The notes beneath the pieces are model-generated. The model ran no database searches. It was not told the DNA's origin and saw only the letters and a program-made list of their open reading frames with translations. Of a DNA stretch of 64,000 nucleotides, positions 1 to 64,000 are shown in pieces; the first letter of the stretch is position 1; each line of letters begins with the position of its first letter. The stretch is from Candidatus Syntrophocurvum alkaliphilum (GTDB lineage Bacteria > Bacillota > Syntrophomonadia > Syntrophomonadales > Syntrophomonadaceae): NCBI RefSeq assembly GCF_009734445.1, contig NZ_CP046457.1, positions 2,226,001-2,290,000 on the forward strand. The letters run 5' to 3'. The position numbers and the translations under genes are program-made.

Positions 1-1
1 T

Positions 2-736
2 CCAGAAAAGCTTGTGGCAGCAGCTGCTAAGCTTTGTTATGCATCATTTGGGGTTGAAAACATTATGGATGACTTAGATGAGAATAAAACTACAAACTTT
101 ATTTCTATGTTAAATTCAATTGGCCATGAAAGTCCAATAGAACATGTTAGCTACACATTTGCTATATCAGGTGTAAGTAGAGCTCTACTAGCACAAATTA
201 CACGGCATAGGCTAGCTAGTTATAGTGTAAGATCCCAACGTTATGTAAATGAAAAGCAATTCGAATACATAATTCCACCCGAAATTGAAAATATGCCTGA
301 AGCTAAGGAATTATACATAAAAGCAATGGAAGAGGACCAAAAAACATACCTTAAATTATCTGAGTTACTAAAAAATAAACATAAAGAAGAATTAATAGCA
401 TCTGGAGTTGATCCAATTGAAGCTGATAAAAAAGCTGAAAAAAAGGGTAATGAAGATGCGCGTTTTATTTTGCCTAATGCCTGTGAAACTAAAATGGTTG
501 TAACTATGAATGCTCGTAGTCTAAACAATTTCTTCAATTTAAGATGTTGCAGTAGAGCTCAATGGGAAATACGAGATTTAGCAACAGAGATGTTAAAGCT
601 AGTTCGCAAAGTTTCCCCAACTCTATTTGCCAAATCTGGTCCCCCATGTTATGCATACGGTAAATGCCCTGAGGGTAAAATGAGTTGTGGTAGCATAAAA
701 CATGTAAAAGAAAAGTTTACAAATCTAATATTATAA
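2..736 (+). CDS. thyX: FAD-dependent thymidylate synthase ThyX (5' end outside window)
   Basis: Flavin-dependent synthase that methylates dUMP to dTMP using methylene-tetrahydrofolate and NADPH; an alternative to ThyA. The reading frame is open from base 2 and reads PEKLVAAAAKLCYASFG, matching the interior of ThyX, so the true start lies upstream and the GTG at 14 is probably not the start. The ThyX signature RHRLASYSVRSQRY is seen about one quarter of the way in (near 203-244). The C-terminal part carries SRAQWEIRDLA, also typical of ThyX. It is first in the thyX-rlmB-yacP-sigH run usual in Clostridia. A 228-bp repeat element separates it from rlmB. Confidence 0.95.
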   Translation, partial: PEKLVAAAAKLCYASFGVENIMDDLDENKTTNFISMLNSIGHESPIEHVSYTFAISGVSRALLAQITRHRLASYSVRSQRYVNEKQFEYIIPPEIENMPEAKELYIKAMEEDQKTYLKLSELLKNKHKEELIASGVDPIEADKKAEKKGNEDARFILPNACETKMVVTMNARSLNNFFNLRCCSRAQWEIRDLATEMLKLVRKVSPTLFAKSGPPCYAYGKCPEGKMSCGSIKHVKEKFTNLIL

Positions 737-754
737 TTTTGAATTTTGAATTTT

Positions 755-982
755 GATTCTGCTGCAAAAAGTAACTACAAACAAGCTTAAGGCTGAGCAA
801 ACATGTTTATCTAAGTCCTTAAGTAGCAAGGCGTGGTGTATAGATCACAACTAAGTATAAATAAAAAATCATTTTAGATAATAAGTGCTAAGCTAAAATG
901 GAGGTAAAGACCGATGAGTGGCGTGATAAACATTTTGCTCAGCCGATTCCATATCTAAGTTTAGCTTTTTTGCAGTGAAATC
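755..982 (+). repeat. MITE-like intergenic element, copy A
   Basis: A 228-bp non-coding element with imperfect terminal inverted repeats: it opens GATTCTGCTGCAAAAAG and closes with the inverse form CTTTTTTGCAGTGAAATC. Inside each end lies an inverted copy of GCTGAGCAAACATGTTTAT (the right one degraded here). The middle contains the hairpin CATTTTAG/CTAAAATG. Near-identical copies occur at 8551-8776 (inverted) and 41038-41263. It fills the gap between thyX and rlmB. No reading frame in it looks like a protein gene. It could be a non-autonomous transposon or a family of structured intergenic RNA. Confidence 0.85.
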
Positions 983-1015
983 ATAATTAAAAATTAAATA
1001 GTGTAGGAGGCTTTT

Positions 1016-1783
1016 ATGAAGGAAAAGATTGCTGGTGTTAATAGCATCATGGAAGCAATTAAAGGTGGTAGAAAGATACATAAAATATATATACAAAACG
1101 GTCGAGCGGGGAAAAAAATAGAAGACTTAATTAACTTGGCGCAAAAGAGGGGAATTTATATTCAAACTGTTGAAAAACAACGTCTTGATCAGATGTATAC
1201 GATAACTAATCACCAAGGTGTTGTAGCCCAAGTTGAAAATTATGAGTATTCAGAAATTGAAGAGGTTTTAGAAAAAGCCGCCCTAAAAGGTGAAAAACCG
1301 TTTATAATAATATTAGATAGTATTGAAGATCCTCAAAATCTAGGATCAATAATTAGAACGGCTGAATGTGCCGGAGTACATGGTATAGTAATACCGCGTC
1401 ATAACTCAGCTGAAGTTACTAGCGCTGTATCTAAAGCATCGTCTGGAGCAGTTGAACATATACATATAGTTCGCGAAAAAAATTTAGTGAACATTATAAA
1501 ATATTTAAAAGAGCAGGGGATGTGGATTATTGGTGCAGATATGTCCGCATCAGATAACTTTTTTCAAACAGACATTCCTACACCGGCAACAATAGTTATA
1601 GGATCTGAAGGCAAGGGTATAAGGCGTCTTATTAAGGAAAACTGTGATATGCTTGTGAAAATTCCTATGAAAGGCAAAATAAACTCTTTAAACGCATCTA
1701 TAGCTGCTGCTTTATTAGTGTTTGAAGTAGTGCGGCAAGATGAGAAAAATGAGGAAATAAATGAAAGCAGTACTAATAGTTGA
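1016..1783 (+). CDS. rlmB: 23S rRNA (guanosine-2'-O-)-methyltransferase RlmB (SpoU family)
   Basis: SAM-dependent 2'-O-methylation of 23S rRNA by a trefoil-knot SPOUT enzyme. The N-terminal substrate-binding domain (about residues 1-75) starts GVNSIMEAIKGG. The SpoU catalytic part follows, with the motif DSIEDPQNLGSIIRTAE near residue 100, IVIGSEGKGIRRL near 195 and the C-terminal NSLNASIAAALLVFE knot motif. At 255 aa it has the usual family length. GTAGGAGG precedes the ATG. The 3' end overlaps yacP by 23 bp, which suggests translational coupling. TrmH-type tRNA methylase is the alternative, but the neighbours favour RlmB. Confidence 0.92.
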   Translation: MKEKIAGVNSIMEAIKGGRKIHKIYIQNGRAGKKIEDLINLAQKRGIYIQTVEKQRLDQMYTITNHQGVVAQVENYEYSEIEEVLEKAALKGEKPFIIILDSIEDPQNLGSIIRTAECAGVHGIVIPRHNSAEVTSAVSKASSGAVEHIHIVREKNLVNIIKYLKEQGMWIIGADMSASDNFFQTDIPTPATIVIGSEGKGIRRLIKENCDMLVKIPMKGKINSLNASIAAALLVFEVVRQDEKNEEINESSTNS

Positions 1784-2273
1784 TGGTTATAATATAATAA
1801 ACTCATGGTCAGAGTTAAACGAATTAAAAAACTCAGCATTAGAATTAGCTAGAGAAAAACTAATTGACATAATGATTAATTATGCTGGTTACTTAAATTA
1901 TAAAATTTATATTGTATTTGATGGGCAAAGCAATAAGGGGCAAGAAAAAGTTTATTATTCCTCAGAAGTTGAAGTAGTATTTTCTAATTCAGAAGAGACA
2001 GCTGATGATATAATTGAGAGGATGGTATTTAATAAAAACTGGCCAGATGAAATGCCAGTTTTTGTAGCTACATCAGATTGGGCTGAACAAACAATGATTT
2101 TTTCTAAGGGTGCTTATAGAATATCTGCGTTAGAATTAAAAAAACAAATTGAACGAATAAACCATGAAATTAAATCTCATATAGCAAAAAATATTAATGG
2201 ATGGAGGATAGATACAGTTATATCGTCAGATGTACTAGACAAGCTTGAAAAAATTAGAAGAAATGAAAAATAG
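1761..2273 (+). CDS. yacP: NYN-domain ribosome-associated endoribonuclease YacP/Rae1
   Basis: PIN-like NYN-domain RNase of the YacP family; in Bacillus subtilis the homologue (Rae1) cleaves mRNA in the ribosomal A site. The protein opens with AVLIVDGYNIINSW, which contains the first acidic metal-binding residue, and carries VVFSNSEETADDIIERM and VATSDWAEQTMIFSKGA with further conserved acidic positions. Length is 170 aa, as expected. The start ATG lies inside the end of rlmB, and sigH follows after a promoter-bearing gap. The function is inferred from family membership and synteny. Confidence 0.9.
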   Translation: MKAVLIVDGYNIINSWSELNELKNSALELAREKLIDIMINYAGYLNYKIYIVFDGQSNKGQEKVYYSSEVEVVFSNSEETADDIIERMVFNKNWPDEMPVFVATSDWAEQTMIFSKGAYRISALELKKQIERINHEIKSHIAKNINGWRIDTVISSDVLDKLEKIRRNEK

Positions 2274-2406
2274 TTCATTATAACTACCTAAAACTTTCTT
2301 AGTTTTACGCTGTTATAAGATTCAAAAAAACATAGTTTTTGGAAGGAAATATATTTTGTAAAGAATAAATTGGACAAGATAGGAAAATGAAGGAGTTTTA
2401 TTAATC

Positions 2407-2445
2407 GTTACACATCTTGACGACCTATGTAACAGTAGCTATAAT
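2407..2445 (+). promoter_or_regulatory. Sigma-A type promoter of sigH with overlapping inverted repeat
   Basis: TTGACG (2417-2422), a 17-bp spacer and a perfect TATAAT (2440-2445) lie about 58 bp upstream of the sigH start. The -35 box sits in the loop of the interrupted palindrome GTTACA (2407-2412) ... TGTAAC (2428-2433). That is the arrangement expected of a repressor site, although the regulator is not identified. Confidence 0.7.
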
Positions 2446-2502
2446 TAACTATGTTAACAGACAGCGGAATGATATTATAATAATTTATATGGAGGCGATT
2501 GA

Positions 2503-3153
2503 ATGCCAAATTCCATCGCTGCAAAACAAATCTATCTTGTATATGTCGAAATGTCTGATGAAGAAATAGTTGAACTAGCGCAGCAAGGTGATCAGTATGC
2601 AATAGAATATTTAGTTGATAAATATAAAAACTTTGTTAGAGCAAAAGCTAGATCTTATTTTCTTATCGGTGCTGATAAAGAAGACATTATTCAAGAAGGC
2701 ATGATAGGTCTTTTTAAGGCAATTCGTGATTATAAGGTGGACAAACTTACCTCATTTAGAGCGTTTGCAGAGTTGTGTATTACTAGACAAATCATTACAG
2801 CAATAAAAACTGCGACTCGCCAAAAACATATTCCACTTAACTCATATGTATCATTAAATAAACCTATCTATGATGAAGAATCTGATAGAACATTAATGGA
2901 TATACTTTCTACTAATAAAATTACTAATCCTGAAGAAATAATTATTAGTAGAGAAGAATTTGTGTTCATTGAAAAAAAGATGGGTGAGATACTAAGTTCA
3001 CTAGAGTGGAAAGTACTTATGGCGTATTTGGAAGGTAAGTCTTACCAAGAAATTGCTGTTGAATTAAAAAGGCATGTTAAGTCTATTGATAATGCCTTAC
3101 AAAGAGTAAAAAGGAAGCTTGAAAAGTACTTAGAAGATAGAAATGAGATTTAG
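2503..3153 (+). CDS. sigH: RNA polymerase sigma-H factor (sigma-70 family)
   Basis: Transition-state/early sporulation sigma factor of the SigH (Spo0H) group. Region 2 is clear (DEEIVELAQQGDQYAIEYLV, then DIIQEGMIGLFKAIRDY near residue 60 and SFRAFAELCITRQIITAIK). Region 4 near the C-terminus has a helix-turn-helix (GKSYQEIAVELKRHVKSIDN). Length is 216 aa, as in Bacillus SigH. ATG 2503 is preceded by TGGAGG at 7-nt spacing; an internal ATG at 2551 would give a form starting MSDEEIVEL but has no good ribosome site. The position before the tRNA/tuf/rpmG/secE cluster is conserved. Confidence 0.93.
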   Translation: MPNSIAAKQIYLVYVEMSDEEIVELAQQGDQYAIEYLVDKYKNFVRAKARSYFLIGADKEDIIQEGMIGLFKAIRDYKVDKLTSFRAFAELCITRQIITAIKTATRQKHIPLNSYVSLNKPIYDEESDRTLMDILSTNKITNPEEIIISREEFVFIEKKMGEILSSLEWKVLMAYLEGKSYQEIAVELKRHVKSIDNALQRVKRKLEKYLEDRNEI

Positions 3154-3176
3154 TACAAATTAACTTTAATTTGCTA

Positions 3177-3205
3177 TTGACTTTAATTAATCTAGGGTTT
3201 AGAAT
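3177..3205 (+). promoter_or_regulatory. Sigma-A promoter of the tRNA cluster
   Basis: TTGACT (3177-3182), 17-bp spacer, TAGAAT (3200-3205); each box matches the sigma-A consensus at five of six positions. The predicted start of transcription falls a few bases before the first tRNA at 3218. Confidence 0.75.
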
Positions 3206-3217
3206 ATTACTTGCTGA

Positions 3218-3292
3218 GCCGAGCTAGCTCAAAGGTAGAGCAGCTGATTTGTAATCAGCAGGTTGCGGGTTCAAGTCCTGTGCTCGGCTCCA
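3218..3292 (+). tRNA. tRNA-Thr (anticodon TGT)
   Basis: Cloverleaf with acceptor stem GCCGAGC/GCTCGGC, anticodon stem GCTGA/TCAGC enclosing TT-TGT-AA (anticodon 3250-3252), T-loop GGTTCAAGTCC-like sequence and encoded CCA. It reads ACA and related threonine codons. First of five tandem tRNAs. Confidence 0.95.
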
Positions 3293-3298
3293 TATTAC

Positions 3299-3383
3299 GG
3301 AGGGATACCCAAGCGGCCAAAGGGGGCAGACTGTAAATCTGTTGGCTCAGCCTTCGAAGGTTCGAATCCTTCTCCCTCCACCA
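3299..3383 (+). tRNA. tRNA-Tyr (anticodon GTA)
   Basis: Class II tRNA of 85 nt with a long variable arm. Acceptor stem GGAGGGA/TCCCTCC, anticodon stem CAGA/TCTG enclosing CT-GTA-AA, encoded CCA. Confidence 0.95.
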
Positions 3384-3389
3384 TTTCGT

Positions 3390-3465
<76 letters not shown>

Positions 3466-3484
3466 TTTTATTTTCTGGATAATT

Positions 3485-3560
3485 GCCCATATAGCTCAGC
3501 CGGCAGAGCGTATCCTTGGTAAGGATAAGGTCACCGGTTCAAGTCCGGTTATGGGCTCCA
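3485..3560 (+). tRNA. tRNA-Thr (anticodon GGT)
   Basis: Acceptor GCCCATA/TATGGGC, anticodon stem TATCC/GGATA enclosing TT-GGT-AA, encoded CCA. It is the second threonine isoacceptor in the cluster and reads ACC/ACT. Confidence 0.95.
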
Positions 3561-3563
3561 TGT

Positions 3564-3640
3564 GGCGGCGTAGCTCAGTTGGCTAGAGCATACGGTTCAT
3601 ACCCGTAGTGTCAGGGGTTCAAATCCCTTCGCCGCTACCA
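3564..3640 (+). tRNA. Elongator tRNA-Met (anticodon CAT)
   Basis: Acceptor GGCGGCG/CGCCGCT, anticodon stem TACGG/CCGTA enclosing TT-CAT-AC, encoded CCA. The overall sequence resembles Bacillus elongator tRNA-Met rather than the lysidine-modified tRNA-Ile, and it lacks the initiator C1-A72 and GGG/CCC features of the upstream Met tRNA. Confidence 0.92.
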
Positions 3641-3656
3641 TAAATAAAAAATAATT

Positions 3657-3690
3657 AAGGAGTGGGAATTTATCTCACTCCTTTTATTTT
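3657..3690 (+). terminator. Rho-independent terminator of the tRNA cluster
   Basis: Stem AAGGAGTG/CACTCCTT (3657-3664 with 3676-3683) followed by a T-rich run (cttttatttt). It separates the tRNA unit from tuf copy 1. A TATAAT at 3718-3723 could be the -10 box for tuf, but I see no convincing -35 box at the right distance. Confidence 0.85.
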
Positions 3691-3772
3691 TATGCAATAT
3701 TGGGTAGAATAATAAAGTATAATGAAAACTAACATCAATTCTTTAACAAGAAAGGGGAAAGGTGAGTAGAAA

Positions 3773-4975
3773 ATGGCAAAGGAAAAATTTGAAAGAACGA
3801 AACCTCATCTTAATGTTGGAACAATAGGTCACGTAGACCATGGAAAGACTACCTTAACAGCAGCAATAACCTTGTGTTTGTCATCAGAAGGTGGGGCAGT
3901 AGCAGCATCATATGATTCAATTGATAAGGCACCAGAAGAAAGAGAAAGAGGAATAACCATCAACACAGCTCATGTTGAATATCAAACAGAAGGAAGACAC
4001 TATGCGCACGTTGACTGTCCAGGTCATGCTGACTACATAAAAAACATGATAACCGGAGCAGCACAAATGGATGGTTCCATATTAGTGGTATCCTCATCAG
4101 ATGGACCAATGCCACAAACTAGAGAACATATTCTCTTATCAAATCAGGTAGGAGTAGAAAATATAGTAGTATTCATGAACAAAGTAGACATGGTAGATGA
4201 TGAAGAGTTACTAGAACTAGTAGAAATGGAAATAAGAGAACTACTAAGTGAATACGATTTTCCTGGAGACGATATACCAATAATAAAAGGTTCAGCTCTA
4301 AAAGCATTAGAATGTGGATGTGGAACAAGAGAGTGTGATTGGTGTAGCAAGATATGGGAACTAATGGATGCAGTAGATGACTACATTCCATTACCAGAAA
4401 GAGCAACAGACAAACCATTCCTAATGCCAATAGAAGATGTATTCACAATAACAGGAAGAGGAACAGTAACAACCGGAAGAGTAGAAAGAGGAACCATAAA
4501 AACTGGAGAAGAAGTAGAAATCATAGGAATGCAAGAAGAAATCAGAAAAACAGTATGTACTGGAGTAGAAATGTTTAGAAAGCTTCTTGACTATGCAGAA
4601 GCAGGGGATAACATAGGAACACTACTAAGAGGAGTAGACAGAAAAGAAGTAGAAAGAGGACAAGTACTAGCAAAGCCAGGAAGCATCAAACCATTAATCG
4701 AATTTGATGCTGAGGTATATGTACTAACCAAAGAAGAGGGAGGAAGACATACTCCGTTTTTCAGTGGATACAGACCACAATTCTACTTTAGAACAACAGA
4801 CGTAACAGGAATATGTGAATTACCTGAGGGAGTAGAAATGGTAATGCCAGGAGACAACATTCAAATGGCAATAAGCCTAATAACCCCAATAGCAATTGAA
4901 GAAGGACTAAGATTTGCTATTAGAGAAGGTGGAAGAACTGTTGGAGCCGGTGTTGTAACTGGAATTAAAGAATAA
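3773..4975 (+). CDS. tuf: Elongation factor Tu, copy 1
   Basis: GTPase that delivers aminoacyl-tRNA to the ribosome. P-loop GHVDHGKT at residues 19-26, DCPGH at 81-85 and NKVD at 136-139; domains 2 and 3 follow ([13 protein letters not shown], then the C-terminal [16 protein letters not shown]). Length is 400 aa. Odd feature: after ALKALE at residues 175-180 comes [11 protein letters not shown] (Cys 181, 183, 188, 191), about five residues longer than the E. coli loop and able to bind a metal. The protein is identical to copy 2 at 19997. Codon choice leans strongly to A-ending triplets (GGA, AGA, GTA, ACA), more than in neighbouring genes. Confidence 0.98.
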
Positions 4976-5017
4976 GACTTGTTAGCCTATATTTTATAAT
5001 ATTGACAACTTATAGAT

Positions 5018-5046
5018 GTATAGCAGGGACCAAATCTCTGCTATAC
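5018..5046 (+). other. Stem-loop downstream of tuf copy 1
   Basis: GTATAGCAG (5018-5026) pairs perfectly with CTGCTATAC (5038-5046) around an 11-nt loop. There is no T-run behind it, so it is a weak terminator at best; it may be an mRNA 3'-end stabiliser for tuf. Confidence 0.5.
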
Positions 5047-5058
5047 TCTGATATTCTA

Positions 5059-5088
5059 TTGACATAAATCATGGCATTGTGATAGAGT
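5059..5088 (+). promoter_or_regulatory. Probable promoter of rpmG-secE-nusG
   Basis: Perfect TTGACA (5059-5064), 18-bp spacer, TAGAGT (5083-5088, four of six matches). It lies about 38 bp upstream of the rpmG start codon and beyond the tuf stem-loop. Confidence 0.5.
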
Positions 5089-5125
5089 ATTGTAGGATTT
5101 TTGTGCTGAGGATGGAGGTGTAGGC

Positions 5126-5275
5126 GTGAGAGTTGGGGTAACACTAGCTTGTTCAGATTGTAAGCAACGTAATTACACAACAGTTAAGAACAAGAAGACC
5201 ATGACAGAAAAGGTAGAATTAAAAAAGTATTGTAGATTTTGCAATACACATACTGTTCATAAAGAGATTAAGTAA
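5126..5275 (+). CDS. rpmG: 50S ribosomal protein L33 (zinc-binding form)
   Basis: Small large-subunit protein of 49 aa, starting at GTG 5126 behind GGATGGAGGTG. Translation begins [17 protein letters not shown] and ends [16 protein letters not shown]. The two CxxC pairs (CSDC and CRFC) mark the zinc-binding C+ type of L33. Ending 19 bp before secE, it opens the rpmG-secE-nusG unit that is standard in Firmicutes. Confidence 0.95.
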
Positions 5276-5294
5276 ACACTGGGGATGTGAAAAA

Positions 5295-5537
5295 GTGGCC
5301 AAAAATAATGCTTCAGCAAAAGAAGAAAAAAACATTCAATCAAGGTTTAGTTGGTTAAAAGAATTTTTAATTAATGTATATAGTGAACTAAAGAAAGTTC
5401 ACTGGCCCGGAAGACCACAAATAATAGGATATACTGGTGTAGTTTTATTTGCTGTTACACTAGTTGCTATTATAATATGGTTATTTGACATGGGGCTTTC
5501 ATTTGTGTTAGAGAGACTATTTAATGCATTTGCATAA
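5295..5537 (+). CDS. secE: Preprotein translocase subunit SecE
   Basis: Essential stabilising subunit of the SecYEG channel. The protein has 80 aa: a charged N-terminus, the conserved amphipathic segment ELKKVHWPGR (about residues 33-42) and one transmembrane helix (GVVLFAVTLVAIIIWLFD). The start is GTG 5295, after GGGGATGTGA. Length and the single membrane span match Gram-positive SecE. Its partner SecY is encoded at 30485. Confidence 0.93.
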   Translation: MAKNNASAKEEKNIQSRFSWLKEFLINVYSELKKVHWPGRPQIIGYTGVVLFAVTLVAIIIWLFDMGLSFVLERLFNAFA

Positions 5538-5561
5538 TTGGAGGAGGTGGTTCCAGTTAAT

Positions 5562-6155
5562 ATGAAGGAGCCATTAGAAAACACAAATACCAATTTAGAA
5601 AGAGAAAAAGATTTAACACGAGCTAGAAAAGGTGACTGGTATGTAGTTCATACATATTCAGGTTATGAAAATAAAATAAAAGTCGACCTAACAAAAAGGG
5701 TTGAGTCAATGAACATGCAGGATAAAATTTTTGATGTGATAGTGCCTGAGGAGCAAGAAGTTGAGTATAAAGCTGGTAAGCGCAAGGTTACCAATAAAAG
5801 AGTTTTTCCTGGTTATGTTATTGTTAATATGATTATGGATGAAGAATCTTGGTATGTTGTAAGACATACTCCGGGAATTACTGGTTTTGTTGGAAGTGGA
5901 ACTAAGCCAATACCATTGCAGCAAGACGAAGTGGATAAAATTTTAGAACAAATGGGATTGCTTGAGAAAAAGCCTAAGAAAGTTATCGATGTTGATATAG
6001 GTGATAACATAAGAGTTAAAAGTGGACCATTTGCTAATTTTGAAGGTGTTGTTAAAGAAATACTTGCTGATAGAGGTAAGGTTCGTGTTAATATATCCAT
6101 GTTTGGTAGGGATACCCCTGTAGAATTGGATTATGAACAATTAGATAAACTATAA
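5562..6155 (+). CDS. nusG: Transcription termination/antitermination factor NusG
   Basis: NusG binds RNA polymerase and couples it to the ribosome or to Rho. The NGN domain opens with [15 protein letters not shown] and includes [10 protein letters not shown]; the C-terminal KOW domain is [18 protein letters not shown]. The frame is open from TTG 5538, but GGAGGAGG lies inside that extension and is 14 nt before ATG 5562, so 5562 is chosen (197 aa). It is followed 16 bp later by rplK. Confidence 0.93.
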
Positions 6156-6171
6156 AGGGAGGTGGAACATA

Positions 6172-6597
6172 ATGGCAAAAAGAGTTATGGGAAAGATTTC
6201 ACTACAAATAGCTGCAGGAAAAGCAACACCAGCTCCACCTGTAGGGCCAGCTCTTGGACAATATGGTGTAAACATAATGGGATTTTGTAAAGAATACAAT
6301 GCCAAAACAGCTAATCAAGCTGGATATATTGTACCGGTTGAAATTACCGTGTATGAAGATAGATCTTTTTCTTTTATAGTAAAATCACCACCTGCATCTG
6401 ATTTACTTAAAAAACTAGCTAATGTAGAAAAAGGCTCTGGTGAGCCCAATGTTAATAAAGTAGCTAAGATAAGTCGTGATAAGCTAAAAGAAATAGCAGA
6501 AATGAAAAAAGAAGACCTTAATGCAGCAGACCTAAATGCAGCTATCAGAATGATAGAAGGTACTGCAAGAAGTATGGGTATAGAAGTAGTTGAGTAA
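6172..6597 (+). CDS. rplK: 50S ribosomal protein L11
   Basis: Component of the GTPase-associated centre at the base of the L7/L12 stalk; with 23S rRNA it is the thiostrepton target and needed for stringent-factor activation. The N-terminal domain shows [20 protein letters not shown] with the conserved prolines; the RNA-binding C-terminal domain ends ARSMGIEV. Length is 141 aa, exactly standard. GGGAGGTGG precedes the ATG. Confidence 0.97.
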
Positions 6598-6645
6598 AAA
6601 AATGTGGGAGGATTTAAATCCGCCTAAACCACAGGAGGGAACAAA

Positions 6646-7347
6646 ATGAAAAAAGGAAAATCATACGTAGAATCAGCAAAAAAAGTAGAGCGTAACAAAC
6701 AATATGAATCTGCTGAAGCCTTAGAGTTAGTGAAGGAAACAGCTAGAGCTAAGTTTGATGAAACTGTTGAAGTTCACATAAAGCTTGGGGTAGATCCAAG
6801 ACATGCAGATCAACAAGTGAGAGGAACTGTTAGTCTACCACATGGAACAGGTAAAACCCGCCGTGTTCTTGTTTTTGCTAAGGGAGACAAGGCTCAAGAA
6901 GCAGAAGCAGCTGGTGCTGATTATGTAGGAGCAGAAGATTTAGCAGAAAAAATTCAAAATGGTTGGTTCGAATTTGATGTTGCTGTAGCGTCCCCTGACA
7001 TGATGTCAGTAGTGGGTAAGCTAGGAAAAATACTAGGGCCTAGAGGATTAATGCCAAATCCAAAAGCTGGTACAGTAACCCCTGATATTGAGCGTACAGT
7101 AAATGAACTTAAAGCTGGTAGAATAGAGTTTAGAGTAGACAGAACTTCTATAGTTCATGCTCCAATAGGAAAAGCATCATTTGATGTTGAAAAGCTACAA
7201 GAAAATCTTAATGTTTTAGCTGATGCTTTAATAAAAGCTAAACCTGCTGCTGCCAAAGGTCAATATATGCGATCTGTTACTATATGTACAACAATGGGGC
7301 CAGGAATAAAGATTAACCCCCTTGTATTGATGGCAGCAAATAAGTAA
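6646..7347 (+). CDS. rplA: 50S ribosomal protein L1
   Basis: Forms the mobile L1 stalk at the E site. The conserved core includes [20 protein letters not shown] and the signature [20 protein letters not shown] near residues 126-145. At 233 aa it has the usual length. It lies 48 bp after rplK with its own strong ribosome site (ACAGGAGGG). The L10 leader follows before rplJ. Autoregulation by L1 is known in other bacteria, but I did not find an obvious target site here. Confidence 0.97.
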
Positions 7348-7379
7348 AATAGTATATATTAACAACATAAAATTGAAAA

Positions 7380-7512
7380 TTGAAACTGTAGAAAGCCGGT
7401 GGCTATAAGCCTTAAAGAATTAGATTCACCTGCCGAGGTTTATTAGATAATTTGCATTAAACAACAACTAATGCACTTCTAACCTCTGCGGGCTAATCTG
7501 CAGAGGTTTTTT
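7380..7512 (+). ncRNA. L10 leader: autoregulatory attenuator of rplJL
   Basis: The rplA-rplJ gap has the architecture of the L10 leader. A stem-loop TGCATTA/TAATGCA (7453-7475) follows a paired 5' region (GGTGG 7398-7402 with CACC 7427-7430). GAGGTT (7435-7440) can pair with AACCTC (7481-7486) as an antiterminator. The alternative is a strong terminator, AACCTCTGC/GCAGAGGTT (7481-7489 with 7500-7508), followed by TTTT. Excess L10 (with L12) is expected to favour termination before rplJ. The call rests on position and mutually exclusive pairings, not on a covariance-model hit. Confidence 0.8.
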
Positions 7513-7561
7513 GATACTAAAAAACCTCATGATTTCCCGAAAAAGGGGGTGACATAAAACG

Positions 7562-8086
7562 ATGTCCAAAATTGAAGAAAAACAAAAACTAGTAAAAGAA
7601 ATAGAACAAAAGATTAAGGATTCAAAATTGGTTGTTTTTACTGATTTTAGAGGGCTTAATGTTGACGAAGTTTCTGAACTTAGGAACAAATTAAGGGTTC
7701 CAGGTGTTGAATATAAAGTGTTAAAAAACACCATGGTTAGATTTGCGCTTCAAAATAATGGCCAGGAAGACATAGCTGAGAAAATTGTAGGCCCAAATGC
7801 AATTCTCTTTAGTGAAGAGGACCCAGTTGGCCCGGCAAAAACATTATTTGAATTTGCAAAAACACATAAAAACCTTGAAGTTAAACTAGGGATTTTGGAA
7901 GGTCAGATGGTTGAAGCAAATAAAGTAAAAGAATTAGCTGACCTACCTTCAAGAGAAGTTCTTGTTGCTCAAGTGCTTGGCACAATGCAAGCACCTATTA
8001 CAGGATTTGTTAATGTTCTAAATGCGAATATTACTGGGCTAGTTAGAGCATTAGATCAAATAAAAGATCAAAAAGAGGCATGTTAA
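7562..8086 (+). CDS. rplJ: 50S ribosomal protein L10
   Basis: Stalk base protein: its N-terminal domain binds 23S rRNA beside L11 and its C-terminal helix carries L7/L12 dimers. Conserved stretches seen are VVFTDFRGLNVDEVSELRNK and EYKVLKNTMVRFAL. Length is 174 aa. It lies directly after the attenuator leader and 37 bp before rplL, so the two are produced together under L10-leader control. Confidence 0.96.
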   Translation: MSKIEEKQKLVKEIEQKIKDSKLVVFTDFRGLNVDEVSELRNKLRVPGVEYKVLKNTMVRFALQNNGQEDIAEKIVGPNAILFSEEDPVGPAKTLFEFAKTHKNLEVKLGILEGQMVEANKVKELADLPSREVLVAQVLGTMQAPITGFVNVLNANITGLVRALDQIKDQKEAC

Positions 8087-8123
8087 TAAATTTTAAAGTT
8101 ATTTAATAAGGAGGCAATTTTAA

Positions 8124-8501
8124 ATGAGTAAAGTACAAGAAGTTATCGATATTGTAAAGGATCTTACGGTTTTAGAATTATCTGAATTAGTAAAGGCACT
8201 AGAAGATGAGTTTGGTGTAAGTGCAGCAGCACCTATGGCAGTAGCAGCAGGACCAGTAGCTGGTGGAGAAGCAGAAGCTGCTGAAGAGCAAACTGAATTT
8301 GATGTCATCTTAGAATCACCTGGAGATAAGAAAATTAATGTTATCAAAGTAGTTAGAGAAATAACTGGTCTTGGATTAAAAGAAGCTAAAGCTTTAGTTG
8401 ATGAAGCACCAAACCCGGTAAAAGAAAAAATCGGTAAAGAAGAAGCTGAAGAAATTAAAGGTAAAATCGAAGAAGCTGGCGGAAAAATCGAACTTAAATA
8501 A
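8124..8501 (+). CDS. rplL: 50S ribosomal protein L7/L12
   Basis: Flexible stalk protein that recruits translational GTPases. The N-terminal dimerisation domain is [19 protein letters not shown], followed by an Ala/Gly/Glu-rich hinge (about residues 36-55) and the C-terminal domain with EKTEFDVIL-like sequence and [20 protein letters not shown]. Length 125 aa. A strong terminator follows 8 bp after the stop region, closing the rplJL unit. Confidence 0.97.
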
Positions 8502-8508
8502 GTTGCAT

Positions 8509-8537
8509 AAAAAAGGGTGTGTACACACCCTTTTTTT
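8509..8537 (+). terminator. Terminator after rplL
   Basis: Perfect palindrome GGGTGTGTACACACCC (8515-8530) flanked by six A on the left and seven T on the right. The symmetry means it can work in both directions. Confidence 0.9.
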
Positions 8538-8550
8538 AATTTTGAATTTT

Positions 8551-8776
8551 GATTCCACTGCAAAAAGCTAAACTTAGAGTATGGAATCGGCTGAGCAAAC
8601 ATGTTTATCATGCCACTCATCGGTCTTTACCTCCATTTTAGCTTAGCACTTATTATCTAAGATGATTTTTTATTTATACTTAGCCGTGATCTATGCACCA
8701 CGCCTTGCTATTCGGGGTTAGATAAACATGTTTGCTCAGCCTTAAGTTTGTTGTAGTTACTTTTTACAGCAGAATC
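8551..8776 (-). repeat. MITE-like intergenic element, copy B (inverted)
   Basis: A 226-bp element in the opposite orientation to copies A and C. It begins GATTCCACTGCAAAAAG and ends CTTTTTACAGCAGAATC, with inner inverted GCTGAGCAAACATGTTTAT copies near both ends (8589-8609 and 8720-8740). The middle is the reverse complement of copies A and C with few changes. It lies between the rplL terminator and the small membrane-protein gene at 8874 and is flanked by AT-rich tracts (attttgaatttt / ttaaaaatttaaaatt). Confidence 0.88.
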
Positions 8777-8873
8777 AGAATTAAAAATTTAAAATTAATC
8801 AAAAACAGTTTAATTAACTACTAAAATTTAGTATTATATATAAAGTTAGGTTTAATTAAATGAAAAGAGGGAA

Positions 8874-9203
8874 ATGATGTTAGTAGTACATAAATCTGTA
8901 GTTTTTCTATTAGCTTTAGTTATGGTTGCCGTGTTTCCAAAGCAAGCTCTTGCGACTAATGAGACAAGTAGCTTTTTAGATACCTTAAGTCAAAACATAA
9001 CAAATGTGTTTGATGGACTATATAGATTTATGGTTAGTGAACCGTTTCTCGCTAGTGGAATAATATTTTTTGTAAGTTTCATAATTATACTTTTATTTTT
9101 ATACCGTAAAATGCTGTCAGTAGAAAGATTAATAGATGAGTATTATTCACTAGAGCAAACAGAAGAAAACAAAAACTCTGACGAAGAAAAAAATGGAGAA
9201 TAA
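8874..9203 (+). CDS. Small membrane protein of unknown function
   Basis: No recognised family. The 109-aa product has a signal-like N-terminus (VVFLLALVMVAVFPKQALA, a plausible cleavage site after ALA near residue 27). A short extracytoplasmic stretch follows, then a second hydrophobic helix (SGIIFFVSFIIILLFLYRK, about residues 62-80) and a charged Glu/Lys-rich cytoplasmic tail. Two start codons (ATGATG) follow AAGAGGG. It sits alone between the repeat element and the rpoB promoter and is transcribed in the same direction. A place between rplL and rpoB is unusual, because most Firmicutes have an rRNA methyltransferase or nothing there. Coding is supported by length, a ribosome site and sensible topology, but not by homology. 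Confidence 0.65.
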   Translation: MMLVVHKSVVFLLALVMVAVFPKQALATNETSSFLDTLSQNITNVFDGLYRFMVSEPFLASGIIFFVSFIIILLFLYRKMLSVERLIDEYYSLEQTEENKNSDEEKNGE

Positions 9204-9222
9204 CAAAAAAACAAAACATTTC

Positions 9223-9251
9223 TTGACATCAGAAAATGGTTGTGGTAACAT
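9223..9251 (+). promoter_or_regulatory. Promoter of rpoBC
   Basis: TTGACA (9223-9228), 17-bp spacer, TAACAT (9246-9251) preceded by TGG, giving an extended -10 (TGnTAACAT). About 120 nt of leader lies before rpoB and includes a stem-loop at 9316-9346. Confidence 0.7.
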
Positions 9252-9315
9252 TAATAATTGCCATTGTGTTACAGTGTCAGTTTAGTTAATATAGTTTTTA
9301 GGAGAGCGGTACATT

Positions 9316-9346
9316 AAAGCGAGGTTTAGGATTTAGGCCTTGCTTT
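9316..9346 (+). other. Stem-loop in the rpoB leader
   Basis: AAAGCGAGG (9316-9324) pairs with CCTTGCTTT (9338-9346, one G-U pair), followed by a pyrimidine-rich stretch cactctttt. It resembles a weak intrinsic terminator and could act as an attenuator or processing site in the rpoB leader. Confidence 0.4.
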
Positions 9347-9384
9347 TCACTCTTTTGGGAATTAATTAAAGGGGTGGATAATTG

Positions 9385-12300
9385 ATGGCGTACATACAAA
9401 AATTTGGTCGAGTTGAAAGATTGAGTTATTCAAGGATTAATGAGGTTATTGGACTTCCTAATCTAATTCAAGTTCAACTTAACTCATTTCAATGGTTTTT
9501 GGATAATGGACTTCGAGAGGCGATTAACGAAGTTTTTCCAATTACTGATTTCACAGGAAACCTACAATTAGATTTTATTAACTATTCATTTGGTGAACCC
9601 AAATACGAAATCCATGAATGTAAAGAAAGGGATGTCAGTTACCAAGCGCCCTTAAAACTAAAAGTTAGATTAACTGATAAAGATAGTGGAGAATTAAAAG
9701 AAAATGAAGTTTATTTGGGCGACCTTCCACTCATGACCGATAAGGGCACGTTTATTATAAACGGAGCAGAAAGGGTAGTAGTAAGCCAATTAGTAAAATC
9801 ACCAGGAGTGTACTTCAGTGATCGTTTAGATGTTGCAGGAAACATTTTATATGGCGCTACTGTTATACCTAATCGAGGGGCTTGGTTTGAGCTCGAAATG
9901 GATAGTGCAGGGATTATATATACCCGAATAGATAAAACTAGGAAAATACCTGTAACAGTGCTTTTAAGAGCTATAGGATATGAAACAAACGAGCAAATAT
10001 TAGAGCTCTATAATAATGATGAAACTATCTCAAAAACATTAGATAAAGACCCAACAACAAATAAAAAAGAAGCACTAATTGAATTTTATAGGCGATTAAG
10101 GCCTGGTGAAATGGCCACTGAGGATGCTGCTGAACAGCTATTAAATAATCTGTTTTTTGATCCTAGAAGATATGACATGGCTACTGTAGGTCGCTACAAA
10201 ATAAATAAAAAACTTGATCTGGATATACCAGTAGAAACCAGACATTTAACCCTTGATGATATGACAGGTACAATTGGATATATTCTTAAACTAATTAACG
10301 GTGAAGGTAAAACAGATATAATCGACCACTTAGGTAATAGGAGGCTTCGTTCTATTGGTGAACTATTGCAAAATCAATTTAGAACGGGACTAGTTAGAAT
10401 GGAAAGAGTTGTAAGGGAAAGAATGAGTATTCATGATGTAGAAAGCCTTACTCCTCAAGCACTTATAAACATAAGACCTATTACTGCTGCTGTGAAAGAG
10501 TTTTTTGGTAGTTCACAGTTATCTCAATTTATGGATCAAACTAATCCATTAGCTGAGCTAACGCATAAAAGGCGCCTAAGTGCACTGGGGCCAGGCGGAT
10601 TGACACGCGAAAGAGCTGGCTTCCAAGTTAGAGATGTTCACCACTCCCATTATGGTCGTATATGTCCAATTGAAACACCGGAAGGTCCGAATATTGGGCT
10701 TATAGGATCCTTGGCAACATATGCGAGAGTTAATGATTTTGGGTTTATTGAAACCCCATATAGAAAGGTGAATAAAGAAACAGGAGTAGTAACTGATGAA
10801 ATAGTATATCTTTCAGCGGATGAAGAAGAAGATTATGTTGTTGCACAGGCAAACTCACCCATTGATGAAAATGGGAAATTTAAAACAGACAGAGTAGAAA
10901 CTCGTTTTGCTGAAGAAACATTAGAGGTGCCTATAGACAGGGTAGATTATATGGACGTATCACCCAAGCAGGTGTTTAGTGTTGCTACTTCATTAATTCC
11001 ATTTTTGGAAAATGATGATGCTAACCGTGCGTTGATGGGTGCTAATATGCAAAGACAAGCTGTACCAGTAATAAAAACAGAATCCCCTATTGTTGGAACT
11101 GGTCTTGAATATAAGGCGGCCAAGGATTCGGGTTCGGTACTTTTAGCTAAAAGATCTGGTGTTGTGAAAAATATTAGTGCAGACAAAATTGTTATAGAGG
11201 CAGATACTGGACAAATAGATACCTATAACTTATTAAAATTTGTACGTTCAAACCAAGGTACTTGCTATAATCAACGTCCGATTGTTAAGTTAGGAGAACA
11301 TATAGAAGAAAATGAAATCATTGCTGACGGTCCTAGTACTGATAATGGAGAATTAGCTTTAGGACGAAACGTTCTAGTAGCCTTTATGCCTTGGGAAGGT
11401 TATAACTATGAGGATGCTATATTAATTTCAGAAAAACTTGTTAAAGACGATGTTTTTACTTCTATTCATATTGAGGAATATGAGTGTGAAGCTAGAGATA
11501 CTAAACTAGGCCCAGAAGAAATCACTCGTGATATACCAAATGTTTCTGAAGATATGTTGAAAAATCTTGACGAACAAGGAGTAATTAGAGTAGGGGCTGA
11601 AGTAAGGCCAGATGATATATTAGTTGGCAAAGTTACCCCTAAAGGGGAAACCGAGCTTACCCCTGAAGAAAGGCTTCTTCGAGCAATTTTTGGTGAAAAA
11701 GCTAGAGAAGTAAGAGATTCGTCGTTACGTGTTCCACATGGAGAAGGTGGGAAAATTGTTGCAGTTAAAAGATTTTCACGAGACAAGGGTGATGAATTAC
11801 CCCCAGGGGTAAATCAACTTGTAAGAGTATATATAGCACAAAAACGAAAAATATCTGAAGGGGACAAAATGGCAGGTCGACATGGTAATAAAGGAGTTAT
11901 TTCACGGATACTGCCAGAAGAAGATATGCCGTTTTTAGAAGATGGCACACCGGTAGAAATCGTTTTAAACCCACTAGGAGTTCCATCACGAATGAACATT
12001 GGACAAATATTAGAATGTCATATGGGGTGGGCGGCTAAAACTTTAGGCATAAATATTGCTACACCAGTATTTGATGGTGCTGATGAAAATGATATATTTG
12101 AAAAATTCAAAGAGGCAGGACGGCCAGAAAGCGGAAAAGCCGTGTTATATGATGGTAGAACTGGTGAACGATTTGATAATGAAATTACGATTGGATATGT
12201 GTATATGCTTAAATTAGCACACTTAGTTGATGATAAGATACACGCTAGGTCAATAGGTCCATATTCACTAGTTACTCAACAACCACTAGGGGGCAAAGCT

Positions 12301-12801
12301 CAATTTGGTGGGCAGAGATTTGGAGAAATGGAAGTATGGGCTTTAGAGGCGTATGGAGCTTCATATACACTACAGGAAATATTAACTGTTAAATCAGACG
12401 ATGTAGTAGGGAGACTTAAAACTTACGAGTCAATTGTAAAAGGTGACAATATTCCTGAACCAGGAGTTCCTGAAGGATTCAAGGTTTTAATTAAAGAGTT
12501 ACAAAGTTTGGCTCTTGATGTAAAAATGTTAGCAGGGGATGATCAAGAAATCCACATTAAAGATGTAGATTTAGAGGTTGATGAAAAAGAAAAAGCTAAA
12601 GAGCTTGGTCTTGAGTTACCTGATGCAATTCCTCAATCTAATGATGATATTAAGAAAATGGATACGGATGAAGAAAGCTTAGAAGACGATGACGAAGAAG
12701 AAGGTTTTGATGATGTTATAAACATAGAGCAGGATGAAGAAGTGGTTGATATTAATAGTGACCCTGATGATCCTGGTGACGATGATGACATATTAGTTTA
12801 A
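9385..12801 (+). CDS. rpoB: DNA-directed RNA polymerase subunit beta
   Basis: Catalytic core subunit. Start chosen at ATG 9385 because GGGGTGG lies 7 nt upstream; the TTG three bases earlier is in frame but too close. Product is 1138 aa. The rifampicin-binding region is recognisable ([17 protein letters not shown], then [12 protein letters not shown] near residue 400), as are the C-terminal [13 protein letters not shown] and [20 protein letters not shown]. The last 80 or so residues form a very acidic tail ([15 protein letters not shown] and onward), which may be disordered. rpoC follows 46 bp downstream in the same transcript. Confidence 0.98.
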
Positions 12802-12847
12802 CTAGGGAGAATAAGGTCTAGTAATCTTCTGGAAGGGAGAGAATGCT

Positions 12848-15800
12848 TTGTTAGATATTAATAATTTTGAGCGCATAAAAATATCCTTAGCTTCTCCAGA
12901 ACAAATTCGCTCATGGAGTAGTGGTGAGGTAAAAAAGCCTGAGACGATAAATTATCGTACACTAAGACCCGAAAAAGAAGGCTTGTTTTGTGAAAAGATT
13001 TTTGGTCCAGTTAAAGATTGGGAATGTCACTGTGGAAAATACAAAAGGGTGCGCCATAAAGGCATAGTTTGTGATCGTTGTGGTGTAGAAGTAACTACTT
13101 CTAAAGTAAGAAGAGAACGTATGGGTCACATTGAATTAGCTGCACCAGTATGTCACATATGGTACCTAAAAGGTATTCCAAGCCGCATGGGATTACTTAT
13201 GGACATGTCTCCCAAGGTGCTAGAAAAAGTAATTTATTTTGTTAATTACATTGTACTTGATCCTGGAGATACACCTTTACTTAAGAAGCAACTTCTTAGT
13301 GAAAGGGAGTATAGGGATCATAAGGAGCGCTATGGTGAAACCTTTACGGTTGGCATAGGAGCTGAAGCAATTAGAGCAATTTTAGAAGACATAGATTTAG
13401 AAAAGCTATCAGTTGATTTAAAGCAAGAAATATCATCAACAACCGGGCAGAGAAAAAGCAGAGCTATAAAAAGGCTCGAAGTAGTTGAAGCCTTTAGATT
13501 ATCTGATAATAACCCTAAGTGGATGATTATGGATGTACTACCCGTAATTCCACCGGAATTAAGGCCCATGGTTCAGTTAGATGGTGGTAGGTTTGCTACA
13601 TCTGACTTAAACGATTTATATCGCAGGGTTATAAATAGAAACAATCGACTAAAAAGATTATTAGATTTAGGTGCTCCAGATATAATTGTTAGAAATGAAA
13701 AAAGAATGCTACAGGAAGCAGTAGATGCTTTAGTGGATAATGGTAGAAGAGGTAGACCTGTTACTGGTCCTGGCAATCGTCCACTTAAATCATTAAGTGA
13801 TATGCTAAAAGGTAAACAGGGGCGTTTCCGTCAAAACCTTTTAGGGAAACGTGTTGATTACTCAGGAAGATCAGTTATAGTAATTGGTCCAAAGCTAGAC
13901 ATGCATCAATGTGGGCTTCCCAAGGAGATGGCACTAGAGTTATTTAAGCCATTTGTAATGAAAAAACTTGTAGATAAAGCAATAGCATCTAATATTAAAA
14001 GTGCTAAAAAGATGGTTGAAAGAGGACGAGAGGAAGTATGGGACATTCTAGAGGATGTTATTAAAGAACACCCTGTACTATTAAACCGTGCTCCAACACT
14101 ACACCGTTTGGGAATACAAAGTTTTGAACCAGTATTGGTTGAGGGGCGTGCTTTACAGATACATCCATTAGTATGTACAGCATACAATGCTGACTTTGAT
14201 GGTGACCAAATGGCTGTTCATGTACCTTTATCAGCTGAAGCACAAACAGAGGCAAGATTACTTATGCTTTCAAGCTGTAACATTCTAAATCCTAAAGACG
14301 GAAAGCCAGTAGTTACTCCTACTCAAGATATGGTTATAGGGTTATACTATTTGAACTATATGAGTGATGAAGAAGCAAACAAAAAAAATCCTAAGTCCTA
14401 TAGTAGCCCAGAAGAAACTCAAATGGCTCATGAATTAGGGCATATTAAGCTACAAGAAAAAATAAAGGTTAAGATACCTGCTAGCAAGGGTGGGTCAAAT
14501 GATCTTGTAGAGACAACAGTTGGGAGAATAATATTTAACGATGTTATACCAGATAGCTTAGGATATTTCAATCAAATGATAGACAAGAAAAAACTAGGTG
14601 ATATTATTTATGAATCCTATCGGTTTGAAGGTAATGCTAAAACAGCCCAAATGCTTGATGGTCTCAAAAGATTAGGGTATAAATACTCCACTAAAGGTGG
14701 CATAACTGTTGGGGTAACAGATTTTGAAACCCCAGAAACTAAATGGACTATTTTAGAAGAAGCAGACAAAATAGTTGATGATATACAATTTGATTATCAA
14801 GCAGGTCTGATAACAGATGAAGAACGTCATAATCAAGTAGTTGAGATATGGAACAATGCTACAGATGAAATAACTGATGAACTAAAAAAGTATCTAAGCA
14901 AAGAAAACCCAGTATATATGATGGCTACATCAGGTGCGCGTGGTAACTTCCAACAGATAAGACAATTAGCAGGTATGCGTGGACTAATGGCGGATCCATC
15001 AGGGAAAATTATAGATCTTCCAATAAAAGCAAACTTCCGTGAAGGCTTGACTGTACTAGATTATTTTATATCAACACATGGTGCAAGAAAAGGTCTTGCA
15101 GATACAGCCTTACGCACAGCAGACTCAGGTTACTTAACTAGAAGACTTGTTGATGTATCACAAGATGTTATAGTAAGGGAAGAAGATTGCGAATCAGTTG
15201 AAGGAATATGGGTAGAAAAAATAACTGAAGGCTCACAACTAATAGAACCTCTTCATCAAAGATTAGTTGGTAGAGTATCTATTGATACAATATTGCACCC
15301 TGAAACTGGTGAAGTAATAGTTTCAGAAAATGAAATGATTGATGATTATACAGCTAATCTAATAGAAAAATTGGGTATAGAAAAGTCTAAAATTAGAAGT
15401 GTATTAACATGTAAAACTAAACATGGTGTATGTAAAAAATGTTATGGTAGAAATCTAGCGACTGGGTATAACGTTGAAATAGGAGAAGCGGTTGGTATAA
15501 TAGCGGCTCAGTCAATAGGTGAGCCCGGAACACAGTTGACTATGAGAACTTTCCATACAGGTGGTGTAGCCGGTGATGATATAACTCGAGGCTTGCCACG
15601 CGTTGAAGAATTGTTTGAAGTTAGAAAGCCTAAAGGTCAAGCAATAGTTGCCGAAGTATCAGGTGTTGTTAGGTTTGGTGAAAACAAAGGTAGGCGCGAA
15701 GTAGAAGTATTAGATGATAATGGTGAGATTTTAGGAGCATTTCCTGTGCCATATGGTTCTAGATTAAAAGTCCAAGAGGGTGACTATGTAGAAATGGGAG

Positions 15801-16375
15801 ATGCCTTAACTGAAGGCCCATTAAATCCACATGATATTTTAAAAACTAAAGGATTGCAGGATGTGCAAAGATACTTATTACAAGAAGTTCAAAAAGTGTA
15901 TCGTTCCCAAGGTGTTGATATTAGTGACAAACATATAGAAATAATGATAAGGCAAATGCTAAAGAAAGTTAAAGTTGAGGATGCAGGTGAAACATCAGTA
16001 TTGCCAGGTGCGTTTATTGATATTTCAACATTTGAGGAAGAAAACTTAGAGACAATTTCTCAGAACAAGTTGCCTGCAGTTTGTAGTCCAATGCTATTAG
16101 GAATAACAAAAGCATCACTAAACACAGACTCGTTCTTATCAGCTGCTTCGTTCCAAGAAACAACTAAAGTTCTTACGGAGGCTGCTATAAAAGGCAAAGT
16201 TGATGATCTGATAGGTTTAAAGGAAAACGTAATTATTGGAAAACTTATTCCTGCAGGTACAGGATACTCCCGATATAAAAAGGTTGATATTATTGACGAA
16301 GAGGAGTCAGATTCTAGTTTAGAAGAAGTAGTTGAAAATTCTGAAATAATCGAATTAGTAGGCTCAACAGAATAA
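12848..16375 (+). CDS. rpoC: DNA-directed RNA polymerase subunit beta-prime
   Basis: Catalytic subunit of 1175 aa. N-terminal zinc site [20 protein letters not shown], the absolutely conserved catalytic loop [12 protein letters not shown] (near residue 450) whose Asp residues hold the active-site Mg, and a second zinc site with [15 protein letters not shown] near residue 855. The bridge/trigger region reads [20 protein letters not shown]. Start is TTG 12848 after GGAAGGGAG; the nearby ATG 12842 runs into a stop at once in its own frame. Followed by a non-coding region with two hairpins. Confidence 0.98.
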
Positions 16376-16412
16376 GACCGTGTAATCTTGTTATTAATTA
16401 AGATTTATAAAA

Positions 16413-16466
16413 GGAAAGCCAAAGCTTTCCTTCTTAAATATATAAAAAAGGAAACGTAAGTTTTCC
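16413..16466 (+). repeat. Double-hairpin repeat, copy 1
   Basis: Two adjacent hairpins: GGAAAGC/GCTTTCC (16413-16419 with 16424-16430) and GGAAAC with GTTTTCC (16450-16455 with 16460-16466). The same pair, in the same order and similar spacing, occurs after argC at 46751-46801. Either hairpin could terminate rpoBC transcription, although the T-runs are short. Confidence 0.55.
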
Positions 16467-16611
16467 GATTTCATAGCCTTAGTTTTGCTTTTTGCAGAAA
16501 CCAGAATTCATAAATTAAAATAATTACTGATTAATAATAAAAAAAAATAACTATATTACTTAAAAATATGGTAACAAAACAAAAAATATTATATTTATTT
16601 AGGTAAAAAAA

Positions 16612-16641
16612 TTGACTCCATTCTAGAATAGGTGATAAAAT
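16612..16641 (+). promoter_or_regulatory. Promoter of the str operon
   Basis: TTGACT (16612-16617), 18-bp spacer, TAAAAT (16636-16641); each box matches five of six consensus positions. About 70 nt of leader precede the L7Ae-like gene. Confidence 0.65.
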
Positions 16642-16709
16642 GTTTAGGTGCGTAATCAGCAACCCATAAAACAAAAGGGGCCTATAATTTAGAGGAGGGT
16701 TATAAACAG

Positions 16710-16961
16710 TTGTCACTTGACGAAATACGAAATTGTAATAGCAAAGTAATAGGAACAAAACAGGTGAAAAAAGCTATTACAAAAGGATTAACTAAAAAAG
16801 TTTATATCGCTAGTGATGCTGAACCTCATATAATTAACTCATTAGTAGAAACATGTAAAGCCCACCAAACAAATTACGAAATGGTGGAAAAAATGGAATT
16901 ACTAGGTAGTGCTTGTGGTATTGATGTAGGTTCTGCTACAGTAGCATTACTTTATGATTAA
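16710..16961 (+). CDS. rplGB: L7Ae-family ribosomal protein-like (YbxF/RplGB)
   Basis: Small (83 aa) L7Ae/L30e/S12e-fold protein; Bacillus homologues bind kink-turn RNA. Typical features are the N-terminal VIGTKQVKKAITKGLTKKVY, then IASDAEPHIINSLVETC and the C-terminal GSACGIDVGSATVALL. The start is TTG 16710, ten nt after GGAGGG. It leads the rpsL-rpsG-fusA-tuf operon, as YbxF does in Bacillus. Its exact job in the cell is not well established. Confidence 0.88.
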   Translation: MSLDEIRNCNSKVIGTKQVKKAITKGLTKKVYIASDAEPHIINSLVETCKAHQTNYEMVEKMELLGSACGIDVGSATVALLYD

Positions 16962-16982
16962 TTCGGGGAAGGAGGTGCAGAT

Positions 16983-17845
<863 letters not shown>

Positions 17846-17883
17846 GGTAAGCCAGTAGATTTAAACTGCCAAGGAGTGGTGAT

Positions 17884-19968
17884 ATGGCCAGTAACAGTGA
17901 CCTTAAAGCCATAAGGAACATTGGAATAATGGCTCATATTGATGCAGGTAAGACTACTACTACTGAAAGAATATTGTACTATTCAGGTAGAGTTCATCGT
18001 ATGGGTGAGGTAGATAGTGGGACTGCTACTATGGATTGGATGATGCAAGAGCAGGAGAGGGGCATAACCATAACTTCTGCTGCTACTACTTGTTATTGGA
18101 ACAATTATAACATTAACATTATCGACACACCTGGCCATGTGGACTTTACAGTTGAAGTGGAAAGATCCTTGAGAATTTTAGATGGAGCTATTGCAATTTT
18201 TTGTGCAGTTGCAGGTGTGCAGCCTCAGTCAGAAACGGTCTGGAGGCAAGCTGATCGATATAATGTTCCTAGGATAGCCTATATAAACAAAATGGATCGT
18301 ATAGGTGCTGATTTTTTTAATGTTGTTAAAATGATAAATGAAACACTAGGCAGTGTGGCAATGCCAATACAACTTCCTATAGGAGCCGAAGCTTCTTTCG
18401 AGGGAGTTATTGATATTATAAATCTAAAGGCTTACATCTATGAAGACGAAATTGGTGAAAAATATACAACTAGAGATTTAAGCTCATCTGAGTATGAATT
18501 AGCTTTAGAATATAGAAACCAATTACTTGAAAAGCTATCTGAGTATAATGACGATATACTAGAAAAATATATAGAAGGTCATGATATATCAACAGAAGAA
18601 ATAAACAGTTCTTTACGAAACTTAACAATTGCTAACGAAATAGTTCCTGTATTATGTGGCTCTTCATTTCGCAACAAGGGTGTTCAAATGCTACTAGACG
18701 CAGTAGTAGATTATTTACCTTCACCATTGGATGTGAAAGGAATAAAAGGTATTGACCCCAAAACTGAAGAGGAAGTTATTGTTAAAGCAGATGTTGATTC
18801 TTCTTTTTCAGCCTTAGCTTTTAAAATTGCTGTTGACACATATGTGGGTAAACTTACCTATATCAGAATATATTCTGGAAAAATAAAAATTGGCTCATAT
18901 GTGTTAAATTGTACTAAGGCCAAAAAAGAAAGAATAACCAAACTGCTGAAAATGCATTCTAACCACAGAGAAGAAGTAGATACTGCCTATGCTGGTGATA
19001 TAGTAGCGGTAGTTGGTCTTAAAGAAACTATTACTGGTGAAACAATTTGTGATGAAAAAAATAGTGTTCTTCTTGAATCCATGAATTTTCCTCAACCAGT
19101 AATTGATGTAGCAATTGAACCAAAAACTAAAGCCGACCAAGATAAGATCGGCGAAAGCTTACGACGTTTAGGTGAAGAAGATCCTACTTTTTATACACGC
19201 TCTGATTCAGAAACTGGACAGACAATTATCTCTGGAATGGGTGAACTACATTTAGAAATAATAATTGATCGACTATTAAGGGAATTTAAAGTGAATGCCA
19301 ATATAGGAAAACCACAGGTTGCATATAAAGAAACAATCAAAAACACGAAAAAGGCTGAGGCTGTTTTTGAAAAGCAAGCTGGTGGTAGGGGACAATATGG
19401 GCATGTAGTTTTGCAAATTACACCTTTAGAAGAAGGACAAGGGATAAAGTTTTATGACAAAACATCTCAAGGTGTTATACCTAAGGAGTTTATAAGCAGT
19501 ATAGAAATTGGAGTTAAAGAAGCTCTTCAGGCTGGGATATTAGCTGGATATCCTGTTGATGATATAGAGGCTAGACTGATAGGAGGTTCATTTCATGAAG
19601 TGGATTCCTCTGAACAAGCATTTAAAATTGCTGCTAGTATGGCAGTAAAGGAGGGGTTGCAAAAGGCTAAATCAGTACTTCTAGAGCCAATAATGGATAT
19701 TGAAATAATAACCCCTGAGGATTATATGGGAGATATAATTGCAGACTTAAACTCACGCAGGGGAAGAATACTTGGTTTTGAAGAAGGAAAGGATTTAAGA
19801 ATTGTTAAAGGCACAGTACCATTAGCTGAAACATTTGGATATGCAACAGCCTTAAGGTCAGCTAGCCAAGGCAGAGCAACATTTTCAATGCAGCTTAGAC
19901 AATACGCAGAAGTACCAGAAGCTAAAGGTAAAGAAATAATAGCAAAACGATATGGATTACCCGTTTAA
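17884..19968 (+). CDS. fusA: Elongation factor G
   Basis: Translocase GTPase. P-loop [17 protein letters not shown] near residue 17, [15 protein letters not shown] near 82 and [10 protein letters not shown] near 137. Domain IV contains [13 protein letters not shown] and the C-terminal domain V ends [18 protein letters not shown]. Length is 694 aa. It lies 38 bp after rpsG and 28 bp before tuf copy 2 in the str operon. A fusA-like second paralogue is not present in the window. Confidence 0.97.
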
Positions 19969-19996
19969 TGTTAAATAGAAAGGAAAGGTGAATAAA

Positions 19997-21199
19997 ATGG
20001 CAAAGGAAAAATTTGAAAGAACGAAACCTCATCTTAATGTTGGAACAATAGGTCACGTAGACCATGGAAAGACTACCTTAACAGCAGCAATAACCTTGTG
20101 TTTGTCATCAGAAGGTGGGGCAGTAGCAGCATCATATGATTCAATTGATAAGGCACCAGAAGAAAGAGAAAGAGGAATAACCATCAACACAGCTCATGTT
20201 GAATATCAAACAGAAGGAAGACACTATGCGCACGTTGACTGTCCAGGTCATGCTGACTACATAAAAAACATGATAACCGGAGCAGCACAAATGGATGGTT
20301 CCATATTAGTGGTATCCTCATCAGATGGACCAATGCCACAAACTAGAGAACATATTCTCTTATCAAATCAGGTAGGAGTAGAAAATATAGTAGTATTCAT
20401 GAACAAAGTAGACATGGTAGATGATGAAGAGTTACTAGAACTAGTAGAAATGGAAATAAGAGAACTACTAAGTGAATACGATTTTCCTGGAGACGATATA
20501 CCAATAATAAAAGGTTCAGCTCTAAAAGCATTAGAATGTGGATGTGGAACAAGAGAGTGTGATTGGTGTAGCAAGATATGGGAACTAATGGATGCAGTAG
20601 ATGACTACATTCCATTACCAGAAAGAGCAACAGACAAACCATTCCTAATGCCAATAGAAGATGTATTCACAATAACAGGAAGAGGAACAGTAACAACCGG
20701 AAGAGTAGAAAGAGGAACCATAAAAACTGGAGAAGAAGTAGAAATCATAGGAATGCAAGAAGAAATCAGAAAAACAGTATGTACTGGAGTAGAAATGTTT
20801 AGAAAGCTTCTTGACTATGCAGAAGCAGGGGATAACATAGGAACACTACTAAGAGGAGTAGACAGAAAAGAAGTAGAAAGAGGACAAGTACTAGCAAAGC
20901 CAGGAAGCATCAAACCATTAATCGAATTTGATGCTGAGGTATATGTACTAACCAAAGAAGAGGGAGGAAGACATACTCCGTTTTTCAGTGGATACAGACC
21001 ACAATTCTACTTTAGAACAACAGACGTAACAGGAATATGTGAATTACCTGAGGGAGTAGAAATGGTAATGCCAGGAGACAACATTCAAATGGCAATAAGC
21101 CTAATAACCCCAATAGCAATTGAAGAAGGACTAAGATTTGCTATTAGAGAAGGTGGAAGAACTGTTGGAGCCGGTGTTGTAACTGGAATTAAAGAATAA
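19997..21199 (+). CDS. tuf: Elongation factor Tu, copy 2
   Basis: Same 400-aa protein as copy 1, including the four-cysteine insertion at residues 181-191. An in-frame GTG at 19988 would add MNK, but copy 1 has no such extension and AAAGGTG is better placed for ATG 19997. The two DNA sequences look identical through the whole coding region and four bases past the stop, then diverge; upstream they share only the ribosome-site area. Such identity over 1.2 kb, including third codon positions, points to recent gene conversion. It ends the str operon. Confidence 0.98.
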
Positions 21200-21232
21200 G
21201 ACTGAGTGCGTGTTATCATAGGGCGCAAAAAA

Positions 21233-21266
21233 TGCAAAGAAGGATTGGGACTAATCCTTCTTTGCA
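21233..21266 (+). other. Strong stem-loop between tuf copy 2 and rpsJ
   Basis: TGCAAAGAAGGATT (21233-21246) pairs perfectly with AATCCTTCTTTGCA (21253-21266) around a 6-nt loop. No T-run follows on the plus strand (a run of T would follow on the minus strand). It may be an RNA processing or stabilising element, or an inefficient terminator at the str/S10 boundary. Confidence 0.6.
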
Positions 21267-21290
21267 AAACACTTGGAAGCGTGTTATATA
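21262..21290 (+). promoter_or_regulatory. Possible promoter of the S10 operon
   Basis: TTGCAA (21262-21267), 17-bp spacer, TATATA (21285-21290) preceded by TGT, which gives an extended -10. The -35 box overlaps the arm of the stem-loop at 21233-21266. Confidence 0.4.
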
Positions 21291-21320
21291 TTAAGCCAGT
21301 CTAAGGAGGTAAAGTTTAGA

Positions 21321-21632
21321 GTGAGTGCTCAACAAAAAGTTAGAATAAGATTAAAGGCATTTGACCATAAACTATTAGACCAATCTACCCAAAAAATTGT
21401 TGATACAGCTAAAAAAAATGGTGCTAAAGTTTCTGGTCCAATTCCGCTCCCAACTAAAAAAAGCATATATACAATATTAAGATCACCACATGTAAACAAA
21501 GACTCAAGAGAACAATTTGAAATGAGAACCCATAAGCGTTTAATTGATATACTAGATCCAAATCCCAAGACTATAGATGCTCTAATGCACCTGGATTTAC
21601 CCTCGGGTGTTGACATTGAGATAAAGTTATAG
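21321..21632 (+). CDS. rpsJ: 30S ribosomal protein S10 (NusE)
   Basis: Head protein of the 30S subunit, also the NusE partner in NusG/NusB antitermination. The frame is open from 21273, but AAGGAGGT at 21303-21310 places the start at GTG 21321. This gives 103 aa beginning [20 protein letters not shown], the usual length. Signature [20 protein letters not shown] and C-terminal [16 protein letters not shown] are clear. It opens the S10 operon. Confidence 0.96.
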
Positions 21633-21650
21633 ATTGGGGAAAAGTGCCAA

Positions 21651-21727
21651 GAGATTAGTGGGTTATATAATAATCTCAGAGCAAAAAACAAAGACCCTAA
21701 GGTGATGTTGGATTTCCCACTTCCAAC
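21651..21727 (+). other. Two stem-loops between rpsJ and rplC
   Basis: The unusually long 131-bp gap holds GAGATTA/TAATCTC (21651-21657 with 21671-21677) and GTTGGA/TCCAAC (21707-21712 with 21722-21727). They could be mRNA processing sites or a leader that controls rplC. Neither has a T-run. Confidence 0.35.
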
Positions 21728-21763
21728 CTCTCGCTTTGAGAACACAACTAGGAGGTATATAGG

Positions 21764-22399
21764 GTGGCAAACATAGATAAGGCAATATTAGGCATAAAAA
21801 TAGGAATGACTCAAATATTTGATGATGAAGCAAAGGCTGTGCCGGTAACAGTAGTTGAAGCTGGACCGTGTGTTGTTCTTCAAAAGAAAAAAGTTGAGTC
21901 TGATGGATATAACGCAATACAAGTTGGATTTATGCCAATTAAAGAAAAATCAGTGAACAAACCAGAAAAAGGTCATTTCAAAAAGGCTAATACCAAACCA
22001 CTACGTTATGTGAAGGAATTTCGTGTGGATAATGTTGATGATTATGAAATAGGACAAGAGTTAAATGTTGATGTTTTTAATGAAGGAGATATGGTTGATG
22101 TAGTAGGAACATCTAAAGGAAAAGGGTTTGCAGGAAGTATAAAAAGACATAATTTTGCTAGAGGAACAATGACCCATGGCTCTCATTTTCACAGAGGACC
22201 TGGTTCACTTGCAGCAAAAGGTCCTGCAAAAGTTTTTAAAGGAAGAAAGCTTCCAGGTAGACTAGGAGGCGATAGGGTTACTGTTCAAGCATTAAAAATT
22301 GTTAAAGTTTATTCAGATAGAAAATTAATTTTAATAAAAGGTGCAATACCAGGGCCCAAAAGAGGTCTAGTTATCATAAAGAATACTGTTAAAGCATAG
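21764..22399 (+). CDS. rplC: 50S ribosomal protein L3
   Basis: Early assembly protein near the peptidyl-transferase centre. Opens with the GTG start of [20 protein letters not shown], contains [20 protein letters not shown] and the conserved tip [18 protein letters not shown]. It is 211 aa long, the usual length. AGGAGGTATATAGG precedes GTG 21764. It is followed by rplD after 25 bp. Confidence 0.97.
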
Positions 22400-22424
22400 C
22401 TAATATGCGAAGGAGGTTAGAAAG

Positions 22425-23048
22425 ATGCCTAAAGTTGCAATATATGATATGAACGGGGCCCAAGTTGGAGATATTGAGCTAAATGACAGTGTTTTTGGAA
22501 TAGAGCCAAATGAAGCCGTTCTACATGACTTTATAAAAATGCAGCTTGCAAATAAAAGGGTAGGAACTGCATCTACCAAAACAAGGGCAGAGGTAAGAGG
22601 TGGCGGACGAAAGCCGTGGAGACAAAAAGGAACTGGACGTGCACGCGTAGGGAGTGCCCGGAATCCTATATGGACTGGTGGTGGCATAGTATTTGGACCT
22701 AAGCCTAGAGATTATTCATATAAGCTTCCTAAGAAAGTAAGACGTTTAGCCATGAAGTCTGCACTTTCAATCAAGGTGAAAGAAAACATGATTATCATAG
22801 TAGACGAATTAAAGTTTGATGAACCCAAAACAAAAAAAATGATACAAACATTAGAGTCTCTTAAAGCTAGTAATAAGACATTATTAGTAACTGCAGATAA
22901 TGATGCAAATGTTTATAAATCAGCCCGCAATATACCAGGGGTAAAATCACTTAAAGCAGATTATATTAATGTATTTGATTTACTAAAACATGATACTTTA
23001 CTCATCACCAAGGATGCAGTGAACAGAGTAGAGGAGGTGTTTGCCTAA
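22425..23048 (+). CDS. rplD: 50S ribosomal protein L4
   Basis: Lines the peptide exit tunnel with its extended loop: [19 protein letters not shown] and [17 protein letters not shown] near residues 45-85. Globular C-terminal half includes [19 protein letters not shown]. Length 207 aa. GAAGGAGG precedes ATG 22425; the stop is directly followed by the rplW start with no gap. Confidence 0.97.
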
Positions 23049-23336
23049 ATGAAGGATTACCGCGATATTATTATTAAGCCTGTAATTTCAGAGAGATCAA
23101 TGGATCTTTTAAATGAAGACAAGTATACATTTATAGTTGACAAAAAAGCTAACAAATCCGAAATAAAAACTGCAATTGAGAAAATATTTAAGGTAAGAGT
23201 AGAAAAAGTACGTACAATAAATGTGAAAGGCAAACCCAAACGCATGGGAAGATTTGAAGGTAAAAAACCTGATCGTAAAAAAGCCATAGTAACACTAAAA
23301 TCGGGTGACAAAATTAGAATTTTTGAAGGTATGTAA
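23049..23336 (+). CDS. rplW: 50S ribosomal protein L23
   Basis: Docking site for trigger factor and SRP at the tunnel exit. Opens [20 protein letters not shown] and shows [20 protein letters not shown] and [20 protein letters not shown]. It is 95 aa, as expected. The ATG follows GAGGAGGTG at the end of rplD, with the stop and start adjacent. Confidence 0.97.
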
Positions 23337-23376
23337 GAGAGTTTCACCTTTGCTGTAAGGAGGGAAAAACAAAGAA

Positions 23377-24201
23377 ATGGCTATAAAAAAATACAGACCT
23401 ATAACCCCAAGTAGAAGACATATGACCACATTAAGTTATGACGAAATAACTAAGACTGAACCTGAAAAGAGTCTTACAGCACCTTTAAAGAGTAAAGCTG
23501 GTAGAAATGTTAACGGTCGTATAACAGTTAGACATCGTGGTGGCGGTCATAAACGTCTTTATCGCATTATAGATTTTAAACGGATTAAAGATGATGTTCC
23601 TGCTAAAGTAGCAGCTATTGAATATGATCCAAATCGTTCAGCAAATATAGCATTATTACATTATGCTGACGGTGCTAAAGCATATATAATTGCACCAAAT
23701 AATCTAAAGGTAGGCGAATTTGTAGTTTCAGGTTCAGGTGCGGATATTAAAGTAGGAAATACATTACCCTTAAAAGATATACCCACTGGTTCGCTTATAC
23801 ACAACATAGAGCTAAGACCTGGTAAAGGTGGTCAAATAGCAAGATCAGCTGGTGCAGCTGCACAGTTAATGGCTAAAGAAGGAAAATACGCACATGTAAG
23901 ACTACCTTCAGGAGAAGTAAGATTAATACTTACTACATGTAGAGCTACTATAGGTCAAGTTGGGAATTTAGAATATGAAAACCAAACCATTGGTAAAGCT
24001 GGAAAATCACGCTGGTTAGGTAAGAGACCAACAGTTAGAGGATCAGTTATGAACCCTGCTGACCATCCACATGGTGGTGGTGAAGGTAGAGCACCAGTTG
24101 GTAGAAAATATCCAGTATCACCATGGGGTAAAATTGCTATAGGTGGTAAAACTCGTAGAAAAAAACCATCTGATAACATGATAGTGCGGAAACGCAAATA
24201 A
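23377..24201 (+). CDS. rplB: 50S ribosomal protein L2
   Basis: Highly conserved protein needed for subunit joining and peptidyl-transferase formation. Opens [20 protein letters not shown] and includes [20 protein letters not shown] and the C-terminal motif [19 protein letters not shown] with the conserved histidine. Length 274 aa. GTAAGGAGGG precedes the ATG. Confidence 0.98.
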
Positions 24202-24214
24202 AGGAGGTCTTTAA

Positions 24215-24499
24215 ATGGGTAGGTCACTAAAAAAAGGACCTTATTGTGAGGAAAAGCTTCTAAAAAGAATAGACGAAATTAATGAAACAGGTAAGAAAAA
24301 AGTTTTGAAAACTTGGTCAAGACGTTCAACTGTTATGCCCCAAATGATAGGTCACACAATAGCAGTACATGATGGCCGCAAACATATACCAGTATATATA
24401 ACTGAAGATATGGTAGGAATGAAATTAGGCGAATTTGCTCCTACGCGCACTTATAGAGGCCATGCAGATAAATCTGAAAAAGCGAGTAGAGCAAAGTAG
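24215..24499 (+). CDS. rpsS: 30S ribosomal protein S19
   Basis: Head protein that pairs with S13 near the A-site finger. Opens [20 protein letters not shown] and has [20 protein letters not shown] and [20 protein letters not shown]. Length 94 aa. AAAGGAGG lies before the ATG, 13 bp after rplB. Confidence 0.97.
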
Positions 24500-24515
24500 A
24501 AAGGAGGAAAAGTAC

Positions 24516-24857
24516 ATGGAAGCTAGAGCTGTTGCCCGATATATGCGGATATCTCCTTTTAAAGCTCGCCAAGTAGCTGACTTAGTTAGAGGTAAAGATA
24601 TTAATGAAGCAATAGGAATACTTAGATATACAAACAAAAGGTCCGCTCCTGTAATAGGAAAAGTACTCAAATCAGCGATGGCTAACGCAGAGCATAATTA
24701 TGATATGGATACAGAGGAACTTTACGTATCAGAAATTTATATAGATGAAGGCCCTACTATTAAAAGAATGAGGCCCAGGGCTTATGGAAGAGCTGATATT
24801 AGACGTCATAGAACCAGCCATATTACTGTTGTGCTGAGTGAAAGGGAGGTTAAATAG
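24516..24857 (+). CDS. rplV: 50S ribosomal protein L22
   Basis: Its beta-hairpin lines the exit tunnel near the macrolide site. The frame is open from 24435 (inside rpsS), but AAAGGAGG at 24500-24507 and homologues that begin [20 protein letters not shown] place the start at ATG 24516 (113 aa). The loop [20 protein letters not shown] is intact. Its stop shares one base with the rpsC start. Confidence 0.96.
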
Positions 24858-25531
24858 TGGGTCAAAAGGTTCATCCAAAAGGTTTTAGAATTGGAGTTAT
24901 ACGTGGTTGGGATTCAAATTGGTATGCAGATAGGGATTATACTGATCTTTTACATGAAGATTATAAAATAAGAAATTATGTAAAAGACCGTTTTTATACA
25001 GCCGGTATCTCCAAAGTACAAATTGAAAGAACAGGCAACAGAATACGTTTAACTATTCATACCGCAAAGCCTGGGATAGTTATTGGCCGCGGAGGAAAAG
25101 AAGTAGAACAACTGAAATCTGATTTAGCCAAGTTAACAGGCAAAAATATAAATATTAATATTCAAGAAATAAAAAAACCAGAATTAGATGCGCAGATCGT
25201 TGCAGAAAATATTGCACAGCAAATTGAAAAAAGAATATCTTTCCGTAGAGCACTAAGACAATCGGTAGGCAGAACTATGAGAGTTGGAGCCCAAGGCATT
25301 AGAGTTGCCATTTCAGGAAGATTAGGTGGTGCAGAAATAGCTAGAACTGAATGGTATGCAGAAGGAAAAGTGCCACTTCACACTTTAAGAGCTGATATAG
25401 ATTATGGTTTTGCTGAAGCAGACACTACTTATGGAAAGATAGGAATTAAGGTATGGATTAATCGTGGGGAGATAGTACCTATGCCTAAGCAAAAACCAAC
25501 AGAGAAACAAGCGGAGGAGGCAGATAAATAA
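24857..25531 (+). CDS. rpsC: 30S ribosomal protein S3
   Basis: mRNA entry-site protein with helicase role together with S4 and S5. GTG start overlapping the rplV stop; opens [20 protein letters not shown]. The KH domain carries [16 protein letters not shown] with the GxxG loop; the C-terminal domain has [20 protein letters not shown] and [20 protein letters not shown]. Length 224 aa. Its last base is the first of rplP. Confidence 0.97.
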
Positions 25532-25965
25532 TGCTTACCCCAAAAAGAATAAAATACAGAAGACAACACCGTCCTAGCCTTAAAGGAAAAGCAAATAAAG
25601 GTAATGCTGTTACGTATGGTGACTATGGTCTTCAAGCAGTAGGACCAGCTTGGATTACTAATAGACAAATAGAAGCAGCGCGTATAGCAATTACGAGACA
25701 TGTTAAAAGGGGCGGAAAAGTTTGGATAAAAATATTTCCTGACCGCCCAATTACAGCAAAACCTGCAGAAACGCGTATGGGTAAAGGAAAAGGAACTCCA
25801 GAACATTGGATAGCAGTAGTAAAGCCAGGTAGAGTTATGTTTGAACTAGCCGGAGTAAGTGAAGAATTAGCACGTGAAGCAATGAGGTTAGCCTCACACA
25901 AGCTTCCAGTAAAGTGCAAATTCGTAAAAAGAGAAGAAATGGGTGGTGAGGTCAGTGAAAGCTAA
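25531..25965 (+). CDS. rplP: 50S ribosomal protein L16
   Basis: Sits near the A-site tRNA elbow. Opens [20 protein letters not shown] and contains [20 protein letters not shown] and [20 protein letters not shown]. Length 144 aa, as usual. The ATG overlaps the rpsC stop by one base (TAATG), a coupled start. The 3' end overlaps rpmC. Confidence 0.97.
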
Positions 25966-26155
25966 ACAAGCTAGGGAATTAACCGATGACGAATTAAGAA
26001 AAAAGGTTTCGGATTATAAAGAAGAGCTATTTAATCTTCGCTTTCAACTGGCTACAGGACAGTTAGATAATCCAATGAGAATTAGAGATGTTAAGAAAAG
26101 TATTGCTAGATGCAAAACTATATTACGTCAAAGAGAACTTGCAAGACAGCAGTAA
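25955..26155 (+). CDS. rpmC: 50S ribosomal protein L29
   Basis: Small protein at the tunnel exit. GTG 25955 gives [18 protein letters not shown], matching how L29 proteins start; GTG 25943 in the same frame would add four residues. GAGG lies only three bases before 25955, so the choice is not certain. Core seen: [20 protein letters not shown] and [20 protein letters not shown]. Predicted 66 aa. It overlaps the end of rplP by 11 bp. Confidence 0.92.
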
Positions 26156-26176
26156 CATATAAAAGGAGGTCTAAGG

Positions 26177-26440
26177 GTGGCCGAAAATATAAGAAAGATT
26201 AGGCAGGGCACTGTTACTAGTGACAAAATGGATAAAACTATAACTGTAAGTGTTGAAACTACAAAAAAACATCCATTATATAAAAAGACTATAAGAACAA
26301 ATAAAAAATTTAAGGCTCATGATGAAAATAATGAAGCTAAAATTGGCGATATAGTAAAAATCATAGAAACACGCCCCTTGAGCAAAGACAAAAGATGGAA
26401 TTTAATAGAAATAGTTCGTAAAGCCAAGACATTACAATAG
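26177..26440 (+). CDS. rpsQ: 30S ribosomal protein S17
   Basis: OB-fold primary binder of 16S rRNA. GTG start after AAAAGGAGG. Conserved features: [39 protein letters not shown] and [20 protein letters not shown]. Length 87 aa, standard for the family. Confidence 0.97.
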
Positions 26441-26467
26441 TTTGGTTTGCGAAGGGAGGTTTACACT

Positions 26468-26836
26468 GTGATTCAACAGGAGACAAAGCTACAGGTTGGA
26501 GATAACACTGGGGCAAAAAAGATTTTATGTATAAAAGTTTTAGGCGGATCTGGACGCAAATATGCAACAATAGGTGATGTTATAGTTGCTAGTGTTAAAG
26601 AAGCATCCCCAGGTGGTGTCGTGAAAAAGGGTGATGTAGTAAGAGCTGTTATAGTGAGAACTAAAAAAGAAATAAGAAGAAATGACGGTTCTTATATTTC
26701 TTTTTCGGAAAATGCAGCAGTAATAATAGATGAGAACAATAATCCCAAAGGCACACGTATCTTCGGACCAGTAGCCAGAGAGCTAAGGGAAAGAAATTTC
26801 ATGAAGATAGTGTCATTAGCACCGGAAACCCTTTAG
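26468..26836 (+). CDS. rplN: 50S ribosomal protein L14
   Basis: Subunit-interface protein that contacts L19 and helix 14 (intersubunit bridge). The frame opens at 26447, but GGGAGG at 26454-26459 is eight bases from GTG 26468, giving [20 protein letters not shown], the canonical L14 start; 122 aa. C-terminal [20 protein letters not shown] confirms the family. Confidence 0.97.
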
Positions 26837-26853
26837 GAGACGGAGGTGTAAGA

Positions 26854-27165
26854 ATGAAGATTAAAAAAGGCGATATGGTAATGGTTATGACTGGTAAGGA
26901 CACTGGAAAATCTGGAAAAGTATTAAGAGTTATCCCTAGAGAAAACCGTGTTGTTATTGAGGGTGTAAATAGAGTTAAGAAACATCAAAAACCATCAAGA
27001 CAATTACCACAGGGTGGAATTATGAATGTTGAAGCACCACTAAATGCTTCAAATGTTATGGTGCTTTGTATTAAATGTGATAAACCAACACGTATAGGAA
27101 ACAAAATTTCAGACCAACAAGAAAAAGTAAGATATTGTAAACAATGCGGAGAAATCTTAGATTAA
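26854..27165 (+). CDS. rplX: 50S ribosomal protein L24 (cysteine-pair form)
   Basis: Assembly initiator protein with an N-terminal KOW motif (KKGDMVMVMTGKDTGKSGKV) and HQKPSRQLPQGGIMNVEAPL. The C-terminal half has two CxxC pairs, CIKC and CKQC, about 29 residues apart, suggesting a zinc site that many L24 proteins lack. Length 103 aa. GGAGGTG precedes the ATG. Confidence 0.96.
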   Translation: MKIKKGDMVMVMTGKDTGKSGKVLRVIPRENRVVIEGVNRVKKHQKPSRQLPQGGIMNVEAPLNASNVMVLCIKCDKPTRIGNKISDQQEKVRYCKQCGEILD

Positions 27166-27193
27166 ACTCCAGGAAAGGAGGAACAACTAGTAA

Positions 27194-27730
27194 ATGGCTA
27201 GGTTATACGACGAGTATAGACAAGAAATAGTGCCAAAATTAATGGATAAATTTCAGTATAAAAGTGTGATGCAGGTACCAAAAGTTGAGAAAATAGTTCT
27301 TAACATAGGAGTAGGGGAAGCCGTACAAAATCCTAAGGCACTTGATGGAGCAATTAATGATTTAGTTGTGATATCAGGTCAAAAGCCTATAGTTACAAAA
27401 GCCAAGAAATCTATAGCTGGATTTAAGATTAGACAAGGCATGCCAATAGGGTGCAAAGTTACTTTAAGAGGCGAAAGAATGTATGACTTTCTTGATAAAT
27501 TGATAAACATAGTATTACCTCGTGTGCGTGATTTTAGAGGGGTTTCACCTCAAGCATTTGATGGTCGTGGAAACTATTCACTAGGTATAAAGGAACAAAC
27601 AATATTCCCCGAAATTGAATATGACAACATCGACAAAATACGAGGCATAGAAGTTTCAATCATTACTACGGCCCCAACCGACGAAGAAGCTAGAGAACTG
27701 CTTAGAAGCATGAAAATGCCATTTAGATAG
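27194..27730 (+). CDS. rplE: 50S ribosomal protein L5
   Basis: Binds 5S rRNA and contacts the P-site tRNA. Opens [20 protein letters not shown]; contains [40 protein letters not shown] and [20 protein letters not shown]. Length 178 aa. AAAGGAGG precedes the ATG. Confidence 0.97.
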
Positions 27731-27742
27731 GAGGTTATTTTA

Positions 27743-27928
27743 ATGGCCAAAAAAGCAATGATTGCTAAACAAAGGCGCAAACAAAAGTTCAAAGTTAGAG
27801 AATACAATAGATGTAAAATATGCGGAAGACCTAGGGCATATATGCGAAAATTTGGTATGTGCAGAGTATGTTTCAGAGAGCTAGCCCATAAAGGTGAAAT
27901 TCCTGGTGTAACAAAGGCTAGCTGGTAG
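27743..27928 (+). CDS. rpsZ: 30S ribosomal protein S14, zinc-binding type (S14Z)
   Basis: Short 61-aa S14 with two CxxC pairs: [20 protein letters not shown]. This is the C+ (zinc) type found in Gram-positives and contrasts with the longer zinc-free S14. AGGAGG precedes its ATG. It lies in the usual place between rplE and rpsH. Confidence 0.97.
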
Positions 27929-27953
27929 GTCGCTAAAAAAGGAGGTATAGATT

Positions 27954-28352
27954 ATGGTCATGACTGATCCCATAGCAGATTTTCTGACTAGAATCAGAAA
28001 CGGCAATATGGTCATGCATGAAACCGTTGAAGTACCCAGTTCAAAAGTTAAACTTTCTATTGCTGATATTATGAAAGAAGATGGGTACATCAAGGATTAT
28101 GAATATATTGAAGATGGTAAACAAGGAATTATTAGAGTATACCTCAAATATGGAAACAACAAAGAAAAAGTTATCACTGGACTAAAAAGAATTAGCAAAC
28201 CAGGGTTGAGAGTATACGTGAAAAAAGATGAGATTCCTCGTGTTTTAGGGGGCCTTGGAACAGCAGTTATATCAACATCCAAAGGAATAATGACAGACAA
28301 AAACGCCAGAAAAAGTGGATTAGGTGGCGAAGTTGTATGTTATATATGGTAG
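27954..28352 (+). CDS. rpsH: 30S ribosomal protein S8
   Basis: Central-domain 16S rRNA binder; represses the spc operon in E. coli. ATG 27954 is seven bases from AAGGAGGT; a second in-frame ATG follows two codons later. Opens [21 protein letters not shown]-terminal [20 protein letters not shown] and [11 protein letters not shown] are conserved. 132 aa. Confidence 0.97.
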
Positions 28353-28370
28353 CTGAAGGAGGATTAAACA

Positions 28371-28910
28371 ATGTCAAGAATTGGTAAAAAGCCTATCAGT
28401 CTACCCAAAGGCGTAGAACTTAAGGTAGAAGATAATAAAGTAACAGTAAAAGGACCTAAAGGAGAATTAAGTCAAAATATTCCTGCAGTTATAACAGTAA
28501 GTCAGGAAGATAATGTAGTTAAAGTATCTAGACCTAATGATTTGAAGAAAAATAGAGCTTTTCATGGTCTTAGTCAAGCTTTAATTGCTAATATGGTAGA
28601 AGGAGTTAGCAAAGGTTTTGAAAAGAAACTAGAGCTAGTTGGTGTAGGATACCGTGCTCAGATGCAAGGAAATAAATTAGTTTTAAATGTAGGATATTCT
28701 CACCCAGTTGAAATCGAAGCTCCAGCAGGTATTGAATTTGAAGTGCCGGCTAACACCAAGATTACTGTTAAAGGTATAGATAAGCAATTAGTTGGTAATA
28801 CGGCTGCTGATATAAGAGCAATTAGAAAACCTGAACCTTATAAAGGGAAAGGCATTAAATATGAGAATGAGGTAATAAGACGTAAAGCTGGTAAAGCAGG
28901 GGCTAAATAA
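28371..28910 (+). CDS. rplF: 50S ribosomal protein L6
   Basis: Located near the GTPase centre and sarcin-ricin loop. Opens [20 protein letters not shown]; two similar alpha/beta domains, with the signature [20 protein letters not shown] near the C-terminus. Length 179 aa. GGAGG precedes ATG. Confidence 0.97.
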
Positions 28911-28932
28911 TTAGCGGAGGGAGTGACCATAT

Positions 28933-29298
28933 TTGATCAACAAAGCTAGTAAAAAAGAAACTAGGTATGGAAAACATAAAAGAATTCGCAAAAAAATATC
29001 CGGAACTCCGGACAAACCAAGACTATGTGTATTCAAAAGTAGCAAAAACATTTATGCACAATTAATAGATGATGAAAATGGTATCACCCTAGCAACTGCC
29101 TCAACTCTCGAGAGTGATTTACAAGAATTCAGAGGAAACATAAGTGTTGAAGCGGCAAAGCGTGTAGGTGATAGTATTGCAGAAAAAGCTAAATCTAAAG
29201 GTGTTACTAAAATTGTTTTTGATAGAAACGGATATATTTATCATGGTCGAATAGCTGCATTAGCTGATGCAGCAAGAGAAAAAGGACTTGAATTCTAG
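28933..29298 (+). CDS. rplR: 50S ribosomal protein L18
   Basis: 5S rRNA-binding protein. TTG start after GCGGAGGGAGTG. N-terminal basic region [20 protein letters not shown]; core [20 protein letters not shown] and [20 protein letters not shown]. Length 121 aa. The SD-to-TTG distance is a little long, but no better start is seen. Confidence 0.95.
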
Positions 29299-29326
29299 AA
29301 GTTAAATTTAGGCTAGGAGGGAAAAG

Positions 29327-29830
29327 ATGACTGAAAGAGATCAGGCTAGCCCAGAACTAATTGAAAAGGTTGTTAATATTAGAAGGGTTGCCAAAGTTGT
29401 TAAAGGTGGACGTAGGTTCAGCTTTAGTGCATTAGTAGTAGTTGGTGATGGCGAAGGTTCCGTTGGCACTGGTAAAGGTAAAGCTACTGAGGTTCCTGAA
29501 GCTATTAGAAAAGCTGTTGAAGATGCTAAAAAAAATATGATAAAGGTGCCATTAATTGACCAAAGAACTATTCCTCATGAAATAATAGGAAAGTTTGGAG
29601 CAGGTCAGGTTTTATTAAAGCCAGCATCTCCTGGTACAGGAGTTATAGCAGGTGGTCCAGTAAGAGCTGTTCTCGAATCTGTAGGAGTAAAAGACGTATT
29701 AACTAAATCTTTAGGATCAGCTAACTCTAATAATATAGTTCATGCAACAATGGAAGGACTTAAAAACTTAAAGTATGCAGAAGAAGTTGCAAGGAAACGC
29801 GGCAAATCAATAGATGAGTTAATGGGATAG
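29327..29830 (+). CDS. rpsE: 30S ribosomal protein S5
   Basis: Mediates translational accuracy with S4. The double-stranded-RNA-binding domain has [20 protein letters not shown] and [21 protein letters not shown]-terminal [20 protein letters not shown]. Length 167 aa. AGGAGGG precedes ATG. Confidence 0.97.
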
Positions 29831-29842
29831 GGAGGGATAAAC

Positions 29843-30028
29843 TTGGCTAAACAGTTAAAGATAACGTTAGTGAAAAGCGTTATTGGTTGTCCTGAGACCC
29901 AAAAAGCAACTGTTAAAAGCTTAGGTTTAAAAAAGCTTAATCAAACAGTTATAAAAGAAGATAGTCCAGAGATAAGAGGACAGGTTAACAAAGTAAAGCA
30001 TCTAGTCAGCATTGAAGAGATAGATTAA
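29843..30028 (+). CDS. rpmD: 50S ribosomal protein L30
   Basis: Small protein of 61 aa: [20 protein letters not shown], followed by [20 protein letters not shown] and the C-terminal [17 protein letters not shown] start eight bases after GGAGGG. It lies between rpsE and rplO, as expected. Confidence 0.96.
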
Positions 30029-30044
30029 TTAAGGAGGTTTTAAT

Positions 30045-30485
30045 GTGAAAATACATGAACTAAAATCTCCATCAGGTGCAAATAAACGCAAAAAAAGAGT
30101 TGGAAGAGGCCCATCATCTGGTCATGGAAAAACATCGACTAGAGGACATAATGGGCAAAATTCTCGCTCAGGTGGTGGAGTAAGACCTGGTTTTGAAGGT
30201 GGACAAATGCCTTTAATTCGACGTATTCCAAAGAGAGGATTTACCAATAAGTTTAGAAAAGAATACGACATAGTAAATGTAGGTGATCTTAACAGGTTTG
30301 ATGACGGTACAGAAGTAACCATTGACCTTCTAAAACAATCAGGTTTAGTTAAGTCTGTAAAAAATGGAGTGAAAATACTAGGTGATGGTGAGCTAGAAAA
30401 GAAGTTAACTATAAAAGTTAATAAAATAAGTAAACAAGCAGAAGAGAAAATCTTGGCCAAGGGCGGCAAGGTTGAGGTGATTTAA
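30045..30485 (+). CDS. rplO: 50S ribosomal protein L15
   Basis: Late-assembly protein. GTG start after AAGGAGG; opens [20 protein letters not shown], followed by the Gly/Arg-rich extension [20 protein letters not shown] and [20 protein letters not shown]. Length 146 aa. Its stop overlaps the secY ATG by one base. Confidence 0.97.
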
Positions 30486-31750
30486 TGCTTGGGTCATTTC
30501 AACAGGCCTTTAAAGTAGGAGACCTGAGAACAAAACTCTTGTTTACTTTATTGATGATACTTGTATTTAGAATAGGTGCTCACGTGCCAGTCCCGGGCGT
30601 TGATGCTAATGTAATGCAGGAATTGTTAAAAGGTCAATTGTTTGGTTTTTTTGACATAATATCTGGAGGAGCTTTTTTGCGATTTAGTATATTTGCTATG
30701 AGTATCACTCCATATATTAATGCATCAATTATCATGCAGCTCCTACGTGTTATTATACCTAGACTTGACCAAATGGCTAAAGAAGGAGAAGAAGGACAAA
30801 AGCAAATTCAACAGTATATTCGTTACGGTACTGTTTTCTTAGCATTTATTCAAGCAATAGGTATGTCAGTTGCTCTAAGTAGATTTGGTGCGATAATAGA
30901 TCCTGGATTTACATCCGTTATGATAATTGTTGTATCCTTAACAGCAGGTACTGCAATGTTAATGTGGATAGGTGAGATGATAACTGAAAAAGGAATAGGC
31001 AATGGTATATCTTTAATAATCTTTGCTGGTATTGTTTCAGGAATACCTAGACAACTATCAAATTTATCTCAGGAAATTGCTGGTGGTATTGTTGGCTGGT
31101 TCAACATTCTCTTATTCATTATTATTGCGTTATTGATAATAGCATCTATAGTAGCTGTAAATGAAGGTCAAAGGCGAATACCGGTACAATATGCAAAACG
31201 TGTGGTAGGTAGAAAAATGTATGGTGGACAGAGCACATTTTTACCACTAAAGGTTAATGCAGCAGGTGTTATACCAATAATATTTGCAATGTCATTAATG
31301 ATGTTTCCGGCAACTATTGCTATGTGGGGCGATCAGGCGTCCGGATTTAATCAATTTTTAAATGAGTACTTCCATTTTGGCAGTGTTGCATATAATGCTA
31401 TTTATGCTGTGTTAATAGTATTTTTTACTTACTTTTATGTAGCAATAATATTTAACCCAGCAGATGTCGCCGACAATGTTAAAAAATATGGAGGATTTAT
31501 ACCTGGTATAAGGCCTGGTAGACCAACTGCTGAGCATATAGACAAAGTGCTAACTCGTTTAACACTTGCAGGTGGTACGTTCCTTGCTTTAATAGCTATT
31601 TTACCAAACTTTGTTATTGGCTTAACGGGTATAACTAGTCTAATGTTTGGAGGTACATCTCTACTCATCATGGTTGGTGTTGCTCTTGATACAATGAAGC
31701 AAATCGAATCACATTTACTACTAAGAAGTTATCAAGGTTTCGTGAAATAG
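30485..31750 (+). CDS. secY: Preprotein translocase subunit SecY
   Basis: Channel subunit of the Sec translocon with ten membrane helices. It has the plug/helix-2 region GGAFLRFSIFAMSITPYINA, the sequence INEGQRRIPVQYAKR-like VNEGQRRIPVQYAKRVVGRK and the conserved arginine-rich cytosolic loops. Length 421 aa. ATG overlaps the rplO stop (TAATG). With SecE (5295) it forms the core channel; no SecG gene is in the window. Confidence 0.97.
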   Translation: MLGSFQQAFKVGDLRTKLLFTLLMILVFRIGAHVPVPGVDANVMQELLKGQLFGFFDIISGGAFLRFSIFAMSITPYINASIIMQLLRVIIPRLDQMAKEGEEGQKQIQQYIRYGTVFLAFIQAIGMSVALSRFGAIIDPGFTSVMIIVVSLTAGTAMLMWIGEMITEKGIGNGISLIIFAGIVSGIPRQLSNLSQEIAGGIVGWFNILLFIIIALLIIASIVAVNEGQRRIPVQYAKRVVGRKMYGGQSTFLPLKVNAAGVIPIIFAMSLMMFPATIAMWGDQASGFNQFLNEYFHFGSVAYNAIYAVLIVFFTYFYVAIIFNPADVADNVKKYGGFIPGIRPGRPTAEHIDKVLTRLTLAGGTFLALIAILPNFVIGLTGITSLMFGGTSLLIMVGVALDTMKQIESHLLLRSYQGFVK

Positions 31751-31761
31751 GAGATGATTTG

Positions 31762-32412
31762 ATGAACGTTATATTAATGGGCCCTCCCGGAGCAGGCAAG
31801 GGAACCCAATCGGAACTAATTAAGAAAGAATATTCAATTCCACATATATCCACCGGGGATATGTTTAGAGAAGCAGTAAGTAACGGAACGGAATTGGGAA
31901 ATGAAGCTAAAAAATATATGGATGAAGGAAATCTAGTTCCAGATGAAATAACAATCGGTATAGTAAAGGAAAGACTATCACAACCTGATTGCCAAAAAGG
32001 CTTTATGTTAGATGGTTTTCCAAGAACTAAAATTCAAGCAGAAGCCCTTGATGAAGCCTTAAAAGATATGAATGTGAATATACAGTCAGTTATAAACTTT
32101 TCTGTACCTAAGGAGATTCTACTTGAGAGGTTACCTGCAAGAGTCACCTGTAAAGATTGTAAGTCAGTATTTAATAAAAAGTTTAATCCTTCATCATCTG
32201 GAAATAAGTGTGAAAAATGTGGAGAAGAACTTATTGAAAGAGATGATGATAAGGGTGAAACTGTTAACAAAAGATTAGAAGTTTATTTAGAACAAACAAA
32301 TCCTGTACTAGATTATTATGAGAAGCAAGGAATACTTTATAATTTAGATGGCAATCGCTCTACAGAGGAAGTGTTTGCAGATATCCAGAATATACTAGGG
32401 AGTAGTAAATGA
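31762..32412 (+). CDS. adk: Adenylate kinase (zinc-containing lid)
   Basis: Interconverts AMP plus ATP with two ADP. P-loop GPPGAGKGTQ at residues 7-16, STGDMFR, and DGFPRTKIQAEAL. The long lid domain has four cysteines (CKDC and CEKC, about residues 129-152), a zinc site common in Gram-positives. ATG 31762 is preferred over TTG 31759, since GGAGATGA lies closer to the usual distance. 216 aa. Overlaps map by four bases (ATGA). Confidence 0.97.
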   Translation: MNVILMGPPGAGKGTQSELIKKEYSIPHISTGDMFREAVSNGTELGNEAKKYMDEGNLVPDEITIGIVKERLSQPDCQKGFMLDGFPRTKIQAEALDEALKDMNVNIQSVINFSVPKEILLERLPARVTCKDCKSVFNKKFNPSSSGNKCEKCGEELIERDDDKGETVNKRLEVYLEQTNPVLDYYEKQGILYNLDGNRSTEEVFADIQNILGSSK

Positions 32413-33173
32413 TAGTTATAAAAAACGAACAAGAAATAAAAAAAATGAAAATAGCCGGGCAGTTCGTTGCACATGTACTAAGGCTTATAGAAGCAGCAGT
32501 TAAACCTGGAATTACAACAAAAAAGCTAAATGCTATAGCTGAAGAAGAAACCAAAAAAAAGGGTGCTAAGCCTGTATTTAAGGATTATCCTAATCCAAAA
32601 GGCGGAAGACCTTTTCCAGGTTTAATCTGTGCATCTGTCAATGAAGAAGTTGTGCATGGTATACCAAGTAACCGAAAACTAATTGAAGGTGACATTATAA
32701 GTGTAGACTTCGGAGTGTTGCTAGAAGGATTTGTGGGAGACTCGGCTATTACAGTTCCTGTAGGAAATGTTGATCCCCTTGTTAAAAAGCTATTAAAAAC
32801 AACTGAAGAATCTTTAATGAAAGGGATTGAACAAGCTAAGGTTGGAAATAAACTTGGTATGGTATCAAGTACAATACAGGAACATGCTGAAAAAAACGGC
32901 TTTTCTGTAGTAAAAGATTTTGTAGGACATGGAATAGGAAGAAATATGCATGAAGATCCTCCTGTACCAAACTATGGAAACCCTAATCGAGGTCCAGTTT
33001 TAAAAGAGGGTATGACTATAGCGATTGAACCTATGGTTAATATAGGAACACATCAAGTATATACCAAATTAGATGAGTGGACAGTTGTAACTAAGGATGG
33101 CAAATACTCAGCTCATTTTGAGCATAGTATTGCTATTACTAATAATGGACCAGAGATACTTACCTTAAGGTAA
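32409..33173 (+). CDS. map: Type I methionine aminopeptidase
   Basis: Removes N-terminal Met from nascent proteins. Metal ligands are visible in order: DFG and GDSA (both Asp) near residues 99-110, GHGIGRNMHEDP (His) near 174, AIEPMV (Glu) near 207 and FEHSIAIT (Glu) near 238. VVHGIPS supplies the substrate-binding His. Length 254 aa. Start ATG overlaps the adk stop. Located between adk and the KOW gene, as usual in Gram-positives. Confidence 0.96.
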   Translation: MIVIKNEQEIKKMKIAGQFVAHVLRLIEAAVKPGITTKKLNAIAEEETKKKGAKPVFKDYPNPKGGRPFPGLICASVNEEVVHGIPSNRKLIEGDIISVDFGVLLEGFVGDSAITVPVGNVDPLVKKLLKTTEESLMKGIEQAKVGNKLGMVSSTIQEHAEKNGFSVVKDFVGHGIGRNMHEDPPVPNYGNPNRGPVLKEGMTIAIEPMVNIGTHQVYTKLDEWTVVTKDGKYSAHFEHSIAITNNGPEILTLR

Positions 33174-33189
33174 TGGGGGTGGACCAAAA

Positions 33190-33483
33190 ATTCTAAATAC
33201 AGATTTAGGGCAGATAGTAATATCAAAAGCCGGTCGTGATAAAGGAAAATCCTTTGTTGTTATAGAGGTAATAAATGAAAAATATGTGATGATTGTCGAT
33301 GGAGATTTACGTAAAGTAGAAAGTCCTAAAATGAAAAATATTAGGCATCTGCAATTTACAAACTTTGTAGCAGATGATGTAGTAGAATATTTGAACAAAG
33401 GAATAAATCCAGATAATCATATAATAAGAAAAAATCTTAAAAAAATAATGGATGCCAGAGAAACTAATGGGAAGGAGGTCTGA
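33190..33483 (+). CDS. KOW-domain RNA-binding protein (L14e-like), ATT start
   Basis: Small protein (97 aa) of the KOW/L14e-like family often encoded between map and infA in Clostridia; function not established. The conserved KOW stretch [20 protein letters not shown] starts right at the N-terminus, but no ATG, GTG or TTG lies between the upstream stop and this motif in this frame. ATT at 33190 is seven bases after GGGGGTGG and would give [10 protein letters not shown]. The first conventional start, GTG 33283, would delete the domain. The C-terminal part has [20 protein letters not shown] and a helix rich in lysine. Confidence 0.82.
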
Positions 33484-33484
33484 A

Positions 33485-33703
33485 ATGGCTAAGGATGATG
33501 TTATAGAGGTTGAAGGGAAAGTTCTTGAACCACTACCAAATGCCATGTTTAAAGTAGAACTCGAAAACGGACATAAGGTCCTTGCCCATATATCTGGAAA
33601 AATGAGAATGAATTTTATAAGAATATTGCCAGGTGATCGAGTAATGGTGGAATTATCACCCTACGATTTAAGCCGTGGCAGAATTATATATCGCTTTAAG
33701 TAG
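33485..33703 (+). CDS. infA: Translation initiation factor IF-1
   Basis: OB-fold factor that blocks the A site during initiation. ATG 33485 gives exactly 72 aa, starting [20 protein letters not shown] and containing [20 protein letters not shown] and [22 protein letters not shown] lies just before it, inside the end of the KOW gene. The frame is open further upstream, but homologues begin here. Confidence 0.97.
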
Positions 33704-33738
33704 GAAACTTTCTTCACCGTATTAAGGAGGTAAAAAAG

Positions 33739-33852
33739 ATGAAAGTTAATCCATCAGTTAAACCAATATGCGAGAAATGCAAAGTAATTCGACGCAGAGG
33801 CAGAATAAGGGTAATATGTGAGAACCCAAAGCATAAACAGGTACAAGGATAA
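33739..33852 (+). CDS. rpmJ: 50S ribosomal protein L36 (zinc-binding form)
   Basis: A 37-aa protein: [20 protein letters not shown], then [17 protein letters not shown]. The C-x2-C-x12-C-x4-H set binds zinc (C+ type). AAGGAGG lies ten bases before the ATG. Position between infA and rpsM is the Firmicutes standard. Confidence 0.97.
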
Positions 33853-33872
33853 TCAATTGGAGGTGAAATAAT

Positions 33873-34241
33873 TTGGCAAGAATAGCAGGTGTAGACTTAC
33901 CTCGAGATAAGCGAGTAGAAATATCACTAACCTATATTTTTGGGATAGGTAGATCCTCAGCCCAGAAAATATTGGCAGAAGCAGGTATAAATCAAGCTAC
34001 AAGAGTAAAAGATTTAACAGAGGAAGAAGTTTCTAAGCTTAGAGAAATCATTGATAAAACCTATCAGGTAGAAGGAGACCTTCGTCGTGAAGTCAACATG
34101 AATGTTAAAAGACTTATGGATATGGGTAATTATAGAGGTCTTCGCCATCGTCGTGGTCTGCCGGTTAGAGGACAACAAACTAAAACCAATGCTCGTACGC
34201 GTAAAGGACCAAAGCGTACAGCAGGTGGTCGTAAAAAATAA
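33873..34241 (+). CDS. rpsM: 30S ribosomal protein S13
   Basis: Head protein forming bridges to the 50S subunit. TTG start after TTGGAGGTG; opens [21 protein letters not shown]-terminal [20 protein letters not shown] and the tail [14 protein letters not shown]. Length 122 aa. Confidence 0.97.
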
Positions 34242-34260
34242 CCAAAGGGGGATTAATTAA

Positions 34261-34656
34261 GTGGCAAGGAAAACAACAACGACGAGGGTAAAAAAGCGTG
34301 AGAAAAAGAACATCCAACAAGGAGTAGCTCACATTAAATCAACATTTAACAATACAATAATTAATATTACTGATAAGCAAGGAAATGCAATTGCTTGGGC
34401 CAGTGCAGGTACTTCTGGATTTAAAGGATCCAGAAAAAGCACTCCTTTTGCTGCTCAGCAGGCTGCAGAATCTGCGGCTAATTCGGCTATGGAACATGGT
34501 TTGAAAGAGGTAGAATGCTATGTAAAAGGTCCAGGTGCGGGACGAGAAGCAGCAATAAGATCTCTACAGGCAGCAGGTCTAGAAGTAAGTGCAATAAAGG
34601 ATGTAACTCCTATTCCACATAATGGTTGTAGACCGCCTAAGAGAAGAAGAGTTTAA
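34261..34656 (+). CDS. rpsK: 30S ribosomal protein S11
   Basis: Platform protein. GTG start after CAAAGGGGG. Contains [40 protein letters not shown] and the C-terminal [16 protein letters not shown]. Length 131 aa. Alpha-operon position after rpsM. Confidence 0.97.
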
Positions 34657-34676
34657 AAAAGGAGGTATTGGTTTAA

Positions 34677-35306
34677 GTGGGAAGATATACAGCAGCAGTT
34701 TGCCGTCAGTGCCGCCGCGAAGGAGAAAAATTATTTCTTAAAGGAGATAGATGTTATTCTGAAAAGTGTGCGGTAGAACGTAAAAGCTATATACCTGGAG
34801 AACATGGTCAAGGGCGTAGGCAAAAACCTAGTGAGTATGGTCTTCAGCTAAGAGAAAAACAAAAAACTAAGCGGATTTATGGTGTATTAGAAAAACAGTT
34901 CCATAACTACTTTCAAAAAGCTGATAGTCAAAAAGGAATTACTGGTGAAAATTTATTAGTAATATTAGAAAGACGTCTTGATAATATAGTATTTAGACTA
35001 GGTTTTGCTTCATCAAGGAAAGAAGCTCGTCAACTAGTCAATCATGGTCATTTTCTCTTAAATGGGAGAAAAGCAAATATTCCCTCGATGATGGTAAAAT
35101 CTGGTGATATAATACAAGTTAGAGAAAACAGTAGAGATTCAATGAAATTCCAGGAGCTTAAAGCTCAAGCTGCGTACAAAACACCTCCAGAATGGTTGGA
35201 AGTAGATGTAGACAACTTAACTGGTAAAGTATTAGATCTTCCGGAAAGAGATCAAATTGATACTGCAGTAAATGAGCAGCTAATTGTAGAACTTTACTCC
35301 AGATAA
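34677..35306 (+). CDS. rpsD: 30S ribosomal protein S4 (zinc-binding form)
   Basis: Primary 16S rRNA binder and accuracy protein. The N-terminus has four cysteines (CRQC near residue 9 and C-Y-S-E-K-C near residue 27), the C+ form. The S4 RNA-binding domain reads [20 protein letters not shown] and [20 protein letters not shown]. Length 209 aa. GTG start after AAAAGGAGG. Confidence 0.96.
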
Positions 35307-35350
35307 AGAGAATTTCAAAATCTCAACTAAAGAAGGAGGGGGATAAGTTA

Positions 35351-36301
35351 ATGCTAGAAATGGAAAAACCCCGAATTGAATGTGTTGAAAAAAAAACAGA
35401 TAACAATTATGGGCGATTTGTGATTGAGCCTTTAGAAAGAGGTTATGGTACCACTTTGGGTAATTCTTTGCGCAGAGTACTACTATCTTCTCTTCCAGGG
35501 GCTGCTATTACATCCATAAAGATTGATGGAGTATTACATGAATTTTCTACTATTCCTGGAGTTGTAGAAGATACCACAGAAATAATCATTAATCTAAAAA
35601 AGCTGGTATTACGTTATGATGGAACCGAACGTAAGATAATACGGCTTTCACAACAGGGTAGAAAAGAAATAACAGCTAGCGATATAGAAACAGATGCTGA
35701 GGTAGAAATACTTAATCCAAATCTACACATAGCAACTTTAGATGAAGATGGAAAAATAGAAATGGAAATGACAGTTGAACGTGGTAGAGGATACATAAGC
35801 GCAGACCAGCAGGAAATAAAAAACGATGAAATCGTTGGCTTATTGCCCATTGATTCTATATTTACTCCAGCTATAAGAGTAAATTACACCGTAGACACTG
35901 CTAGAGTAGGAAAACGTACTGACTATGACAGCTTAATTCTAGAAGTGTGGACAAATGGAAGCATAAGTCCTGAGGAAGCTGTTAGTTTATCAGCACAAAT
36001 TATGATAGAGTATCTAAAACTTTTTACAGAAATAGATGATACTTATTCAGAGGTAGAAATTTTAGTTGAAAAAGAAGAAGAGAAGAAAGACAAAGTACTA
36101 GAAATGTCAATTGAAGAACTTGAATTATCAGTACGTGCTTCAAATGGCTTAAAAAGAGCGAATATAAATTCAGTAGGCGATCTTGTAGAAAAAACCCGTG
36201 ATGAGATGGGCAAAATAAGAAACCTTGGACAAAAATCGCTAGAGGAAATTGAAAGAAAACTAAAAGAACTAGATCTTTCCTTTAAGAAACCAGAAGATTA
36301 G
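35351..36301 (+). CDS. rpoA: DNA-directed RNA polymerase subunit alpha
   Basis: Assembly platform of RNA polymerase. N-terminal domain: [20 protein letters not shown] and [21 protein letters not shown]-terminal domain with helix-hairpin-helix motifs ([20 protein letters not shown] and [19 protein letters not shown]), the UP-element and activator contact. Length 316 aa. AAGGAGGGGG precedes ATG. Confidence 0.98.
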
Positions 36302-36316
36302 AAAGGAGGGGACTCA

Positions 36317-36658
36317 GTGAGTTATAGAAAGTTAGGATTTAGAAGTGATCATAGAAGATCTATGTTAAGAAATTCAGTAACGTCTTTACTAGAGCATGAA
36401 AAAATAGTTACAACAGAATCTAGGGCAAAAGAAATTAGAAAAAGTGCTGAAAAGATAATTACACTTGGGAAAAGAGGAGATTTACATGCCAGAAGGCAAG
36501 CACTTTCCTACTTATTTAATGAAGATACAGTCAGTAAGGTTTTTAGCGATTTAGCTGAAAGGTATACAGATCGTCAAGGTGGCTATACGAGAATAATTAA
36601 GACGGGTGCTAGAAAAGGCGATGGTGCACCAATGGTAATTATAGAATTGGTTGATTAA
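36317..36658 (+). CDS. rplQ: 50S ribosomal protein L17
   Basis: Tunnel-exit protein. GTG start after AAAGGAGGGG; opens [20 protein letters not shown], then [20 protein letters not shown] and C-terminal [20 protein letters not shown]. Length 113 aa. Ends the alpha operon; the ECF transporter genes follow immediately. Confidence 0.97.
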
Positions 36659-36659
36659 A

Positions 36660-37481
36660 ATGATTCAACTAGATAATGTTAGTTATTCTTATGACAACAA
36701 ATATCTAGCATTAAATAAGATATATCTACACATCAATAATGGAGAACATGTAGCAATCCTAGGGAGCAATGGTTCTGGAAAATCTACATTAGCTAGACTA
36801 TTAAATGGTCTCTTAACTCCTACTGAAGGTAGAGTAATTATAGATGGTTTAGATACTAGCAAACCTAAGCACAACAAAAGAATAAAACAAAAAGTTGGAT
36901 TACTAGTATCATCTCCAGATGATCAGATAGTTGCATCAATTGTAGAAGAAGACATAGCATTCGGTCCTGAAAATTTAGGTTTATCCCCTAAAGAAATAAA
37001 AAAAAGAGTTAAAAATGCTCTTAAGATGGTATCAATGGAGGAATACAATGTATATCCTCCTAATCTTTTATCTGGGGGACAAAAACAAAAAATATGTATA
37101 GCAGGTGTATTAGCATTAAAACCTAGCTACTTAGTACTTGATGAACCTACAACAATGCTAGATTTTAAAAGTAAGAAAGACATAATAAACACCTTACTAA
37201 CTCTAAACAAAAAAGAAAATAAATCATTAATAAATATTACACATAATGCTGATGAAGCAATTTTTGCTGATAGGGCTATAGTTCTTAATAAAGGAAAAAT
37301 AGTCTTAGAAGGTCCAACAAAAGAAGTTTTAACCCAAAGCAACTTACTTGAAAAATTAGGGGTTGAACCTTTAGATGTAAGCAAAATTGTAGAGAATGTA
37401 AATAATAAAAGCAAATTTACCTTAGATAAGTCAATACTAAAAGATGAAGAATTGGTGGATGCACTATGTCAATTAAAGTAG
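36660..37481 (+). CDS. ecfA1: ECF transporter ATPase EcfA (first copy)
   Basis: ATP-binding subunit of the energizing module shared by vitamin/metal ECF transporters. Walker A GSNGSGKST (about residues 37-45), signature LSGGQKQKICIAG, Walker B LVLDEPTTMLD and a H-loop ITHNADEA. ATG 36660 follows the rplQ stop by one base; an in-frame TTG at 36651 overlaps rplQ. There is no strong ribosome site, so coupling to rplQ translation is likely. 273 aa. Overlaps the next ATPase gene by 16 bp. Confidence 0.92.
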   Translation: MIQLDNVSYSYDNKYLALNKIYLHINNGEHVAILGSNGSGKSTLARLLNGLLTPTEGRVIIDGLDTSKPKHNKRIKQKVGLLVSSPDDQIVASIVEEDIAFGPENLGLSPKEIKKRVKNALKMVSMEEYNVYPPNLLSGGQKQKICIAGVLALKPSYLVLDEPTTMLDFKSKKDIINTLLTLNKKENKSLINITHNADEAIFADRAIVLNKGKIVLEGPTKEVLTQSNLLEKLGVEPLDVSKIVENVNNKSKFTLDKSILKDEELVDALCQLK

Positions 37482-38341
37482 AAAAAGTTTCTGTAATCTA
37501 CCAAAAGAAAACACCTTTTGAGCAACGAGCACTAAACAATGTATCTTTAACTATAAATCAAGGAGATATTCTAGGTATATATGGTTTAACAGGTTCAGGA
37601 AAATCAACTCTACTACAAACACTGAACGGTTTAATAAAACCTGATAGCGGCAATATCATTGTTGATGGTGTAGCGGTAAACAAATTAAAAGGTTCACAAA
37701 TAACCGAGCTTAGACATAAAGTAGGGATGATATTTCAATATCCTGAACTGCAAATATTTGAACGTAATGTTTTTGAGGAAATAGCATTTGGTTTAAAAAA
37801 TATAGGTCTGAAAGGTGAACAACTAAAAAAAAGAGTAACTAAAGCCTTGGATTTAGTAGATATGTCATTTGATGAATTTAAAGACCGCTCTCCTTTCACC
37901 TTAAGCTCGGGGCAGAAAAAAAGAATTACAATTGCTAGTGTATTAGCTTGTAAGCCCAAATATTTACTTTTTGATGAACCAACAACTGGACTAGATACAA
38001 CAGGTAGAACAAAACTTCTAAGCCACATAAATGAAATTAATAATTTAGAAGGCATAACATCGGTTCTAGTATCACACAAAATTGAGGAACTAGTAACTGT
38101 ATGTAATAAACTAATAATCATGGCAAATGGTGAAATTGCATTAAAAGGTACAGCTCTAGAAGTCATACAACAAGCAGAAAAAAATGGTTTAGTAGAACCT
38201 ATTACTATCAGGAATATAGCAAATAACTTAAAACAAAGAGGCTTTAAGTTAGAAAAAAACATATTAAATATTGAAGATTTAAGTAATGAGATAATTAAAG
38301 CACTAAATGAAAGAGGAAATAATAGTGATTTCCGGTATTAA
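37466..38341 (+). CDS. ecfA2: ECF transporter ATPase EcfA (second copy)
   Basis: Partner ATPase in the ECF module. Walker A GLTGSGKSTLLQTL, Q-loop FQYPELQIFE, Walker B LLFDEPTTGLD and H-loop SHKIEE. The signature reads LSSGQKKRITIAS rather than LSGGQ: the second Gly is Ser, a substitution not seen in the first copy. Length 291 aa. Forms a heterodimer with the upstream product on the EcfT scaffold. Confidence 0.92.
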   Translation: MSIKVEKVSVIYQKKTPFEQRALNNVSLTINQGDILGIYGLTGSGKSTLLQTLNGLIKPDSGNIIVDGVAVNKLKGSQITELRHKVGMIFQYPELQIFERNVFEEIAFGLKNIGLKGEQLKKRVTKALDLVDMSFDEFKDRSPFTLSSGQKKRITIASVLACKPKYLLFDEPTTGLDTTGRTKLLSHINEINNLEGITSVLVSHKIEELVTVCNKLIIMANGEIALKGTALEVIQQAEKNGLVEPITIRNIANNLKQRGFKLEKNILNIEDLSNEIIKALNERGNNSDFRY

Positions 38342-39122
38342 TTTTGGACAATATATACCCGAAAATTCATATCTACACCAAATGGACCCTAGAACTAAAA
38401 TAATTGTAACCATGTCTGGTGTGATAGCGGCTATTTCATTACAAACTACAATAGAGTTAGTAGTATTATTAGGCATAAATATAGTACTAATAATATTAAG
38501 CAAAGTGCCAATAACTACTTACCTAAAAGGTTTAAAGCCTTTCATAATAATAATAGCTATTATGTTTTTGATACAGGCATTTTTTACACCGGGTGAGCCA
38601 GTTATCAACATCTATTTGGAAAATATTAACATATCTAAAGAAGGCATAACATTTGCTTATATTTTAAGTATAAAGTTAATTATAATCATTCTGTTTGCGT
38701 TATTACTTACAACAACAACTTCAAGTATGAGTTTAACCTATGGTTTAGAAAAAATACTTAATCCCTTAAAGCGATTAGGTATGCCAGTTCACGAGATTAT
38801 TATGATTATGACAATAGCACTAAGATTTTTACCAATGCTATCAGAAGAATCTCAAAGAATAATTCAGGTACAAAATGCTAGAGGTACTGATTTTAAAACT
38901 AAAAACATCTATAAACGTGTTAAAAATCTACTAGCCATTATTACTCCTCTAACAATTAATGCATTTAGACGTGCAGAGACTTTAGCAGAAGCTATGGAAT
39001 CGAGAGCCTACACAGGAGGACAAGGGCGAACTAGATTAAACGAACCAAACATGACTAAATTAGACTATACAGTTATAGCTTTAATCATATTTATGTGGAT
39101 AGTGCTTCTACTACTAAGATAA
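38325..39122 (+). CDS. ecfT: ECF transporter transmembrane protein EcfT
   Basis: Scaffold subunit that couples the ATPases to a substrate-binding S protein. Multiple hydrophobic helices. The coupling motifs are visible as QNARGTDF (Ala-Arg-Gly) and ESRAYTGGQGRTRL. GTG 38325 is preceded by AGAGGA at seven bases and gives MISGINFGQYIPENSYLHQM, typical for EcfT; ATG 38307 would add six residues. 265 aa. No S component is encoded beside it, so the module probably serves S proteins elsewhere in the genome. Confidence 0.92.
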   Translation: MISGINFGQYIPENSYLHQMDPRTKIIVTMSGVIAAISLQTTIELVVLLGINIVLIILSKVPITTYLKGLKPFIIIIAIMFLIQAFFTPGEPVINIYLENINISKEGITFAYILSIKLIIIILFALLLTTTTSSMSLTYGLEKILNPLKRLGMPVHEIIMIMTIALRFLPMLSEESQRIIQVQNARGTDFKTKNIYKRVKNLLAIITPLTINAFRRAETLAEAMESRAYTGGQGRTRLNEPNMTKLDYTVIALIIFMWIVLLLLR

Positions 39123-39123
39123 A

Positions 39124-39222
39124 TATATCACGGGGATGTACGGGGGCGGTATATCACGGGGACGGTTCCTTTGGTATATTTTCTTAAACATATCAAAGGA
39201 ACCGTCCCCCCCGATCGGAGGG
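39124..39222 (+). repeat. REP-like GC-rich hairpin (GGGACGGTTC family) between ecfT and truA
   Basis: GGGGACGGTTCCTTTG (39158-39173) pairs with its inverse CAAAGGAACCGTCCCC (ending about 39209), extended by near-matching AT-rich arms. Before it is a direct repeat, TATATCACGGGGA, at 39124-39136 and 39150-39162. The core GGGACGGTTC is shared with the repeats that bracket the transposase gene at 60246. It is GC-rich against an AT-rich background. It lies inside the ecfT-truA gap and ends just before the truA ribosome site. Confidence 0.85.
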
Positions 39223-39229
39223 GACATTT

Positions 39230-39964
39230 GTGCGTAAAATAAAAATGATTGTTGAGTATGATGGTAGTAATTACCATGGATTTCAATCACAAAAGAATGC
39301 TCATACTATTCAAGATACAATTGAAAATGCTTTATATAAGCTAACAGGCCATAAAATCCCCATAATAAGTGCAGGAAGAACAGACAGAGGGGTACATGCC
39401 TTAGGACAAGTAATAGCTTTTGAAACAGAGGCTAAAATTCCTTCTGATAAGTTTTATTTAGCACTTAACAGTGTATTACCAGAAGATATAAGAATATTAA
39501 ATAGTAAAGAAGTTGAAACCGATTTTCATCCAAGGTTTCAGGCTATAAAAAAACAATATAGCTATTACATTTATACCAAAGATAGTGGAAAAACCTTTTT
39601 AAGAAAATTTGCTTGGTGCAACTCTGAACCACTTAATATAGATGATATGATAAAAGCTTGCAAACAATTCGAAGGGAGACATAATTTCTTATCTTTTTGT
39701 TCAAGTGGTTCAAGTGTAAAAACATTTGAACGGACGATAGAAGTATGTCAATTACAACAAAAGAATGCGTATTTAAAATTTGATATAAAAGCAAATGGCT
39801 TTTTATACAATATGGCGCGAATTATTGTAGGAACAGTTGTAGATGTTGGGAGGGGAAAAATTAAAGTAAATGATATAAACGATATAATTAAAGCAAGAGA
39901 TAGAAATGCTGCAGGATCAACTGCACCACCACAAGGGTTATATTTAATGTATGTAGAATATTAA
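39230..39964 (+). CDS. truA: tRNA pseudouridine(38-40) synthase TruA
   Basis: Isomerises uridines 38-40 in the anticodon arm. Catalytic Asp in SAGRTDRGVHALGQVIAF near residue 52, the N-terminal VEYDGSNYHGFQ and the C-terminal NGFLYNMARIIVGTVVDVG. Length 244 aa. GTG start after GGAGGGG, which directly abuts the REP-like repeat. Confidence 0.95.
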   Translation: MRKIKMIVEYDGSNYHGFQSQKNAHTIQDTIENALYKLTGHKIPIISAGRTDRGVHALGQVIAFETEAKIPSDKFYLALNSVLPEDIRILNSKEVETDFHPRFQAIKKQYSYYIYTKDSGKTFLRKFAWCNSEPLNIDDMIKACKQFEGRHNFLSFCSSGSSVKTFERTIEVCQLQQKNAYLKFDIKANGFLYNMARIIVGTVVDVGRGKIKVNDINDIIKARDRNAAGSTAPPQGLYLMYVEY

Positions 39965-39993
39965 AAAATTAAACAAAAACATAAACTGTCTAA

Positions 39994-40023
39994 TTGACAA
40001 AGCCTATAATTTTTGGGTAATAT
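39994..40023 (+). promoter_or_regulatory. Promoter of rplM-rpsI
   Basis: TTGACA (39994-39999), 18-bp spacer, TAATAT (40018-40023). It lies upstream of the structured rplM leader. Confidence 0.6.
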
Positions 40024-40029
40024 TAAAAG

Positions 40030-40085
40030 GTAGGCTCTAAGTTTGTCTGACCCAATTCCCCGTTGACAGAACAACATTTAGAGTA
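40030..40085 (+). ncRNA. Probable L13 leader
   Basis: Between the promoter and rplM, CTCTAA (40035-40040) pairs with TTAGAG (40078-40083). Inside it, GTT-TGTC pairs with GACA-(G)-AAC around a loop containing CCCAATTCCCCGTT. Position and nested stems fit the L13 leader class that controls rplM-rpsI in low-GC Gram-positives. No covariance search was possible. Confidence 0.6.
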
Positions 40086-40136
40086 ATTATTATAATAATT
40101 AAACAGTCCATGTATTTTAGTACAGGAGGTAATAAC

Positions 40137-40571
40137 GTGAAAAGCTATATGGCAAAAGCTACCGATATAGACCGCAAATGGTATATAATAGATGCAACAG
40201 ACCAAACTTTAGGAAGATTAGCGTCTGAAGTAGCTTCAATTTTAAAGGGTAAACATAAACCTATTTATACTCCACATGTAGATACCGGTGACTATGTAAT
40301 AGTTATTAACGCAGAGAAGATAAGACTAAGTGGTGATAAGCTAAATAAAAAGAAATATCGTTACCATACTGGTTATCCTGGTGGACTTAAAGAAATGGAT
40401 TATAGAACTTTATTACAAAGAAAACCAGAACAAGCAATAAAATCTGCTGTAAAAGGCATGCTTCCTCATAACCGTCTTGGTAGACAAATGAATAAAAAAT
40501 TAAAAGTCTTTAGAGGAAGCGAACATCCCCATCAGGCACAAAAACCTGAAGTTCGTGAACTTAAAGGTTAA
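40137..40571 (+). CDS. rplM: 50S ribosomal protein L13
   Basis: Early-assembly protein. The frame opens at 40110, but AGGAGG lies eight bases before GTG 40137, giving [20 protein letters not shown] (144 aa), the family start. Further motifs: [20 protein letters not shown] and [19 protein letters not shown]. Coupled with rpsI 11 bp downstream. Confidence 0.97.
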
Positions 40572-40582
40572 GGAGGATAAAA

Positions 40583-40975
40583 ATGGCACAAGTACAATAT
40601 TTGGGAACCGGAAGAAGAAAAAAAGCCGTAGCCAGAGTAAGATTAGTACCTGGTGATGGAAACATAATTGTAAATGGTAGGAAATTTGAAGATTTTTTTC
40701 CGAATAAAACTAATAGACTTATAGTATTACAACCTTTAGAGCTAACAAATATGGACGGAAGATTTGATATTATCTGCAGAGTTCATGGTGGCGGTATTAC
40801 AGGACAAGCAGGTGCTATCCAATTAGGAATTGCACGTTCATTAATAAAAGCAAGCCCTGAGCTTCGCTCAGACCTAAAAAAAGCAGGCTTTCTTACCCGT
40901 GATCCTCGAATGAAAGAAAGACACAAATATGGATTCAAGAAAGCAAGAAAATCCCCTCAATTTTCAAAAAGATAA
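40583..40975 (+). CDS. rpsI: 30S ribosomal protein S9
   Basis: Its C-terminal tail reaches the P-site tRNA. Opens [20 protein letters not shown]; has [20 protein letters not shown] and ends with the conserved tail [16 protein letters not shown]. Length 130 aa. A strong terminator follows directly. Confidence 0.97.
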
Positions 40976-40985
40976 TACAAACACA

Positions 40986-41019
40986 AAAATCTCTTCTTAC
41001 TGGAAGAGATTTTTTTTTG
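40986..41019 (+). terminator. Terminator after rpsI
   Basis: Stem AATCTCTTC/GAAGAGATT (40988-40996 with 41003-41011) followed by nine T. It closes the large co-directional ribosomal block. Confidence 0.93.
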
Positions 41020-41037
41020 CTTTTTTCGATAAAAATT

Positions 41038-41263
41038 GATTCTGCTGCAAAAAGTAACTACAACAAACTTAAGGCTGAGCAAACATGTTTATCTAAGTCC
41101 CGAATAGCAAGGCGTGGTGCATAGATCACGGCTAAGTATAGATAAAAATCATTTTAGATAATAAGTGCTAAGCTAAAATGAAGGTAAAGACCGATGAGTG
41201 GCGTGATAAACATGTTTGCTCAGCCGATTCCATACTCTAAGTTTAGCTTTTTGCAGTGGAATC
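41038..41263 (+). repeat. MITE-like intergenic element, copy C
   Basis: A 226-bp copy in the same orientation as copy A. Ends are GATTCTGCTGCAAAAAG and CTTTTTGCAGTGGAATC; inner GCTGAGCAAACATGTTTAT copies are intact on both sides and inverted to one another. It starts 19 bp after the rpsI terminator T-run and occupies most of the 356-bp rpsI-cwlD gap. It differs from copy B by only a handful of bases when reversed. Confidence 0.88.
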
Positions 41264-41331
41264 AAAATTATAAATTTGAGAGTATTAGCATATATAAGTA
41301 AATAATAATTTTTCCTCTAGGAGGGAAATAT

Positions 41332-42090
41332 ATGCGAAGAATCGAAATTTTATATTTTAATAAGAAAAAAGGTGCTATATCTTTAGCGACAGTATTGTTA
41401 ATTGCGCTGTGTTTTGTTGGAGCCAAAATGGGATACCAAGAAGAACGAATGGTTATGGAAGATAGTGCAGTTATATCCTATGCTATTGCCAACAAAGTTA
41501 TAGTAGTAGATGCAGGACATGGTGGTGTTGATCCTGGAGCAATAAGAGGCAATATTGTGGAAAAGGATATAACCCTAGAGATTTCCAAAAAGCTTACCGA
41601 AAAATTGAGTCAAGCAGGTGCATTGGTAATAATGACAAGAGAAACTGAGACTGATGTAATAGGGGAAGAAATATCAGGAAAAATATCAAACAGAAAAAGA
41701 AAAGATTTAGCTCGTAGGGTAGAAAAAGCAGAAGAAGCAAAAGCGGATTTATTTATTAGTATACATACTAACGCAGATGTTAGTTCAAAGTGGCGTGGGG
41801 CCCAAACATTTTATAGTAGTGGTAGTGAAATAAGTAAAATTTATGCAGAAAGTATACAAGAGGAAATGACAAGGATATTAGGCAACACGAATCGAAAAGC
41901 AAAACCAGGTAGTTATTATGTTATGGATAAATCATCTATGCCTACTGTTATAGTTGAAGTTGGATTTATATCTAATCCTCAAGAAGCAAAGTTATTACAA
42001 GATGATGCTTATCAGTCACAGGTTTGTTACTCAATTTTATCAGGGATTGTAAAAGCAGAATTGCAGAAAATGCAAGTAGAAGAAAATTAA
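41332..42090 (+). CDS. cwlD: N-acetylmuramoyl-L-alanine amidase CwlD (germination/sporulation)
   Basis: Zinc amidase of the Amidase_3 family. In spore-formers CwlD, with PdaA, makes muramic-delta-lactam in spore cortex. One N-terminal membrane/signal helix (AISLATVLLIALCFVGAKM, about residues 16-34). Zinc ligands and catalytic residues: DAGHGGVDPGA, the Glu in GNIVEKDITLE, ISIHTNAD and VEVGFISNPQEA. Length 252 aa. Position after rpsI matches the Bacillus arrangement. Other Amidase_3 enzymes are possible, but synteny favours CwlD. Confidence 0.88.
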   Translation: MRRIEILYFNKKKGAISLATVLLIALCFVGAKMGYQEERMVMEDSAVISYAIANKVIVVDAGHGGVDPGAIRGNIVEKDITLEISKKLTEKLSQAGALVIMTRETETDVIGEEISGKISNRKRKDLARRVEKAEEAKADLFISIHTNADVSSKWRGAQTFYSSGSEISKIYAESIQEEMTRILGNTNRKAKPGSYYVMDKSSMPTVIVEVGFISNPQEAKLLQDDAYQSQVCYSILSGIVKAELQKMQVEEN

Positions 42091-42111
42091 AAATAAGGAG
42101 GTAATTTTTAA

Positions 42112-43506
42112 GTGATTAGTTATGCAGCTATAGCTCCTCATCCCCCTCTTTTAATACCTCAAATTGGTGGACAAAACATTAAAGAAGTAGAGAGTACAGT
42201 TAATTCTATGGAAACCATAGCTCAAGATTTAGTAAAAATTTCTCCTGATACAATCGTGTTTATTACACCTCATGGAAATGTCTTTTCAGACTGTGTATCT
42301 TGTTTAACAGATCCAATCCTAGAAGGTAATTTAGCTCAATTTGGAGCGGCTGATATTAAGACTAGTCACAAAAATGACATAGCCTTAATAAGAGAAATAG
42401 GAGAAAATGCCCTTGCCGAAGGGGTTAATGTTATTGGTATAGACCAAGATTTAGCTCGGGGTAAATCCTTAAAATCTAAATTGGATCATGGAATAATGGT
42501 ACCTCTTCATTATGTAGAACAGGCGGGGTTAAAAGAAGTAGCAATAACAGCAATGACATTAGGTTATCTTCCTTTAATGGATTTATACACTATTGGTAGT
42601 GCTATAAAAAAATCTGCTGAAAAACTAAACAGAAAGATAGCAGTTATTGCTTCTGGAGATCTATCACACAGATTAAAAGATAGTGGGCCATATGATTATC
42701 ACCCAGATGGAAAACAGTTTGATATGACATTAAAAAAACATATTGAAAATCAAGATATTCAAAGCATACTTACAATGCCAGAAGAACTAGTTAATAATGC
42801 AGGTGAATGTGGCTATAGGTCTTTAATTATTATGCTAGGTGCATTAGATGGAAGCGAGTATGATTCGCGTGTTTTAAGTTATGAAGGCCCCTTTGGAGTT
42901 GGTTATCTAACAGCTTCATTTATTCCTAAGAAAGAAAGCCATAGCTTATTAGAAAATTTAAAACAAGAATATAAAGAACAAATTAAGGAACAACGTGAAA
43001 GTGAGTCAATGTGTGTTAAATGGGCTAGAACAGTTTTGGAAAATTACATTAAAAATGGTGACAAAGCTAAATTGCCAGAAGAATGGAAAGACCTCGAAAA
43101 AGAAAACAAAGCAGTATTTGTTTCTTTGAAAAAACACCAACAATTAAGAGGTTGTATAGGAACAATAGTTCCTATTCAAGATAATTTAGCAGAAGAAATC
43201 GCCAATAATGCTATTGGTGCAGGCATAAATGATCCGCGATTTTTTCCAGTAGAAGAAAATGAATTAAATGACTTAGTATACTCCGTTGATGTTTTAACTG
43301 ATTCAGAACCATGTGAGAAAAACCAATTAGATCCTAAAAAATATGGTGTAATAGTGACTCAAGGTAATAAGCGGGGTCTTTTACTACCTGATTTAGAGGG
43401 AATAGATACTGTTGAACAACAATTATCAATAGCACTAGAAAAAGCAGGAATAGCTCCGGATTCCGATTATAAAATAGAAAGGTTTGAGGTTAAGCGCTAT
43501 ACATAA
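42112..43506 (+). CDS. amrB-amrA: AmmeMemoRadiSam fusion protein: MEMO-like (AmrB) + AMMECR1 (AmrA)
   Basis: A 464-aa two-domain protein. Residues 1-270 are MEMO/class III extradiol-dioxygenase-like: YAAIAPHPPLLIPQIGGQ with two metal-type histidine positions, FITPHGNVFSD, SGDLSHRL and the C-terminal FGVGYLTASF. Residues 290-464 are AMMECR1: the signature LRGCIGTIVPIQ near 345, NDPRFFPV and SVDVLTDSEPC. The radical-SAM partner follows 15 bp downstream. The three-part set is widespread in anaerobes, but its reaction is not settled. GTG start after AAGGAGG. The functional role is unknown. Confidence 0.88.
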   Translation: MISYAAIAPHPPLLIPQIGGQNIKEVESTVNSMETIAQDLVKISPDTIVFITPHGNVFSDCVSCLTDPILEGNLAQFGAADIKTSHKNDIALIREIGENALAEGVNVIGIDQDLARGKSLKSKLDHGIMVPLHYVEQAGLKEVAITAMTLGYLPLMDLYTIGSAIKKSAEKLNRKIAVIASGDLSHRLKDSGPYDYHPDGKQFDMTLKKHIENQDIQSILTMPEELVNNAGECGYRSLIIMLGALDGSEYDSRVLSYEGPFGVGYLTASFIPKKESHSLLENLKQEYKEQIKEQRESESMCVKWARTVLENYIKNGDKAKLPEEWKDLEKENKAVFVSLKKHQQLRGCIGTIVPIQDNLAEEIANNAIGAGINDPRFFPVEENELNDLVYSVDVLTDSEPCEKNQLDPKKYGVIVTQGNKRGLLLPDLEGIDTVEQQLSIALEKAGIAPDSDYKIERFEVKRYT

Positions 43507-43521
43507 GGGTGGAGTGGTTAA

Positions 43522-44520
43522 ATGTCATATGAAAAAGAAGCTCTATACTATAATAGTTTAAGTAACAAAGAAGTTAAATGTTCTTTATGTCCACATAATT
43601 GTAATATAAAAGAAGACAAGTTAGGGCTATGTAGAGTCAGATACAATAACAATGGCATACTTTACTCTTTAAGTTACGGAAAAACAACTGCATTAGCTGT
43701 TGATCCAATTGAAAAGAAACCACTATATCACTTTTATCCAAATAGTACTATCCTTTCTGTTGGTAGTTTTGGATGTAATTTATCATGTGGTTTTTGTCAA
43801 AACTATAGAATTGCTCATTCCCAACCAGATTATAAATATATAAGTCCAGAGTTACTTTGCAATATAGCAGAAGATGCTAAACAAACTGGTTCGGTAGGAG
43901 TTGCTTTTACATATAATGAACCATCCATTTGGTATGAGTATATATATGATACAGCGAAACTATTAAAAAAGAATGATATCAAAACAGTATTAGTAACTAA
44001 TGGTTATATAGAACTTGAACCTTTAAAAGATTTAATTCCATACATTGATGCAATGAATATTGATGTAAAGGCATTTACGGAATCATTTTATAAAAAGAAC
44101 TGTAAAGGGAAATTAAATGATGTCAAAAGAACTGTTGAATTCTGTTCTAAAAAAACACACATAGAAATAACTACACTATTAATACCTAGTGAAAATGATA
44201 GTTCAAAAGAAATAACAGATTTAGTATCATGGATATCTTCAATAAATAGCGATATACCTATTCATTTATCGCGTTACTTTCCTGCGTTTAAATTTAAACA
44301 ACACCCAACTCCAGAAAATACAATGTATCTAGCTAAAGAAATAGCTAGTAAATACTTAGCATTTGTTTATATGGGAAATATTCCAGGAATAGACAACAAC
44401 ACTTATTGCAAGATTTGTCAAAACCTAGTCATAAACAGAAATAATTATGAGGTTAATGTAAGGGGTATTCAAAATAATTCATGTAAAGAATGTGGCAATC
44501 CAATAAATATAGCAATGTAA
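43522..44520 (+). CDS. amrS: AmmeMemoRadiSam radical-SAM protein AmrS
   Basis: Radical SAM enzyme of 332 aa. The 4Fe-4S cluster motif CxxxCxxC is in SFGCNLSCGFCQNYRIAHS near residue 80. The N-terminal cysteines CSLCPHNCNIKEDKLGLC and the C-terminal pairs CKIC and CKECGNP suggest extra metal sites. It also has TYNEPSIWYEY, typical of this PflA-like group. It lies in the same transcript as the AmrB-AmrA fusion. Substrate unknown. Confidence 0.9.
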   Translation: MSYEKEALYYNSLSNKEVKCSLCPHNCNIKEDKLGLCRVRYNNNGILYSLSYGKTTALAVDPIEKKPLYHFYPNSTILSVGSFGCNLSCGFCQNYRIAHSQPDYKYISPELLCNIAEDAKQTGSVGVAFTYNEPSIWYEYIYDTAKLLKKNDIKTVLVTNGYIELEPLKDLIPYIDAMNIDVKAFTESFYKKNCKGKLNDVKRTVEFCSKKTHIEITTLLIPSENDSSKEITDLVSWISSINSDIPIHLSRYFPAFKFKQHPTPENTMYLAKEIASKYLAFVYMGNIPGIDNNTYCKICQNLVINRNNYEVNVRGIQNNSCKECGNPINIAM

Positions 44521-44522
44521 AG

Positions 44523-44587
44523 TGGGAAGGGAAATAAAGATCCCTTCCCATCTATATGAAAGCTGGTGGGGGAAAACCCACCAAGCT
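44523..44587 (+). terminator. Paired stem-loops after amrS
   Basis: TGGGAAGGGA/TCCCTTCCCA (44523-44532 with 44541-44550) and then AGC-TGGTGGG/CCCACCA-AGCT (44561-44587). Both are stable and GC-rich, but no T-run follows, so they are likely an mRNA end or a bidirectional block rather than classical terminators. Confidence 0.55.
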
Positions 44588-44733
44588 GTTCACTCTTCTC
44601 ACACAATATATTACCCATAATAAACAATATTAATACGAACATAATTATGTGACAAAATAATAAATTAAAAAGTTATTTTTTCTAATAGGTTAGTACATAG
44701 ATAAATTGCAGTAGAAATAAGTACAAAAAAATA

Positions 44734-44775
44734 GGTCGGTTTATTGTTTTGCGTTAATGAAACAATAAACCGACC
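44734..44775 (+). repeat. Perfect 16-bp inverted repeat upstream of the hydrolase gene
   Basis: GGTCGGTTTATTGTTT (44734-44749) is matched exactly by AAACAATAAACCGACC (44760-44775) around a 10-nt loop. On the minus strand a run of seven T follows, so it could end minus-strand transcripts; on the plus strand it stands 37 bp before the start codon of the next gene and could be an operator or leader hairpin. Confidence 0.7.
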
Positions 44776-44812
44776 CTTTGCATATTTGGTATTATATTTA
44801 TGAGGTGATTTC

Positions 44813-45481
44813 ATGGATATAAAAAAAATAAGGCTAGGAGTTACTAATATATATTTAATTAAGGGTAATAATGGATATGTTATGATTGATACTGGGGAAC
44901 CAAGAAAAGAAAAGAAGTTTTTCAAAGCACTTAACCGCTTAAATATTAAGCCCCAAGACATAAAGCTAATAATAATAACTCATTGTCATTTTGACCATGT
45001 AGGTAGTTTGGCTGCAATTAAGGATGTAATTAATAGTCCAATACTAATACATCCTTTAGAAGCTAAAACAGTTGAAAATGCAGATGTAATAATTCCTCCC
45101 GGAACTGATATAATAGGTAAAATTTTAGGTGCAGTAGGAAAGAAGTTAACGTGGTTTTTGGCCTTTAAAGGAATAAAAGCTGAAAAATTATATCAAGATG
45201 AATATGACCTATCCACATATGGCATAAATGCAAAGGTTATAAATACTCCTGGTCATACCAATGGTTCATTATCAATTATATTCAATGATGGAAGAGCAAT
45301 AGTTGGGGATTTAGCTATGAACTATCCGTTACATAGCAAATTTCCTATTTTTGCAGAAGAGCCGGATAAAGTTTATGAATCGTGGAAAACTCTTATAGAA
45401 AAAGGTGTCAAAAAAATTTATCCTGCGCACGGAAATAGTTTCGATAGTATCGAGATAGTAAGGCTACTAGGAAAAAAATAA
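44813..45481 (+). CDS. Metallo-beta-lactamase-fold hydrolase
   Basis: 222-aa MBL-fold protein, glyoxalase II-like. Metal ligands in order: THCHFDHVGS (HxHxDH) near residue 59, the His in NTPGHTNGSLSI, the Asp in GRAIVGDLAMN and the His in YPAHG near residue 203. Substrate unknown; the family includes hydroxyacylglutathione hydrolases, lactonases and flavodiiron relatives. ATG start after ATGAGGTG. It stands alone between a perfect inverted repeat and a terminator. Confidence 0.85.
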   Translation: MDIKKIRLGVTNIYLIKGNNGYVMIDTGEPRKEKKFFKALNRLNIKPQDIKLIIITHCHFDHVGSLAAIKDVINSPILIHPLEAKTVENADVIIPPGTDIIGKILGAVGKKLTWFLAFKGIKAEKLYQDEYDLSTYGINAKVINTPGHTNGSLSIIFNDGRAIVGDLAMNYPLHSKFPIFAEEPDKVYESWKTLIEKGVKKIYPAHGNSFDSIEIVRLLGKK

Positions 45482-45492
45482 ACCAATATCGA

Positions 45493-45519
45493 AAACCAGG
45501 TGCAGGTCACCTGTTTTTT
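45493..45519 (+). terminator. Terminator after the MBL-fold gene
   Basis: CAGGTG (45497-45502) with CACCTG (45508-45513) around CAGGT, flanked by AAAA and a six-T run. A weaker second hairpin, ACTAG/CTAGT at 45561-45580, is also followed by T-rich sequence. Confidence 0.8.
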
Positions 45520-45614
45520 GATGCTTATTTTCAAATCCATAATCAAGTAATATTACAACCACTAGTTTAGATCAGCTAGTTTTTATTAGAATAACATACT
45601 ACAAGTAAAACCCA

Positions 45615-45650
45615 TTGTGTTTTTATACATCCAAATGTATAATTATAAAT
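45615..45650 (+). promoter_or_regulatory. Promoter and operator of the arg operon
   Basis: -35 TTGTGT (45615-45620), 17-bp spacer and perfect -10 TATAAT (45638-45643). A perfect 8-bp inverted repeat TTATACAT-N4-ATGTATAA (45623-45642) fills the spacer and overlaps the -10, which is an ideal repressor site. ArgR is the expected regulator of this operon, but the sequence only loosely resembles the Bacillus or E. coli ARG box. A gene for the repressor is not in the window. Confidence 0.65.
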
Positions 45651-45673
45651 GAAGATTCAAAGGAGGAAATAAA

Positions 45674-46711
45674 ATGTTTAAGGTTGGAATTATAGGAGAT
45701 GGCTATACAGCAGCCGATTTATTAAGATTATTAACAAGGCATGATTATATAGAGCCTGTTTACATATCATCAACAGAGAATATAGGTAAAAAAATATATG
45801 AATTATATCCTAACCTTATAGGTTTTAGCAATTTAACATGTGAAAAAACAAATATTGATAAAGTTAAGGAAGTTTGTGATGCAGTATTTTTAGCTTTACC
45901 TCATGGACTCTCAGTGCCAATGGTAAGAGATTTATCCAAGGCTAATATAAAGTGTGTAGATTTAGGTGCCGATTTTAGGTTAAAAGATTCGTCTATATAT
46001 GAGAAATATTATGATATGGTACATGAATCACCAGAAATGCTAACAGATGCAGTTTATGGTTTGCCGGAACTATATCGAGAACAAATAAAAAAGGCTCAAA
46101 TAGTTGCTAATCCAGGTTGTTTTCCTACAGGAGCCATAGTGCCTTTAGCACCGCTTTTGCAGGCTGGTGTAATTGAAAATGAAGGTATAATTATAGATTC
46201 TAAAAGTGGTGTATCAGGGGCTGGAAGAACACCTAAAACAGCTAGCCATTTTTGTGAGGTTAATGAAGGATTAAAAGCATATGGGGTGGGAACACATAGA
46301 CATAGTCCAGAAATAGCACAAGAACTTAAATTTGCGGCAGGCAATAAAACACAGCTAATATTTACACCACACTTAGTACCTATGAACAGGGGGATTTTAA
46401 CAACGGCTTATAGCCGTATAAGGTCTGGTATTAATCCTTCTAAAATTAGGCAATTAATAGAGGATAAATATAACAATGAGTATTTTATAAGAATACTACC
46501 AGAAGGTGTATTTCCTAATACTAAATGGGTTTATGGAACCAACTTTATAGACATTGGAATATATGTAGATAATGAAACTGGCCAAGCCATAATAGTTTCA
46601 GCAATAGATAATCTAACAAAAGGAGCATCAGGGCAAGCAATACAAAACCTAAACCTAATGTTAGGGCTTAAAGAGAATGAAGGGTTAAAGCTAGTAGGAC
46701 TTCATCCGTAG
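45674..46711 (+). CDS. argC: N-acetyl-gamma-glutamyl-phosphate reductase
   Basis: Third step of arginine synthesis: NADPH reduction of N-acetylglutamyl phosphate to the semialdehyde. N-terminal nucleotide-binding GIIGDGYTAADLLRLL, catalytic Cys in VANPGCFPTGAIVPL near residue 149, SKSGVSGAGR and the His in THRHSPEI. Length 345 aa. GGAGGAAATAAA precedes the ATG. First gene of argCJBDF. Confidence 0.96.
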   Translation: MFKVGIIGDGYTAADLLRLLTRHDYIEPVYISSTENIGKKIYELYPNLIGFSNLTCEKTNIDKVKEVCDAVFLALPHGLSVPMVRDLSKANIKCVDLGADFRLKDSSIYEKYYDMVHESPEMLTDAVYGLPELYREQIKKAQIVANPGCFPTGAIVPLAPLLQAGVIENEGIIIDSKSGVSGAGRTPKTASHFCEVNEGLKAYGVGTHRHSPEIAQELKFAAGNKTQLIFTPHLVPMNRGILTTAYSRIRSGINPSKIRQLIEDKYNNEYFIRILPEGVFPNTKWVYGTNFIDIGIYVDNETGQAIIVSAIDNLTKGASGQAIQNLNLMLGLKENEGLKLVGLHP

Positions 46712-46717
46712 GAATTT

Positions 46718-46836
46718 TTAATTTTTAATTCATAATTCTTAATTAAGGAAGGAAAGCAAAGCTTTCCGTATATTTAATATAAAAGGGAAACTTAGTTTCC
46801 CTACAATAATTAAAAATTAAAAATTCACAATTAATA
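46718..46836 (+). repeat. Double-hairpin repeat with terminal inverted repeats, copy 2
   Basis: The argC-argJ gap holds GGAAAGC-aaa-GCTTTCC (46751-46767) and GGGAAAC-tta-GTTTCCC (46785-46801). These are flanked by exact AT-rich inverted repeats (AATTTTTAATTTTTAATT on the left, AATTAAAAATTAAAAATT on the right). The inner hairpins match those after rpoC (16413-16466). It looks like a small insertion between two genes of one operon. Confidence 0.7.
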
Positions 46837-46867
46837 ATTTATACAGTTGTAGTTGGAGGTATAGATA

Positions 46868-48073
46868 ATGAAGATTATAGAGGGTTCTGTTACTGCTCCA
46901 GAAGGTTTTATAGCCCAAGGGGTTTGTGCAGAAATAAAAAAGCAGGATAAAAAAGATGTAGCTATTATATATTCAGAAGATAAATGTACTGCAGCAGGAG
47001 TTTTTACTAAAAATAAAGTTAGGGCTTCATGTGTTGATATAAGTAGATTTCATCTTCAGGATGGACATGCCCAAGCCATTGTTGTTAACAGTGGAAATGC
47101 AAATGCATGTACAGGAGAGCAAGGTGTTGCAGATACAGTTCGTATGGCCGAACTTACCGCACAATTACTTGATATTGGAATCAATGACATTATAATAGCA
47201 TCAACTGGTGTTATTGGTGTATCAATGCCAATGGATAAAATTGAAGGTGGTATTAGAGATGCAGCTAATAACTTATCTAAAGAGGGAGCACAAAATACAG
47301 CATGTGCAATAATGACTACTGATTTAGTAAAAAAAGAAATTGCGGTTGAAATCGAAATAGACGGTATACCGATAAAAATTGGGGCAATAGCGAAAGGTTC
47401 TGGCATGATACATCCTAATATGGCGACAATGCTAGGCTTCATAACAACAGATGCTGATATAAACAGCACTTGTTTACAAAAATTGGCAAAAGATAGTTGT
47501 GACCTATCTTACAATATGATAAGCGTTGATGGTGATACATCTACAAATGATATGGCCATCATAATGGCTAATGGCAGAGCGGGTAATAATCGAATCGAAA
47601 ATGAAAATTCTAAAGAGTACCATATTTTTAAAAAAGCTCTAGACTATGTAAACATTACACTAGCTAAACAAATCGCTCGTGATGGAGAAGGGGCTACTAG
47701 AGTAATCGAAGTTCAAGTAGCAAATGCTCCTAATGAAATTACGGCACGTACTATAGGTAGGTCTATTACCACCTCAAGCTTAGTAAAATCAGCTATTTTT
47801 GGGGAAGATGCTAACTGGGGACGTATCATAGCTGCTGCTGGTTATTCAGGTGCGGATTTTGATCCCTCTAAAACTGACATATATCTTGGGAATGAAAAAA
47901 TGGCTTCTAATGGCATGGGATTGGTTTTTGATGAAGATAAAGCTCGACAAGAGCTACAAAAAGATACCGTAATTATTAAAGTAGACTTAAAACAGGGTAA
48001 TGAAAATGCTACAGCCTGGGGTTGTGATCTTTCATATGATTATGTGCGTATTAATGCAGCATATAGAACTTAA
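46868..48073 (+). CDS. argJ: Bifunctional ornithine acetyltransferase / N-acetylglutamate synthase
   Basis: Transfers acetyl between N-acetylornithine and glutamate (cyclic arginine route), and may also use acetyl-CoA. Self-cleaves at KGSGMIHPNMA|TMLGF, where Thr becomes the N-terminal nucleophile of the beta chain (about residue 189). Other motifs: VVNSGNANACTGEQG and SSLVKSAIFGEDANWGRIIA. Length 401 aa. Its presence explains the lack of argA and argE here. Whether it is mono- or bifunctional cannot be told from sequence. Confidence 0.95.
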   Translation: MKIIEGSVTAPEGFIAQGVCAEIKKQDKKDVAIIYSEDKCTAAGVFTKNKVRASCVDISRFHLQDGHAQAIVVNSGNANACTGEQGVADTVRMAELTAQLLDIGINDIIIASTGVIGVSMPMDKIEGGIRDAANNLSKEGAQNTACAIMTTDLVKKEIAVEIEIDGIPIKIGAIAKGSGMIHPNMATMLGFITTDADINSTCLQKLAKDSCDLSYNMISVDGDTSTNDMAIIMANGRAGNNRIENENSKEYHIFKKALDYVNITLAKQIARDGEGATRVIEVQVANAPNEITARTIGRSITTSSLVKSAIFGEDANWGRIIAAAGYSGADFDPSKTDIYLGNEKMASNGMGLVFDEDKARQELQKDTVIIKVDLKQGNENATAWGCDLSYDYVRINAAYRT

Positions 48074-48101
48074 TCACCTTACTTAAGGGGAGGAAAATAT
48101 T

Positions 48102-48965
48102 GTGATATTAACAGCTATGGAAAAAGCAGAAATATTAGTTGAGGCTTTACCATATATAAAAGAATTTTACGGTAAAAGGGTTGTAATAAAATATGGTGGT
48201 GCTGCTATGCTAGACTGTGACCTTAAAGAAAAGGTTATGCAAGATATAGTACTTATGAAATATGTAGGCATGCACCCTATTATTGTACATGGTGGTGGTC
48301 CAGAAATAACTAATATGCTAACTAGAGTAGAAATTGAAACAAATTTTGTTGACGGACTTAGAGTAACCAATAAAGATACAATGGAAATTGTAGAAATGGT
48401 GCTTGGAGGAAAAGTAAACAAAGAAATAGTTAGTGGTATTAATGCTAGTGGTGGTAAAGCGGTAGGTATTACAGGTAAAGATGCAAGGCTTATAGAGGCT
48501 GTACCCGTAGATTCAAGTGGTCAATTAGGATTTGTAGGTGAGGTTAAAAATATTAATGCAGAGATTGTGGAAACAATAATACAAAATGGCTATATACCTG
48601 TTATAGCTCCAATTGGCATAGATAATGAATGCCAAAGCTATAATATAAATGCTGATTTTGTAGCTGCAGCTATAGCGGTAGCAATGAAAGCGGACAAATT
48701 AGTACTTTTAACAGATGTGCCTGGTCTGTTAAAAGATAAAGATGATATAGAAAGCATAATATCAGTACTTAAAATAAGTGAAGTTTCAAAATATATTGAA
48801 GCAGGAATCATTGCAGGTGGAATGATTCCTAAAATTAAATGTTGTGTAGAATCAGTAACTGGAGGAGTAGGCAGAACTCATATAATAGATGGGAGAGTTG
48901 CCCATGCTATACTGCTAGAGATATTTACTAATAAAGGTATAGGTACAATGGTTGTAAATGAATAA
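48102..48965 (+). CDS. argB: Acetylglutamate kinase
   Basis: Phosphorylates N-acetylglutamate. Amino-acid-kinase fold: [10 protein letters not shown] and [15 protein letters not shown] in the first 70 residues, GGKVNKEIV and C-terminal [20 protein letters not shown], with the feedback-type region. Length 287 aa. GTG 48102 follows AGGGGAGG; ATG 48117 is an alternative. Feedback inhibition by arginine is typical in cyclic-pathway organisms. Confidence 0.95.
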
Positions 48966-48982
48966 ACAGGGAGGCTTAATCA

Positions 48983-50170
48983 ATGACTAATAAAGATATA
49001 ATGGATAAAGGACAGCAATATGTAATGAATACCTATGGTCGCTTTCCTATAACTATGGTTAAGGGAGAAGGGGCATACTTATGGGATGTTGATGGAAAAC
49101 AATATTTAGATTTTGTTGGTGGGATAGCAGTTTGTTCATTAGGACACTGCAATAATGATCTACAAAAGGTTTTAAAAGAACAAGCTACTAAATTATGGCA
49201 TACTTCTAATTTATATTGGATAAAACCACAGGTAGAGCTGGCTGAAAAGCTAGTTAATCTATCAGGGATGGGAAAAGCATTTTTTTGTAACAGTGGAGCA
49301 GAAGCAAATGAAGCAGCTATTAAACTAGCGCGTAAATATTTTTACCGAAAAAAAGAAGGAAACAAAAACGAAATAGTGGTATTTAACAATTCCTTTCATG
49401 GAAGAACATTAGCTACTGTTACAGCAACAGGACAGCCAAAATACCAAGAGGGCTTTGCACCTTTACCTACAGGCTTTGCTTATGCAGAGTTTAATAACAT
49501 AGATTCGGTTAAAAATGTAGTTAATGAAAATACATGTGCAATAATGGTTGAAGCTATACAAGGTGAAGGTGGAATTACACCAGCAGACTTAAACTTTTTA
49601 CAAGAAATAAGGAAAATTTGCGATCAACAGAATTTATTATTAATATTTGATGAGGTTCAAACAGGAATAGGTAGAACAGGTGAATTTTTTAGTTATCAGA
49701 CATACGGTGTTACTCCAGACATAATAACACTAGCTAAAGGACTAGGAGGAGGTTTTCCAATTGGTGCAATGTTAGCTACAGATGATGCAGCTAATGGTTT
49801 TGCTCCAGGTGATCATGCATCAACCTTTGGAGGTAATTATTTGGCTACAGTAGTAGCAAATGAGGTGGTAGATACAATAAGTGAACAGCAATTTCTTGAT
49901 AATGTTGATAAAGCCGCAGAGCAACTTTTCAAAGGGATAAATGAATTAAATGATAGTAGAATAAAGAACATTAGAGGAAAGGGTCTAATGCTTGGAATTG
50001 AGTTTGATACAGAGGTTAAAGATCTTATTAGTATATGCATGAATAAAGGTCTTCTTTTGATAGGTGCTGGTACTCATGTATTACGCTTTGTACCACCTTT
50101 AAATATAAAATCGTTGGAGATAACACAAGCTGTTTCTATATTAAAAGAAGCTTTAAAGGAATGGAATTAA
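48983..50170 (+). CDS. argD: Acetylornithine aminotransferase
   Basis: PLP enzyme converting N-acetylglutamate semialdehyde to N-acetylornithine. Features: VDGKQYLDFVGGIAVCSLGH, FCNSGAEANEAAIKLARKY, DEVQTGIGRTG and the PLP lysine in TLAKGLGGGFPIGAML near residue 253. Length 395 aa. AGGGAGG precedes the ATG, 18 bp after argB. Confidence 0.95.
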   Translation: MTNKDIMDKGQQYVMNTYGRFPITMVKGEGAYLWDVDGKQYLDFVGGIAVCSLGHCNNDLQKVLKEQATKLWHTSNLYWIKPQVELAEKLVNLSGMGKAFFCNSGAEANEAAIKLARKYFYRKKEGNKNEIVVFNNSFHGRTLATVTATGQPKYQEGFAPLPTGFAYAEFNNIDSVKNVVNENTCAIMVEAIQGEGGITPADLNFLQEIRKICDQQNLLLIFDEVQTGIGRTGEFFSYQTYGVTPDIITLAKGLGGGFPIGAMLATDDAANGFAPGDHASTFGGNYLATVVANEVVDTISEQQFLDNVDKAAEQLFKGINELNDSRIKNIRGKGLMLGIEFDTEVKDLISICMNKGLLLIGAGTHVLRFVPPLNIKSLEITQAVSILKEALKEWN

Positions 50171-50182
50171 GGGGAGTGAACA

Positions 50183-51121
50183 ATGATAATAAAAGATCAT
50201 CTAAGGGGAAAACACTTTATTAGTATTCATGATTTTTCAGCCGAAGATATTTTACACATTTTAGAGGTCGGAGCACAGCTAAAAGCAAGACAAAAGAACG
50301 AAATACCACATAAAATATTAGAAGGAAAAACTTTAGGTATGATTTTTCAAAAATCATCAACTCGGACAAGAGTTGCTTTTGAAGTAGGAATGTATCAGCT
50401 TGGAGGACATGCATTGTTTTTGAGTCCTCGTGACATACAGATAGGCCGAGGAGAAACTATAAAAGATACAGCACAAGTATTATCCCGCATGGTTGATGGT
50501 ATTATGATAAGAACCTTTGATCATGATGAAGTAATTGAACTAGCTAAGTGGTCTTGTGTTCCAGTAATAAATGGCTTAACAGACTTATTACATCCAACTC
50601 AAATAATAGGTGACCTAATGACTATTCAAGAATACAAAGATGAACTAGAAGGCTTAAAATGTGCCTTTATAGGAGATGGAAATAATGTAGCTAATTCTTT
50701 ATTATTTGGTGGAGCTAAGGTGGGGATGAATATTACAATAGCAACCCCTGAAGGTTTTGAACCTAATGATAAAGTATTAACCTCTGCTAAAGAGGATGCA
50801 TTAGAAACTGGAGCAAAGCTTGAAGTCATAGAAGACCCATTTGAAGCTGCGCGTAATGCAGATGTAATCTATACAGATGTTTGGGCTAGTATGGGTCAAG
50901 AAGATGAAGCTGATGAAAAGGAAAACAAATTTAAAAAATATCAAATAAATGACCATTTATTATCTTATGCTAAGGAAGATGCAATTGTATTACACTGTTT
51001 ACCGGCTAAAAGAGGTAAAGAAATTACTAACGAAGTAATGGATGGACCTAAATCAGTAGTATTTGAAGAAGCAGAAAATAGACTACATGCTCACAAAGCT
51101 ATAATGGCGGTATTAATGTAG
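50183..51121 (+). CDS. argF: Ornithine carbamoyltransferase
   Basis: Makes citrulline from ornithine and carbamoyl phosphate. Carbamoyl-phosphate motif SSTRTRVAFE (residues 56-65), HPTQ (residues 138-141) and the ornithine loop HCLPAKRGKE. Length 312 aa. Its ATG follows argD by 13 bp (AAGGGGAG). argG, argH and carAB are not in the window. Confidence 0.96.
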   Translation: MIIKDHLRGKHFISIHDFSAEDILHILEVGAQLKARQKNEIPHKILEGKTLGMIFQKSSTRTRVAFEVGMYQLGGHALFLSPRDIQIGRGETIKDTAQVLSRMVDGIMIRTFDHDEVIELAKWSCVPVINGLTDLLHPTQIIGDLMTIQEYKDELEGLKCAFIGDGNNVANSLLFGGAKVGMNITIATPEGFEPNDKVLTSAKEDALETGAKLEVIEDPFEAARNADVIYTDVWASMGQEDEADEKENKFKKYQINDHLLSYAKEDAIVLHCLPAKRGKEITNEVMDGPKSVVFEEAENRLHAHKAIMAVLM

Positions 51122-51174
51122 AAATACTAAAGGCTTTAGTAAACTTGTTTATCTAAAACATAAGTGAAATGAAT

Positions 51175-51245
51175 CGTAGGGGAGAATTCATTCCCTAGAC
51201 TATAGACTTAGTTGTTTTAACGCAGACAATGAATTCTCTTCTACG
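51175..51245 (+). repeat. GAATTC-type hairpin repeat, copy 1
   Basis: CGTAGGGGAGAATTCATT (51175-51192) pairs with AATGAATTCTCTTCTACG (51228-51245); two of the 18 pairs are G-U. The loop contains CTAGACTATAGACTTAG. A second hairpin with the same plan is at 57598-57659. This looks like a dispersed intergenic repeat and may also terminate argF. Confidence 0.6.
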
Positions 51246-51372
51246 TTTAATGGTTATATATTCTATTATAAAGACAAAAACTAGTAACAATCAAAAAGAA
51301 ATTGGTTAAAACAAGGAGAAATTTGAAAAAATTAGAAGTAATTAAGACAAAAAGCAGAAAGAAAGTCCTGGG

Positions 51373-51394
51373 ACGGGTCAGTTGGCTCGTTTTT
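51373..51394 (+). terminator. Terminator-like hairpin between argF and nrdD
   Basis: ACGGGTC (51373-51379) pairs with GGCTCGT (51384-51390), including two G-U pairs, with loop AGTT and a T-run behind (GTTTTTATTATTTTT). It could end the arg transcript or be the switch of an undetected leader for nrdD. Confidence 0.5.
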
Positions 51395-51540
51395 ATTATT
51401 TTTAAGATTTATAAAACGAAATTTTAAGAATCATTGAATAAAACAAACAAATATAAAGGTAATATTTTCTTAAATAGGCTAACTAATCTAACAAGAACTT
51501 GTCTTTTTGCTTATAGAATAGGAGAATATTTAAAGCACAT

Positions 51541-51589
51541 ATACTGAATATTGTGGTGTAAAATAAAACATACCATATATATTGTGGTT
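51541..51589 (+). promoter_or_regulatory. Tandem NrdR-like boxes upstream of nrdD
   Basis: Two sites share ATATTGTGGT: ATACTGAATATTGTGG (51541-51556) and ACCATATATATTGTGG (51572-51587). Their cores are 31 bp apart, three helix turns, the typical spacing for NrdR boxes, and they resemble the acaCwAtATaTwGtgt consensus. They lie 20-70 bp before the nrdD start and would overlap a possible promoter. The match is partial in the left halves. Confidence 0.65.
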
Positions 51590-51608
51590 TTCAAAGGGGA
51601 AATGATTA

Positions 51609-53726
51609 GTGGATATAAGTAAGATTATAAAAAGAGATGGTAGTATTGTTGAGTTTGAAAAAGAAAAAATAACTAAGGCCATATGGGGAGCAGCGCAAGC
51701 AGTTGGAGGTAAAGATTATCAAACAGCTGTAGAGTTAACAGACAAAGTAGTAGAGATTGCACAATATATAGATGATGAAGAAATATCAACAGTTGAAAAA
51801 ATTCAGGACTTAGTTGAGCGTGTTCTAGTTAAAAACGGTCACTATAAAACTGCTAAGGCATATATTTTATATCGTAAGCAACGTGCTGATGCTCGTGATG
51901 CTAGTCAACTGTTATTAAATAACCAAATTATTTCATCATATCTTGAGAAAAATGATTGGAGAATAAAAGAAAATTCTAACATGACTTATTCCTTACAGGG
52001 AATGAATTTTCATATCTCTTCAGTAATAGTATCTCAATATTGGCTTAACCAAATTTATCCAACAGAAGTAAGAGAGGCTCATAATAGTGGAGATTTCCAT
52101 ATACACGACTTAGGAATATTAGGGGTATATTGTGTTGGCTGGGATATTAGAGATTTACTGCAAGAAGGTTTTAAAGGAGTGCGGGGTAAAGTAGCTTCGG
52201 GTCCGGCAAAGCACTTTAGATCAGTACTTGGACAGATAGTAAACTTCTTTTTTACCCTTCAGGGTGAAGCAGCAGGAGCACAAGCGTTTTCAAACTTTGA
52301 TACTCTTTTAGCTCCATTTATCAGATATGATAACCTTGATTATAAGCAAACCAAGCAAGGTCTTCAGGAATTTGTCTTTAATATGAATGTGCCAACAAGA
52401 GTGGGTTTTCAAACACCATTTACTAATGTTACCTTAGATTTAAAGGTACCTGAATTTATGAAGGATGAACCAGTAATCATAGGTGGTAAGCATATGGATG
52501 CTACTTATGGAGAATTCCAAAAAGAAATGGATATGTTTAACCAAGCATTTGCTGAAGTTATGATGGAAGGAGATGTGGAGGAAAGAGTATTTACATTCCC
52601 AATTCCTACCTATAACATTACTGAAGATTTTGATTGGGACAACCCTAACTATGATAAGATTTGGGAGATGACCGCTAAATATGGTATTCCTTACTTTTCA
52701 AACTTTATAGGTTCAGATATGAACCCAGAGGATGCTAGAAGTATGTGTTGTCGCTTAAGGCTTGATAATAGAGAGCTTAGAAAACGTGGCGGTGGGCTTT
52801 TTGGAGCAAATCCTTTAACTGGCTCCATTGGAGTTGTAACTATTAACATGAGTCGAATAGCATACTTAGCAAGCACCGAAGAGGAATTTTACCAAAGGTT
52901 AGCCGAAGTAATGGATAAGGCTAAAACCAGTTTAGAAATAAAGAGAAAAGTTTTAGAAAACTTAACTGAATCAGGTTTGTATCCATATTCACAATTTTAT
53001 TTAAGAAGCGTCAAAGAGGGATTTGGCCAGTATTGGAAAAACCATTTCTCAACAATAGGAATGGTTGGTATGAATGAAGCATGTTTAAATTTCCTAGGAG
53101 AAGACATAGCAAGTGAAAAAGGTCAGGATTTTGCTAAAATAGTTATGGATTATATGCGGGATAGACTAATGTGGTATCAGGATGAAACAGGAGATATTTA
53201 TAATCTAGAAGCTACACCAGCTGAAGGTGTAAGCTATAGTATAGCTAAAAAGGATAAGTCTCAATACAAAAACATAATGGTAGCAAATCAAGAAGAAGTT
53301 CAAAATGGTGCAGAGCCATATTACACAAATTCAACTCAGTTACCAGTTAGTTACACAGATGATTTATTTAAAGCACTTAAGTCACAGGATGAATTACAAA
53401 CTAGATATACAGGGGGAACAGTATTTCATATTTTCTTAGGGGAAGCAGTTCCCACAATTAATTCAGTTAAAAACTTAGTGCATAAAGTGTGCCAACAATT
53501 TAGTTTACCATACTTTACCTTATCGCCAACATTTAGTATATGTCCGAGTCACGGATATATCGGTGGTGAAAACCAGACCTGTCCTCTGTGTGAGGCTGAA
53601 GGTATTACTACACCATGTGAAGTATATTCAAGAGTAGTGGGCTATCTAAGACCTGTTGATCAATGGAATGCAGGAAAACAGCAAGAGTTTAATGAACGGA
53701 AAACATTTGCAGTTGAACACAAATAA
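51609..53726 (+). CDS. nrdD: Anaerobic (class III) ribonucleoside-triphosphate reductase
   Basis: Oxygen-sensitive glycyl-radical enzyme that makes dNTPs. N-terminal ATP cone (ISKIIKRDGSIVEFEKEKIT, residues 3-22). The catalytic domain has SMCCRLRLDNRELRKRGGG with active-site cysteines. The C-terminus has a metal site CPSHGYIGGENQTCPLC and the glycyl-radical motif RVVGYLRPV. Length 705 aa. GTG start after AAAGGGGAAATG. It is paired with the activase nrdG downstream, with a terminator between them, and is likely repressed by NrdR. Confidence 0.96.
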   Translation: MDISKIIKRDGSIVEFEKEKITKAIWGAAQAVGGKDYQTAVELTDKVVEIAQYIDDEEISTVEKIQDLVERVLVKNGHYKTAKAYILYRKQRADARDASQLLLNNQIISSYLEKNDWRIKENSNMTYSLQGMNFHISSVIVSQYWLNQIYPTEVREAHNSGDFHIHDLGILGVYCVGWDIRDLLQEGFKGVRGKVASGPAKHFRSVLGQIVNFFFTLQGEAAGAQAFSNFDTLLAPFIRYDNLDYKQTKQGLQEFVFNMNVPTRVGFQTPFTNVTLDLKVPEFMKDEPVIIGGKHMDATYGEFQKEMDMFNQAFAEVMMEGDVEERVFTFPIPTYNITEDFDWDNPNYDKIWEMTAKYGIPYFSNFIGSDMNPEDARSMCCRLRLDNRELRKRGGGLFGANPLTGSIGVVTINMSRIAYLASTEEEFYQRLAEVMDKAKTSLEIKRKVLENLTESGLYPYSQFYLRSVKEGFGQYWKNHFSTIGMVGMNEACLNFLGEDIASEKGQDFAKIVMDYMRDRLMWYQDETGDIYNLEATPAEGVSYSIAKKDKSQYKNIMVANQEEVQNGAEPYYTNSTQLPVSYTDDLFKALKSQDELQTRYTGGTVFHIFLGEAVPTINSVKNLVHKVCQQFSLPYFTLSPTFSICPSHGYIGGENQTCPLCEAEGITTPCEVYSRVVGYLRPVDQWNAGKQQEFNERKTFAVEHK

Positions 53727-53738
53727 TGTAATAAAATT

Positions 53739-53778
53739 ACCCCTGCTAATATGTGATTTAGCAGGGGTTTATTTTATT
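53739..53778 (+). terminator. Terminator after nrdD
   Basis: ACCCCTGCTAA (53739-53749) pairs with TTAGCAGGGGT (53758-53768), followed by a T-rich stretch. It separates nrdD from nrdG, so nrdG may have its own promoter or depend on read-through. Confidence 0.9.
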
Positions 53779-53853
53779 TTAAAGCTTTGTACACTAGCCA
53801 AATTATAAGCTATAATAAATACCGATAAATATTGAGATGGGAAGATAACAATA

Positions 53854-54561
53854 ATGAAATTTGCAGGTATGGTAAAGCAAAGTCTAGTAGACTATCCAGG
53901 AAAAGTTGCAGCTACATTATTTACTAGAGGCTGTAACCTTAGGTGTCCTTTTTGTCATAATGAGCATTTACTAATAAAATCGGAAAGATATGAAGCAATA
54001 GAATTAGCATATATTTTAGAATTTTTAAATGAACGAAAGGGGTTTTTAGATGGAGTTGTTATAACTGGTGGTGAACCTACACTCAATTCTCAGTTATACA
54101 ACGCCATAATAGAGATAAAAAAAATAGGATATCCTGTTAAACTAGATACAAATGGTACTAATTCAATATTATTAGAACAGTTACTAAATGATAACCTTAT
54201 AGATTATATTGCAATGGACATAAAAGCCCCAATTATTTATGAAAAATATATTAAAGCCTGCAATAGCTTAACAAAAAAGGATTTTTTTAATATAAGAACA
54301 TCAATTAGCATCCTTAAAAAACAAAATATTGAAGTAGAATTTAAAACAACAGTTGTTCCAGAAATACATAGTCCTGAAGATATAGTTGAAATAGCTAAAT
54401 ATATTCATGGAAGTAAAAATTACTCTTTACAACAATTTAACCCACAGTATACTTTAGACCCTAGACTAAACAAATTAGTCCCATATTCAAAAAAAGAAAT
54501 GCAAGAAATAGCTAATAAATGTTTGGCTTATATCGAAAATGTTAGAGTAGTTAATATATAA
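53854..54561 (+). CDS. nrdG: Anaerobic ribonucleotide-reductase activating protein
   Basis: Radical SAM activase that generates the glycyl radical on NrdD. Cluster motif CNLRCPFC in RGCNLRCPFCHNEHLL (residues 28-43), then GVVITGGEPTLN and LDTNGTN. Length 235 aa, on the long side for NrdG but normal for the clostridial PflA-like NrdG type. ATG start; the ribosome site is GGGAAGA-like and weak. Located 127 bp after nrdD. Confidence 0.92.
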   Translation: MKFAGMVKQSLVDYPGKVAATLFTRGCNLRCPFCHNEHLLIKSERYEAIELAYILEFLNERKGFLDGVVITGGEPTLNSQLYNAIIEIKKIGYPVKLDTNGTNSILLEQLLNDNLIDYIAMDIKAPIIYEKYIKACNSLTKKDFFNIRTSISILKKQNIEVEFKTTVVPEIHSPEDIVEIAKYIHGSKNYSLQQFNPQYTLDPRLNKLVPYSKKEMQEIANKCLAYIENVRVVNI

Positions 54562-54643
54562 AGATGGGATAGTATAAAGGGGTAATTTAAAATTAAGAAA
54601 TTAGCTGAAATAGAACTAGATAATTATAAACCATACACAAAAC

Positions 54644-54716
54644 AGGTCATTAGTCACAACTTCACACACCCTTAAGTAGGTCATAAGTCCACAGAAAAAA
54701 GTGACTAAAAGTGTGA
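54644..54716 (+). ncRNA. Possible pseudoknot/structured leader upstream of the small zinc-ribbon gene
   Basis: TTAGTCAC (54650-54657) pairs perfectly with GTGACTAA (54701-54708), and TCACAC (54662-54667) with GTGTGA (54711-54716). The order 1-2-1'-2' is that of an H-type pseudoknot. An imperfect direct repeat (AGGTCATTAGTC / AGGTCATAAGTC) starts at 54644 and 54678. This is an observation of complementarity only; no known riboswitch was recognised. Confidence 0.35.
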
Positions 54717-54790
54717 TGAAAAAGGACTATTACAACGAGAACTTGGGTGATAAAATTCGATTACCGTAACTTTTAAGAGGTGAAGAATAA

Positions 54791-54955
54791 TTGGGAAAAT
54801 GTAATAGCTGTTCTAAAGTCTATCCAGATGCAGCTCTAAAAAAAATGATTCATATAGTAGAGCGAAAAGCCTACCTTAATTATATATGCCCTTCATGTCA
54901 AGCAATTGTACATAATAATCCTAATTATTATTATCTAGTAGAAAGTAATAAATAA
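54791..54955 (+). CDS. Small double-CxxC zinc-ribbon protein
   Basis: A 54-aa gene. TTG 54791 follows GAGGTG at eight bases. Product: MGKCNSCSKVYPDAALKKMI, continuing to YICPSCQAIVHNNPNYYYLV. The two pairs, CNSC near residue 4 and CPSC near residue 33, could hold one zinc ion. No TM helix, no signal. It is followed at once by a bidirectional terminator shared with the convergent AsnB-like gene. Not a recognised family; possibilities are a regulator or a protein-protein adaptor near nrdDG. Confidence 0.6.
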   Translation: MGKCNSCSKVYPDAALKKMIHIVERKAYLNYICPSCQAIVHNNPNYYYLVESNK

Positions 54956-54985
54956 AAGATGGTACCAAAAGAACCAGCTTTTATT
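54954..54985 (+). terminator. Convergent bidirectional terminator
   Basis: AAAAGATGGT (54954-54963) pairs with ACCAGCTTTT (54973-54982), with one mismatch, and has T-rich sequence on both outer sides. It ends the zinc-ribbon transcript on the plus strand and the AsnB-like transcript on the minus strand. Confidence 0.7.
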
Positions 54986-56416
54986 TTACCAAGGCTTCCA
55001 CCTACCAACTACCTCTGCTAAATTTTGATCAGGGTAGAAGTCCTTAAAAATTCTATAATAATAAAGTTCTTCCTTCGAGACCAACCTTAAGTTTTCGGAT
55101 ATTGTACGGTTTTTATCAAATTCTTCATCACTTATATGCGCAGAAATTATTTCTGACATAATATCTGCAGTACCTGAACCCTTACTAAACTCCTCTTTTT
55201 GCCTAAATAAAATATTGTTGGGAAGCAAATTGATAAATGCTTCTCTTAATATCCATTTTTCGATACCTTCATTATTTATTTTCCATTCTATAGGTATCAA
55301 GTTAGAAAAATCTATTAGCTCATAATCCATAAACGGTAGGTCGACATCTAAGCCAAATGCAGAGGTCATTCTATCAACCCTTTGAAACCCCATAGAATGA
55401 CTGGTTTTAAGTAATAAATCTAATTCATCAATTTGTTCATTTCTATTTTTATTTTTTAAATATTCATATCCCCCGAAAAGCTCATCAGCACCTTCGCCCA
55501 TAAGAACAAATTCAATATTATTTTCACATGCTAATTTGGAAGCAAAATAATTTGCAATTGAACTTCTTACTAATGACCAATCAAAGGATTCTAAATGATA
55601 AATAACCTGAGGAAGAATATCAAATATTTCTTCAATTGTATATATATATTCAAAATGCTCTATGTCTAAATGCTTTGCTAAACTACGTGCATAAAATAAA
55701 TCATCTGCATTTTCAAAACCAACAGATATACTTTTATAAGATGGTTGCACATTATTAACTAATGCTGCAATAATACTGCTATCAAGCCCTCCACTTAAAA
55801 ATACACCTATATTATCTTTATTATCAACACTTCTTTTAATAGCAGTTTGCAATAAGTTTCTTATTTGTGTTGAACATTCAAGTGTATTTAAATCAAAAGA
55901 AGCAGTGGAATCTTCTTCATCGTCTACAAAAGACCTTAGCTTATTATTGTAATACATATATCCAGGTGGAAAAGGTCTGATATTTTCACAGTTACCTACC
56001 AAAGACTTTATTTCCGAAGCAAAAAAGATACTATCATTTTTTTGTCCCCAATATAGTGGTTTAATACCATAACGGTCCCGTGCTAATAATAAATCTTTAT
56101 TATCGTAAATACAAAATGCAAAACTACCGTTTAGCTCTTTGATAAAATCAGTCCCATTTTGCTGATAAGTTTTTAAAATATCTTGAATCATATTACCATT
56201 ATTATTGTTATTAAAATATGTATTACCATCTAAGCTAATAAAACTTTTCCCATCATTAAAATAATCATTATTGTTACTTCCAACCATACCTAAGGCAATT
56301 TCATCATTATTAAAAAAATAAAGTCCAGCCTTATGGCCTCTATGTTTAAGTTTAGTTATTGTTTCTTTGGAGATATACTTAGCTACATTTCCTTTGGCTA
56401 CAAAAAAACCACTCAA
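54986..56416 (-). CDS. Asparagine-synthase-like protein lacking the glutaminase cysteine
   Basis: 476-aa member of the asparagine synthetase B family. The N-terminal Ntn-type domain retains ELNGSFAFCIYD and ARDRYGIKPLYWG, and the C-terminal domain has the PP-loop SGGLDSSIIA near residue 210 and GEGADELFGGYEYL. The start is TTG 56416, seven bases after AAGGAGG, and the protein begins MSGFF: Ser is in the place of the Cys2 nucleophile (MCG) that all glutamine-dependent AsnB need. It may therefore use free ammonia, or modify another substrate (as in lasso-peptide or beta-lactam synthases). It is shorter than the usual AsnB (about 500-620 aa). Confidence 0.85.
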   Translation of the reverse strand: MSGFFVAKGNVAKYISKETITKLKHRGHKAGLYFFNNDEIALGMVGSNNNDYFNDGKSFISLDGNTYFNNNNNGNMIQDILKTYQQNGTDFIKELNGSFAFCIYDNKDLLLARDRYGIKPLYWGQKNDSIFFASEIKSLVGNCENIRPFPPGYMYYNNKLRSFVDDEEDSTASFDLNTLECSTQIRNLLQTAIKRSVDNKDNIGVFLSGGLDSSIIAALVNNVQPSYKSISVGFENADDLFYARSLAKHLDIEHFEYIYTIEEIFDILPQVIYHLESFDWSLVRSSIANYFASKLACENNIEFVLMGEGADELFGGYEYLKNKNRNEQIDELDLLLKTSHSMGFQRVDRMTSAFGLDVDLPFMDYELIDFSNLIPIEWKINNEGIEKWILREAFINLLPNNILFRQKEEFSKGSGTADIMSEIISAHISDEEFDKNRTISENLRLVSKEELYYYRIFKDFYPDQNLAEVVGRWKPW

Positions 56417-56526
56417 TTTATTACCTCCTTAAAATTTTAATTTAATAGAATATTTAACTACAAAAAGCAACTAGTTCTCAATGTTAATATTTATTATTGT
56501 GTGCCAAAATAATGTAAAAAAAACAA

Positions 56527-56557
56527 ACAAAAAAATAACCCATATCATGGGGTTATT
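56527..56557 (-). terminator. Terminator of yitT (minus strand)
   Basis: AATAACCC (56534-56541) pairs with GGGTTATT (56550-56557). On the minus strand the hairpin is followed by a long T-run (A-run at 56521-56535). It lies directly after the yitT stop. Confidence 0.8.
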
Positions 56558-56560
56558 TTG

Positions 56561-57445
56561 CTAAAAATCATATTTGCTAGTTTTAAACCCATGGCCATAG
56601 GCTTCTATGGTCTCATTTACGGAAATAAATGCTTTAGAGTCTAGCTGAAAAACAATTTCTTTTAGTCTAGGAAGTTGGGTTTTACCAACAGTTACCATGA
56701 TTATTTTTTTATCTTGTCCTGAATAGGCTCCCTGTCCAGGTAAATAAGTGCATCCTTTATGCAAAGTGTTCATTATATTATATGCAATATCATCACTTTT
56801 ATCTGATATTATTATTGCTGTTCTTCCTACTTGAGGACCAGCTTCAACTGAATCTAAAACTTTTGAGGCTATATATATGGAAATTGCAGAAAATAAAGCT
56901 AACTCTAGATTTAATATTATTAGAGATAAAGCTAGTACTGAAATATTTCCAATGAAGAAAGTTTGTCCTATGTTATAACCCCAAAAACGTTTAAAAATAA
57001 CTGCTATAATATCTAATCCTCCAGATGAACCTTTATATCTAAATATAATACCTGCTCCAACTCCTGCTACAACTCCACCGAAGATAGCTGCTAACAATAA
57101 ATCATCTATATTTATACTTAATGGTTGAAACATCCATAAAAATAGTGCTTGGGAGAAGGTAGCTATAAGGCTATAAATGATAAATCTTTTGCTTACAAAT
57201 TTATAACCAGCAATAAAAACCGGTACATTTAGTGCTAAAACCCAAAACCAAACGGGTATAGGTGTAGTAAAATTTAATATTATTGCTAAACCAGTAATTC
57301 CAGCAGTTAAAACATTAGCAGGAACTAAGAGAGCTTCAATTGCAAATGCTAAAATTAGAGAACCTACTAATATTCCTATAATATCTTTAATAGAGAATTC
57401 CTCTCTAAACTTACTGATTCTAGCTTTGACTAAAAAGCGGTTCAT
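56561..57445 (-). CDS. YitT-family membrane protein (DUF161 with C-terminal DUF2179)
   Basis: 294-aa integral membrane protein. About five to six hydrophobic helices cover residues 20-205 (ILVGSLILAFAIEALLVPAN, VLTAGITGLAIILNF). A short cytoplasmic domain follows, with RTAIIISDKSDDIAYNIMNT and VTVGKTQLPRLKEIVFQLDS. The glycine-rich FRYKGSSGGLDIIAVIFKR is a family marker. Transport substrate not known. ATG start after TTAGGGGAGGG. It lies downstream of the histidine kinase in the same direction but with a 248-bp gap that holds a hairpin repeat. Confidence 0.88.
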   Translation of the reverse strand: MNRFLVKARISKFREEFSIKDIIGILVGSLILAFAIEALLVPANVLTAGITGLAIILNFTTPIPVWFWVLALNVPVFIAGYKFVSKRFIIYSLIATFSQALFLWMFQPLSINIDDLLLAAIFGGVVAGVGAGIIFRYKGSSGGLDIIAVIFKRFWGYNIGQTFFIGNISVLALSLIILNLELALFSAISIYIASKVLDSVEAGPQVGRTAIIISDKSDDIAYNIMNTLHKGCTYLPGQGAYSGQDKKIIMVTVGKTQLPRLKEIVFQLDSKAFISVNETIEAYGHGFKTSKYDF

Positions 57446-57597
57446 TTTAACCCTCCCCTAATGAAATAAGACAATTACATAAGCAAAACCAATATACCAT
57501 GTAATTAAACTATTAAAAAGACTATTGACGTAGTTTTTTGCTGTAATTTTTTTTATCACACAGTCATAAAAGAAACTATTTTTTGTTTATAAGGACA

Positions 57598-57659
57598 AAG
57601 GCGAATTCAATCATCTGCATATATAGCTAAGCTATATTGCCGACAAATAAATTCGCCTT
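57598..57659 (-). repeat. GAATTC-type hairpin repeat, copy 2
   Basis: AAGGCGAATT (57598-57607) pairs with AATTCGCCTT (57650-57659), and inside it ATATAGC-TAA-GCTATAT (57621-57637) forms a second stem. Shared plan with 51175-51245 (G-A-A-T-T-C at the outer arm, CTATAG-type inner element, GACAA before the right arm). It could end the histidine-kinase transcript; a T-run is present only as a short stretch. Confidence 0.6.
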
Positions 57660-57692
57660 AGCTTTTTGAAATTATAATGTAGTTATGAATTA

Positions 57693-60053
57693 TTACTTAA
57701 CATCTTTAAAAACAACTTCAAAGGTAGTGCCATTATTGTCACTATTAAATCTAATGATTGCATTGTGTCGTTCTGCTATCTTATAACATATTGGTAGACC
57801 TAAACCAGTTCCATTTTCTTTGGTTGTAGCAAAGGGGGTAAACAATTTATCCTTTATAATATCATCAATTCCCTTGCCTTCATCAGTTACTGATAAAACT
57901 ACAGAATTCTTTTCAACATAAGTTTTAATAGTAACAGTTCCTATATCCATTGCTTCTAAAGCATTATTAACAATATTTAAAAACAATTTGCGTATTTCAT
58001 TTTTATCTAACATGATATCGGGGATACTTTTTAGTTCTAGCTTAACATTTAAATCTAATAAACTAGCATTAGAAACTATAAGAGGATAAAGTGAACTTAT
58101 AATATTATTTAAATTTTGATGCTTTAATTCTAGCATCTTATGTTTTGATAGAGTTAAAAATTCACTAATAATATTATTTGCCTTATCAATTTCATTTAAC
58201 ATTATTTCAAAACATTCCTTATGATCTTTAAACTCATCTGTAGAATTAAGCAATTGTATATAGCCTCTTACTGATGTCATAGGATTTCTAATTTCGTGAG
58301 CAATGCTTGAAGCCATTTCTCCAATTAAATTAAATCTATCTAAATTAGCTAACTTTTTTTCAAATAAAAGTTTATTTGTTACATCATTAAAAACAATAAC
58401 ATAGCCAATATTAACCTCTTTAGTATCATTTAAAGGTTGTATACTGTAAGTAACAACTTTTTCATTTCCATTTTTGTCTAACAATATTTTATAGTTATCA
58501 AGATCTTCAGTAACAAACTTTTTATATTTTTCAAATCGCTTGTCATGGTCTTTACTAACCACTTTTAAAATACTACTTATATCTTTATCATTAGCTTCAC
58601 TTGCTTGCCACCCAGTAATTTTTTCAGCTGCATTATTTAACATTACAATTCTCCCATCTGGGGTAGTTGTTATTACTCCCTCGCTAATTGATTGTAATGT
58701 AATCTGTAATAATTCTTGTTCTTTATGTAAAGCTTCTGTAGCTTCTTTCCTAATAACAGTATCCCATATAGAATCAAAAAGTAATTTCAACTGTATTGCA
58801 TCTTCCTCGGTATAATCATCTTTTTTATTAGCCATTCCAACAATAGCAACAATATTGTTATTATTAATTACTGGTATAGACAAGAAATTATTAAGCTTAA
58901 TATGTTCTTTGGGATATCCTTTTTTTAATGGATGAGGAGCTTGGAAATTATTGACAATAATAGGTTTTTGTTGTCTAATTGCTTCTCCCCATATTCCACC
59001 ATGCTCAAGTGTAAATCTATCTTTATTAATAAAACAGTTTTCAATAGTTTTATCAGAGTAAGAGTTTAAAAATAGTTCGCCTGAATCGTTATACAAGAAA
59101 ATATAACCATAGGTACTGTTTAACATAGTAATACTTTCATTAAGAGTATAGTTTAACAAATCACCAGATGATTCAGATTTATATTGCAAAATCTTAACAA
59201 TGCTTTTATATCGTTCTTTGTTTTTTTCTATTTTTTCAAGTAATAATTGGTTATCCGTAATATCTCTTGCTGCTGCATAAATATAGTGGTTTTTATACGG
59301 TTGGGATTTCCATTCAATATATCGGTATGATCCATCTTTTGATATATATCTATTAACAAAGTTTGTGATTGTTTGATTGTCGGCTAATCTGGATATGGCG
59401 TTTATGGTGGCATCAATATCTTCTGGATGAACGAATTCTAAAAATGTTCTTTTCTCTAACTCAGACTTTGTATAGCCCAAAATATCTTCCCAAGCTTTAT
59501 TAACTTTAATAAAATTACCATCTGTATCAGCTATGCAAAGTAAATCAGGTGTGATGCTAAAAAATCTCTCAAGCTCATTTGATTTATTCATTAACTGTAT
59601 TTCTGCTTTCTTTTGTTTAGTTATATCTTTACTTGAACCCACAATATAGTTTATTGTATCATTTTCCAAAATTGGAGTAAGTGTAGTTAAAAATATAATA
59701 TTCCCATCTGCAAACGATATGCATTCTTCAAAAGTTATAGTTTTTTTTTGTTCCACACAGTTTTTATAATGTTCTGTTAAAATTTTAGCTGTGTCACTTT
59801 CAAAAGCTTCAAAAGGGGTTTTCTCACATATTTCATCTTGGGTAATCCCCAATAACTTTTCTGTTTTAGCATTTATAGTTATAAATTTAAAATTTTCATC
59901 TTTTGTATAACTTAATAAAAATAAGGCATCTTGGGTTTTATTAAAAACTGTTTCGTATTCTTTTATTATAGTTTCTTTATTTTTACTAACGGTATCATAA
60001 AATATAGAAGCATTTTCTAAACCTTTAGTTTTTTCATAATTATCACACTTCAA
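57693..60053 (-). CDS. Sporulation-type sensor histidine kinase (PAS-PAS-GAF-PAS-HisKA-HATPase)
   Basis: 786-aa soluble kinase without transmembrane helices. PAS domains lie near residues 30-150 and 165-285 (SITPDLLCIADTDGNFIKVN). A GAF domain is near 300-440 (GGIWGEAIRQQKPIIVNNFQ), and a third PAS is near 450-560 (LQSISEGVITTTPDGRIVML). HisKA has the phospho-acceptor in SIAHEIRNPMTSVRGY (His about 586), and HATPase_c has DEGKGIDD and GTGLGLPICYKIAERH. TTG start after GGGGAGGG. No response regulator is adjacent, so it is an orphan kinase. The general plan recalls KinA/KinE kinases that feed Spo0A, but this is inference. Confidence 0.9.
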   Translation of the reverse strand: MKCDNYEKTKGLENASIFYDTVSKNKETIIKEYETVFNKTQDALFLLSYTKDENFKFITINAKTEKLLGITQDEICEKTPFEAFESDTAKILTEHYKNCVEQKKTITFEECISFADGNIIFLTTLTPILENDTINYIVGSSKDITKQKKAEIQLMNKSNELERFFSITPDLLCIADTDGNFIKVNKAWEDILGYTKSELEKRTFLEFVHPEDIDATINAISRLADNQTITNFVNRYISKDGSYRYIEWKSQPYKNHYIYAAARDITDNQLLLEKIEKNKERYKSIVKILQYKSESSGDLLNYTLNESITMLNSTYGYIFLYNDSGELFLNSYSDKTIENCFINKDRFTLEHGGIWGEAIRQQKPIIVNNFQAPHPLKKGYPKEHIKLNNFLSIPVINNNNIVAIVGMANKKDDYTEEDAIQLKLLFDSIWDTVIRKEATEALHKEQELLQITLQSISEGVITTTPDGRIVMLNNAAEKITGWQASEANDKDISSILKVVSKDHDKRFEKYKKFVTEDLDNYKILLDKNGNEKVVTYSIQPLNDTKEVNIGYVIVFNDVTNKLLFEKKLANLDRFNLIGEMASSIAHEIRNPMTSVRGYIQLLNSTDEFKDHKECFEIMLNEIDKANNIISEFLTLSKHKMLELKHQNLNNIISSLYPLIVSNASLLDLNVKLELKSIPDIMLDKNEIRKLFLNIVNNALEAMDIGTVTIKTYVEKNSVVLSVTDEGKGIDDIIKDKLFTPFATTKENGTGLGLPICYKIAERHNAIIRFNSDNNGTTFEVVFKDVK

Positions 60054-60161
60054 AGAACCCTCCCCTTTATTACTTTTTAATATCCAACACTGGACTAGTT
60101 ATATATTTCCATTTAATAGAAAATATTTCCTGCAAATTTAAGTGTGAAAAAATTCTTTATC

Positions 60162-60202
60162 AAAAAAGGAAGCATAGGGACGGTTCTTTTGCTTCCTTTT
60201 TT
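60162..60202 (+). repeat. REP-like hairpin, left flank of transposase
   Basis: AAAAAAGGAAGCA (60162-60174) pairs with TGCTTCCTTTTTT (60190-60202) around a loop carrying GGGACGGTTC. The right flank (61018-61058) is its exact inverse over the 29-bp core. The T-run makes it a possible terminator as well. Confidence 0.9.
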
Positions 60203-60245
60203 GTGGTAAGATATAACAAAATTAATTGGGGGGGGAGGTCAAAAA

Positions 60246-61019
60246 GTGCCACGTCAACCTAGAGTCAAAAGTGAAAGCGGGATATATCATGTAATGTTAC
60301 GCGGAGTAAGGAAACAAGATATTTTTCATGATGACGAGGACTGCTTAAGATTTCTTACTACAATCAAAAGATACAAAAAGCAGTCACAGATAAATGTATA
60401 TGGATGGTGTCTAATGGGAAACCATGTACATTTGCTATTGAAAGAAGGTAATGAAAATATAAGTACAACAATGAAAAGAATAGGGGTAAGTTATGTCTGG
60501 TTTTATAACCAAAAATATAAAACAGTAGGTCACTTATTTCAAGATAGATACAAAAGTGAACAAATTGAGACTGATGAGTATTTATTAACGGTAATTCGCT
60601 ATATACACCAAAATCCCGTAAAAGCAGGTTTTGCAAAAACACCAGCGAGTTGGAGATGGAGTAGTTGTTTTGGTTATTATGGAAAAGAATACGAACCAGT
60701 TGCACTACTTGATGACCAATTAATATTAGGTTTATTTGCACATAATCAAACTGTAGCAAGAGATGAATTTAAGGATTTTAATGAAATAAAAAATGATGAC
60801 CAATGTCTTGATGATAAATATATTAAAAAATTAACTGATGAAGAAGCTTTACAGGAAATAAACAAATTACAGTTAGGGTTAGATTTAGAAGCAATAAAAA
60901 AATTACCAAAAACAAAACGAAACGTAATTATATCTCAAATTAAAACTATTGAAGGATTAACCCAAAGGCAAATAGCTCGAATTCTTAATATATCGGAAAA
61001 TGTAATTTTTAAAGCTTAA
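60246..61019 (+). CDS. REP-associated tyrosine transposase (HUH/Y1, IS200-like)
   Basis: 257-aa protein. The HUH metal motif is NHVHLLL (residues 58-64). The Y1 domain includes GIYHVMLRGVRKQDIF at the N-terminus, GHLFQDRYKSEQI, and the catalytic-helix segment VIRYIHQNPVKAGF with the tyrosine. The C-terminal part adds a helix-turn-helix (GLTQRQIARILNISENVIF) not present in plain IS200 TnpA. GTG start after GGGGGGGAGG. The gene ends at 61019, inside the right flanking hairpin. Full length and intact, so it could still be active. Confidence 0.9.
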   Translation: MPRQPRVKSESGIYHVMLRGVRKQDIFHDDEDCLRFLTTIKRYKKQSQINVYGWCLMGNHVHLLLKEGNENISTTMKRIGVSYVWFYNQKYKTVGHLFQDRYKSEQIETDEYLLTVIRYIHQNPVKAGFAKTPASWRWSSCFGYYGKEYEPVALLDDQLILGLFAHNQTVARDEFKDFNEIKNDDQCLDDKYIKKLTDEEALQEINKLQLGLDLEAIKKLPKTKRNVIISQIKTIEGLTQRQIARILNISENVIFKA

Positions 61020-61058
61020 AAAAGGAAGCAAAAGAACCGTCCCTATGCTTCCTTTATA
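61018..61058 (-). repeat. REP-like hairpin, right flank of transposase
   Basis: AAAGGAAGCA (61021-61030) pairs with TGCTTCCTTT (61046-61055), with loop carrying GAACCGTCCC. It is the reverse complement of the left flank. Its first bases form the transposase stop codon, and the recQ ribosome site (GGGGAGGG) begins just after it. Confidence 0.9.
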
Positions 61059-61073
61059 TGGGGAGGGTAAAGC

Positions 61074-63227
61074 ATGGAGTCTGCACTAGCGGCAATGGCT
61101 CAGTATTTTGGTTACCAAGATTTTAAACCAGGACAAAGAGAGATAATAGATGGAATTTTAGATTCTCGTGATGTTATAGGTGTGATGCCTACAGGTGGAG
61201 GAAAATCACTTTGCTATCAATTACCGGGTTTGGTTTTATCCGGGATAACTTTGGTGATATCTCCTTTGATTGCATTAATGAAGGATCAAGTAGATGCACT
61301 TAATAATCAAGGGGTACCTGCATCTTTTATTAATAGTTCATTGAACTTAAGTGAAATACAAGCACGCTTAAAGCTAGCATATAATGGTGAAGTTAAACTA
61401 TTATATATTGCTCCAGAACGCTTAGATTCAAAAGACTTTACTAGATTACTTTATAACCTTCCTATTTCTTTAATAGCAATTGATGAAGCGCATTGTGTAT
61501 CACAATGGGGGCATGATTTTAGACCAAGTTATTTAAATATTAGATCATGGATTGAAGCAATGAAAAATCGACCAGTGGTAGCAGCTTTTACTGCTACGGC
61601 TACTACTCGTGTACGTCAAGATATTATAGAAAACTTAGGGCTTAAACAGCCTAAAACTATAATTAATAGCTTTAATCGCCCTAATCTTTACTTTGCCGTT
61701 AATAAGGGAGTAGATCGAATAAGGTATATTAGTAATTATATAGATAAGCATCCTAATCAGTCAGGGATAATTTATGCTGCAACACGTAAAGAGGTTGAAA
61801 ATATTTTTGAACAACTACTAACAAAAAATTATTCGGTAGCAAAATACCATGCAGGTTTAAAAACTGAAGAAAGAACTAAAAATCAAGAAGACTTTTTACA
61901 TGATCGTATTAAAGTAATGATAGCAACAAATGCATTTGGCATGGGGATAGATAAATCAAATATTAGTTTTGTTATTCACCATAACATGCCCAGGCACCTA
62001 GAAGCTTACTATCAAGAAGCTGGTCGTGCAGGACGTGATGGGCAACCGGCAGAATGCATTCTTTTATACCATCCTTCAGACATACAAATACAAAAATATT
62101 TTATAGAAAATGCAAACTTAGCCGAAAAAAGAAAAATATCGGAATACGAAAAACTAAAAAACATAATTGATTACTGTCATAGTCCCCGTTGTCTAAGGGA
62201 AAACATATTGAAATATTTCGGTGAATTAAGTACAAGTGATAATTGCGATAATTGTGCTAATTGTAAAGAGCAGGAAATAGTGGATATTACCATAGAAGCA
62301 CAAAAGATTTTCTCTTGTATAATTAGAATGAGAGAACAATATGGCAGCAAAATTATTGCTGCTGTTCTAAAAGGTTCCCAACAAAAAAGAGTATTTGAGC
62401 TAGGGTTTGAAAAATTGTCGACTTATGGAATTATGAATAACCTCACAATGCCTCAAATTACCGAGTATATTAACATTCTAGCTGCTGAGGATTTTTTAAC
62501 CATTACTAATGGGCAATACCCAGTAGTTAAAATGAAATCAAAAGCCTTACCAGTACTTAGAGGACAAGAGAAAATTCTTATTAGACGTCCAAAAGCAACT
62601 GAGACTACAGTTTATGAAAACGAACTTTTTGAAGCACTTCGTAATTTGCGTCAGGAAATAGCGCAACAACAAGGTGTTCCACCTTATGTTATATTTGCAG
62701 ACAAAACATTGTGGGAAATGTGTGAGTATCTACCCCTCAATGTAGAAGCTATGTTATGTATTAATGGAGTAGGTCAAGTAAAATTTGAAAGATATGGTGA
62801 AAAATTTTTAGAAATCATAAAAAATTATACAGAAGCTAACTTACAAGGTTCAATTGAAAATTCTCAAAACAATGACACCTCAATAGAATCAACTAATTCT
62901 AAAACCAAAAAGAAAACTAAAGAATCTAAAACTCCAACTCATGTACTATCATGGCAGATGTACCAAGAAGGTAAAAGTTTATCAGATATATCAAAAGTAC
63001 GGGAATTAAAAATTACAACCATAGAAGAGCATATTATAAAAGCTGTTCAAAATGGCTATAGTGTGGAATGGTACGATTTTATTACTCCTGAAACTGAAGC
63101 AAAAGTTTTAGAAAAGGTCAACACCATAGGAGTTGAAAAATTAAAGCCAATTAAAGAGTCTTTACCTGATAAAATAAGTTATTTTGATATTAAGATTGCA
63201 CTCTTAAAAAATGAACTAAAAAAATAA
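61074..63227 (+). CDS. recQ: ATP-dependent DNA helicase RecQ
   Basis: Superfamily 2 3'-5' helicase in recombination repair. Motif I MPTGGGKSLCYQLP near residue 40, DEAH box AIDEAHCVSQWGHDFRPSY near 138, motif III FTATAT, motif VI EAGRAGRDGQPAEC. Zinc site CHSPRC ... CDNCANC, then winged-helix RQC and HRDC (ELFEALRNLRQEIAQQQGVP near residue 525). An extra C-terminal part of about 100 residues (WQMYQEGKSLSDISKVREL) looks like a helix-turn-helix. Length 717 aa; longer than E. coli RecQ (609). ATG after GGGGAGGG. Confidence 0.95.
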   Translation: MESALAAMAQYFGYQDFKPGQREIIDGILDSRDVIGVMPTGGGKSLCYQLPGLVLSGITLVISPLIALMKDQVDALNNQGVPASFINSSLNLSEIQARLKLAYNGEVKLLYIAPERLDSKDFTRLLYNLPISLIAIDEAHCVSQWGHDFRPSYLNIRSWIEAMKNRPVVAAFTATATTRVRQDIIENLGLKQPKTIINSFNRPNLYFAVNKGVDRIRYISNYIDKHPNQSGIIYAATRKEVENIFEQLLTKNYSVAKYHAGLKTEERTKNQEDFLHDRIKVMIATNAFGMGIDKSNISFVIHHNMPRHLEAYYQEAGRAGRDGQPAECILLYHPSDIQIQKYFIENANLAEKRKISEYEKLKNIIDYCHSPRCLRENILKYFGELSTSDNCDNCANCKEQEIVDITIEAQKIFSCIIRMREQYGSKIIAAVLKGSQQKRVFELGFEKLSTYGIMNNLTMPQITEYINILAAEDFLTITNGQYPVVKMKSKALPVLRGQEKILIRRPKATETTVYENELFEALRNLRQEIAQQQGVPPYVIFADKTLWEMCEYLPLNVEAMLCINGVGQVKFERYGEKFLEIIKNYTEANLQGSIENSQNNDTSIESTNSKTKKKTKESKTPTHVLSWQMYQEGKSLSDISKVRELKITTIEEHIIKAVQNGYSVEWYDFITPETEAKVLEKVNTIGVEKLKPIKESLPDKISYFDIKIALLKNELKK

Positions 63228-63252
63228 GCTGTTAGCTATTTGCTAACAGCTT
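63215..63252 (-). terminator. Terminator of the 3D-domain gene overlapping recQ end
   Basis: AAGCTGTTAGC (63226-63236) pairs with GCTAACAGCTT (63242-63252). Reading the minus strand, the hairpin is followed by TTATTTTTTTAG, the reverse of the final recQ codons, so the minus-strand terminator tail lies within recQ. In the plus direction it may end recQ mRNA without a T-run. Confidence 0.7.
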
Positions 63253-63284
63253 AAGGAAGCAAAAGAACCGTCCCCGTGCTTCCT
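63253..63284 (-). repeat. REP-like hairpin, solo copy between recQ and the 3D gene
   Basis: AGGAAGC ... GCTTCCT stem with GAACCGTCCCC in the loop; 27-29 of the core positions match the transposase right flank. It overlaps the last two bases of the 3D-domain gene stop codon (TAG, 63285-63283 on the minus strand). Confidence 0.88.
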
Positions 63285-63906
63285 ATTGATCGTAGATTTT
63301 TACTTCTACTTCTCTGATACCCCATTCATAGGCTTCTTCTTTGGTCCACATAAATACATCTATTCTATTTCCCTTTATTGCGCCACCTTGGTCAGCAGCA
63401 ATACCTTCTCCATAACCTTCGATGTAAAGTTTTGTTTCCATTGGTATAACATCTGGGTCTACAGCTACAATTCCTCTATCAAGAGGCAGTCCTATATATG
63501 AGGGATAACCACCCCACGGATAATTTTCTTCGTGGCAATCAGTATAAGCAGTTGCTACCATGGTCATTGTTCTATACCCAGGTTCTTCATTGGTTGGTTT
63601 TTCTTTAACTTTTTTAGGTGTATCATCAGCTACTATTTCCTCTGGATTATTTACGGGTTGTTCATTATTTTTATTGTCTGTACTTGTAGGTAAATCTTTT
63701 TTCTCTTTCTCTTCACTAGTTTCTACTTCTTTTTCATCATTTTTGTTGTTATTAATTTCTTCATCCTTATTTGCTAGGATAGTTTCCTCATTGTCTTGTG
63801 GAATATTATCGCCATTCTTAGAAGCAAGGTTTTCATATGCTAATGTTGTTCCTAGTATAAAGATAACCAATAAAATACCAATATAAATATGATTTTTTTT
63901 ATTCAA
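63283..63906 (-). CDS. 3D-domain cell-wall (MltA/YabE-like) protein
   Basis: Predicted 207-aa exported protein with an N-terminal membrane anchor (IYIGILLVIFILGTTLAYEN). A long, low-complexity Glu/Lys/Asn linker (about residues 30-100) follows, then a C-terminal 3D domain: MVATAYTDCHEENYPWGG, GIVAVDPDVIPMETKLYIEG and the aspartate-bearing GNRIDVFMWT. The 3D domain occurs in muralytic transglycosylase-like enzymes (YabE, YocH, YuiC). The frame opens 30 bp earlier, but GGAGTG lies before TTG 63906. A REP copy overlaps its stop. Confidence 0.85.
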   Translation of the reverse strand: MNKKNHIYIGILLVIFILGTTLAYENLASKNGDNIPQDNEETILANKDEEINNNKNDEKEVETSEEKEKKDLPTSTDNKNNEQPVNNPEEIVADDTPKKVKEKPTNEEPGYRTMTMVATAYTDCHEENYPWGGYPSYIGLPLDRGIVAVDPDVIPMETKLYIEGYGEGIAADQGGAIKGNRIDVFMWTKEEAYEWGIREVEVKIYDQ

Positions 63907-64000
63907 CTTTATCACTCCTTTAAACCTATACAACAAGGTTAATTACCCCTGCATAAGGCATGCCTAAGTTTAAAGGATTAATTGGTCAAGCTCAATGTTT

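Follow-up and report, generated by a model that had tools for sequence, protein, structure and literature searches.

The gene for an HUH-tyrosine transposase in Candidatus Syntrophocurvum alkaliphilum, together with the short inverted hairpins on either side of it, probably constitutes a compact TIRYT unit in which an endonuclease gene lies between its own recognition hairpins and is accompanied by dispersed repeats that the enzyme would process. What is new is the substrate rule and a recognition hypothesis; the enzyme class is already known. We computed the anatomy of the locus, the matching of stems, the conservation of the loop, the covariation within the stem, the link between repeat copy number and enzyme presence, and the covariation of the stem with a C-terminal helix-turn-helix (HTH). 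These analyses establish that 121 non-redundant relatives are flanked by one rigid hairpin with a variable complementary stem, and that the genome, for which a single enzyme had been noted earlier, has three enzymes with three matched repeat families.

The locus lies in a window of 64,000 nucleotides, the whole stretch of DNA that was analyzed, where a repeat search identified perfect 38-nt inverted arms at 60165-60202 (+ strand) and 61018-61055 (- strand), each containing an identical 29-nt hairpin unit, GGAAGCATAGGGACGGTTCTTTTGCTTCC, at 60168-60196 (+) and 61024-61052 (-), as an initial annotation of this DNA had proposed. The upstream unit, delimited by its sequence, its DNA fold (-5.1 kcal/mol, z -3.9) and the family-wide register described below, has a 7-bp stem (GGAAGCA/TGCTTCC) and a loop TAGGGACGGTTCTTT with the core GGGACGGTTC at 60177-60186. 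Between the arms a GTG start at 60246, preceded by a likely ribosome binding site (GGAGG, 60234-60238, +), opens a reading frame for 257 aa (60246-61019, +). The suggestion that the downstream hairpin supplies the stop codon had to be dropped, as the TAA at 61017-61019 precedes the hairpin and the overlap consists of the two outer A's of the arm. Of the two further copies thought to lie nearby, one is genuine (63255-63283, -; GGAAGCACGGGGACGGTTCTTTTGCTTCC) and differs in having CG in place of TA before the core, which is the commoner variant in the genome. The other, an inverted pair with approximate borders (39146-39221, assigned to neither strand), shares the 10-nt core and has a different stem, TATATCA, that fits none of the genome's three enzymes and possibly represents an orphan family. 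The exact 20-mer GGGACGGTTCTTTTGCTTCC occurs three times in the window as compared to 0.02 expected by chance. Additionally, recQ (61074-63227) is located directly downstream of the enzyme gene with the third hairpin following it; a link with recQ was rejected, there being no recQ neighbor in 80 related loci.

The identification of the gene product as an HUH transposase was borne out by matches to Pfam Y1_Tnp (7.6e-14) and, above cut-off, to the NCBIfam model for REP-associated tyrosine transposases. The HUH motif H60-V61-H62 (60423-60431, +), situated on a strand of the model, the presumed catalytic tyrosine Y119 (60600-60602, +), whose role is taken from TnpAREP (PMC6006769), and N123 four residues further on are invariant among 49 relatives; all four residues (H60, H62, Y119, N123) align with the TnpAREP structure 4er8, Y119 with its YIYINPVKHG segment. 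It therefore has the features of a class 2 TnpAY1 protein, namely a Y1 domain with HUH, a single catalytic Tyr and an Asn four residues after it. An AlphaFold model (mean pLDDT 93.7) shows an HUH-type core with a three-helix HTH set apart from it, with helices predicted at residues 222-233, 240-247 and 251-256, in agreement with the extra C-terminal HTH that had been called from the sequence. This domain (residues 222-256; 60909-61013, +) also gives weak matches to Sigma70_r4/HTH families and tracks the repeat stem. The best structural match of the model is 4er8, which is TnpAREP bound to a REP hairpin (E 1.8e-8), followed by the TnpA proteins of IS608 and ISDra2.

Repeats of this kind are abundant in the genome, a single contig of 2.36 Mb. 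Exact GGGACGGTTC cores number 133 as compared to 2 for a reversed control, and matches to a 16-mer with at most two mismatches number 50 as compared to 0. We examined 131 of the 133 cores, in stretches around the listed sites, and 125 of these are intergenic in regions that are approximately 85% predicted coding, which confirms the expected intergenic bias. Of the 131 cores, 47 stand alone and the rest form 42 close pairs. In 41 of these pairs the units face inward with a core spacing of 22-51 nt, and the remaining pair is in tandem; as in REPINs, there are thus inverted two-hairpin units with many intergenic copies. The paired form folds into a nearly perfect 64-nt hairpin (-40.4 kcal/mol), and an Rfam search returned no match. 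By stem, there are three main families, of 35 (GGAAGC), 51 (GAACA/AAACA) and 39 cores (GAGTCAA), and each of the three enzymes is flanked by its own stem family, with the loop core GGGGACGGTTC common to all. Three GGAAGC-type pairs (L004, L012 and L028, at 1.107, 1.523 and 2.047 Mb of the genome) have differing left flanks and a common right flank that resembles the end of a 5S rRNA gene, and these pairs were probably copied along with rRNA operons. Some inward repeats are further apart. At L176 (genome 189722-191370), for example, a GAACA-type repeat marks the end of a serine-hydrolase-like ORF, and two inward repeats with 1.25 kb between them flank a carbamate-kinase-like gene. Comparable inward pairs surround a methyltransferase-like ORF (35683-36707) and one that is acetyltransferase-like (13490-14499). 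Repeat-bracketed passenger genes were not upheld as a class: the ORFs inside inward pairs 1-1.6 kb apart are unrelated, and the orientation counts are too small to support a claim. Passenger capture by inward repeat pairs is possible.

The same arrangement is found well beyond this species. In loci drawn from named genomes, 60 relatives and a phylum sample, matched inverted repeats carrying a GGGAC-type core flank 143 of 203 full-length genes. Of 400 mismatched up/down pairings in an earlier set, 28 passed the same cut-off, such that about 7% of single calls may be due to chance. Removal of proteins that are at least 85% identical left 121 enzymes. The hairpins follow one register, in which positions -k and 12+k pair around a loop of 13 nt whose first bases are the core [G/A]GGGAC, and this register is obeyed by 164 of 187 well-stemmed hairpins. 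GGGGACG is the core in 175 of 242 hairpins and AGGGACG in 34, although conservation at positions 0-6 is partly by construction since the core-finding pattern fixes them; GTTC after the core, the closing C-G pair and the pairing of the stem are not fixed by the search pattern. In contrast to the core, the stem varies, with 61 distinct 6-nt stems among 94 enzymes. A stem score of at least 5 was reached by 72% of hairpins built from a locus's own arms versus 15% when arms were swapped between loci (p=1.6e-34 in the earlier set), and all Watson-Crick types occur at the variable stem pairs in that earlier set. No conserved sequence was found 5' of the stem in the 242 hairpins, including GTAG at the hairpin foot (8, versus 11 in shuffled sequence).

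Repeat copy number is tied to the presence of an enzyme. The 398 phylum genomes surveyed include 109 with an enzyme, of which 60 have 10 or more GGGGACGGTTC copies, and 289 without, of which 15 do (odds ratio 22, p=6e-27). When 12 of these 15 repeat-rich, enzyme-less genomes were searched again with a larger profile, 7 gave no match and 5 gave fragments only, which fits repeats outliving their enzyme. Three single-contig genomes with 33-34 GGGGACGGTTC copies each are apparently orphan repeat populations; G038 has no enzyme match, G154 one fragment and G375 three fragments. The initial view of the locus as a RAYT/REP system consequently stands insofar as it proposes that the enzyme has dispersed, substrate-like repeats of its own, which are genome-wide, intergenic, arranged in inverted pairs and tied in number to the enzyme. 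It does not stand as a canonical RAYT/REP set, given the lack of a GTAG tag, the location of the conserved motif in the loop and flanks of the TIRYT class.

Which part of the enzyme goes with the stem was addressed by regressing pairwise stem similarity on the identity of five protein segments among 94 enzymes. The HTH carries by far the largest weight (beta 0.19, reached by 0 of 1000 permutations, p<0.001), residues 51-90 have a weak effect (0.10, p=0.024), and the linker at 141-200 has none (beta 0.00) despite being equally diverged (mean identity 0.27 versus 0.29 for the HTH). The HTH effect is kept for pairs below 50% identity (p 0.002) and below 45% (p 0.022). For example, the closest enzymes with GAAGC stems, which come from several genera including Metabacillus and Anaerobacterium, have a nearly common HTH sequence containing QRQxAR followed by G(I/L/V)S, N and FKA. 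On these comparisons we lean toward the HTH being the part that reads the stem. A possible but less probable account is that the system is the same while the HTH binds elsewhere or multimerizes, with the covariation arising from shared ancestry and unequal rates. Gene-label permutation removes ancestry incompletely, no residue pair between HTH and stem rises above permutations, and with the window protein as sole reference the HTH, the N-terminal part and the linker predict a stem match equally; part of the signal may therefore be due to common descent. A role for this domain in target recognition has also been doubted because the repeat motif is unlike DnaA boxes (PMC6006769). Against this account are the lack of any effect from a linker as diverged as the HTH and the persistence of the HTH effect among distant pairs.

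In the mode of action that we propose, the gene would encode a single-strand-specific HUH-tyrosine endonuclease and be bracketed by inverted copies of the enzyme's own recognition hairpin, which would form in single-stranded DNA such as the lagging-strand template. Within the enzyme, the catalytic domain (H60, H62, Y119) would recognize the invariant loop core GGGGAC and cut at or near it, and the C-terminal HTH would contact the stem, whose 6-7 bp vary from enzyme to enzyme. Different stems joined to a common core would let one chromosome host several enzymes, each maintaining a repeat population of its own. The dispersed hairpins, alone or as REPIN-like inward pairs, would be a non-autonomous population that the enzyme processes, or once did, and that is presumably copied by it in trans. 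A broader generalization, that this is a modular REP system combining a near-universal cleavage core in the loop with a private stem address read by the HTH, and that specificity shifts through co-evolution of HTH and stem, is one we advance tentatively and with somewhat less than even confidence; stacked 5' half-units may trace its cutting and joining. Such half-units are seen in the genome, where 40 of 131 cores have an extra 5' arm of the same orientation within 60 nt upstream, as compared to 2 for a reversed-arm control. In the vicinity of full units there are 43 extra 5' halves (arm plus G-run) as compared to about 2 true extra 3' halves, the other listed 3' half matches being reversed 5' arms. 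Stacking of 5' halves also occurs in other genera (for example, at L073, L100, L108 and L131) and may reflect a cut just after GGGGAC with joining to a new copy, or else slippage.

It is unlikely that the locus is instead an ordinary autonomous insertion sequence with the hairpins as its ends and the dispersed copies as internally deleted, MITE-like derivatives or scars of past insertions. Perfect inverted repeats do bracket the gene tightly and some genomes have up to nine enzyme matches, but the three genes of this genome are single-copy and mutually divergent (the window protein is 43% and 38% identical to the other two, a range given also as 38-44%) and are not recent duplicates. Relatives are furthermore rare in plasmids (27 of 72,556 records, all below 60% identity) and phages (1 of 50,697 records). 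The dispersed repeats, moreover, occur either as single hairpins or as pairs whose polarity is fixed and whose spacing varies little. That the genes are single-copy and almost missing from plasmids and phages fits vertical inheritance, as has been reported for other RAYTs (PMC8049555). In Anaerovirgula multivorans, two truncated enzyme genes with the same match are found at contig ends (L126, L127) and may represent a multi-copy, recently mobile version. A comparison of genome G021 with its sister species G035 (same genus, approximately 90% identical, syntenic flanks) revealed no clean empty site among about 20 repeat sites; the contig pair first chosen for this comparison was not syntenic. 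At three or more matching intergenic positions the two genomes hold repeats of different stem types, and the repeats therefore turn over. Finally, it is highly improbable that the hairpins belong to the host, for instance as terminators or protein binding sites, and adjoin the gene by chance, since their intergenic position and the strong fold of the paired form are outweighed by 121 non-redundant enzymes with matched repeats on both sides and by a copy number that follows enzyme presence. A terminator role was rejected, with no excess between convergent genes (15 found versus 13-14 expected).

Among known systems, domain layout and repeat motif would place the TIRYT unit described here in TnpAREP subclass 2.1, probably 2.1.2, which is equivalent to RAYT group 1 of Bertels 2017 (PMC6006769). 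TIRYT/TIRtron genes with GGGGWSAS repeats were described by Di Nocera et al. 2013 (PMC3733652), and most TIRYTs have been identified with subclass 2.1 (PMC6006769). In the former description, a RAYT-like gene likewise lies between terminal inverted repeats with a GGGG-containing motif, and some repeat families are dispersed, often as dimers, or self-complementary. Our locus has perfect 38-nt repeats with AGGGACGG, a position or two off the published consensus, and the HTH extension of TIRYTs as judged by the AlphaFold model and weak HTH-family matches. Unlike the described motif, that of the hairpins analyzed here is mostly GGGGACGG (142 of 242), with exact GGGGWSAS in 23 of 242; the consistent loop and stem rule, the privacy of stems and the HTH covariation go beyond what the consulted text of that paper describes. 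Subclass 2.1 members share the HUH-Y core, the C-terminal HTH extension and a wide bacterial range, but a published survey (PMC6006769) reported no REP-like sequences near their genes and left their C-terminal domain unexplained, whereas a fixed-register hairpin flanks most genes here.

Classical REPtrons of groups 2 and 3 (E. coli, S. maltophilia and Marinomonas), the only groups covered by the biochemistry in PMC8266576, also combine an HUH enzyme with short intergenic hairpins, inverted dimers and enzyme-repeat co-evolution. They differ from the present system, which has no GTAG guide 5' of the hairpin, carries its motif in the loop and has an extra HTH, and a classical GTAG-REP RAYT was rejected on the GTAG counts given above. 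IS200/IS605 TnpA proteins (IS608, ISDra2) share the HUH-Y fold and hairpin substrates, but here there is an extra HTH and two inverted repeats as opposed to distinct left and right ends; membership of that family was rejected, the genome having three mutually divergent genes and no multi-copy element. The reverse complement of the core contains CGTC, as do CGTC-tagged palindromes; in those palindromes (PMC3733652) CGTC is an unpaired tag at the hairpin end with no linked transposase, whereas here it is in the loop and beside a transposase, and the CGTC-REP class was rejected on account of this loop position. A text search of the open literature, of incomplete coverage, found no related paper for the core sequence.

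Within the RAYTs, subclass 2.1 (group 1) is large, its substrate is not agreed upon and its extra domain lacks an explanation (PMC6006769). A rule that describes the hairpin of most members sampled here, together with a domain that covaries with the stem, provides a defined substrate and a testable model of recognition, in which the loop core is most likely the target of the catalytic domain and the stem is most likely read by the HTH. The presence of three matched enzyme-repeat pairs in one bacterium constitutes a ready-made specificity experiment. A stem that varies in step with one end of the enzyme suggests a way for each enzyme to select its own repeats.
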